A stretch of DNA of 64,000 nucleotides from Ascidia mentula (taxonomy: Eukaryota > Chordata > Ascidiacea > Phlebobranchia > Ascidiidae): positions 9,979,001-10,043,000 of the forward strand of contig OX387197.1 in assembly GCA_947561715.1 (NCBI GenBank). Direction: 5' to 3'. The position numbers and the translations under genes are program-made. This document shows, piece by piece, positions 1-64,000 of the stretch. The notes under the pieces are model-generated. The model saw nothing but the letters and a program-made list of their open reading frames with translations, did no database searches and was not told the DNA's origin. The number at the start of each line of letters is the position of its first letter. The stretch's first letter is position 1.

Positions 1-519
1 GGAGGATCGCACAGTTTAGGTTGACAGGTGCAAGTGTATAAAAGTCACTACATATTGTTACACATTTCTGTTTAGTCACTTTTGCGGCATTATTGACAAT
101 TTTTAATCTGCGTCAACACTGGAGGTTGGTTAATACGCCGGATTCGTAAAAAAAAACTGAAGGGGTCGACATCGACAGCTACTTTTTGCATTGCGCGGTT
201 TTGTGTTGCTATAAAGTGTGGGGCCGCGTAAACTAACGGCGTGCACAAATTAGTTACTGCAAGTAGACGCACAGCAAAAAGGTTCACAGCTTCAAGGTTA
301 TGTACAATCAACAACAATATACTTGTGCGGTGCAGGTGTGCTCGTGCTGTGTAAAACTGAACAAAACGCGACTTGGCGCAATATACAAAAACTCTTTGCC
401 TTCGACGGGGCGATAGGCGTGGTCGCATCATCTTTCCACATGCTTCTTGTCGTAACTATATCTTGCATAGCGAGGGGACATACATCTCTTTGTATATAGT
501 ACGGCGCAGGGATTGACGA
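1..519. other. 3' flank of the TESK gene
   Basis: This stretch lies downstream of the TESK stop codon on the minus strand and probably holds its 3' UTR. I see no convincing coding sequence and no clear poly(A) signal on the minus strand. The open frame at 90-431 starts without any recognisable motif. Confidence 0.4.
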
Positions 520-3500
520 TCAGAGAACGGGATCCGAGCGCAATTTGTATTTGGACGGATGGAAACTGCGCTCGTTGCTATTCCAGTCGGTGACCGAGCC
601 GCCGTGGCTGCAGCTCGCATACTGGATTTCATTGCTCATGTCGCCGTTTTCTTGGATGCTCCAAACCACATGAGCGTTGCCGCTTTCTAGAATAGGAGGA
701 ATCGAGGGATGAGGATGATCCTCTTCGTATCCCGAATCCCTGTTTCCGGATTTTGATGCACGATGATGGTCCGTCTTCTCCCTCCTCATGCAGGAGTGGG
801 TGGGAAGGATTGGATCTTGAGTCCGAATGTCAGTTTTCGGATCCTTGCGTCTTTTTTGCGTCATCTCGGCGGCGCAAACCAGTAGCCCGCTCGAAGAGCA
901 TCCGGAGGAGGAGGAAGATATGGAGTGAGGACTAATTGCGTCGGGAGCGTCGGGAGCGGATGACGCGTTGGCGACCGACCCACAAGTGGAAGATGTGGCG
1001 TCATCCTCGGCATCTCTTTCCTCCGCAAAAAACAACTTCGCTTCTCCGTTGGGTGCGAACGTGACGCGGTGACTGCCGTTGCTCCCGGAATCATCATGAT
1101 CGCTCACCACCAGTTTTGGAGACCGCTGCAAGCCAAATTTGTTGGAGAGACCTTGCGATGAAGCGCCGTAAAAAACATCCTCGTCGTCGGTGCGTGAGCG
1201 CGGCTTCCTTTCGCCAGAGGTGGCGCCGTTGGGCTTCGTCGGTTCGTGAGTGTGAAACAGTGTGCTAATGCGAGAAACATCGGGCAGGCTTATACTACGT
1301 CTCACTGTCGATACGTGGCGCGAGAGAACCGACAGTACGGAGGCGAGCGACTGGCGCTCATTTGCGGCATCAGAATCTCCCTCTGCCCTCCTGCGGGCGC
1401 ACCACCACGATGCGAGGTTATTCCCCCGAGGTGAGAGTATCATAGCTCTGTGCACGGCCATCTTATATTTATTGTCTTGTTGCTGCATGCCGGTTGAACC
1501 CCCGTCTGGGGTACTGCAAGGGGAACGGGTGCTTGAGACAACGCTGTCTGAGGAGCGGTGACGGAAGGTGTGTGCTGGCGAGGAGAGATTGAGACTCATC
1601 GGTGGGGAGGGGGCGTTTGCATTGGAATCTTCGTTGAAAGAAGCTGGGAAGTATATTATCGGTTAGCAATTGTTAATCGAAATTGCTGGGTTAACATCTT
1701 GGTAACACTAGCAATAAACCAAGTGGATTAAACGAGCTTGATATATTCCGTAGCGATGATGTCATGAATTACAAGGCAAAAAATCGCTCACGCAGCGGCA
1801 TATAGTTGCGCTGTATTTAACTTTCGTTAGTCACACTGGCTGAAACCGGTTCTGCAATGTCACATTTGTATAGATGCGTGCACATGCGATATCTAAATGG
1901 AATATTTTGGTCCAAAATAACATTTTAGCCAACGTCAAATGCGATGAAAGAAGAAGCAGAACCCACGAAATACATGAAACGGCGAGAGTTACTGACAGCA
2001 CGCACAAATGACACGACGCAAAAAAATGTTTACATAAACTTATTCAAAAAAATGTTGCAAATCACGATACGCGTGATGTTACCGCAAATATTTTGGGCTG
2101 CTTTGCGATAAAAACACCCGCAAGAGCACGAACAACCTCCCTCCAACCGGATTAAACAACATTTTTTGCCCTATGTTTTGTGTACACTGCAAACTGCAGA
2201 ATCATGCATCTTACCGAAAACCGACTTGGGTCTGGACTGGCGTCGCTTAGGTATATTTGCACCGTCGGCGTCCGTTCTCTCTCCGCCTTCAGCCCACGAT
2301 TTCCTCACGTAGTCGGCTTTGGCAATGTCAAAAGTCATCTCCAGCAGTGCCAGACTCGGTTCGTCGGTCAGTTTTCTGGCGTTGTTTAGATGCTAAAATA
2401 AATAAATCAGGTTCAAGTACCAAGAATCGGGACCAGCTTCACGCAACGTAACAACCCATTGAACAATCGAAGTGATGCCAAATTTAAGTTAAAGCTGCAA
2501 ACCCTGAGTGGGTAATTTGTTCAACCGAGGCATTCGATATTTTTTGTACATTCGCTAATTATACTGTTAGAACGACTGGGTTATCTCAGTATTATTCTGT
2601 GTAATTCCATCTACAATTAAGGCAATCAATGACGCTTAGTAGTCAGTGTATTGGTTGTTACGACATGTTTTGTCGTGCATATTCTGCAAACAATCATTAT
2701 GTTACATATTTTCCCGCGTCCTACACAGTTTGCTGGAAAGTTGGCTACAAATATTTCACTCCGTAACCTTACATGACCTTAACAAAATATACTAAGAAAA
2801 GATAGGATTGAGTATTTTAGCACGAAACAAAAAGCACGTATTGTCTCTTGGGTTAGTTCATTTCTTCAACCTCAGGTAAGGTAATAGTTACAACTATGCG
2901 TACATGAAGTCACGTTATAGGTCAGCAGTAAGGACACAATGTTTTCACCCAAACCAAACGGATAACTAAGATTAGTTGGCGAAGGCGTGTAGTGTTCATT
3001 TCAAAATTAACTGATGAAACAATGGGTTTTACTGTCTAATGCGTCCAACGAGGCACGGAGACGCATACGAGCAGGGCATGCTTACGGGTTTTCTAAAAAT
3101 AGATCACCAGCCACAATGAACAACACTACCCGAGCGAAAATGTCAGATTCCCCGCGGAGGGAGCGCAACACAAAAAGTTTGAGGGAAACGTGAAGGACAA
3201 AATACAAAAACGCAAACGTCGCCGCTTGTCCAAATGTGAAAGTAAAATCGTTTTTTTGACGTCACACATCAAAAGGCGTGACCGTTACGGGTGACTGGAG
3301 GTGACTTGTTTACTGAGCAACCGGCATGCAAACACACGTCGGACATGAATGAGCGATGGACGACTTTGTACGGGCGCCAGTATTTGGGCAAAAGATCACA
3401 GCGACATTCCAGCGATTGAAAGTGCGCTTGGCAAACTTTAATTGAGATTGTTCCACTGCAGAACTGTTTTTTTATCACAACGTTTGGAGAACAACGTATG

Positions 3501-6500
3501 CATGAACACACAATTTTTCAAGGCACGTAGCAACAATTAAAATTGCTTTATTTTACGCAAGGCAAAAGTTGCATTAACGGTTAAAATTTACCTATACACG
3601 AACATCTCATGGTTTTCATGCTGATTAAATGTATACAACAGTCACATTAGCTCCATTTGAGCACCCAATAGCGAACGTATATAGACCACTTATAATATGC
3701 GTGACTATAGAGAAGAAAGCTTAATTATCCCCAAAATAGAAGGTAGATGATTATCACGATGCACCGAAAAGGTAAGTTGACATAATAATCTACGCGCGAC
3801 CAGGTATCGACCTTTACCACGAATGCTCGTGTGAAACAGAAAGACATGGATGGGGAAGTGGATTTCTCCCCTTCGAGAATGTTTATGTGCGCAGGCGATA
3901 TCTGCTTGCTTTAAGATTTCGGGGTGCGGTAAACGACGCGAAACAGAAATTGCCGCACAAAACACCTGTCGAGAAAGTCTCGGAGCTGCTAAATTTGAGA
4001 GTTCGCCAAACTCGACATTCCAAATGAAACCGAAGGACAGTAAGACGAAACGACAAGGCGAAACACAGGTTATGAACGCGGTATTAAGCAGTAACCTGCA
4101 ACCCACGACGTAGAGACCGCGTCATCATAATCGACCGCGCGTTCTATAGGCAGAAGGACAGCGGAAACGCTTCTATTTACCAATGTAGTAACAAACATGT
4201 ATGAATAGAGCTCGCATGTGGTACTGAGCAGCTCGTGCATGTGTAAACGCAAGCTTCTTCTTCCGCGTGTCACCGACCCCTCCGAACGCGGAGGCTGGGT
4301 GCGTTGCGCAACGCTTAAAACATAAACATGTCCGGGTTGTTTCAACTTTGCCAAGGGACTTTGAATCTTAAGCATAAGTTACAAGATGCTTGTTTTTATA
4401 ACGCCCCAATGATATTATTTAAACTCATAACTGTCTCACGACCTGCACGACGCTTTAACGCACAATTTATCGGCGTGACATTTTCAGCAGATTGGATAAC
4501 ATAAACGTGGCAACTTGACACTTAGAGGTGGGCACTTTGCTTACATCTGATTGCAACTACAGTATAGGGGGGAGAAATTTAATAACGGACGAGGGTGTCA
4601 CTAATGTCTCTAAACACTGTAATCCTTCCGAGGACACGTATCAAGACATGCGATAGTGGCCAACACAACGTGTTGCAAGGGTTAATTTATGGTGTGTGAA
4701 ACATTGTATACATCGGTAGGAGGCGTTGAGGTTCACATCAATACTATCAGAGGTTAATTGAAACTTTGCATCGACCGCAGACTTTCGCTTTGCTAGCCGT
4801 AAAGATTACAAAATCATTATAGCCTCACTTTTATTTAAATGGTAATGCATTTTTAGAAAAGAGGTTGATGCAATTCTCTGTTCCGTTTACGTGTTAATGG
4901 CGAAAGTTGACAATTTTTTTCGGGACAAAAAAACTCGCTTTTGTCACTCGGCCTATGGCATATTATGATGGCAAAAACGTATACCTCGAGTGCCGAGAAG
5001 GGGTTTGCGAATTCCGCTTCGTCGTCGGGTTGATCTCCGTTCGCCGAAAGCGCCATGTTAGCTGCGTGAGTCAGGAGCTCGCGGGAGATGTCGGAGAAGC
5101 TTCTAGAAAGACGGGAGGCCGAAGACGGACGACGAGTCTGCGCGTGCAAAGAACTGGTGACTAAACCTATCCTGCACCAGGTAATGCGTCACGTGATGTA
5201 CGTGTGGCACACTATTAGACGGAAAACGGGTTTCTTCCGGGGTGGGTTACCTGAGGTCGATGGTTCTCGGGATCTTATGGTATACACGGCTTACTATGTG
5301 CATTTTTATATCCACACAGTCTATACATTTTGGCTATTTAAATTCAAAATATTCACCCATCGACCCCGGTGGGAACATCAAACAATAGTTAGAACTCTTG
5401 TTTGTGTAAAGGTTTCTTCTGACAGTCTTATGGGGACAAATACTTGGTATCTGATTTTTAACAAGTTATATATGAGGAAATAAAACAATTTGCTGTTAAA
5501 AGTTAAATAAAGCTATGGGGCATTGTTGGCGACTTGCTTGACCTTGCGGTTAAACTAAAGGGGTCTGTATATTATCAAAACAATTCGATAGATTCGCCAG
5601 CACTATTCTCCCATTCTTTTACTGATCGTAAATATCTTACTGAGATAGTTTTGTTTGAACAAAGCAGTAAAAGAGAAATGTTCAAACAACTACATTTTTC
5701 CTTCGCCTACCTCAGCGAAACCGCGAAGATATTTGAAAATTACCCAAAGAACAATAAGTCGCAACGCGAAAGTGAAAGAAATACGAACCCGTGGTGATTT
5801 TGGAGGTTTGGAAGGTGACATGATAGGGCTTCTGTTGCTGGCACCTTGGGAAGTTCTCATCTTGGAAGCCGAATATCGACTGCGGCTCACTTCGTCAACT
5901 GTCGATAAGAGAACAAGTGTGTTTGTAGTTTTCAAAGGTTGTGGAAAGGTTCTGTGGTTGTGTACCGTGACCTGACTTATCATTTTAGGCGCTGTGGCGG
6001 CAAATGTCCTTTATGCGACCTCGGTTTAACGTAAAATCGGTGGAAATGTGTCGCATTCGCTTTGTGATGCTGCTTGTTAATCGATCGCAGATAGGTCACT
6101 GGGACAAAGCAAACCTTGAGCTGTTCCGGGCCAAAAAATGGCATTTGGTGCTTGGCCACAATGCAGGAGGCTATAGGTACAGAAAGGATTTCGGGGCCAA
6201 TCTAAAAATTATTAAAAACTAACCAGAATGATTTCCATATAATTTTCGGGAAAACCCTTAAACCTTAAGTAAACCAAGGGGTTGGGCTGCAAGTACGCGA
6301 ACAGAGGTGCAAGTACAAAAGGTCTCACAAACGTGGTTTCGCGAGTACGACACAATGATCGCACGCACACGCTACACAAGCGTGTTTATATACCGCGGCT
6401 CGCAACTTGCTCATAATTCGTGGGCGTTGGCGCTCGAATCACTTCAACAAACACCAGCACTTTGTAAAAGAAACAAAGCCACAAGGCTGCTGTTGCAAAT

Positions 6501-9500
6501 ATAACATAAACAAACCCATGTATTTAGGATACTGTTGGCGTTAATTGATGAAGCTTGTCGGTTAAGGGACATTACTCAAAACAAAACAAGTACACGGGTG
6601 ACATCATATAGTCAAATACGTCATACAAATTTTCGCTCATTTGCATGGGACAACATGTACAAGACCACTTCAAGGGGTTTTGTGGCAAAGTCGGTTGTTT
6701 TGGCCCAGAAAGAAGATCGAACAACCCACGAATGGGGACAAACCCGGGGTTCACGCGAAGGGCCAGAAGTCAGCACGTGCAAACCTCTGGGATGCAAGCA
6801 ACAAGCAAATCTGACGTGCGGTGGAGGGAGGGGCGTGCTAGACAAAAATCGCCAATGGCAGGGCACCAGCAGACGCAAGAAGCGCGTCTCGCCTTCACCA
6901 AAACCCCACGAAGCGCGCGTGGGACGAGAACAGGAAGGAAGGTCGTGATTAAACTCAGCCACCATTTGCGTGAAGGACCTTGGCGAACAATAGAAATCAA
7001 CGCCAGCGATGGCATTATGACGAATTGCCTTGCGACAAGTCAACATGCGTAGACCTGCAAGCACACAGCGAACTGCACGTTCGTTGCAACTGCTGCGCGC
7101 CTTTGACATTCGACCTGCTGTGACGCGACGATTTTACGCTCTCGGGCTGAAGCGAGTAAAACTTTAAAGGTTACGGATCTAAAATTACGGCCTCGTGCCT
7201 TGCGTACAGTTTAATAACAAAGTTTTATTGATTGCAAAGAACTTTTGCATCTAACGCTTTGACGTAAATCGCTGCCGCCTAAATGCGTAGTTATTTTTTG
7301 TCGTACACGTGCCCTGTTACGACAGAAGCCACAAAAATCAGGAACTTACTGATAATAAACACAAAAACGGGAGTCAAAAAAAATAAACACAATAGCTTTT
7401 GAGGGACGGTGTTTTCCTATTGCCACTAAGTCTGGCTTATGAAAACAAACCTACATTCCACTGAAATATCCACACTTACCTCTGAAGGACGAGGAACGCT
7501 TCTTCTTTTTCATGATTACGAGGAGAGATTCCAGACGCGCTACAACTTGCTGGAAGGAGGGGCGGTTTTTGGCTTCGACCTAAACGTTAGGAAATACGTG
7601 TAAATTTCCATATATGTGGTGATGCCTGTATGGCATACAATATGGGTGGTCGTTTTTGGGATAAGTGGAGAAGTCAAGACACCAGAATGTGGGTTGTGAA
7701 ATGCGCATTAATGAAGTTATACCTGTCGGTTTTAAAGTTGGAAAACACAAAATGTGTTTAACACAAAATTTCCAAAGCAAAATGACAGACAACAGTGCAA
7801 TATAATGTAATGAACAAACTCACCAGAAGATTCACTACACAATAAATGTTACTATATGCATGCTTAATAATGGGAGACCAATTACACCGGAAATTAACCG
7901 ACCCCTCCACAGTAATATTTAACCTGATGGGCATTACTAACACCCCTGTAATGAAATAACTATAAAGGGACTCGCACAGACTGCTGCAATTATGACCAAT
8001 CAGGTACAGTTCAAGCATACACACTTATATTTAATATATTTAACACTTTTGACTCATTAATTGAAATGGTATTAATCAAAAAAATCATGATGAAACTGTT
8101 GTGCATAATTCAGAAATTGTCCTTATGTGTCTGCCTACCCTGGATGAACATACATCCATAACCATTCAGCATTTGTTTAGCAAACAGGCTTGTCACTTCA
8201 AAGACATGAAATAGAGTGCCAACGACAAACTGTGATTAACCCGACATAATTAAACACGGAAAGGATTTAATCAAACTCCTTTCGGCATATCTTAACCTTA
8301 TCGACAAACATGTGTGTACAACATAATATTACCAGTAGAGCTGACTAGTCACAGTTACCTGGCAACAGTCATAAGCCAATTGAAGAAACTCATTTGGTGG
8401 AGAAGTGTTTGGATCACCAGTCATTACCATTCGGTGGAATGTATCTCGCGCTAATCCGAAGTCAGAACTTCGTGGAAGCTCTTCAGGATCACAAGACACC
8501 TGGGCCATCAACTGGCACAGGATCAACCCGTAGGAAAAAAGATCCGCCTGTAAATTAATTACGAGTTTATTCCCTTGGCATGACAGGTTCATGATTGTTT
8601 TTTAATTGTTTTTTTCAACTAGTTTGGTTGAATGTACTGTAGTTATATCCATTATTTTTTTAATGAAAGTTTTAAAATGCCCCACTACACATAGATCAGG
8701 TGCAGAATAAAAGTAAACGAACGGTGGATGTGCTACTCTACTGATATCATGGCCATCGTCATTGAACAATTTACATAAAGTGAAAATGGTTTCATCATGG
8801 TGAAGTTGAGGCAAACACAAACACACTAAGTTGGCAGATAACTTCCTTAAAGCATGATAATTATGATGTAATGTTGATTGGCTTAGGGCCACGATCCAGC
8901 ACTATGAAAGCTTCCCAACATGCTGCCAGGGTTATTACTGTATATCCCAGCATGCCATGACAAAAAGGGCAAGATAGTGTCAGTTATACAAATATAGCCA
9001 AGGCTTGGGCGGTCATTTCATGCGGTGGTGGTGTATAAACCTCTCAAAACAAAATATATGCAAGTGTATACATACCAGCAAATACAGAGGAATGAACCAT
9101 TTGTTTGTTAATTACTAAAATGTTGTAAATTTTAGAGTAACGTTTCTGTAATGATTAACATGGTTGCTATCCATATTAGGTTTCTGAAACTGCAGGTTGT
9201 GTAAAAGGCAGCTTTCCCAACCAACCATTTTCACTCCCCTTTAAAAGCAGTAACCTTTGCATTCAGGCAAACCGCAACAAGGATTCCTGCGCACCACAAT
9301 TTACCCAATAGTTTACACAGGAGCAATAAGCCTATGCACACATGAACACAATTCTCAGGAAAGTCGTAAATTCCAAGGCAATAAATAGCTAAAAGTTTAA
9401 ATTAAGCAGTATATCAAACCTTTTCGTTGTAGGGTCTGGTATGTATAACTTCAGGTGCCATGATGTACGGGGTTCCCACCAGTGCCAGATGTTTCTCATC

Positions 9501-12500
9501 CTCTGGAGTGGCGGGTATTTTCTCGGCAAGCCCAAGGTCTGCTACCACTGCTTGGAACTTGGTCTTGCCATTCTTGTCAGTCGATACGCTCACCAGACAG
9601 TTCTACCACCAACAACATGTTTGTATATGTACTATCTTCTATGCTAGGAGCAAAAGAGATTTAAAATACTAAACTACACAACATTCATATGCCTGATACT
9701 GAACCACAGCAGTTTAGACTGAGTGCTAATTTATTGGTTTCCAGTTTACCTTGGCGCTGAGATCCCGATGGAATATACCAATGTTGTGCAGGTATTTCAT
9801 GCCTGATGCAATGTCATGTGCAATCTGTATTCGTTGCTTCCAAGACAATTTATATTTTTTCTTTGTTATTAGTTGCTCCAGATCACCACCATTGATGAAC
9901 TGCAACCAAAAAAACTATTTACTGCCACCATAATGTACTGAAAGTTTTATTAGCATTTTTTGAGCTAATGTGCATTACCTCCGTTAGTGCATGGAGTTGT
10001 CCTTCATGTACACAGACTCCTTTAAATCTGTAAAAACGGTAAATTTTAGCTTTGACATTCACTTTGGAACTTTACACTAAAAAGCGACAAGTTTATGCAC
10101 AAACTGCTGTTTTGAATAAACGAAAACAGTAACCAAAAAAGGGAACCCAAATGAATTAACGAATCCCACAAATATGTTTTAAACAAAGGGTTCTAAATTG
10201 TGTAGTTGGTTACAGAAAAGCATTTGAGGTTTTGCAGTTTGGCAAACTGCAATCAATAACAGCAATCAATATGACAAGGCCTTACTTGAGAATGTTAGTG
10301 TGGGAAAGGCGGTTCATAAGTTGGACTTCTCGCAGGATGTTCATTTTGGAGTTGGTATCCTTGTTGCGCTTTAAGACCATCACATTGCCTGATTGCTTGT
10401 GTGTAGCCTGCAAAGACAGACAGACAAACCACTTATAAACTGCTCTGAACTGCTAATGCAAGTTCAGTCATTAGTGCAGCATGCCATGATGGAGCATAAT
10501 TATTCCCTAGAGGTGCCACAAAAAGCAAACAAATGCTTTTGAAAGTTTGCAATGTAAACATTCACATTTTCTAGGAAAAGGGTTGTATATATATAAAATA
10601 CAATCAATAAAAAACAGATTTGGACTATGAATAACTGTTTTAAAATATGACTGAACATCTATATTGTTCTTAGTTGCATAAAGGCCAGTATGAATGATAT
10701 TGGGCCAACGCAAAGAACAGCAATCATTATAAAACAAGTTTTGTTTGCTCCGACTGACTAACCATTTAGCAAGATACAACTGGTAAAGTGATGAGAAAGG
10801 GTTTGGGGATGTTTTCAGAGTTGCGAAAGAAGCAAAAACAAACATAATGACAAATTAAATTACAGCTACAAATGCAAACAAACCAAGATAAACCCAGAGA
10901 ATTTTGACATAGACAATTTTGATTCATACAGGAAAAACTATTTTGATCAGGGTTATCCTTCTGAATCTATTTTATGCCTTAATGATTAATGAGTACTTAA
11001 CAAATAAGATATTTGACCAAGGCTATTGAAAATCTGCATCATCATTCATAGCCATTATGGGGTGAGTAAAGGTGTAAGAATATCTTGGAACTGAGACAAA
11101 ATAAGTTCGGGTATAATTTGTCAAGCCCATTTACTCATTAGAACTGGTTAGGGAAGGACATACAAAACTTTTTCACTTGTGACCCATTTTAACAGGTTAA
11201 AATTTGCCATGATCCCTCATGTTTGATGTTAATATTTACATATTTTTTATAAAACCACTGAAACTACTATGAATTGTACAACGAAAAGAACATCACTGTA
11301 CTTTGTGTAACATTGACTTTTTGCGACCCATAAAATTCATTGTGTGATCTCCTGCAGGGTCGCAACCCCAGGTTTGGAAAACCCTGGTTTAACATATATG
11401 TTCAATCCTAAAACAGTTTGTTTTGGAAAGCTGCAAAACCACATGGCAATGAACAGGTCAGGGCAGCAAAGCAAATTGGTATCATAATATATCTTACCTA
11501 ATCACCAAATAAATAGGTAGTGCATGGCAATGCCAAGAACAAATAAACTGAAAGGAATGCGGCAGGTCTTCCGTTTAAAATATACCCCCAAGAACGTAAA
11601 AACGCACGGACGAGAAACGTCGTGCTATTGAGTAGCCGTTGGTTAGAATACGTAGCCGGCTAGTTTACATAAACAAATAAACTGCTAACGAGTGTTTCCG
11701 CCATTACGAACTTATCGGGCACAGAAAGGGCGACTTAAAGAAGGGCTTGGCCTCTAAAATATAGCGCCACACTATTTAAACGCACGTGCACGTTACTAAG
11801 AGGAAGTACGTCAAGTTATCTTTGGCGATGTGTCAGATACTCCAGTTACAAAAGTCGTGTTAAGCTAGCTCTGTGCCATCTAAAGCATTCAATGGGATTC
11901 CTGCGCAGGCTTCCGCCCTTGCCAAAAGCGATCGGCATTACCAGAAGCGCATGGAATATCTCCACACACGAGGCGCAGAGACAACCTGAGAAATCCCTGT
12001 GCGCCGCGACCCGTTTTTAGCAATTTGCATGCGAACGTGTGAAAATCGAAAGGATGCAGTATCTGCACGAAAGATTAATCTGGCGATTGACCTATTTGTA
12101 CCTCGTTACTAGCAGCGAGCTAGCCGTGCCAAGGGGATAACTACGGTTGGTTGGTAAGCATCCAACTGGCAACCTGCGCCTGTTTACTTCAATAGTAGAT
12201 ACATACATACTTTTTATTGTGAGTTACACATCAACAGTGGATTTACTAACACTAAAGTTACAGATATGCTTGTACAAACCAATGCTGTCATTGTTGGGTA
12301 AAGTAATAGCAAACCATTGGATACTTTACATTAACTTGGCAAAAGTATACCTTACAATAAAATGATAAACTTGCTAAACCAAAAGACAACAAACATTTTT
12401 TAAAGTAAATTTGATTATACTAAAATATAGAACAAGTTTTGGTATTTGTACCTTGAAAACATCAGAAAAATATCCATAACCAAGTTCTTCCAAATAAAAG

Positions 12501-12676
12501 TCATCTATCCTTGCCAAATTTGACACAGCATTTTGAAGCGCATTGAAGTGTGAAATGTTGAGGCTTCGTCTTCGGACAGAAGCAGGTTGGTTTCGGTTCG
12601 AATTAGATCCCAGTGATGATCGCATTGTGACTTGTTGAGGGGAAGTTTCACAACTGTTTGAATTTGCATTCGGCAT
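520..12676 (-). CDS. TESK: TESK-type dual-specificity protein kinase (10 coding exons)
   Basis: Predicted kinase of the LIMK/TESK family, which phosphorylates cofilin and regulates actin. Coding exons, 5' to 3': 12676-12452, 10407-10286, 10027-9979, 9899-9750, 9602-9420, 8547-8359, 7579-7480, 5160-4985, 2392-2215, 1643-520. All joins are GT-AG and phase-matched, giving 831 aa. Motifs: glycine loop GYGYFSDVF (66-74), catalytic Lys88 in VMVLK, HRDLSAKN (176-183), metal-binding motif written DLG (204-206), APE (231-233), and the TESK-like segment ADLFSYGLILCQLMAQV. The tail after about residue 340 is Ser-rich and includes RSISLP (573-578), an exact RSxSxP 14-3-3 motif. ATG 12676 is chosen because an in-frame TGA lies just upstream. 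An untranslated 5' exon may lie near 13320-13430. LIMK is excluded because no LIM or PDZ domain is seen. Confidence 0.88.
2393..4984 (-). other. Large TESK intron 8
   Basis: This 2.6 kb intron separates the exons ending in PFSALE and beginning HLNNARK. Several short frames occur on both strands (for example 3705-4106), but none has a motif, a good start context or flanking splice sites. I see no further gene here. Confidence 0.6.
5161..7479 (-). other. Large TESK intron 7 with a GC-richer patch
   Basis: This 2.3 kb intron follows the exon that ends the kinase domain. A GC-richer patch at about 6700-7110 is open in several frames on both strands, which explains the overlapping short frames there. 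None of them carries a recognisable domain. It could be a regulatory island or an unrecognised alternative exon. Confidence 0.45.
10948..11395. mobile_element. Possible hAT-like non-autonomous element in TESK intron 1
   Basis: The right end reads as the inverse of a CAGGGTTTTCC-type terminus, and a similar CAGGGTTATCC lies at 10948. The internal text (GACCCATTTTAAC, GGGTCGCAACCCC) resembles degraded hAT MITEs. I could not find a convincing 8-bp target duplication, so the boundaries are uncertain. Confidence 0.3.
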
Positions 12677-13300
12677 TTCAGATGTTGCCAATCACCAGTT
12701 TATATAAATACTATAGCTATCAGTTGCAGCTTTTTCATATTCTTGTTGTGCATCTAACATACATAAAAAAACAAAAACAAAATAGTCATGTGGGCTACTA
12801 ACACACCATTATATGCAGTAAATTGCAAACAATCCATTGCACCTACATGCTAACAACATGCACCTGCATTCACAATGACAATGCAGTATTTTGCATTACA
12901 ACAATATTGCTCAGATATAGACTTTAATGCTACATTGATATTCTTTTTTATTACAACGGCGTAAAACAAGGCATTTAAACGCGCAAATACCTGAACAACA
13001 GAACCATAATGTAAAACATACCTTTACTTTGTAAAACACACATAGAGCACCGATTCAACAAGTTCTAGTAAAAATAACAACATGGAATGGACTGCCGCAA
13101 TTTTGCACAAATTACTGTAACTGCTGCAAAAAAAAACTCTGCAAACAATTTTGGCGACAACTAAACCCTAGGCGCACTGCGGGCTAAATGACAGAACCAT
13201 AAGCTACAGCAAGGTGCTGAAACCATTACTCATGAATTCACGCTTAGACGGTTGTGTTGTGTTGTGGAGCGGCTCGAATTGAAGAAAAAAAGACCCTGGT

Positions 13301-13430
13301 AAATTGAGTTTAGCACACTTACGTAGACAAGTCGGGTCACGAGAGAATTGATGTTTTGAAAAGGAAGAAAGCAAATCCCTTCTTCTTCTCTCTCTCTCTC
13401 TCACACACTGATGCGGCTGAGCTTTCTTGG
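13301..13430 (-). repeat. 5'-exon-like segment, left copy (inverted duplicate)
   Basis: On the minus strand the order is a GA-rich run, then a block conserved with the right copy, then a donor-like site reading CTTGTCTAC followed by GTAAGTG. It faces TESK, so it could be a non-coding first exon of that gene. The same block recurs inverted at 20218-20335. Homology ends about 20 bases past the donor-like site. Confidence 0.55.
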
Positions 13431-13572
13431 CGGTAACTTAACGAATCAACAGTTCGTCTGCCCTATTCCTTCCATCCAGGATGTGAGGCATCAAGCAGAA
13501 GTAGGAGTTTTTCATAATTATATTTTTGTAGAATTAATATGGATCTACTTTTGTTTTGCCGAAAAGAAATTT

Positions 13573-13579
13573 ACAAAGG
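13573..13579 (+). repeat. Target-site duplication, left (ACAAAGG)
   Basis: Seven bases directly before the element's terminal CACCCCATTAG. They are repeated exactly after the right terminus at 19922-19928. Confidence 0.75.
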
Positions 13580-15470
13580 CACCCCATTAGTCGACAATTA
13601 GTCGTTAGATAGCGCTCGTTAGATGACACAATTAGCGATTTAAAGCGGGAAAATAGAATCTATCGCTCTATTGTTGGACGCTATCACCGTTTCGTGTTCT
13701 ATTTTTTGCTAATGGTCAACGGTCATATCTGTGCTCTGTGGATGTGTAATGCAATAATATTGGCGATGAATTAATTCAGGTAATTCAACCCTTAAATTAA
13801 AATAACAGATATAACGTGGAACTGGCAAGTATAAGAGCGCATAAACCATGTAAAAAATATACATGGTATTCTCATGTATCGACTGTTTCACCTCGTGATA
13901 GGGCACTAACATTTTCATTGGAAAATATAAATCAACTTCCTGGAAAAGTCATAGGTAGCTTAAACTGCCATATGGAGGATATTAAAGAAAGATTCCAGGT
14001 ATATATGTATCTACTTTTATTGTTATTGTGCTGAAAAGAGTTGGGATTGACACTACATTGCAACTGAGTGTATTTTTTATTACAATTGAAAAAAAGCATT
14101 TTTGCTACTCTTTCAGCCTATGTATGGTCAAACAAGGGGCCAATAATGTGTCTCACAGACCAACAGTCTGCAAATAGAGAGTTGCAGCCCAAATTTGAAT
14201 CATAAAACCATAACCATCTATCCACTGGGGTTGCTAATTAGATGTAAATGCAATGATGTTTTTTTACAGTATCCCAATGTTCACATGTGCGAAAGTCTTA
14301 GTGTTGGCAATATTGCAGAACAGTTAGTTAATTTTTCTTATTGTTAACCTTTGTAATATGTAGGTCACCATCAATTTTGACAATAGTTTGTGATGGAAAC
14401 GTTGTTTGGAGCTGCATTATGTTTGTTCTTCCTTAAGCATCAGCTGTTTTGGGCCTGTATGGACAAGAACAAACAAGCTTAGAAAATTGTGGTAATTCTG
14501 TTGCTAAAAGTTGTAAACTAAATTTGATATCAGTACCTCATAAAATAAATTTACTGTGCATGGCTTGATATTTTTTGCGAACTACAATTGGTATTCAGCC
14601 TGGCATAATTGTGGCCTTGGTTTATTTCCAGGTGGGATTGTGATAGGTCACTAATTTGTGCACGATCATCCTGTGGAAATATTTTGTTTTATTGGTAGTT
14701 TTTGTTGTATATTTTGATACTTGAGGCAAATATGATTTTACACCTTGAGGAAGCCTTGTTGAATAACAGGCGAAACGTCGGTGAATAAAGTTACGTTTTA
14801 TATATGCCAGAAGAACAGATTATTAAGTTATGATTTTACTATTGCACGGATTGGATCAATTTTGAGTCTTATATTAATTAAATTTTTTTTATGATGGCTA
14901 TGAGCCAAATGATGTAAAAAATATGTTTTAGGAAACACGTGGGATGCAAGCATTTCTTAGAAAATGCTGTAGACAACAAAGAACAGCCACCAGCTATATT
15001 TCACTCATTGGTAAGTGTGCATTGAAATGAGCTATGTTGGTACATGAGCAAGGTTAAGTAAAAATTGGAGGGCTTTTTAATCCATAGTATCCTAGTTTTT
15101 ATACTATACACCAATATTGGAAAAAAATCATGTGTATTTTGTGCTACTAAACAAATGTAAAAACAATATACACAAGAAATAAAATGGCATGGGCACCGAT
15201 AAAACCACAAGGTTTATTTTCAGGTGGTCAAGCAATAGATGGTCAACTACAAATATAAGAAGGAAGGTTCAGTAGAAAATTTAAATGGAAGTGTGTTCCT
15301 GATGCAGAATATTCGATAATTTTTGCAATTTATGTGTAGTGAAAAATACCAGATGTAACTTCAAGAACAGCTTTTCCACAAGTAGTTCAGGCCAACTAGT
15401 AACATGAAAGCATTGAAGGAAATGGGAATTATAAAGCAGGATTTGTACCAAAGCTTTTAAATGAATGTGA
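13580..15470 (+). repeat. Left inverted arm of the transposon
   Basis: This arm carries, reading inward, an open segment ending at 13999 just before a donor-like CAG/GTATATATG. A second open segment at about 14271-14342 (YPNVHMCESLSV...) follows an acceptor-like TTTTTTTACAG. Further open pieces occur near 14364-14436 and 14448-14572. These look like decayed exons of an element-encoded gene. A hammerhead-like module at about 14742-14830 is present in this arm but not in the other. Confidence 0.7.
14742..14830 (+). repeat. Dispersed module with hammerhead-like core (copy 1)
   Basis: The module reads TTGAGGAAGCC, an AT-rich loop, AACAGGC, then GAAACGTCGG and a conserved tail. GCC..TGTT pairs with AACA..GGC. 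This resembles stem II plus the GAAAC strand of hammerhead ribozymes found in Penelope-like elements and retrozymes. The CTGATGA strand is degraded, so catalysis is unlikely. The same ~85 bases recur inverted at 33460-33545. Confidence 0.5.
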
Positions 15471-15989
15471 AAAAAAACATACTAATGTGTGTGTTTAACT
15501 GCTCTTCGATGTGTACATGCAAAACAGATGTATGTGATATTTTATTTCCTGATAGTGCAACATTTGAATGTAGTACTGTAATCTGAGGATAAGAATTTGT
15601 GTTAGTTGTATTATTGTAATTGTGCCTTCGCTAATTTTAAAGCAGTGTTTAAAATTAGTTTGTTCCTCTTTCAGACGTGCATTTGTATTGATTAGCAGGA
15701 GAAAATTCATTTCAGTTTACATCTGTTTCGGCAGTGACATGTTTGCAGCTTTACACTTGTTTCACAATAAATCATTTTGACTACTAAACGTTGTTGCTTT
15801 ACAAATTGGATAAAACAAACACTGGACAGAAAAGTAGAATGTATTGGCCCTACCAGTACCAACGAAAGTGACAGTGTAACACAAATTATTTCTGCATATT
15901 ATTTTCATAATCATCATTGTTATCGATAATCACGTCACAAACAACAACAATAGACACACAAAGGATGTTGAAGTAAAGATTTTAATGTG
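15471..15989. other. Unpaired spacer in the transposon
   Basis: Lies between the left arm and the tandem repeat array. It is A+T-rich. I see no gene or repeat here. Confidence 0.4.
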
Positions 15990-17135
15990 GTTTGTAACTT
16001 CGCAGTTCGTACTAATCCCCGAGCATCGAAAATAAAGCACCCCAAAATCGCTCACCTCATTTGTGAACAACGCAAAAGAATAATGTTATTTTATGCAAGC
16101 GACAAAAGCGCGCAGCATTTGCCTACAGCCCACCGAAACAGGCTAACCCTAAATGGTCATGCCCCTTTATGCAACCATGATGTGACACTCTAGTTTTCTT
16201 GTTTCCTACTCGACTGGCTTGAAATTGTTAACACATGAACTACAAGGTAATTCGAGTTGTCCTACCAAACCGTTTTCGTATAAACGCTGTTAATTTTATG
16301 CATGAGACAGAAGCGCGCAGCACTTGCTTGCTGTCTGCCGAAACAGGCTAACCCTCAATGGTCATGCCCCTTTATGCAATCATGATGTGACGCTGTAGTT
16401 TTATTGTTTATTAGTCAATTAGCTTGAAACTTTCAACACATAAACTACAAGGTAATTCGAGTTGTCCTACCAAACCGTTTTCGTTTAAACGCTGTTAATT
16501 TTATGCGGGAGACAGAAGCGCGCAGCGCTTGCCTACTGTCTTCCGAAGCAGGCTAATCCTCAATGGTCATGCCCCTTTATGCAACCATGATGTGACACTA
16601 TAGTTTTCTTGTTTATTACTCAATTAGCTTGAAACTTTCAACACATAAACTACAAGGTAATTCGAGTTGTCCTACCAAACCGTTTTCGTTTAAACGCTGT
16701 TAATTTTATGCATGAGACAGAAGCGCACAGCACTTGCTTGCTGTCTGCCGAAACAGGCTAACCCTCAATGGTCATGCCCCTTTATGCAACCATGATGTGA
16801 CGCTATAGTTTTCTTGTTTATAACTCAATTAGCTTGAAACTTTCAACACATAAACTACAAGGCAATTCGAGTTGTCCTAACCAACAATTTTTATTTAAAC
16901 GTTCTCAATTTTATGCATGAGACAGAAGCGCGCAGCGTTGCCTACTGTCTTCCGAAGCAGGCTAACCCTCAATGGTCATGCCCCTTTATGCAATCATGAT
17001 GTGACACTATAGTTTTCTTGTTTATTACTCAATTAGCTTGAAATTTTTAAAACACAAACTACAAGGTAATTCGAGTTGTCCTAATAAGCCGTTTTCATTT
17101 TAATTCCGCAAATTTTATGCAGGAAACTGAAGCGC
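15990..17135 (+). repeat. 205-bp tandem repeat, about 5.5 copies
   Basis: The landmark ATGCCCCTTTATGCAA recurs at 16159, 16364, 16569, 16774 and 16978, a period of 204-205 bases. Each unit also contains a GATGTGAC block, an ATTAGCTTGAAA block and ATTCGAGTTGTCCTA. The first and last units are the most diverged, as expected for an array homogenised in the middle. It lies in the unpaired centre of the transposon. Confidence 0.9.
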
Positions 17136-17934
17136 ATGAACACTTGCCCATTGTCCCTTGCTTATCACGTAAACCATAATTTACAAAAAAATAGGAGTTG
17201 TTCAGTCAACAGGTTTCACTGATACCAATGGCGTCGCAACAGCCAGTGCTGGGAAATTCTGTGTATATAATATTCGAAGACCCAGGCACAATTTGATGAA
17301 GATTTGAACACACAACAATATCGCTCGATTTTCTTGTTCAAATAGAAAGCAGCGTCAGCGATACTAAACAACAGTTGCACATATTATAAATTTACGAAAC
17401 GACAAAAAAGGGTTAAAAACCTTGCCGGCAAAAGATTTTAGGCACGTTTTCCGAAGCATTTTTAACATCTGTTGACAACAAAAGCACGGAGTAAGCGTGC
17501 AGAATAGCAAATGCATTAAACATGTAAATAGACACCGAAAAACGAAACCTATTCAATAAAACAAAATGCCAATTTCGACGAAAATTATTGTTATTGACCA
17601 GTAGTGGGATTCTTTCACTATGCCATAGGTTATATACGAGTTCTAATGTATTGTCTCTGCACAATACGTTGTAAACACACGTGCTCCTAAGTTGTAAGCT
17701 ATCAATAGCATGTAATTAGCAGTCAGAATACAATACATAAAGTGAAACATAGGCCTGTACATACGCTTCCTAACCGGGATAACTGATTTACGGAGGTCAT
17801 TACAATTTCAAGAACAGGTTTGCAGGAATCGGCTTAATCCCACCACCACTACTGCCACATAAACAACATAAAGTAAATACTCATTACGCATACAGTAGAA
17901 CTCGGTTAATCCATTGGGTTGTGGGAAATTCACA
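17136..17934. other. Unpaired spacer in the transposon, right side
   Basis: Lies between the tandem array and the right arm. It is A+T-rich and the short minus-strand frame at 17413-17664 has no recognisable motif. I see nothing else. Confidence 0.4.
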
Positions 17935-18052
17935 TGCATTTGAAAGCTTGGTACTCCTCCTGCTTTACAATTCCCATTTCCTCCATTGTTTTCATGTTAA
18001 TTGTTGCCCTGTGCTGCTTGCGGAAAAGCTGTGTTTGGAGTTGCAGCTGGTA
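17930..18052 (-). pseudogene. C-terminal remnant of an element-encoded protein
   Basis: On the minus strand a 40-codon open stretch ends in TGA and contains KQHRATINMKTMEEMGIVKQ. It is Lys/Glu/Gln-rich and looks like the helical end of a protein. The matching place in the left arm (about 15370-15470) is recognisable but diverged. Upstream frames in the arm contain stops, so the gene is broken. The family is not recognised. Confidence 0.4.
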
Positions 18053-19921
18053 TTTTTTTAATATGATTTGAATTGCCAAATTATGAAATATCTCGCCTCA
18101 GGGCACACTTCATTTCAAATGCTGCTAAACTTCCCTTCTTATATTTGTAGTTGTGTGGCACGGGCTTTCAGCTAGCCGACCATCTATTGCTTGACCACCT
18201 AAAATAATTAGTGTTAAATACAGTGGGATTAATAAAGGATACCTGACTCGATAACCTATGGTTTTATCAGTGCCCATTTCTTTGTGTTTTGTTGCGCAAA
18301 ATACACATGATTTTATTTCAATAGAGGTAATTTAACTTTGTAGCAACATAGGTTTTTTATTTTTTACTTCCACCAGTATGTGAAATATAGTTGGCACTTG
18401 ATTGTGGCTCTTCTTTCTTGTCTACAGCACTAGATCAGTATTTAAAAAAAAAATGCTTCCATTTGAGCTTTTCTTTCCCCATGTTTCCTTAGACATTAAT
18501 TCCCTGCCAAACATGTTTGCAAAAAGTATTTGAACATGTGCATAAAATTATAATTTGTGAAAGCTAACATTATCAAAAACCTATGCTGTTAACAAGTAAC
18601 GAATTTTTCTAATTTTTGTTCAGGTATTAGATTTATTTAAATATATATTTTACTACATATTAGTTGATTAGCAAAATTATACGTATTTACAGAAAAGAGG
18701 TTAACAAAATGGTAACTTTAAATTAACAAATTCGGTTCACAGCCATTGTATGAAAACTCAAAATCTATATGACAGTAAAATTATATTTTCCTTTAAGTAA
18801 CAAAAAATAGCAATAGAACAAAATACTTGTACAGTATTATCGTGCACAAATTAGAAAAAAAAATGAACCAAGACTTGGCCACATTTATGCCAGTCTCAAT
18901 AACAATTGTACTTGTACCACGCAAAAAATATCAAGCCTAAATTATACATGCACAGTAAATATGTATTAGGAGGTACTGATATCAAATTTACATTACAACT
19001 TTTAGCTACATAATTACCACAATTTTCTAAGCTTGTTTGTTCTTGTCCACCCAGGCCCAAAACAGCTGATGCTCAAGGAAGAATAAACATAATGCAGCTC
19101 CAAACAACGTTTCGATCACCAACTATTGTCAAAATTGATGGTGACCTACATATTACAAAGGTTAAATAGTAAGAAAAATTAACTAACTGTTCTGCAATAT
19201 TGACAACACTAAGACTTTCGCATATGTAAGCATTGGGATACTGTAAAAAAACATCATTGCATTTACATCTAATTAGCAACCCAAGTGGATAGATGGTTAT
19301 GGTTTTATGATTCAAATTTGGGCTGCAACTCTCTATTTGCAGACTGTTGGTCTGTGAGACACATTATTGGCCCCTTGTTTGACCATATGTGGGCTGAAAG
19401 AGTAGCAAAAATGCTTTTTTCCAATTATAATAAAAAATACACTCAGTTGCAATGTAGTGTCAATCCCAACTCTTTTCAGCACAATAACAATAAAAGTAGA
19501 TACATATATACCTGGAATCCTTCTTTAATATCCTCCATATGGCAGTTTAAGCTACCTATGACTTTTCCAGGAAGTTGTTTTATATTTTCCAATGAAAATA
19601 TTAGTGCCCTATCACGAGGTGAAACAGTCGATACATGAGAATACCATGTATATTTTTTACATGGTTTATGCGCTCTTATACTTGCCAGTTCCACGTTATA
19701 TCTGTTATTTTAATTTAAGGGTTGAATTACCTGAATTAATTCATCGCCAATATTATTGCATTACACATCCACAGATATGACCGTTGACCATTAGTAAAAT
19801 AGAACACGAAACGGTGATAGCGTCCAACAATAGAGCGATAGATTCTATTTTCCCGCTTTAAATCGCTAATTGTGTCAGCTAACGTGCGCTATCTAACGAC
19901 TAATTGTCGACTAATGGGGTG
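17935..19921 (-). repeat. Right inverted arm of the transposon
   Basis: Inverse of 13580-15470. The outermost open segment (19476-19694 on the minus strand) differs from the left copy by only a few residues. Towards the centre the match is patchy, with insertions. It contains the open remnant at 17930-18052. Confidence 0.75.
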
Positions 19922-19928
19922 ACAAAGG
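19922..19928 (+). repeat. Target-site duplication, right (ACAAAGG)
   Basis: Exact repeat of the seven bases at 13573-13579, directly after the terminal GGGGTG. Confidence 0.75.
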
Positions 19929-22299
19929 GGTATTGAGTTGAGTATGTAGCTTTTTTGTCATTATTAATAGCTTGCAATTTCGCAGGTTTCTTACATTAAA
20001 AACTTCACATCTTATATACATAAAAATGTATTTATAATCTATACATGTACAAAATGCCCATTTAACACAATAAATTCGTGACTAACCGTAAATCCATCTC
20101 ACTCATCTCTAATAAAAATTAACTAAAAATTACCCAAACTAATGTAATAACCTAAATTAATTATCTAAACGCCTATATTTATACAAAACTTTAAAAAAGT
20201 ACAACGGCCACGATACCAAAAGCTCAACCGCATCAAAATGTGAGAGAGAGAGAGAAGACTTGCCTTCTTCCATTTCAAAACATCAATTCTCTCGTGACCC
20301 GACTTGTCTACGTAAGTGTGCTAAACGCAAATTGAAGGATCAGGAACTTGAGGATTTTAAGGGATGCGTTTTGTCGCTCGTTGAATGTGAAGGTGGCAGT
20401 AATTCATCAATTATTTCGTACAATAACCAACAAGAAGTATAAAATTGCTTGTGTTTGTTATGTAGTAAAATAATTTGGGGATACAACTACTGGAAGCTGG
20501 TGCAAATACCACATATGCCGTAATACTTGCTGTAGGCCTACTGCATATAATCACAAAACTTGCCTTTAATTTTACGAATATTGCGCAACATTTTAGGCTG
20601 TAAAGCATAGATTTGTTGAAATAAACTTGTCTATCAGAATAGACTTACCTTGTCTGAAAGTAAACTTACAGTCACGGATCCTGTAGGCTACCTGCCAACG
20701 ATAGCATCAGGTTCAATCAAGAAAGCACGTCAAAGACGAACTTTCTTGTCACAAAAAAGCACTAAAAGTTGTGGTGCAGCAGTTTAACCGAAGAAACATC
20801 GACAGATCAGCGTTTTACCAAAGCAAACCAAAACAACAGAAATTTAGTGTGTTGTTGGAAGTTCATGCGGTCACGACGAAATACAGTTATTCTCCCGGGA
20901 GAGATATTGGGTAATATGACATACTTAGATTACTGCATGTTTGCATTTGTTGACGGACGGACAAATCCTGACGCCATTCACCAGTGACGTAATACCAAGC
21001 TGAAAATCGCAAACAGAAGTATGACTTTTGCTGGAAGTGCGTGTGCTACTCAAAGTTTAGGAGCTTTGCAGTTGGGTTACGGTATAGGTTTCCTAAATAT
21101 TCATTACCCTTTGGTTTTGACCAAAATGGAGATTCAGCTGGTAGCTTTTATTGCATCCAACCGCAGAATCGCCAGAATATCAATTAGGATCGAACAGAAT
21201 TAAACGAAACAGCACGCTACACCTTGTTCCTTGAGTGGCGCATTTGTGAAAGGTTTATAGGTTAAAATACAACTAACTAAAGCTATTTCAGAAGCGAAAA
21301 AATTATTCCTTACATAAACTATTGGGATAAATATGGGCTATCAGTAATACCGCACGGTTTCTCCCACATAAGTTTTAGGCTAAGAACTTAGGGCAAAAAT
21401 CTATCAAGCTGAAGCATTAGTTATTGCTGTTTACACATATGAGTATAGCATCATGGACAAAAAATAAAGTGCAAATTGGTTGTAATTGTGTTTTCAATCT
21501 TTGCTTGGCCGTTTGGTCAGCAAAGTCGTCTGAAAGTCACACCAGCTGCACTGATGAGACCTTTTAGATCGAAACAGTGGCCATCTGTCTACAGCTTACG
21601 CAGCAGTGTTTTCAATGTTTGTTGGTAGTTGGAAATATTTTTAAATTTGAAGTTTCGGCGAGCATGACACTTTTTTTTACCAAACTTTTCGCTTTGCATT
21701 GTTAAAGAACAAGTAGCTACTAAATTTTGTCTTTGTGTGATTGTGCAGCACACGTTGCATTGACGAGAAGGACACGTTGAACACGTTTAAGGCACTGCTC
21801 CGGCAGATAACCATTAACAGTCAAAAATTTTCAGAACATCTCCGGCGTTTTATTCTCAAAACCTTCTTTATTGCACGTTGGTGTGTGTATACACTATAGC
21901 CCATAAGTCGAGTACACAACAATATAGTAGGCATTTTTTTTACAGTATGTTTAGTCAATCAATACCCTTCTCGTTGAGATATGCAGAGTCGCACCAGTGT
22001 TGGTTGGTTTTACACATCAATGTTTATTGTCGCATACCGTGATGACGTATTCTACATGTTTGACCATGTGTCTTTTGTTTTTGGGTCAAACCGTGTTTAA
22101 ATCACAACAACAAACGCCGACCAGTTTTATGAACAATCTTGCAGACTTGTGTGTTGCATTTTATTTGCCGAAGCAAACAGTTTAAACTAAGACGGGAAGA
22201 CTGTTGGCATTGTTAATGTTAAATTTAAAACTTTCGCAAAACCGTTTTTATGTTTTAACGGTCAGGATTTCCTATTTCAGCTTATACAGAAAAAGAAAC
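19929..22299. other. Region between the transposon and TMEM26
   Basis: About 2.4 kb. Apart from the duplicated 5'-exon-like segment at 20218-20335, I see no coding exon with a recognisable family. The short frames (20411-21203) have no motif. It presumably includes the TMEM26 promoter. Confidence 0.4.
20218..20335 (+). repeat. 5'-exon-like segment, right copy (inverted duplicate)
   Basis: Inverted counterpart of 13301-13430. It shares a TGATGCGG-like start, a GA-rich run, a block of about 50 near-identical bases, and the donor-like CTTGTCTAC/GTAAGTGTGC. It points rightwards, towards TMEM26. It lies outside the transposon's target duplication, so it is not part of that element's terminal repeat. 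Confidence 0.55.
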
Positions 22300-24940
22300 A
22301 TGTGCAAGATTTTTCAAATGTGTTGCTCCGAGAGAGTTTACCAGATACTCAAAACAAACATTAAAATAATAAAGTCGATTGTTTCAAGATGTCTGTACGC
22401 TTTGTACATCATCTTCGCTGTGTGGAGAGTCGTGGTATCGTGGAATGAGCCGCGATTTTGGTATCTGCTGTTTATTCTTGTTCCCCTGGCAATCGAGACC
22501 TCGTACATGGCATTGAAACGATGTGGAGACGAGTTTAAATGGTAAATTATTGTTAAGCAACCCTCCCTCAACAAACATGTTCAATTATTTTCCATGCTCT
22601 ACTACATATCACAATACTAGATGGAAGATTACCCACAAACTGTGTCATTTTGCGTAAGGTTTGATCGCACAAATACACAGAATACAGAGGCGGGTCAGGG
22701 AGAGGGCGAATTTGACGATCTAACGCATGTATGGCTATCTCCTCAATTAGCAGCCAAAGTCGCATTTATTGCGTCACAATGAATTTTAAATTGCAAGCCC
22801 TAGCGAAAATTTGTGGATACTTTCCCTCACAGAATTATGTTCATTTTCGATGGCACGCAAATATTTGTTGCAATACATGTCCGCTTTTGTGCAGCTTCAC
22901 ATTTCCTATCAGCAAAATGTTTGTTTGTGTAGGATGAGCCCAGCTGTGATGATTTATGTGCTTGGGGCAATCCCATGCATCTGGCTGTGGGAAATCAAGT
23001 CTTACCAGCTTGAAATTACGAACCAAACTGTTTCAAATGTTGTCAACTGCGACGATCTGGTGAGTGCCCGCGAGACACTCTTATGCGGGATAACAACCGT
23101 TTTAGTTTTTCCGAAAATCTTTTCCAAGATTGGAGTTTGCCTCAAACACGAAGAGTGGACACTTGCCCTTGAGCAAATAATTCTTTTGATTCTGATACTC
23201 GGAAAGTGGATTGCGCCCAAAGGTCAAATGTCACAGGAGGAACTCTCCCAGCTCCTGTTGGTGTATCTTGGAGCGGGTGGGGACATATCCGACATGTTGG
23301 ACTTAACCAGGGAAGACAACATAAGAGAAGTAAAAGAAAAATGATGCAGTTCATTTTACCGCATAACGCTTTTTTCACAGTCTAAAAATATCCCTTTATT
23401 GAAACAGAAAAGGAGCAGACGATGTCCATGGAGTTAAATACAAATTTCTAAATTTTACCAGACTAATGCTGTATTGAGCGTGCATCTTGTGTGTACCATA
23501 TTATTACTGAGGGGGCAGTGATCGCCTGTTTGTCGTTTGCAGTTGTAGTTTAGATGCAAACATACAATACTAGAAGTCATTCGTGGATTTTCCAACAAAA
23601 CCTATGTTTTTGCCATGACAAATAAAATGACTAAGTGCCTTGAAGTCCCCGACTTAACGTTACGACAAGCAATCGGTAGTTTGCAATAAATGTAATCATC
23701 GGCGCATTGTTGAAGATCCCCCGTGTATTGCAATAATAAATAACAACATAACGATCCTTAGCATGTACAACGATATGTTGACAGATTTCCAACCCCAAGG
23801 TGATATTCATCATACTGTGTGCCTGGGGTTGGAGTTTGCTGCAGTTCAGCTTCGTATCAACAGCTGTGAAAGACGTGTCACTTGTTGTCAAACGGACGGA
23901 TGAGCTCGCGGTCGAACAACCGCAGGATGAAGAAGAGGAAAGAAATTCGGACCCCGTTTCGCCCGTAAGAAAATATTCTAAGATGTATGGAGGGCGTTGG
24001 TCCCTCAGAAGGAAGGCATTCTTATTTCTTCATTTAAACCAGGGGTCCACAACCACCGAGCCGTGGACTGACCAATTATTGAGGTATTTGTAACCGTACA
24101 GGAAGAACAAAATATTGGCCTTTTTTGGGGGGGGATACCACACACTTCATGAACGAAGCTATGATATAGGTTACAAACTTATACAATGAAGAATGATTGT
24201 CCCGTGGTATTGCATTTGTCAAGACGCCATTGATACATGTGGAGATGGTATTTACATTATCTATTATGCCGCTAGGACGGCCTGCAAAAATATCACCTAC
24301 GTTAAACCGGTCCGCAGTGCAAAAATAGGTTGGGGACCCCTGCATTCAACATTTTTTGTGGCAAAATTCACGTGTATTCTGTTAACACAACACAATATGC
24401 ACCCTTCAGGAATACCCTCTATTGTGCAACCGAATGAAAAACTAATAAACTAATAAATGATACAACCCTGAGGCTGCCGTTTAAATCGTTATTTTTTAGA
24501 GTTTCGAGAAAGAGGCTGAGAAACCAGATAACGTCGCCACAAAAAAGCCAAGCGTTACAAGACCGACATCTAGCGGAAAGCATGCATCGTGGTGCATACC
24601 TTGTTACTACAATGGCCAGTGTTTTTGCTTCTATAACGAAATTTGGGGCATGACAGTGGGTCTTGTGTTTCAAGACATTCCGTTTCTGATTGTTCGCCTA
24701 GTGTTGATGACAATGTACGGTGCAGTGTCCCATACCACCATATTTTTTGCTTTTAAAAACGCCTTGGTAGTCATATTGTTGCTCAATCGCATTCGCACGG
24801 TGATTGTAAGCCAGAAACAAGGTTGGCTGCACAACATGAAGCAAACTGATCAACAGGGAGAACTGGGGGAAGTTGACCTTGAAATCGGCAACGAAAATGC
24901 ATTAAGAAGGAAGTCGAGATGGATGACATGGAGATCGTAA
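22300..24940 (+). CDS. TMEM26: TMEM26 family multi-pass membrane protein (4 exons)
   Basis: Coding exons 22300-22541, 22933-23329, 23785-23964 and 24500-24940 join in phase to give 419 aa. The hydrophobic segments and spacing follow vertebrate TMEM26: AVWRVVVSWNEPRFW, then MSPAVMIYVLGAIPCIWLWE, then EEWTLALEQIILLILILGKW followed by EELSQLLLVYLGAGGD, then CAWGWSLLQF, and DIPFLIVRLVLMTMYG near the end. About eight membrane segments are expected. The function of the family is poorly known; in mammals it is used as a beige-fat marker. ATG 22300 is chosen because the family starts only a short way before the first membrane segment; an earlier in-frame ATG is possible. A MITE lies in intron 3. Confidence 0.88.
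24040..24342. mobile_element. hAT-type MITE in TMEM26 intron 3
   Basis: A 303-bp element with ends CAGGGGTCCACAACCAC and GGTTGGGGACCCCTG, which are imperfect inverted repeats. The flanks ATTTAAAC and CATTCAAC could be a decayed 8-bp target duplication. There is no coding capacity. The CAGGGGTC terminus and 8-bp spacing are typical of hAT (Charlie-like) non-autonomous elements. Confidence 0.7.
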
Positions 24941-27900
24941 AAGACATTCGACATTATCAGTACACATGGAACATATTTACTTTGGTGTAATTAACAAACA
25001 TTTTTGACATTTCAAAATGCAAGTCTGTTGTTGCAAATGTTTACGTATTATATTTGTTCATACTGCGCTGGATTTCAGCTGTATCAGTGTTGAAACGAAA
25101 CACCTTTCAAAAATTTCGAGAGAGATATACTACATATGCGTATTTGCGAAACCACTGCCCCACGTCATAGAGAGATTAAAATCATAACTAGACTTTAATT
25201 GAGAAGACGTGTATAAGGCTTTGCTATCACCACGAACTTAATCCGACCAAAACAGTGACTCTAAATCAACCACCAGTTCTCGCATATCCCCCCCGTGGTA
25301 GTTACATCTAACCCATAACGATTTAGCATCCACGCCCCACCTCGGAACAGATCTCGAGCATGCTTGGTCAACAACCTTGGACCAAAACCTCCAAATAGTG
25401 AAACTGAAACAATCGCACAAATAAATAATGTACGACATTGGGTTCTTCTAAATCTAGAAAGTAATCCCAGGTTGTTGTTCATATTATTTAGTCAAAGGTG
25501 GTCGTAACAGTGGTTATTTCTCATGTAAAGAATAACCAATAGGTTCACTTTATAATTGTTTGTGTTTGTTTGTAATTGTTTGTTTGATCAACAAAAAGTT
25601 TCATAAAAAGATAATGAGGAAAATTTTGGACAAGTAAATACTTGTGCAAGGGCGACATCTACTGGTTGTCTCATAAACATAAAAGAATATTTAGAGAAGG
25701 ACATATGGTATTGTTGGTACAAAATTGATAGCATTGGTTTGCAATTGTTAACAATTGGTTTGCTAATTCCTTTACCCACCACCAGTTAATCATGACAACA
25801 TCGTCATTCGCGTGGAATAAAATGAAATTATTTGACAATTTTAAGAAAAATATTACTTTTTTAGGTTAGATAGTTTGTTGTGTATTTAAGCCATTTTGTA
25901 TGAGTATATATAAACGATAAAAACGGTTTGCTGAGTGAGTGTTGTGACTTTCTCATGACAAAGTTTTATGAAACATAATACTTGACTTCAACAAAACCAC
26001 CACCACCGCCACATTTTTGAGATTGCAATATGTGAATGCCATTGACCATAGCACAAATCCACGATTATGAATCATCATTGCAATAACGACCGATCGAACG
26101 AGCGAGTATCCTGCTCAAATGCGAATGTGATTTTAAACCAGCCATGAGTTCGTGCGTCATCAAAATGCGCAGGGCTCTTTTTGAGAGGTCGCGGCGGTAG
26201 GGCCAAACTTCGGCAAAATACCATCTTTGTACGAATTGCCTCAAACGCTCTTCTGACATCACTTCCAGATTGCTTCCTGCCGCGACAAACGAACCGCGAC
26301 TGCAAACATTGCAAACGCCATTTATAACGAGATTTTAGGTGTGACAGCGGACCGCGCCCAATAGGCTTTGTCTGCATGCAGCTACCGATTTGGAAACTGT
26401 CTGCGCAAGAAACTTTGCAGGCGTGTTCAAAATGTGTGTGTGATGAGCATCTGATTGAAAATGCCTGCTAATTAGTGAATAAGGCACTTCCTGTTCGCTT
26501 TGGTGTTCGTCTGTCATAGTCGGTATGTCAGCTTGATATGGAAGTGCATTGCGCAAGAGAACGTTTATGAGTCCAAATGAACGCAGCTACTGTTGACTGG
26601 CAGTTACAGAGCTGTTGTGTCTGACTGTGGCGGTCTATAGATGAGTGCTTTGTTAGCCGCACATGCCTACGAAAAAGGAGGGTTTGTATCCACGTTTGTC
26701 AGGCAATACGTAATTCTGTTTTGTTGTCACGTTTCTTTTCGGAAAAAGGTTAGAGTGAAATATAGAAAACTATGTTGGTCGTAAAGTGCTGTGCAGCGAG
26801 TTTCAATTAAGGAGAAAAAGAACAGAACAACGTCGCAGGTCGAAAAGATTTGCTGGTGAGTTTCGGACAAAATGGGTAACTGGAGCGGATGCAAAGTTAC
26901 ACGTCCTTAGCCACGTCTCTCGACGCCACACAAGTTATTCACCAGGGACATAAAAAAGTGAAAGTGAGGAGAAATGGTCCGCGCGGCCTGGGATAGCATT
27001 CTCGTTTTGTTTCTTGTTTCCACTTTCTTATCGGTGTTATAGCATTCTTGTAGCGACCGTCGAAAATACCAAATAGCCCCGAGCAAGCGATTGTGCGATA
27101 ATGACGCTGGTTTATTTCTGCCTGCGACTGACTGCAGTAATGTGGAAAGAGGTTAACTCGCCTTTGTCAATAAAAAGTAGCGCTTTTATATCGTTTCGCC
27201 AATTAGACCAGTGCAGTTGCGTTCAAAACAGTCTCGAAGTTTGACAGTTGTGTCTGTGGCAGTGTGACGTGATATGGGAGGTCAGAGGTCGAGTAATACA
27301 AACACATTTCAACTAAGAAAGGTCTTCTCTCGATAGACGTACGGGTTAAAAACACCACGGTGACTTTACGAGAGACTTGAAAGTTTTGTGGTGATGGATG
27401 ATTGCGTCGCTTCGTCTCGAAGAAACAATAAAGCGAGTGTCCTCCTGCCGGGCGAAGTTAACAAGTGGTCATTGGGGTTTCGCGAAGTGGAGAAACAGCG
27501 CTTCAAAGCGATCGGCGTCGCCCCGTCGCGTTGTTTTTTCTTATGTCGTTTTGCGGTAACGATTATTGCGTCTACGACAGAGATTTCCTTCTCGGAAAGG
27601 CGATGCGAAATCAACGGGGAATTGCGCGTGTGAGTTACAAACGTCTGGTCGGGCCGCCAAATTGCCCATCAGCCAGAAAAGATGGGAACAAATCGCGGTG
27701 TCAACCTCTCGAGGGAGTTCGCTTCCTGGTGCTGGCTACAAACAGCAGAGCGTTCGGATTGAGCGGCACGCGGTTAAAGAAACCTGGCGTTTGAATATTT
27801 TATGAGCGCTGCATTGGAACAGATTGTGTAATGTGGGAAATTAACACAGTGAGTAGTAGCGAACGACCGAACGTGTTTGTTGTCTTGATGCTAACAGCTG

Positions 27901-28402
27901 GCCGGCAAATTGCTACCTTGTGTCCCAGCATCTTTTATTTATCGCGGCAAATGGGCAGAGCAACAAAATCAGGTGCCCGCTCATTCGTCCTTTGTGCTTG
28001 AACCGCAGGCAATCGCGGAACATTTCGTTTCCTCAACCAGTCCGCGGAGTAGAGTACTGGGAGTTTGGCAGACAGGGGAGGGCGAATTAGTCGAGTTTTC
28101 CTGTCTGAAACCTATCGTAGCAGGAGCTTTGGCTTTTCTCTCGTTTGAATTGGTTCGGCTTGGCCGCGCAGGCATAGCAGTATGTAGAACACAAGGGTGT
28201 ATCCAGTGTGTACAGTTGACCGCAGCTGAAGTGGCCTGTAGTAATGGCACCTAATCGTTTTATTTTTGTTGTTTTGCAGCGAAACATCCCAACATATCTT
28301 AAGATTTTTCAAAAAAAAACTTTGTGATCGTGCAGTGCGTGATAGACTAAGCTGTCGGAAAACCACAACAAAGGCTATTCGTGAAAACCTCTACGCAGTA
28401 AA
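24941..28402. other. Intergenic region with likely promoter of the smAKAP-like gene
   Basis: 3.5 kb. GC content rises after about 27000, so many short overlapping frames are open on both strands (27388-28254); none shows a domain. A pyrimidine-rich acceptor ending TTTTGCAG lies at about 28279, suggesting that the 5' UTR of the next gene is spliced. The upstream non-coding exon could not be placed. Confidence 0.4.
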
Positions 28403-28693
28403 ATGGGTTCGATTTGCGGAAAAGGCTCTGCGAAGGAGGCCGCCAAGGACGATAACAAACCGACCGAAGAGCCACAGCAGGAGCAAGCGAAGGAATCCAA
28501 CCAGGAAGCCAACGGAACAGCAGCGGAAGTGGAGCAAGCCACCACCGAACAAGAGGCTAATAACGATGCTGGTGATGAAGGTGACACCAGTCAGCAACAA
28601 GAAGAAAGTGCAAACAAAATGTCAAATGACATAGTAAACGATGCGGTTGCCGAGGCCAACCAGCAGCAACAACAGCAGGAACAAGACGGTTAA
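28403..28693 (+). CDS. Small acylated protein with PKA-anchor-like helix (smAKAP-like)
   Basis: A single-exon 96-aa protein, preceded by a good start context (GTAAAATGG). It begins MGSICGKGS: Gly2 and Ser6-type spacing fit N-myristoylation and Cys5 could be palmitoylated, which would place it at membranes. The middle is very acidic and Gln-rich. Near the C terminus is SANKMSNDIVNDAVAEANQQ, which fits the amphipathic anchor pattern A-xx-MS-xx-IV-xx-AV-xx-A. It closely parallels the PKA regulatory-subunit-binding helix of vertebrate small membrane AKAP (C2orf88), which is also about 95 aa and starts Met-Gly-Cys. Family membership is inferred from this layout. An unrelated GAP43/MARCKS-like acidic acylated protein is the alternative. 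Confidence 0.6.
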   Translation: MGSICGKGSAKEAAKDDNKPTEEPQQEQAKESNQEANGTAAEVEQATTEQEANNDAGDEGDTSQQQEESANKMSNDIVNDAVAEANQQQQQQEQDG

Positions 28694-31230
28694 CGTACGT
28701 CTGACTCCTATTCCCAACGTCAAATTTACACTTTTTGCGGATTGTTTTGCGTAACGTGCAACCTGAAAGTTAGTTTCGATATATAAACCGTTCTTGCCGT
28801 GCGCATATTTTGTCTTCTTTGTCGCGCAGCTGCAAGGCCATCGTGACGCAAATATCTGTATATGTACTTGTGCCGTAACAGTGTAACGAGATACGCTAAC
28901 ATTTTGTACCCCATTTTCGTGTTTGTAATGCCGGCGCCCCAAACTGTTAAAAGTCCTCCTGCAAAAAGCAGAATTCCGTTGCAATCATTACAATCCCACG
29001 ACCCGAGAAACTCGCTCGCGCGTGGTCCTAACGCCGAATTTGGTATCGCAGCCTAAACCGCGCCTCGCCCAAGCGGGTGACGTCATCGCGCGAGAGTTGC
29101 AATTAGTCGCTTTCAAAAAACAACGTCCAATAGTATGTGACGTGCGTGTGTCCAGGCGCTGGATTACAAAGCGTCAGAAGAGTAATGCCTTCCGGAGTGC
29201 GAAGCGTTGAATTGGCATTTGACCGACAAGTCTTGGCTGATGCATGCACGAAGGGCAAACTCGTCATTTCGTTCCTCACCACGTTTTCACTTAATAGCAA
29301 GGGTGTACCTTGACGTGTACGGTGTTTTTGCTGTTGACGTTTATTGTACACTTGATTCTTTTTCAGCGAGGGCGAGCCCAATACAAACTGTCAACGACTA
29401 CTAATTCATTTTTTTGTGTGCGTGTACAAGACCAGAAATGCCAGAGCGGGCAACAAATAGGCCAACTTGCGGTCCTTGAATGCCCCGAGGTGAATTGAAC
29501 GACGCCTCGCTGCAGTTTGATGACATTTATGAGTTAAGGCACGAGGCGACTGCAAATTTATCGACATTTCTTGCTTTTTGTCGACTTATAATGCCAGGCA
29601 GGCGAGGTAGTCCATCATAACACAAAGGCCACTCGTCACGATACCCGGTCACGAAAAACTTATGTTCTGGCAGCCGGCCACTACTCTGCAGTGGAAGCTT
29701 TTGGGGTCGATGTGTAGGTTTTTAGGGCACTAGTCTGCTTTCTGAAGGGGAATTGCTTCATTTTTCATGCCCGGAAAATGTACCGTTTTCAAACTGTGCT
29801 GTCTTTAAAGCAATCACGTATGGACAAACATAATAATACCACGTTGTGTCAAAGTGGTCAAACATTTCTGTCATGCATTTTGCACTGGCTTTTCCACATG
29901 GATAAGACAAAGCAAACTTTTTAAGGCATTTTTTTTCACTTAACTCTTAAACTATATTTCCCAGTATATCTGATTTGATGACACACCTCACACACAGAGG
30001 ATATCAACGCGTTTTATTATCTGAAAAACAGTTTTACAAGGTGACGATCGAGACATCGAAGCCTGACGTCACAACGGAGCGATACGTCACTCAAGGAAAA
30101 ATATCGAAACGGAGAATACGGATATAGCTTCGGGCCCTGTAGCGAACATTTCACAAATTACCACAATAAACCGGTTGACGAGTAAAAAATGTCAATTGTA
30201 CCCGAACTACCGTTCTAAATATGGCCCGTGTGTGGACGCTTGATTTGTTGTAGACATCTGGATAAGGTGATTGGAGGTCGTAAAAGACAACAACGCACTT
30301 GATATATGTCAGAAGCTTGGCACGTGACAAGGTGGTGTAGCAATAACAAAAGGTGTCAATTTTGTTATCAAACATGCGCACAGAGCCGGTCCTAGGGAAT
30401 GCGGGAACTGAAGAAGAATGTAGAGCCAATATTTCACCTGAAAAATCTCAATTTACTCGACCTTTTTCGGTGTTCATGGTAAATCGTCGGACACCCTTTT
30501 AAGCACGGGGACAAAATGGCCCTGGGACCGACCCTGTATGTAGTAAACATATGAAGAGATTTGGTTTTAAAGAGCGTCAAGCGACGGGAAGTAATAAGCG
30601 AGAAAGGACATACAGTTTCATGGATACAGGCCCACGCACATACAAGAAACACACATAGAGAAATAAGCACAAACAAATCCGTGCAACAACGCGAACTTTC
30701 CTAAGAGCACCGACTTGCTGGGAAAATACGAACTTTGGAGAAAAAGTCACCCACAAACGTCCTCGATTATGTTTGAGAATTGGGTCTTTTTCGGAGGTAC
30801 CGAGCATGTGCGCTCACAGTATAGGCATACTTTGCTACTGAACAGTGCATTTGGGCGACGGCCATTCCGACAGGTTAAGGGTTACTCTGGCGCGTTATAA
30901 AAATAGTGCTACTATATTTTCAGATCGGGCCCGAATCGAACATTTTCCATCACACCTTCATCCGACTGCCACACGTATAACGTCAATAACCGAACATATT
31001 AAACTGCGATAAAGCCCCTCGATAACTTGTCGTCCTATACCCTTTTTACAACCTTGGTAAACAAAAACTTTACAAAGAAAAATAAATAGGTAAATGGTCA
31101 GTCACCAGGCGTGGTTTGGGACCCGACTTCTCGCCTCTCCCGACAGTTCGCGATCGAAACGCGAGAGTCGGACAGCTTGGGAGGCGACCTTGTGACGTCA
31201 TGGTTGTTCGGGAATATCGACTTGCTCGTC
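28694..31230. other. Convergent intergenic region (smAKAP-like and KIF2 3' ends)
   Basis: 2.5 kb between the plus-strand smAKAP-like stop and the minus-strand kinesin stop. It should contain both 3' UTRs. I see no coding exon and no clear structured RNA. Confidence 0.4.
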
Positions 31231-41972
<10,742 letters not shown>

Positions 41973-44900
41973 GGTCACAGAATAATAAAATTTGTAATAA
42001 CAAACACATCAATGTAAAAAAATTCACTGTAAAAACAAAGAAGGCTAAATTATGTTCCTCAAAAGAAACAAAATGTTATATTACTTATTTTGAAAAATAA
42101 CAGGCAACAAAAGGTTAAAAATATGAAATCGGCAAAAGGTTTTTTAATTGTCACATAAATACAGCAGTTTGAAAAAAATCACATGCAAAATTTTATTAGA
42201 AATCAGACCTGAAAAAATTGACTAGTACGTGAAATATGAAACAAATTGGCTATTGCACAATCATTCACCAAAAAAAACTGCACAATTTATAAAAATGATC
42301 AAAAGTGATCTGAGAAATTATTGTTTAAAGTAGTGCATTGATTGGGCTCAGACAATACATTATTTATGGGCGGTTCGACATTTAATTTAATGGAACAGCA
42401 AATATTGGTAATGGTAAGTAACAATAGCATAAATTACTAGACTGTGTTACACAAACAATAGTTAACTTATATTACAGTGTAGCCTATTGACTATTCCATG
42501 TTTATATTAAATGCATTAGCATTCAGTTCACAAAAAGGCATGAGATAAGTTGATTGTAATCAATTTTTACACAACTGAGCAAGCTAAAGCATTGTAATGT
42601 TGGATTTAAAAACAATCACATAAACTATCTCTATTTTAAATCAGGCCAGCAAGCAATATATGATACAGCATTACAAAATAATGAAACAAAACAGAACATG
42701 CAAAATTGTACAATATGACAACGCTAGATTTTGCTTTTTTCAACAATTAACCCCCTATTAATTTCAATTGTGAAAGGACTCGAATGGCGCAATTACAGTT
42801 ACTCGTGAACATAACAACCACAAACGCCAGAACTAAACTTCTGGGAAACCAAGCTTTTGAATTTTATCAAGCATAGAAATCACTGAGCAACTCCATGCGC
42901 AAACAGTGCATGTATATATTTTCATAGTATACTCGCACATGTTTTTACCGTGGTGTTTTTGTGCCACTTTCAAAACCTAAAACAAAACCATATACACACC
43001 AAACAAACTGTACATTGATTATTTACTTTTATTGCTTTTTCCGTATTAATTGTGTCGTCATCTATGTTTCATTAATTGCGTACGTCACTATAATGCTGTG
43101 CAGCAAATTATATAAGGTCAACGCCGTTTTGTCAAATAATATTTAAGTCAAATAATTTTACTTTTTGTGCTAATGACTACATCATATATAAGCAATATAT
43201 ATATGGTAAAATGGGATGGAAAGTGATTAAACTTTAAAGTTCTTTGAAGGCACATTTACCAACGGTTAATTGAGGGAAATAAAGGCCCCGCGCATTTGAA
43301 ATGAAGGTTCCTGAAAATTACAAACTTCTCTTTTTTCGTTTTGTTTTCCCTAAACAAACTAAAAACAGTCAAACTTACAGAATTTCGCATAAAACATAGC
43401 ATATGTAGGCTAGGTCGACAGACATCGATAAGTCGTACTCTGACTGACATTAGGTTGATCATCCAATCCAGTGATTCATATAGCTTGCATGAAGCGGCGT
43501 TGAATTAAGATACGACCGCACATAAAAAATATGCGGCAAGTTTATTTGTTTTTGATAGGCCCCATATACCTTGTATAGCCTATAATAAGCCCCCATTCAA
43601 AATGACATAAAGCGCGCAAATAATTTGTACTGTTTATTAGCGAAACGAATTCGCTTTTGGTGGTTCCCACAACCGTAACAAACCGGTTCTACACCCATCC
43701 CTAACAAAATGTTTTGACACTGACCGTTATCAGAGGCATTAGTCTAAATTATCGAATTCGCAGATCTCTCTCTCGAATTTTTTTTATGTGATGCTCTATT
43801 GTTATAATTTGTCTTGGGCTTCAGACACCCCTAAAGAACGACCCGACAGTACGTCACCCCCATTTGGTAATCCTTAATCCAATCTAATGAAATAGCCGCA
43901 ATGCTGAGGCCATTGACGAAAATAAGAAAGCAATCGATGCGAACGGAGTACAAGTGTAGGCCAGTGATTCCTTACCTTTTTGTGGTTGCGCACCACTGGG
44001 AGGTAAAACAATTGTGACGCGTACGACCTGGTTGAGTATTACAAAGCAACCTAGGGGATGAAGTAACAAACATTTTGAGATCACTTTCGATTTTTTCAAT
44101 TCCAACCATATCCGCAAATTATGGAAAGGTGCCCGCGTATCACCTGGAATGCCGTCCAGAAATGCAGTGGTACGCGTACCACCGGTTGGGAAACACTGCT
44201 GTAGGCTATGTAGGCCTAATATGCACCACACGCAAAACCATGAAAAACGGAAAAAGATTTTGATTCTTTGACCTTAGCGAATACGGGGAAAAAAAGAAAA
44301 AATGGACTGGTGTAATAGGCTACTTAAGGTCTTATCATAAGTCAGAGTTCTTCACAAGAAATAGGTCGTTTCTTAAACTTTAAAAAAAATCGAAAGGCGA
44401 ACAGATACGTGCAGTTTGAATGACAGAGCAATTTAGCTTAACATTTCTAAAAACGCAGGAGTGTATCTAATCTCTCCCAAAAAAGATTAAAAGACTTTTG
44501 GAGTAGAAATGGCCGATTTGCTTCCAGATGTATGTAATTGGCACTTGTTTGTGTCAATGAATAGGACGCGAAGGACGCGGCAACCGCATGGAAATTACGA
44601 CCAGCTACAACGGTCTACACACCTTATTGAAACGCATTATTACCAAGACTTTTTGCGCCACGTAAAATCACCTTCATATACGACCAAAAATGATTTGCCA
44701 CGAGATAACTCTTATCAGCGTGTGAATTGCGTCATAATGGGAACACATTGGATATTGATTAGGGCAAAACGTTAGTTGCTTAAGGTCGACATAGCTGCCG
44801 GTGATGCAGAGGTCAAGGCGAATTACGCGATACCACACGCCACAACTAGATTATAACCTAATTGTGGGTGTCAAGCGGTTTGATTAAGGAGAGGGCGCAC

Positions 44901-45194
44901 AGTAAGAGCGCGGATTTCCACCCAGAAGGGTTCTGGCGCCGTTTGAACAAGGTTATCACTTTGGCTGTATAGGGTTTTTTTAGAGAGGAAAGCTACTGGG
45001 AAAAGCGGGAAGAGTAAGTTTAAAATTAGAGTATTGGTTTAACCACGTGTAAATTTTGTCTAAAGTGTAGCTGTCTTATTGCAGGGAATACAAGTTTTGT
45101 GAGGCTGTTTAGAATGTAGAACATATCATGAAATCTGGAAACTCTTCAACTGAATGATACTTGACGTGTATAACGTTGTGAAACACCATAAAGG
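41973..45194. other. Divergent intergenic region between KIF2 and the NIDO gene
   Basis: 3.2 kb containing the presumed promoters of both genes and a MITE at 43962-44198. The short frames at 42961-43146 and 44509-44775 show no motifs. I see no other gene. Confidence 0.4.
43962..44198. mobile_element. hAT-type MITE (237 bp)
   Basis: Ends CAGTGATTCCTTACC and GGTTGGGAAACACTG form an imperfect inverted pair. The flanks GTGTAGGC and CTGTAGGC match in 7 of 8 bases, an 8-bp target duplication. The first ~140 bases recur at 47534. There is no coding capacity. Confidence 0.75.
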
Positions 45195-48100
45195 ATGAAA
45201 CATTCCTCAGAATATGTATTTCACTTTTCTTCAATACCCAAGTTCTGCTGTGTGTTGTTATTTGTTGCGCCAACCTTTGGCCGAAACCTCCTGACTTGGA
45301 ACGGAATCAAAGCCCCCAACGTCGATGATTGGCAAAGAAACTACCTAGAAATTGCCCTAAATTCTTCATTTAATATCTTTGGAAGGGGAAAATTTGATCG
45401 TGTGTTTGTAAGTTAACTTTTTAGAATTTGGCAAAATGAGTCAACTTTGCCAGATGGTCAAGCATACGGCGGACCGACCCGAAATTACAGATCTTAAGTT
45501 GTAGCCCGTAATTATGCAGCTCTGTTATGACAAACGGTATGATGTAACGGGTCCTGTTCGTCACCACGCGAAAACCACGTTGCCCAATTAGTGCCGCATT
45601 TAGTTGTTTAACAGGGTGACCATCAAACCTTGCGAACAAACTCACATGGGTTAGCTTCTATTCTGACATGCTCTTGGATGGTGTTTATGATTTGTAAAAT
45701 ATTTTCCACAAATTCATGGAATAGCATACAAAAAGTATGCTTCTTACTGACGTATAACACCTGTTACTATATTGCAATAGAGTTAACGTTATTGGCTTTT
45801 ACACCTGGCGATTAGACCTTTTCTTTGTAATTTTCTTGAGTTATTCATTCCAGATTAATAAAGTTGGAGCCGTAAGTTTTGGATCTCCCATCAGAACGAC
45901 GAAGTTACGTGACGTCAGAAGCGACACAATCCTGTTCAGTCCAATGTTGATCGACACTAGGGAAACTGGTAAGACAACAATGCAAAACTAAAGAATACCT
46001 ATCAGATCTGGTGTAAGAGGGTTATAATTATTTGGATTTGGGTAATTAGGACTCGATTCGTATCTGTTGGCGTCAGATAGGAAAATAAAACAGGTTGTAA
46101 TAGCAATCAGTTTACTTGACCTTCGTTTAGTTTGAAATTGCTTTATGCGGTGGTTATGTAAGGTAACATTGGATATACACAGAGATTTTGAACTTGGTAC
46201 AGACTTATACTTTTCTATTAAAGGTTTCGGAAGATGCATTCACGCGCAAATATAAAAAATAGATGCGGTCGCGCAAGCATATAATGCGTATAACGATGTG
46301 GTTAAATACTTTATAACACCTTCGTTGTGCAGCAGTTTCCATGTATAAATATATTGGTTTCGTTTCAGTCCAGGATCTACAAGTTTCATATGAGGAATTA
46401 AAGCAAATGAATCAGATTTCTTCCGTTCAACAATTTTTCCGTGAATCTCTTGGCGACGGCAACATCGTCTTGTCGCAGGCACTTCTAGTGACTTACAACT
46501 TTAGCTTGGTGAGTATTTTCGTTTTTGCAAAAATTGTGAAAAATCGATACTTCAGGTCAGTACATTTGTCGAAACAACTAAGACATCCTTTAAAATACAA
46601 ACGCAACGCAGACAAAAATTCCATAGTTACGTTGCACACTTTTTACCGACACCGCGCGTTCTAAAAATCGTTTCAAAATTTTATTAAATAATTTTTTTTT
46701 TATTCTGTGCCGAGTTAGCTAAAGACCAACCAACAATTTTATCCAAAAAAAGCAACAAAATGGCTGCAATTGGTTTCGCGATAAAATAATTCAAAAGCGT
46801 ATAACTTTCCACAGATCGTCTCCGACAAGACGTTAAACAACGTTTATCAAATCTTATTGGTGGGAAACAAAGAAAAAACCTACGTTGGATATTTTTACAA
46901 TTCAACCGAATTTATTTCATGGAAAGGGGCATACGCTCGGGTATGTTTCATGAAGTTTACTTTTAATGGATGAATATAGATTTGTGAATCTTTAATTTCG
47001 ACATTTCGGGTAAAATGGATACTGCCATTTAGGTAATGCGCGGAACATTAAACGTTTTTAAAACAAACATTTCTTACACTCGGTAATTTATACCCTTACT
47101 TTCATATCTCAAGTCGCAATTTTTACTTTCCAAAAGTCACATTATTTCAAAATGCGTCGACATTATTTCAAAATGTGTCGAAAATTATGTCGGTCAGTGA
47201 ATCTTTACGACGTCGTTTCGTGACATATTTTCTTAATTTTAAAACCATTTTTGTAATTTTGATAACAAATACCTTATGTGCTTAACATATATGTTTGTGT
47301 TTATGCCACACTATATATAGTCCGGAATATTTGTCGTTCGGGACGGAGCAATTGAATGTTCGCACGAGGTCGTCGGCTCCGGTAGTGAAACGATTGCAAC
47401 AATTCAACAGAGAAGCAATGTCGACTCCAAAGGAAATTTCATTTGGAGAGTAGATTTGCCACTGGAATGCAAAGCTTTCCGTGAGTAATTAGCGGGAATT
47501 TTCCAAAAACTTTAGATTTGGCACTGTGTAGGCCAATGATTCCCAACCTTTTTGTGGTTGCGTACCACTTGGAGGTAAAACAATTTCGATGCGTACCACC
47601 TAGTTGAGTGTTACGAAGTAACCTAGGGGCTGAAGTAACAAACATTTTGAGATCACTTACGAGTTTTAGATATTTTAAATTAATTTTTTTTTAAATGTGT
47701 AGGCCATTTTGTATCACCAGTTTGAACCCGATCACGTTTATAGAGACACACAGTTATTAATTCCCGCTTTAAACTTGGCACCGTGTATTTATGGATTTGT
47801 AAGGTCAAGAACTAAAAACGTGTATGATTTGTAAGACCAAGATTACTGCTGCACTCAAGTGGAATGGCATATCGGCTGTATAATAAACTCGCGGTATCTT
47901 GACCTTTCTGGCTATGCACAGATATTATAGGTAGCATCACAAAAAAAACCACATGGTTTGTATTATGTGGTTTTCGTGAATGTGGCTTGCGTCAGCTTGA
48001 TCTCAGTTCAACTTTAGTCACAAAACCGGTTTGGCAAGTGTATTGCACGATATCGTTGCATAACAAACGAGCTGCAGCATTTTATGTAGGTGGAACGGGT

Positions 48101-48822
48101 GGTTCCTCAATTTAAATTTATTATTCTTACGCGTGCAAATAAAAAACAATAGCGTCCTATTTGTGTCACATTTCAAAGGGTCGGAATGTGGAGAAGTTCC
48201 AGAGGCGAAACGGAAATATGACTTGTGTCCTGTGGGCGAGTTCTTTGAGACGGTCACAGCGGTGCAGTGGAGGTTCTACACCTTTTACTTCTGCAAAGCG
48301 GGTCGCACGATGCAGGACGGCTCGGTGACGGCGAAACGTGAATGTCGCTACGACGCCGACTATTACACGTACGAGTGGGATGCGTTGGCCGAGAATCAGA
48401 AGTGCAACAAGCGAATTCGAAGTAAGTTTTCTATTAGAAATCATGCTGTTTCCATAACTTGATTGCGTGTGAGCTCAATTAGTACAAGATAGTGTTTTAA
48501 ATAAGACCAGATAGTGTTTGCTTATTTATTTTATACCACAGCGGGATTCGAACCCAGGACATATGGGTCGGGTGTCTTGACCGGTGTCACTAAATGGTTT
48601 ATTATCAGCAATGACGCAACCAGCAAAACAAAATACCACGTATTATAATTCGCAATACATGACCGAAAATTTAATATCTTAGACCATATCCAAGTTTATT
48701 CACATACGTTTCCAACAGTTGTATTGGAGATCTCGCAAACCGACACAAACAGGAAACACGATTGTCTGTATTATTTTTCAGATTTCTGGTCACAATTTCA
48801 CTCCTCGAGAAATTCCGGATGA
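45195..48822 (+). CDS. Secreted NIDO-domain protein with Cys-rich C terminus (7 exons)
   Basis: Exons 45195-45407, 45854-45968, 46369-46508, 46815-46940, 47321-47480, 48179-48421 and 48782-48822 join in phase to 345 aa. The N terminus has a hydrophobic stretch (FCCVLLFVAPTFG) that fits a signal peptide. The core resembles the nidogen extracellular (NIDO) domain: FDRVFINKVGAVSFGSP, ILFSPMLIDTRETG, YQILLVGNKEKTYVGYFY, then SGIFVVRDGAIE. The last long exon adds about 80 residues with six cysteines (first SECGEVPEA) that I do not recognise. NIDO domains occur in basement-membrane and apical matrix proteins, so an extracellular matrix role is likely. An AATAAA signal lies at 48895. Introns hold a MITE copy and a tRNA-like fragment. 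Confidence 0.72.
47140..47181 (+). repeat. 21-bp tandem duplication
   Basis: Two adjacent copies of a 21-base unit beginning CATTATTTCAAAATG, differing at one base, in intron 4 of the NIDO gene. Confidence 0.85.
47534..47696. mobile_element. Truncated copy of the 43962 MITE
   Basis: Starts CAATGATTCCCAACC and follows the 43962 element for about 140 bases, then becomes T/A-rich and lacks the right terminus. It is flanked on both sides by an exact GTGTAGGC (47526-47533 and 47697-47704). Located in intron 5 of the NIDO gene. Confidence 0.65.
48535..48600 (-). repeat. tRNA-like fragment or tRNA-derived SINE
   Basis: On the minus strand it contains a perfect B-box/T-loop (GGGTTCGAATCCC) followed by GCTGTGG and an A-rich tail (ATAAAATAAATAAG). 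Upstream sequence has only a weak A-box (TAGTGACACCGG), and no acceptor stem pairs with the 3' side. It is more likely a tRNA-derived SINE or pseudogene than a working tRNA. Confidence 0.45.
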
Positions 48823-48894
48823 GCGAACGAATCCCAAGAAGCAAAATATTTTTCTAAAACTCTTTCCAAAAGTTCTAAACGCACCGATTTTGTC

Positions 48895-48900
48895 AATAAA
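48895..48900 (+). terminator. Poly(A) signal of the NIDO gene
   Basis: AATAAA 73 bases after the stop codon at 48822, in the plus orientation. The convergent POLR2E stop is only about 90 bases further on. Confidence 0.55.
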
Positions 48901-48988
48901 ACATTGTTCCAAATTCGTTCAAAGGCAGTGTGTCAATTTTTCTAACAGCTGGGATGTTTGTTTTCAAAAAACATAACAGACTGCTGTG

Positions 48989-50023
48989 TCACTGTACGAG
49001 TCTGTAGGTGATGTATCGTCCAGCTGTTTCACTCGGCCTGACAATTTTCACAACTTGTCCTCGTTTGAGACCAAAATATCGGGCCACGGGGTCACCAGCC
49101 TGTATTCTGGGTAGTTGATAATCTTTCAGTTTATATCGGATCAGGAGTTCCTGCTTTTCTTCGGGTGTCAATACAACATGTTCAGGCACAAGCTGTGAAA
49201 TAAAACGTTTTAATTCAAAAACCAATAGAAACACATTTAGGAATGTTTTAAACTTGCCATCAAAGTGACAATGTGGACATAGTTACTACATGAAAGGTGG
49301 GATATGGTCACAATAAAACTATTTTATGTTTTTTTAACATCCACCTCTCATGTTGGCATCGATGCAAACAAAAAATGAACTGGGTATGAGTTTATTTGGT
49401 TTAAATTAAAACAGCTGCAAACCTCGTGTTCAGTGATATTGATTAGCAATTCCTGTTCAAGAAACTGCTCTAAAATATATTTTGGAGCCATGTCGAATAG
49501 GGATTGTTTTGCGGATGGAGTCATTCCCTGCTGAACAACAATAATTGCTCTCTGGATGTTTTCTTCCTGCATCCGCTGGCAATATGTTTTGATTGTTTTA
49601 ACGCCCACTTTGGGTTCCTCTGCAAATTGGAACAAAATGTTTAAATTTGACTCATTTCATAGTGTTGTAGACATTCAATAAAATATTTTGTTGATTTTCA
49701 TACGCACAGTACTGGGCTTTGAACAAAAAACACTATGTACATTATTCTGTACTAAAGGAGTGAAATTTGGGCACAATAACAGTGAAAGATTTTTCATATC
49801 ACCTCAATTTATAGTCTACAAAGTAATTACTCATACTGCACTTATTACCTGGAAAAAACACAAACATCTGGTCTGTTGGATCATCATTGTGGGCAACTAG
49901 AATGGTAAGATCTTGTCGGCCAGGCTTCCGTTCACTTGGTTTGTCACCAAATTCATCCTTAAATTCCTCCAGAGATTGATCAAGTTCATGTTGGGTCACC
50001 AAATATCCACGGTCATGACAAAG
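48989..50023 (-). CDS. POLR2E: RNA polymerase I/II/III shared subunit RPABC1 (exons 2-4)
   Basis: Subunit shared by the three nuclear RNA polymerases. Exons found: 50023-49849, 49619-49423 and 49192-48989, phase-matched, 191 codons. They begin [20 protein letters not shown] and continue with [82 protein letters not shown], and end with the invariant assembly domain [20 protein letters not shown] and [15 protein letters not shown]. The known protein is 210 aa; only the first ~19 residues are missing, and the first coding exon was not located between 50024 and 51440. No internal stop or frameshift is seen. Confidence 0.92.
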
Positions 50024-51440
50024 CTGTCAAATATACACAAACACGAATGACTGGTATATATACACTGATGTTTTGTTTACTAATTTAACAAGGTGACGTG
50101 ATTTGTGTTTGGAAAAAAGGGATAGCGCAACTTTCCTTTGGTTAACAACAGGTTAGTTGCTGCAGGATACATCTTGCATGTCTAATAAATAGTTCTTGTG
50201 TAACAGAACTACCTATCAGACCAACAACTAACACAAAATTCAAAGAGCACTCTCAATAAATTAATACTTTCATTCAGAACAGGAAAAAAATGCTCCAGCC
50301 TTTGGGAAAAGCGTTCCGCATGATTAAACAATATTTCGGATAATTGCGCAAAGCGATTCTTGATTTTGGGTCCGTAGATTTGCACTATAAGCATAGTATA
50401 CTAAACATATATTTTTTTAGATATTCAATTTGCATGACCTACATAAACCATGCACATCAAAACGATTAAAATGACACGGGCACATTAAAAGTTAATGGGT
50501 ATTGAGGGCAAATGCTCCGCACCCAAAACTTTTTGATTAACCTTTGTTAAATAGCAAACTATGCTATTGGACAATTCATGTCGTTGTATTGGGCCCGGGA
50601 AGCGTGACGTCACTTCAACGAGTTTCGCCGTTTATAGGCCGGCATATTGCGTGCTACTAAAAAATAACGCCACATTGAATCTCTGTTGTGCTTTGTTTAC
50701 GAGGCAAACAATCGTCATTTCATCAATTAAAACATATTTATATTTGTTACACGTCAACCAGGCCACTCAAAGATAAAATTTATGAAACTGAATTTCTTGA
50801 CGACAATTAAAATCTGCGAATCCAGATCGTGTCAAAGAATCTTCACAAGGTGGGCATTTCCCGCCAGCAAACTTATTTTGATAGAAATATCAAAATGGGT
50901 CCTGAGAACACAGTTTTCAACACACCAGCATTTGGTTTTATCAGTTTAATAAAAACACGTTGGAAACTCTACCTAAATCATCAAAGTGTTGAATTGATTG
51001 AAAGAAAATATGAAGTTCTACAGCAGTTTAAAAATTTTCAAGGAGTTACAAACAAACATGGAAAGGCAAATAACACAGTAAAATAAAATATATTGAAGAA
51101 ACACAAGGGTTTTGTGTAATAATGTGCTTTGCATACATACCATTTAATAAGTGCCGATGGACATCTTTAAATTGGTAATTCTGAACCTTGCCCAAAAAGA
51201 AAATATTCATTTGCATATTTTGTGGTGGTAATTTGTGTACAATAGTTAATAATGGCTGCATTTACAAAGAATCTCTTTTTGACACCAGTACAGTATAACA
51301 AAAACTTTCAGCAAAAGTCACAGTGTCATAATAAGTACAAAAGACAGTAAGAAAATACGTAATGTTGCAATACAACATGCATCTGTTAAAAAAACACATA
51401 CAATGATTGGTAAATCACAAAAGCAGGTAAATTGTGCAAA
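50024..51440. other. Between POLR2E exon 2 and the NLR stop
   Basis: 1.4 kb that should contain POLR2E exon 1, its promoter and the NLR 3' UTR. I looked on the minus strand for the conserved start (MDDEE...LWKIRKT followed by a donor) and did not find it. A minus-strand open stretch at 50209-50394 has no motif I recognise. Confidence 0.35.
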
Positions 51441-54400
51441 TCACCAACATTTGACTTTATCTTGCACTGATAACATTATTTCCTTTGCCACTCTGTCTGC
51501 TACATTGTCTCTAATGACCAGTTTTTCCATCTTAAATTAACATGGCATTAAATGTAAGGAAATATTGCATTTTAACACTTGGTTGCAAGACTAACCTGGT
51601 TTTGTAACTCAGATAAGCCCTTGGCCAAGTCCTGAAGCCCAACATTAGAAATGTCACAATCAGCCAAGCTAAGCTTTTTTACGTTATGTAGTGACTTGAT
51701 CAGGGCAGCTGTTCCACCATCAGCAATTGCATTCCCAGTTAGGATTAGGTTGGTCATCTGGAAGTTGTAATTAATTTTGTCAACAACAAATCAATCTTCC
51801 TATTGTTTAATAATTTAAATTGCCAGTTGGCCCCTTTCTCTATTCAATTGAGGGTATTGTTTTGGGCAGTTTGCGTCATTGATGGAATTTAATTTTTAAT
51901 TTAATAAATATATGATAACCATGAAAAATCACCTTAATTCCACAAACTACAAACTGATGTTACAAAATTTCACGCTATAATCAAGTTGACCATTGTGCTT
52001 GGTCTTAGTTTTCTTTTTATTTATCTGATAGTTGAATGCAGGCAGCCAATGGTAAGCAAATACTGTCAAAATAGAGTAAACTTGACCAAGATTAAGCACT
52101 TTTAATTGTACTCCTTTGCATAAATTTGCGCATTTGGACATTAAAAATTTTGGCCCTTGTTTGCCAAACAATCTAACAGCAACCTACAATGAAGTCTATA
52201 GACAAGTAAGGTTGCATGTGGTGCGTCGTATTGTCATATGTTTGGACCATGATGTAGTTAACCAAAAAAATATATTCCATTACCTGTACATATTAAAAGT
52301 ATTTACAACAGTTTCTCACCGGTTCTTCGAGTAACTCCAGAGCTGATGATAGAGAAGGTATTGAATCAGAGGTTATCTTGCAACGATGCATGTCAAGTGA
52401 ATGGACATTCTGCAAACATGTTGCCATCGCTTTAGCCCCCGAGTTACCAATTTCATTCACACCCAAATTGACTTCTTTCATCTAAGAAGAAAATTTTTTT
52501 TTTTTGCAATAAGAAAACTTTGAACAAAATTTTTATTGGAACAGCAGTTATCGTAATGTGATTATTAAAGTTAAATTTAGCCAAACCCATAGAAGAACCG
52601 GCACGATAATTATGTTACCCGCTTACTGGTGTGGTTAATCTTGCAATAGCTGATGCAAGTTTGTCAACCTTGGTTACAAAGCAGTTTGCGATAATGAATG
52701 TTGATATTAAGTTGATGCAGTCTGCCAGTAAACAGAGGCCATCATCACCTAAAGGACATCCTCGGAGATCCAAGATAGATAGCTATAAAATAAGCATGTC
52801 TTGTATCGGCCCAAAGGTTAACAATATGATTAAAAAAAACCTGATTCTTGCTTTCCAGAAGTGCACTTCTAATTGACCTAGCAGTGTTAAGAAATGTTTT
52901 TGTGTCCTCACTTGGCCGAATACAACATTTGTCAACATAAGGAATGCATTTTTGTAGATAAGCTGCTTGTTCATCACACCAACTGAGTAGTCTCAGGTTT
53001 GAGATCTGAATATGCAGATACAATGGGTAAAATCACAAAAAAACAGTGGTATGAAAAATTTTCTTACCTCAATTTTGTGCTTGGCGATATAACCTCCAAG
53101 GGTTTGCAGAACAGTACCAACAGCGTGCAACTTGACATTTCCAATCTTTGGAAGAAACTGTGAATGTTCGTATACCATAAACATGTTACTAATATCGGAG
53201 GAAAAAACCAAATCCATCAGATTGCATTCTTCAGGCAAATTTTTAGCCACGTTCATGTGAGTTTCACGACAGCCAAGTTCATTAACACATGTAAAAAGGT
53301 AAAACCATTTTTGGATGTTTTTGTTGCTGCCAGAATGTCCAGCAAGCAACTCCTTCGCTTTCTTTACAGCAAGTGTATCCAAATATTCCTTTTTCGTTTG
53401 CCATTCACAAGATAAGGTACATCTGAACAAGTTGTTTACATTGCTGAACACACTTTCCCTACACAAGCCAAAAGTGAACTTGAGTATATTTGCCAAGTCA
53501 CCGGACTGAAAAGCATCTTGGAGGAAAGACTGGAAATCTGTTACATTCATCAAAACTATTAATTTGAGAGCAACCAGCAGCTCCTGCCAGGAGCGATGCA
53601 CAAAAAAACTAACCCTGTCCTGCCACATAATGGTCATAGCAAGATTTCTGTCTGACCCTGAAGAAACAAATGGGTGCTGTGTTGTGGGTGGAATTTTAAA
53701 TCGTTGTAAATCTTCCTGAGTAAACGTTGCCTTTTTGTTATTAAAACCATACCAAGCCAACTCAGCTAGCTTTACAACAAAGTCAGCTTCATTATGAGAA
53801 TTGTGCTGAGAACGGATGTAGGTGTTTAGGACTGCAATATAGACATCTGTCAGTGTAACACTTTCTGCATTTTCAGCAATCAAGAGGTGATTCAGGATCA
53901 TGTGCAAATTGACTGGAACACCACAGCATTCAAGCAGCTCATTATTGTTCGAAAGAGTACGTTGGACTTCTTCATATTTGCTGCCACAAATCTGCTTTGC
54001 AAGCTTCTCCTGGGCACATGACGACAATCCAAGGATCTCCACAACAAATTTTGGTCGGTATTCCGGAATGGCATCTAGAAATTCAGTGATTCTTGAAGTG
54101 ATAAGCTTGGTAGTAAATGGCATAATAGTTCCTTTCAAGATATTAAATATAAAAGCCATTGGTACTGCTTTTCCATAGGGAGATTTACATTTGTAGGCTG
54201 TTTGCAGCAGTATTGTGCCAGCTTCATCAAGCCCATCTATGATTGCCACTGAATTCCGGTCTTGCAGAACATGCTGGATTAAAGCAAGTTTTTCATCTTC
54301 ATCCAGAAGAAGGCTTCCATTAGCAATGAGTGGAAAAAATAGAAGATCAAACAGAGTGGTTTCTTCATTTAGGTCAATAGATCCTATCTTTATGTAAAAT

Positions 54401-56165
54401 ATGTATGATGCATTTGGTAGTATCTTTTTCTGCATAATATTGTTTAGGACAATCTTGGTAAATGTTGTTTTACCGACACCAACTGTCCCAACAACAGCAA
54501 CATAACCTCCAACATTTTCACTGTTATCAGAACATTCAAAAGTAAATATGTTTTCAACAGTTATGCCAACATTGTGGTAATTTTCTTGATCCAATAGATC
54601 AGCCAATTTTTTTCGGTTTGCTTGTGAATGGTTTTCTGCCTCAGCCACACCCCCAGTATATCTAACCAGCACTAAATCAACTGGATCTACAGGCTGGCAA
54701 TACTCTTTTCCACACTTTTGTTGCGATATCATGTTGGCATGAAAGCGTAACTTTTCCTCAATTGTATCACCTGTAACAAAAGGTTTTGTAAATCAAGAGT
54801 GACTTTGTAGCTGATGTAAATGCGAAAGTTACAAACCTTGGTGGTTCCAGTTACACTCTTCTTTATCATTTTTATCAAATTCTGGCAAATTTGAGATTTG
54901 TGGTGCTTGCAAGTTCAGCTTCTTCAGCTCTGCAACCATTTGTGCAATACCTTTTTAAATATGGAAGTTTTGTAATACAACTTGCCAGTTCTCAATGTTC
55001 AAATTAGTGAAAATAACATACTTAATTTGTTTGATTCTTTCCAGAACTTCATCATACGATACTGTTTCTCAGCAAAATTTTTGTAGTTAAGATTAATTGG
55101 AGTCACATGATGATTCAAAAGGTTAAACTTTTCATTCACAATTTGGTTCCACCACATTTCATTACAATTGTTTTGACAGAAGCTGTATATAAACCAAGAT
55201 TCACTTCTATCTGAGATGAACAGAAAGGGCTGTAGAATTTTTTTAAGATTAGCGAACACACTATTACTTTTCAGCATTAGTTTTCGAGTTTTTAGCAGTT
55301 CATCAACTTTAGGGTTACGAGTTCCTTTGTAGATTTCTTGTGTTACCAGTTCAAATAAGTCTTTGCCATCTATTTCAAAAACTATAAACAAGAAACTTAC
55401 ATTGACATACATATTAAAAGTCCTTGATACCAAACAAGCGAAAAAAATAAAAATCAACATTCAAAACACAATACCACATTCATAGTAAATGAAAAAAATC
55501 AATCGTAGTTTCAGGTATTAAGGCACATGCTAAAGTAAATCTCTAATGTCCTAATCGAAGCAAATAGAATGGTATAGTCAAACTCCAATATTAACATGCA
55601 ACATAGTTAATATGTGTGGTAGCCTATTTTCGAATTTTTTTATCATGGGACAAAAACTTCAATGTACTAAACCATAACATTTTTGTGTGATTGCAGTTGG
55701 TAACATTATCACTGGCACTGGGAATTTTGTTCCGACTAATACATCCTGGTGATGTGAAAATTTCTGTTTATCTACCGGTTTCTGGCTCAATAACCTTTGT
55801 AGATTTATCAGTGCCCATACCATGTTGCACATAACTTTTTTTATTTATTTATATGGTAGTTTGCTACATAAGATAAAATGATTTCGCTTTGCAGTGCACC
55901 AGTCTTTATAAGATCATATCTACTTACACTTGGCTGATATATCTTCCCACAAAGAAAACATGTCCAAAGTGGGGTTCTCCAAACATTTGTCCAAAATACA
56001 TTCATCGAAGCCTAGTTTTCGCAAAAATTCTGGTTTCAAATCAATGCTCAAAGCTTTCCATGCTTTAATAAAAGCACATTTCGTTTGTTTCATTGCTTCA
56101 GTTTCACCCTTTAGCAATTTTCTCCTTTGGGTTGCAACATCAATCTTCTCCAAGTTTCTTTTCAT
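51441..56165 (-). CDS. NACHT-LRR (NLR) receptor with death-fold-like N terminus
   Basis: Exons 5' to 3': 56165-55928, 55381-55022, 54950-54837, 54770-53068, 53005-52841, 52782-52627, 52481-52320, (52183-52082 optional), 51757-51596, 51530-51441. In-phase product 1049 aa, or 1083 with the optional exon. The N terminus (LKPEFLRKLGFDECILDKCL, then SLWEDIS) has the spacing of a death domain. The 567-codon exon encodes the NACHT ATPase: Walker A GTVGVGKTT (332-340) and Walker B SVAIIDGLDEA (411-421). The 3' exons encode ribonuclease-inhibitor-type LRRs (MKEVNLGVNEIGNSGAKAM; MTNLILTGNAIADGGTAAL), two of them exactly 162 nt and phase 0/0. NLRs are cytosolic immune sensors that oligomerise on ligand binding. 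ATG 56165 is provisional. The region between residues 80 and 200 is unrecognised. Confidence 0.85.
52082..52183 (-). other. Possible extra NLR exon
   Basis: On the minus strand a 102-nt open stretch lies between acceptor-like TTGTAG and donor-like CAA/GTTTAC, in phase 0 at both ends. It encodes VAVRLFGKQGPKFLM... ending QLKVLNLGQ, which resembles half of an LRR. It fits between the two 162-nt LRR exons without breaking the frame. It may be a working, optional or decayed exon. Confidence 0.4.
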
Positions 56166-57705
56166 CTTTGTCTGTATACAATATACCATAACACAACTCC
56201 TCAAAAAGAAAATTAAGTGTTATAAATTTGCAATTTTTATCAACACATGAAATATAAGAGCATGGCTTATATTAGACAGGGAGGATTTGAGTTACAACAC
56301 CTACTGCCTAATATGATGCAAAATTCTATATTGTGTAAAGTTGTGATGACCCAAAAAGACTCCAAGATGAACCATAATGACCACACAGCAAAATGATACA
56401 AGCACTTGCTTTTAGCGCTTACCTTTATTAAAAATCTCTACACTGGATTGAATAACCCCAACCCCAGACATCGGGTCTAGTGCGGAATCGTAAGTTCCAC
56501 CACACACCGGGGAAACGCCAAATTACGTCACAATGAAGGTAGCAATTCTTCAGTTCCGCTAGGTGCGTTCGCAACCTTGGATGGCACACACAGGGTTCAG
56601 TCAGAACAGGCTTACCAGAATGGCTTTCCATGCTCGATCAGGTGCGCAGATGCAAAACAGTAAAATTAAAACCAACGTCGGCGGAACAAACAACAAATAA
56701 AACAATTTGCTGCAACGCGCAATCCAAGTACCTTTTATCTCCTCCCGATTATTTACCATTCGTTTTGCGGCCTTCGTTTATGCGCTCTCTTTCCTTCTCT
56801 CTTGCCCTTTACCTCTCCGCTCAACCAAATATTATGGACCACCAGACTTCAACAGCATATATGCTCTTGCATGCCCCACGAGATGATACCGTTGTTTGCT
56901 TTGAAAGTAAGAAAGTTCAATCGTAAAGCCTGGGTTCCACCTATAATTTCATGTGATCGTCCTCTGCAAAAGGATCGCCTCACCGCGAATTATATGTAAA
57001 CAATGGACCTTGACAATATAGACAGAACAAAAAAAATTAATTACTGCGGTGTGACATATACTTATTCGAAAATAGACTATATGTTGTAATTTTTGTAATA
57101 ACTTTTGTTGGCGCAATATGTACATTATTTATTTTCTTGCTTTGAAGTAATCTTGGTCTGATATTCTTCGTTAAACTTTCCTGCATTTAGTTCTAAATAA
57201 CTAATAACTTTGTTATGAGTAAACGCATTGCGTCAACACGTTAATAAGTGTGTTGAATTTAGCGTTATTTTTTTTAGCGTTAGAAATTATAACGAAGTTT
57301 ACGTAATGGTTAAAGAAATGTTAATGACGAAGTCACGAAAAAAAGTTTTTGTTGAAAATACTCAGCGAGCAAAACATGTTTTTGTACGTTACATCATTTG
57401 CATTCGGATGAGAACTGTGGCAACCGCAAGCAAATGCAACAAACGACGCCAGGGGCGATCGAGTCTCGGTTACTCAGATAAGAACAGAAAAAAGCTGTCT
57501 CCGCCGATGGCGCTCTTCTTTACGCCGTTTAAGTGGATTTGCGGTACATGGCGATGAGGCATATACAAAAGCATCCGGCAAAATCGTGTAAACATCTCTT
57601 AAAAGTTGCAGTCTGCAGAACAAAAGGTGGAACTGCATCTAAAGCCAATATAGCTTTCTGGTTTGAAGTACTTGGTCGGTGAAATCGGAGAGCAGGCAAG
57701 AAAGA
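56166..57705. other. Divergent intergenic region between the NLR and DOMON genes
   Basis: Contains the presumed promoters of both genes. On the minus strand ATG at 56631 is followed by MESHS and a good donor (CTG/GTAAGC at 56616), so a 5' exon of the NLR may lie here. Joined to the next exon in the obvious ways it gives a short upstream frame that stops. A weaker donor (AAG/GTTGCG) would instead continue in frame. I see no other gene. Confidence 0.4.
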
Positions 57706-60700
57706 ATGGGAAGAACTTTTGCAGTTGCGGTCGTTGTGTTAGGGTGCTTTTGTTTTTTGACAAATGCAGTTAGCGACGTTGGCTGTGGTCTGACAAAGGG
57801 CTGCTTCAGGTTTCCGCAAGGATGTTCGCTTGCCAACCCAACCTGCATTTTCTTTTCATACGTGTGGGTAAGTGGTCTTGATTGTGAATGCAAAACGTAG
57901 ATATGTTGTCAAAAATTAAGACTAAACTAAAGCGCGCCAACCAGTTTTGTCCGAATATTCCTTGTAACCATGACCGGCATCATGACCTGTGTCACTTCCT
58001 TTCATTGCCGATTTTTGTTTCGTTAGAAGAAGGCTATACTTTAACAGAGCGTTGGCTAAAATTTTGCAACAGTAAACAATGTTTACATTTCTTGGTCATC
58101 TGTTTTCTCGCATTTTTTTACTTTATTTTCTGCGATTTATTATCAGTTTTAGGGCGTTTGTGCATATCTGTAGTAAAAATATGTCACGCCATACATCTAG
58201 CAGTGCAACATCCTTGCCCAAATGACTGCGCCATTACGACATTAAACGCTGGTGAATATCGTGCCAAATTTCGACGGCACTAAGCCAATGGGTTTAAACA
58301 ATTCGGATTCCTTCTCAAAGCGGCAATGGAAAATGAAACAGCCCAGTCCAGTTTTTCCGAGTCATCGTGATAGCGGGTTCATGTAGTTGCCGGCCCCAGT
58401 ATATGGTCGTGTCACGCAGTACATGAATAGTCACTAATTAGGTTTTTAATGGCGACAAAAGGGTATATTGCGCGACTGCCCGGCGGAAATCATGCCTGAG
58501 TAATTACCGAACGTGTGAAAATCAATCACATTTTTTCCTAATTGTTGTTCAAAATTCATTAAAGATCCAAAAAAACAAACCGCCGTTTTTAATTCACGAA
58601 AACTAATATTCCAGCTCATGAATAATAAATTCTCCTAGTTTAGTTTGGTGAAAATTATTCTTCAATTAAATGCGACCCTGCTGACTATGTGGTAATTTGT
58701 GGTCAGTCGAATAAAGGTGAAAAGTAATAACGTGAAGAAGTGTTTTCATGTCGTGCTTTGAAGAAAATTCTGCGATAAATATCTTTATGTTGGCCGGCGA
58801 TATTCAAAGCCAAATAACAAATTTGTTCTCGGCGATTTCCATTTTGGTGGGAGGTCTAAACCTTTTGTAACTCTGCTTATTCAGAACCCAAAGAGCCGTA
58901 ACTACAACATGGAACTGAGTGGCGGCTTTGGCGGTGGCAGCACCTACACGGCAGTGGCGTTTGGCTCTTCAAAATCAATGCAAGATGCCGACATGTACTT
59001 CTGCACTGGTTCCGACCTAAAATCCGGAGTGATCCAAGATCGCTACAGAATTCCGGTCACCAGCCCCTGGCGCACGGTATAGAATTTCTCACGGGCCCGT
59101 CTGAAAACGATAATTAAGCCGTGACGTTAATAAATAATGTGCTGTGTTTGTTATTTTTGTTCTCAGGGCGTTACAAATGTGACGACGGCCAGCACCAGCA
59201 ACGGAGTGGCAAATTGCCAATTTTCAAGACAAGAGAGCGTCACCAGGAACATCAGTGGGGGCGTCTCGAAAACATTTAATCTGACCTCAGATGACGTGTA
59301 TGTCATGCTGGCTTCAAGCAGCTACGCAGGTAAATGTCTAATAACTCGTGCTTGTGCTCAGAAATCCGACCAAGAAATGCCGGTTGTGTGCGCTTCGCAT
59401 CATGAAATGCAACTTTCAATAATCAGTAGCTTGTACTAAATCACTGCTGGACATAACATTATACAAGGTTGGAAGCTTTTGCATTAAACTTGGGCATAAT
59501 AAAAACACAAAAACCGTTATTTTTAAGACTAAACAAATCATTTTGACATACTTAGGTGGACAAATGCAATACCACGCGTCCCAAAAGTGGATTTCGGACA
59601 ACGCGGTGAGATTCGGGGCATCCTTTCAAACAACTGGCGGGTGAGATTAGCGGCCGCTATTATGCGATAAGATATCGCGGGCGATAGATACATATTTGTG
59701 ACAACTAGATCGGCGACAACCGCTCCTTCCCTTCCGGCTACAACGTCTCCTATGGCCTCAATCACGACAGAGTGCAACGTTACCAAAAGGTGCCTCACCA
59801 ACATTGAGGGATGCGCACCTGGGGACAAACAATGCATCTTTCTTTCTTTGAAATACGTGAGTCTTGCTGAGAATTGAAAATCGTCATTTGACTGAAACGA
59901 TCGATAAGAATCTAAACAGCGCATAAATCTTTGACGGTGGTTGTATTGCAAAGATAGCCATACATGGGTATATATTAAAATAGTTTGCCTAAAGACCTTA
60001 AAAATCGTGATCAATACCCCGCGGTAAAATTTGATCGATATTAAGATAATTCTTATCGTTGTAATTATTGGGTAAAATACGCTTAAATTGGTTCAGTTTA
60101 GGTATTTTGGGTATGAAGTATTCGCCGATACTATCAATAGTGATTGGTTTCATGTTATAATGTACATTTTGTATCAGAACTCTGAGTCCGCTACCTACGA
60201 CATGGAGCTTAGCGGTAAACCCGACATGGATTTTAACTATCTCGCCATCGCCTTCGCCTCCACACCTGTTATGTTGGATGCGGACTTGTATTTTTGTGCA
60301 AACGGAGTATTTCGCTCAGGAACAATATTGGGAAAACAAATGCCAGTGGTTGACCCTTCCTTGCCGGTGAGTTTTGAATGTAAATTACCAATTCCAGCAT
60401 GCAAAACAGTTGGCGAGAATAGTAGTGCGCAGAATCTGCGTACGCTACAAAATTTCAGGAACTTGTTACTTATGCGGAGTGCTATAAGGTATTGCACTGC
60501 ATGTGTTCACCTCACAGCATTTTGCAAACATTTCGCAATGTCGTGTAGGTGATTATTATGCGATAGACTCACATAACTATTTTTCATTTCGATAGAAGTA
60601 TATTGCAATCAACAAAACTGTCGTTCACATTTAATGACAAGACTGACAGTGTGCTAAACCTTTTGACATCTTTTAACATGTAAAGCTTTGGAACAAGCAC

Positions 60701-63700
60701 AGATTACAAACGAAAATACAATGTTTTTAGGCAGGAGTTGAAGGCAATTCAACAGTTTCCAACAACGGGATTCTGACGTGCACTTTTACTCGACCTGCGT
60801 CGGTCATCCGGATAACCAGCAGCGGAAACCCAAAGATTTTTGACTTGGCGTCGAACAACTATCATGTCCTCTCTGCCACCGGGGTCTACATAGGTAAGAA
60901 GGAAACATATCCAACTAGATTTGTTACTAAATGTTTTTAGTAAAAATCGTCTAATTAAAAAAATTATAGTGAGCTGCAGACAGGCACACTATTCCGATCT
61001 AAATATTTAGGCATGTGTTTTACACAAGCCGCAGGCAATCTTTGCTACATACCCTATATAATTCGTTTGTACGGTCTTCTGAGACACGAAATAGTTTTTG
61101 TATTAGTCACATTTTTAATTCATGCTTTGAATTGTGTAACATAAAATTTCGAATTTATGGGATTCAAAATCAATTAACCACGTTCTGCCCTACTACACGC
61201 GACCGTTCATAGATGTGATAAACGCACGTATACATAAAGTAACGTGTGTATGCCGCAAGTATATATGCATTACTCCACAAACAGTATCGGTTTTGCCTCT
61301 CGCAGGCGGAGTGATGCAATATCATTCCCGATCCCGATGGTTCACCCCGCAGCCAATCAATTACACGGCGGGAATTGAAGGCACAGTTGAAAGCGAAACG
61401 AGGTAAACGTCCCTTCGCATACCTAACTGTCCTTAATTGTGGGAAACGCTTGTATAAGCTTCTATAAATCCATTAAGTAGTAAACAGTCGCGACTTGGGT
61501 CCCACGATCTTTTTAGCGTCGGACAGAGCATGGATTATGCATGGCCCGCATAACCTGTGGGGTTATCGCATTTGAGAAATCGCAACTGTCGATTTTGTCT
61601 GTGGAAAAGTGAATGGCCGGTAAATTATTAATGCGGAAAACGCGAGATTGTCAAACAACCTGGAAAGAGTTATTGCGCAGCCTATGCGTGGAACTTGTTA
61701 AAAATGTACGAAAACGTTAAATGCGGACAATGTTTCCGAACGGGAAATGGAAGAAACTGAATAATTGCGAGGTGGGAAACTCATGAAACATTAAGATTAG
61801 AGAAATGTTGTTAACATAAATCAAAGTCAGGTGTCTTATGGAGAAATAATGCTTATGTTTGGCTTCCTATACATATACGCTGAAAGTTCTACAACGTCGA
61901 CAATTAGGTGCTGTAAAAAGAACAAAACAATATCATCATTGCTTTCTCTATTTAATTGGATGTCCTTAATTAACAATTAGATCACCTTTCTCTTCGGTCA
62001 CCACCGACAGCATTTCTGTGGACACCACACCTCACAGCACGCCATCTGCTTCCGAAAAAACCCAAACCAGTATTCAAAACTGTACGGCCGGGGAGGACGA
62101 TTGCATTCTACTTTCATGGATTTACGTAAGTGGGTCTCATGTGCAATACACACACGCACATAAAACGATCTTTTACCCACGTGTTCTTATCTATTACTGT
62201 ACGTGTCCTGGATGTCTGTTGCACACAGAGCGTCCTTAAGACAAAGTTTAGTTTTTAGTATATGTGCTTTTACTCACTAAGAGATTTTACCCCAGAAAAC
62301 ATATTTTTCCGTAATGTCGCACATAAAACGAGACAATTTTATCACGGATTCGCATTTTCTTTGAGTAAGAAACTTTTGTATGTGTTTAGAATTCGGCGAG
62401 CAGAAGTTTTCAGATGGAGATCACTGGAAAAAAGCAAGGCTACCCACATTACATTGCGGTGGCATTTGCGTCGCATCCGATCATGAGCAAGGCCGACCTG
62501 TACTATTGCACCGAAAGTGGGTTTTACACCGGGGTGATTAGACGCTTGCACACATCCCCGATAACAGACCCTTCTTCTCCGGTAAGCAAAGGATCCCTGA
62601 AAGGTTTCGAATGCAAAAATTGTAAGCAAAATTTAGGTATGTTTAGCTAATTTAGGTATGTAATGATGAATGTGGGCAAACAACGGTGCATTAAACACGG
62701 GATTATAATTAGCTTGTGATTAATGCAGAACGGAATAACCGGTTCGACAGTACAAAACGAAGACGGGTTGGTTCGTTGCAGTTTCACGAGGCCAGCAAGC
62801 TTGACGAGAGAGGTGGGCGGGGACGTAATGAAACTGTTCGACTTGTCATCAGAAAGTTTTTACATACTGTACGCCCGTGGGTTTGCCGGTAAGCATAACA
62901 AAAAAATGCATTTTATCTCTCAAAGTTTCTCTCTAACCGTCCAATGACTGTCGCGTAGTGGGAAATCAAATTCAGTATCATTCTACGTCGAGGTGGACTT
63001 CCGCCGGAGCTGTCGCTTTCGCTGCCAGTCTTGATGATACACCGTATGTATTTTACCATTATGTCAAGCATGCAGCTACATTTATAGAAATAGTTGAGCA
63101 ATTTGATTTAAGTTATGTGTCTATACGAACAACCCCATAAGCGGTTAAATATAAGCAAAACAAGACAGGACGACTTTTTTATTTCAGAACTACACCGGCC
63201 CCCATCCTACCACAACTGCCACAAACCACGGAAGAAATGAGGGAAACCACAGCTGATCCAACCACTCCAGCATCAGAATGTGGTTCTACCAAGCACTGTT
63301 TGACAAACGTGCCTAACTGCTCACTAGAGACAACAGACTGCATACAACTCTCTTGGAAATTTCCCACATCTGCTGGATTCCTCTCACCCGGTTTTGTGCC
63401 AGAACACGTCGAATTAACTATTAGCGGCCGAGGTATCGTTGGAGCGCAATACTTGGCGTTTGCTTTCGCTTCGAAGCCGGAAATGAAAGATGCAGATTTA
63501 TATTATTGCGTCGGGAACGGTTTCGGCACTGGGACGATACGGAATCTGTATATGCCACCCATTCTAGACGCCAGTCTTCCTGTAAGCATACCATAAACAA
63601 GGTTTTTGATATTGTGAACGCTGATAACATTCACTTGAGTGCAAAATAATAATCCTTGTCACACAGATAATTCAGCATACTGTGTTGGTTTTAAGGCAGG

Positions 63701-64000
63701 TGTAAGTCTCCAAGGCAACAGCGCATCCACCAACAACGGTGTTCTGAGTTGTTCGTTCGTTCGACCGACTGCCATCAACCGAACCGTGAGTTTGGGTCAA
63801 GTCAAATCATTCGACTTGTCCAAGGAACCGTTTTACGTTTTGTTTGCGAGCGGTCCTTACGCCGGTAAGAAAAATTGTCTTTAATTGTTTGCTGGCGCTT
63901 AACTACGGAAATGTGCAGGTGGCATGTTGGCCTATCACACACCATTGTATCGATGGCACTCGATCAAAACAAACTTCGCGGAGGGATTCGATGTCACGCC
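57706..64000 (+). CDS. Secreted multi-DOMON protein, four modules (3' end off window)
   Basis: Signal peptide MGRTFAVAVVVLGCFCFLTN, then four similar modules. Exons: module 1, 57706-57867, 58885-59076, 59167-59329, 59556-59640; module 2, 59709-59856, 60178-60366, 60731-60893, 61306-61402; module 3, 61981-62125, 62390-62581, 62729-62888, 62959-63043; module 4, 63188-63581, 63696-63864, 63919 onward. At least 808 aa. Each module has a Cys-rich start (CGLTKGCF, CNVTKRCLTN, CGSTKHCLTN), CI-x-LSW-like strand, YxAxAFxS...M-x-DADxYxC, a Ser/Asn-rich loop with CxFxRP, FDL...Y, and YAGGxxxYHxxxxW. This is the DOMON fold of FRRS1-type proteins; the conserved Met and His are candidate haem ligands by analogy with known cytochrome DOMONs. 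Thr/Ser-rich linkers join modules. No cytochrome b561 part is seen in the window. Confidence 0.82.

What the first reader, a model, noticed from the sequence alone, without database searches (positions are those of the whole stretch)
13580..19921. Transposon built as an inverted dimer with 2-kb arms around a satellite array
Seen: matched termini, a 7-bp direct duplication, inverted similarity over nearly 1.9 kb per side, and a 205-bp tandem array only in the middle. Both arms carry the same inward-reading open pieces, so each arm looks like a copy of one shorter element fused head to head. Near-identity at the tips and divergence inside suggest selection or gene conversion on the ends. I cannot match it to a named family.
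Basis: partly seen in the sequence, partly recalled or inferred. Interest (0 to 1): 0.72.

Follow-up and report, generated by a model that had tools for sequence, protein, structure and literature searches.

The report
Inverted-dimer KDZ transposon with satellite core
This is a real mobile DNA element, repeated in an apparently animal genome, made of two facing, gutted copies of one half of a rarely described kind of transposon around a short tandem array; a longer relative that carries transposase exons is in the same genome.

Summary
Window 13580-19921 is a 6342-bp transposon with a 7-bp target duplication (ACAAAGG), about 1.9-kb inverted arms and 5.1 copies of a 205-bp unit. Six full-length copies, at separate sites, share this plan; all 5 with two intact ends have 7-bp duplications. 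So the dimer itself moved.

It can be placed. A related 11.9-kb element, 3 copies, carries KDZ (Kyakuja-Dileera-Zisupton) and CxC transposase exons; its 205-bp array lies between that gene and a convergent second gene. Both window arms keep remnants of the same two KDZ exons, read inward, across the same internal deletion. Each arm is therefore a gutted half-element, not a shorter whole element, and the deletion came before the two arms parted.

Tips are homogenised between arms: of 37 fixed left/right differences in the outer 1160 bp, 1 lies in the first 700. The array is the best-conserved shared part (71% identity, 3 gap columns, against 54-60% beside it), which hints at a cis function.

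KDZ ancestry is shown by homology. Mobilisation in trans by a KDZ transposase, and how the dimer formed, are inferred. It is a new variant of a known kind: a foldback-like KDZ derivative.

The parts
13573..13579 (.). left target-site duplication ACAAAGG
13580..15471 (+). left arm: terminal inverted repeat plus internally deleted 5' half of a KDZ-type element, gene remnant reading inward
13580..14280 (+). left tip, about 700 bp, alike with the right tip (1 fixed left/right difference among 6 copies)
14742..14829 (+). 88-bp insertion of a dispersed genomic repeat, left arm only, shared by 5 of 6 full copies
14971..15073 (+). remnant of the first large coding exon found of the KDZ transposase gene (72% to the relative)
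15214..15445 (+). remnant of the last exon of the KDZ transposase gene; about 2.75 kb of the gene between the two exon remnants is missing
15441..16084 (+). end of the gene and 3' region homologous to the KDZ relative, leading into the array
16084..17135 (+). 205-bp tandem array, 5.1 copies; also between the convergent genes of the KDZ relative
17160..17930 (.). spacer found at full length only in the 6 full copies of this family; origin unknown
17929..19921 (-). right arm: inverted second copy of the deleted 5' half, ending before the stop codon of the gene
18069..18235 (-). last-exon remnant of the KDZ gene in the right arm
18328..18486 (-). remnant of the same first large exon of the KDZ gene in the right arm
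19222..19921 (-). right tip, alike with the left tip
19922..19928 (.). right target-site duplication ACAAAGG

Best explanation
The window element is a non-autonomous DNA transposon derived from the KDZ lineage. Shown by sequence: its arms are two inverted copies of one half of an element like the 11.9-kb KDZ element of the same genome (TIR - transposase gene - 205-bp array - convergent second gene - TIR); both arms lack the same roughly 2.75 kb of the transposase gene, so that deletion is older than the split between the arms; the inner arms differ by 20-30% or more while the outer 0.7 kb is alike; and the dimer, with an 88-bp repeat already in its left arm, gave rise to at least five full copies. 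Inferred: it is cut and pasted in trans by a KDZ transposase recognising the matched tips (CACCC...GGGTG), giving 7-bp duplications. Inferred: the inverted copy arose by template switching during repair of an excision gap, or by joining of two related copies. Inferred: arm-to-arm gene conversion keeps the tips alike. Inferred: the array has a cis role, because it is the best preserved part shared with the transposase-bearing family.
For: Six full copies with the same plan at separate sites; 7-bp TSDs in the 5 with both ends intact, the sixth lacking 13 terminal bp. KDZ relative: PF18758 matched by 4 of 4 KDZ-region exons among 8 frames given, 2 of the 4 over Pfam's cut-off; CxC1 over cut-off in another. 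It has 160-bp TIRs beginning CACCC and 3 copies, one with a perfect 7-bp TSD TTTATTG. Both arms align to the same two exons in the right order at DNA level (E 8e-8 to 2e-12), the right arm also by weak peptide matches (E 6e-4 and 0.003), and the arms align to each other across the deletion junction. Fixed left/right differences: 1 in columns 1-700, 36 in 701-1160; variants held by exactly one left and one right arm: 3 same-copy, 0 cross-copy. 88-bp insertion in 5 of 6 copies, left arm only. Nearest array unit lies in another copy for 24 of 32 units. Array 70.7% with 3 gap columns between families, against 53.6% with 195 for the 3' region and 59.6% with 31 for the last exon.
Against: The window element has no KDZ catalytic domain, and no copy of its own family with one was found: all 6 PF18758 hits in the assembly fall in the 3 copies of the relative. 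Its TIR shares little beyond CACCC with that of the relative, so mobilisation by that transposase is unproven, and I did not test whether the relative's gene is intact. TSD is 7 bp; the Zisupton value reported is 8 bp (PMC12730594, passages). Two of three copies of the relative lack a matching TSD of their own. The right spacer (17160-17930) has no identified source. The same-copy sign of gene conversion rests on 3 sites, 2 of them in L012; a few three-sequence patterns mix copies.
Confidence: 0.86

Rival explanations
1. A Galileo-like or other P-superfamily element: long TIRs, internal repeats and 7-bp duplications, moved by a P transposase.
For: Galileo has long internally repetitive TIRs, repeats of about 210 bp in one subfamily and 7-bp TSDs (PMC3573991 and PMC2775673, passages). 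P transposases exist in this genome: 6 PF12017 hits.
Against: None of the 6 P loci (about 3.2 kb each, so only about 1.5 kb either side of the match) shares DNA with the element at E 0.01, while gene remnants, 3' region and array are all shared with a KDZ element. Galileo repeats lie in the arms; here the array is central.
Confidence: 0.04
2. The ancestor simply had long TIRs (about 1 kb), and the inner similarity comes from two independently deleted genes of one convergent pair, not from an inverted duplication of a half-element.
For: Tips are near identical for about 0.7 kb and about 90% or more to about 1 kb, and similarity falls sharply inside. The relative also has two convergent genes.
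Against: The inner arms carry the same two exons of the same gene and align across the same deletion junction. The relative's second gene is a different gene, and its TIRs are 160 bp (one copy read in full).
Confidence: 0.08
3. The tips are alike through purifying selection on transposase sites or a common bottleneck, not through continuing gene conversion.
For: Blocks inside the outer arm (around element 405-500 and 583-625) stay conserved in a 65%-identical relative, which suggests cis constraint. Most homogenisation predates dispersal of the 6 copies.
Against: Copies vary at the tips, and variants held by exactly one left and one right arm are same-copy in 3 of 3 cases.
Confidence: 0.3
4. 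The dimer formed by recombination or joining of two related, already diverged copies in inverted orientation, followed by loss of the inner ends, rather than by template switching in gap repair. The inner divergence would then be older than the dimer.
For: Exchange between copies is plausible here: two KDZ copies on C1 lie in opposite orientation and share one 7-bp flank crosswise. The strong inner divergence between arms needs no long life of the dimer in this reading.
Against: Nothing in the junctions favours it. The right arm stops inside the last exon and is followed by DNA of unknown source. The junctions are too old to tell the routes apart.
Confidence: 0.35

Closest known systems
KDZ (Kyakuja-Dileera-Zisupton) DNA transposons, CxC-bearing group (e.g. 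KDZ1-3 of Cryptococcus, PMC12810828, passages)
   Same: The relative in this genome has KDZ and CxC1 matches, about 12 kb length and a 160-bp TIR (reported KDZ1-3: about 9-11 kb, 139-241-bp TIRs, CxC1). The window element carries remnants of that gene.
   Different: The window element lacks the catalytic domain, is an inverted dimer with an array, and makes 7-bp TSDs (reported 8 bp for KDZ1, 4-8 bp for KDZ2/3).
Galileo (P superfamily, Drosophila)
   Same: Structurally like it: long TIRs, internal tandem repeats, 7-bp TSDs, copies without the transposase.
   Different: Different transposase lineage; Galileo repeats lie in the arms, not between them; no shared DNA with the P loci here.
Foldback elements, e.g. 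Tetris of D. virilis
   Same: Non-autonomous, long inverted arms, element-borne repeat of about 220 bp (PMC4079207, passages).
   Different: Tetris has 8-9-bp TSDs and repeats inside the TIRs, and its authors found no transposase-bearing partner; here a transposase-bearing relative is identified and the array is central and shared with it.
Zisupton (fish; original paper not read, cited)
   Same: Same superfamily of transposase domain (PF18758).
   Different: 8-bp TSDs; no inverted-dimer form in the passages read.

Membership tests
KDZ DNA transposons | KDZ transposase domain (PF18758) encoded | tested here: not met
   Not in the window element: the genome search with PF18758 hits only the 3 copies of the relative. 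Met in that relative. So the window element is filed as a non-autonomous KDZ derivative, not as a complete KDZ element.
KDZ DNA transposons | Homology to a KDZ element outside the catalytic domain (gene ends, 3' region) | tested here: met
KDZ DNA transposons | CxC-type cysteine cluster N-terminal to the domain | tested here: inconclusive
   Present in the relative (CxC1 1.8e-8); that part is missing in the window element
KDZ DNA transposons | Terminal inverted repeats | tested here: met
   160 bp in the relative, in the reported range of 139-241 bp; far longer in the window family
KDZ DNA transposons | 8-bp TSD (Zisupton; 4-8 bp reported for KDZ2/3) | tested here: not met
   7 bp in 5 of 5 full copies with two intact ends, in 2 MITE-sized copies and in 1 of 3 copies of the relative; within the 4-8 bp reported for KDZ2/3
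KDZ DNA transposons | Moved by a KDZ transposase | not testable with these tools
   needs an excision or transposition assay
P superfamily / Galileo | P transposase shared | tested here: not met
   6 PF12017 loci, no shared DNA within about 1.5 kb either side
P superfamily / Galileo | 7-bp TSD (Galileo) | tested here: met
   length alone does not discriminate
Foldback (structural class) | Very long inverted arms with internal repeats, no intact transposase | tested here: met
   but the repeats lie between the arms

The most novel reading that the evidence does not exclude
The 205-bp array is a working cis part of this KDZ lineage, for example internal transposase binding or a barrier/terminator between convergent transcription units. 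It was kept with its period while the transposase gene decayed, and turning the element into an inverted dimer gave a symmetric arrangement (tip - arm - array - arm - tip) that improved transposition by a KDZ transposase.
Probability: 0.25. Interest if true: 0.6.

Novelty: new variant of a known kind. Interest (0 to 1): 0.45.

Why it matters
KDZ transposons seem little described in animals in the papers I saw. This gives a KDZ element with defined ends in an apparently animal genome, a 7-bp duplication, and a foldback-like derivative whose history can be partly ordered: internal deletion, then two arms, then spread of the dimer with like tips. It fits the view, read, that foldback structure evolves independently in different transposon lineages, here KDZ. 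The array held in both families is a concrete, testable candidate for an internal cis element.

Tried and rejected
P superfamily: 6 PF12017 hits, no shared DNA in the 6 stretches of about 3.2 kb. Coding in the outer arms: no Pfam match over a cut-off for the 4 frames given, and conservation with the 65% relative L027 in several frames at once, so read as non-coding. Other ends of single-ended copies: 13 of the 20 stretches hold one end only (L014-L024, L027, L028); 7 of these 13 were searched for a partner end with the same 7 bp and none was found (L016 had one exact GG-plus-7-bp string without a terminus). The other 6 were not tested that way. A full copy of this family with its own transposase: not found; all 6 KDZ domain hits are in the relative. 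Literature: searches did not show an inverted-dimer KDZ element in the capped lists (10-20 papers each) and passages seen; this is not proof that none is in print. Papers seen as passages only: PMC12730594, PMC9297572, PMC3706591, PMC12810828, PMC3573991, PMC4079207, PMC2775673, PMC12477816; others as listing only.

Full report
What is there. The element occupies window 13580-19921 (6342 bp), with ACAAAGG directly repeated at its borders. Element 1-1892 is an inverted match of 4350-6342, 77% over about 2030 columns; the three longest blocks are 97%, 94% and 98% complementary. A 205-bp array of 5.1 units fills 16084-17135. The open pieces that both arms share show no sign of being coding.

It is a family that moved as a dimer. 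A search of the genome (195.8 Mb, 79 contigs) with the first 154 bp gave 31 matches, 2 of them the window element's own tips. I fetched 20 stretches: 5 hold full-length relatives (L009-L013), 2 hold MITE-sized copies (L025, L026), 13 hold one end only. With the window copy there are six full copies. All six have two inverted tips, the array, the right spacer and the right-arm gene remnants; L010 has lost the left-arm gene remnants, the other five keep them. Five have both ends intact and each has its own 7-bp duplication: ACAAAGG, TCAATTT, ATATAAG, GTGGCGG, GATTATT. The sixth, L012, lacks 13 bp of one end. The two MITE-sized copies (210 and 102 bp) also have 7-bp duplications. An 88-bp piece of a dispersed repeat sits in the left arm of 5 of 6 copies and in no right arm, so those five most simply descend from one dimer that already carried it.

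The family it derives from. A search with one array unit gave 65 matches, all in copies or fragments of this family or of a second one 70-75% alike (the search scores only the best candidates, so counts are lower bounds). The second family has three copies: C1:23772907-23784804, C1:22273885-22285782 and C71:14013194-14025399, 11.9-12.2 kb, with 160-bp TIRs, 99% alike, that begin CACCCGATTC; one of the three was read in full. Upstream of its array lies a multi-exon gene. Of 8 frames given to Pfam, the 4 from the KDZ region hit PF18758 (E 5e-11 to 0.007; two over the cut-off, two below), another hits CxC1 (1.8e-8, over cut-off) and CxC2 (1.4e-5, just under it), and the other three gave nothing or weak matches to unrelated families. 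A genome search with PF18758 finds these three copies and nothing else. Whether the gene is intact was not tested. On the far side of the array a second gene reads towards it; one exon matches the GTF2I-like repeat (6.7e-7, over cut-off) and another weakly an HMG box (0.0025, below cut-off). One copy has a perfect 7-bp duplication, TTTATTG; the other two have none of their own.

What the arms are. Both arms of the window element align with the same two exons of the KDZ gene, in the same order, reading inward: the first large coding exon found and the last exon (DNA, E 8e-8 to 2e-12; weak peptide matches in the right arm). The part between, about 2.75 kb in the relative, is missing in both, and the two arms align with each other across that junction. 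The internal deletion is therefore older than the split between the arms. The left arm runs on through the gene end and 3' region into the array, as in the relative. The right arm stops before the stop codon and is followed by about 770 bp found at full length only in the 6 full copies. Each arm is thus half of an element, with one terminus, and not a complete shorter element. The inner arms differ by 20-30% or more: either the dimer is old, or two already diverged copies were joined.

Tips and array. In the 600-1160 segment the arms fall into a left type and a right type, 96-99.8% alike within type and about 90% between types; L011's left arm is an outlier near 77%, which I put down to an insertion of about 430 bp there. 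The first 600 bp do not clearly separate by type. Of 37 fixed left/right differences in 1127 usable columns, 1 lies in the first 700 and 36 in the rest. Variants found in exactly one left and one right arm are from the same copy in 3 of 3 cases (two L012, one L011). Three-sequence patterns are mixed: two sites group both L012 arms with L011's right arm, one both L011 arms with L012's left arm, one both window arms with L009's left arm. This fits arm-to-arm gene conversion, mostly before dispersal; constraint on the tips may add to it, since outer blocks persist in a 65%-identical relative. For 24 of 32 complete array units of this family the nearest unit lies in another copy, so the array predates dispersal; the 8 others, in L011 and L013, point to later local duplication. 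Complete unit number varies from 2 to 9 (the relative's units did not pass the length filter there). Between the two families the array keeps 70.7% identity with 3 gap columns and 1046 aligned positions. The neighbouring 3' region keeps 53.6% with 195 gap columns and the last exon 59.6% with 31; three shuffled array controls gave 39.5-43.2%. The array is the best-preserved part of those compared, although homogenisation among units could also slow its drift.

How it most likely works. Inferred from anatomy: a KDZ transposase acts in trans on the matched tips, and the dimer is cut and pasted. The inverted copy may have arisen by template switching in repair of an excision gap; joining of two related copies cannot be excluded. 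No assay was possible, the tips of the two families share little beyond CACCC, and the family's own transposase source was not found.

Comparison. Published KDZ elements with CxC1 are about 9-11 kb with 139-241-bp TIRs and 8-bp (KDZ1) or 4-8-bp (KDZ2/3) duplications (PMC12810828, passages); Zisupton makes 8 bp (PMC12730594, passages). Pristionchus Zisupton copies gave no detectable duplication (PMC9297572, passages). Galileo (PMC3573991, PMC2775673, passages) and Tetris (PMC4079207, passages) are structural parallels in other or unknown lineages. I file the window element as a non-autonomous, foldback-like KDZ derivative: a new variant of a known kind.

Noticed in passing
C1:22273885-22285782 and C1:23772907-23784804 (L035-L039): Two near-identical KDZ copies in opposite orientation, 1.5 Mb apart, lack their own 7-bp duplications but share TCCTTTT crosswise (left flank of one, right flank of the other). 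This is half of the exchanged-TSD pattern reported for Galileo inversions; the other pair of flanks does not match. Possible inversion or assembly join.
   Followed up: partly
L035:6385-6579 (-) and the frame at 1609-1899 from the right end of the KDZ relative: The relative's convergent second gene has a GTF2I-like repeat (Pfam 6.7e-7; weak PDB matches to TFII-I domains, best E 0.033) and an HMG-like stretch below cut-off. A GTF2I-like domain in a DNA transposon may bear on the origin of the TFII-I family.
   Followed up: partly
window 14742-14829, 33459-33557: Dispersed repeat of about 88 bp, many copies 96-100% alike, often in inverted pairs a short distance apart; the second window copy is 89% alike.
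   Followed up: no
L018:1-6752 (C67:12390600-12397351): Long array stepping by about 138 bp whose units are self-complementary (inverted self matches at successive steps).
   Followed up: no
L044:2922-6836: A fragment of this family is interrupted by another element with 580-bp inverted repeats, 94% alike.
   Followed up: no
L029-L034: Six P-element transposase matches, the best with an open frame of 479 aa.
   Followed up: no
window 52993-54792 (-): 599-aa open frame with a NACHT domain.
   Followed up: no
C71:13854350-13870171 and C2:19178838-19181132: Further diverged relatives of the KDZ element, one with its left half apparently present twice; no KDZ domain hit there.
   Followed up: no
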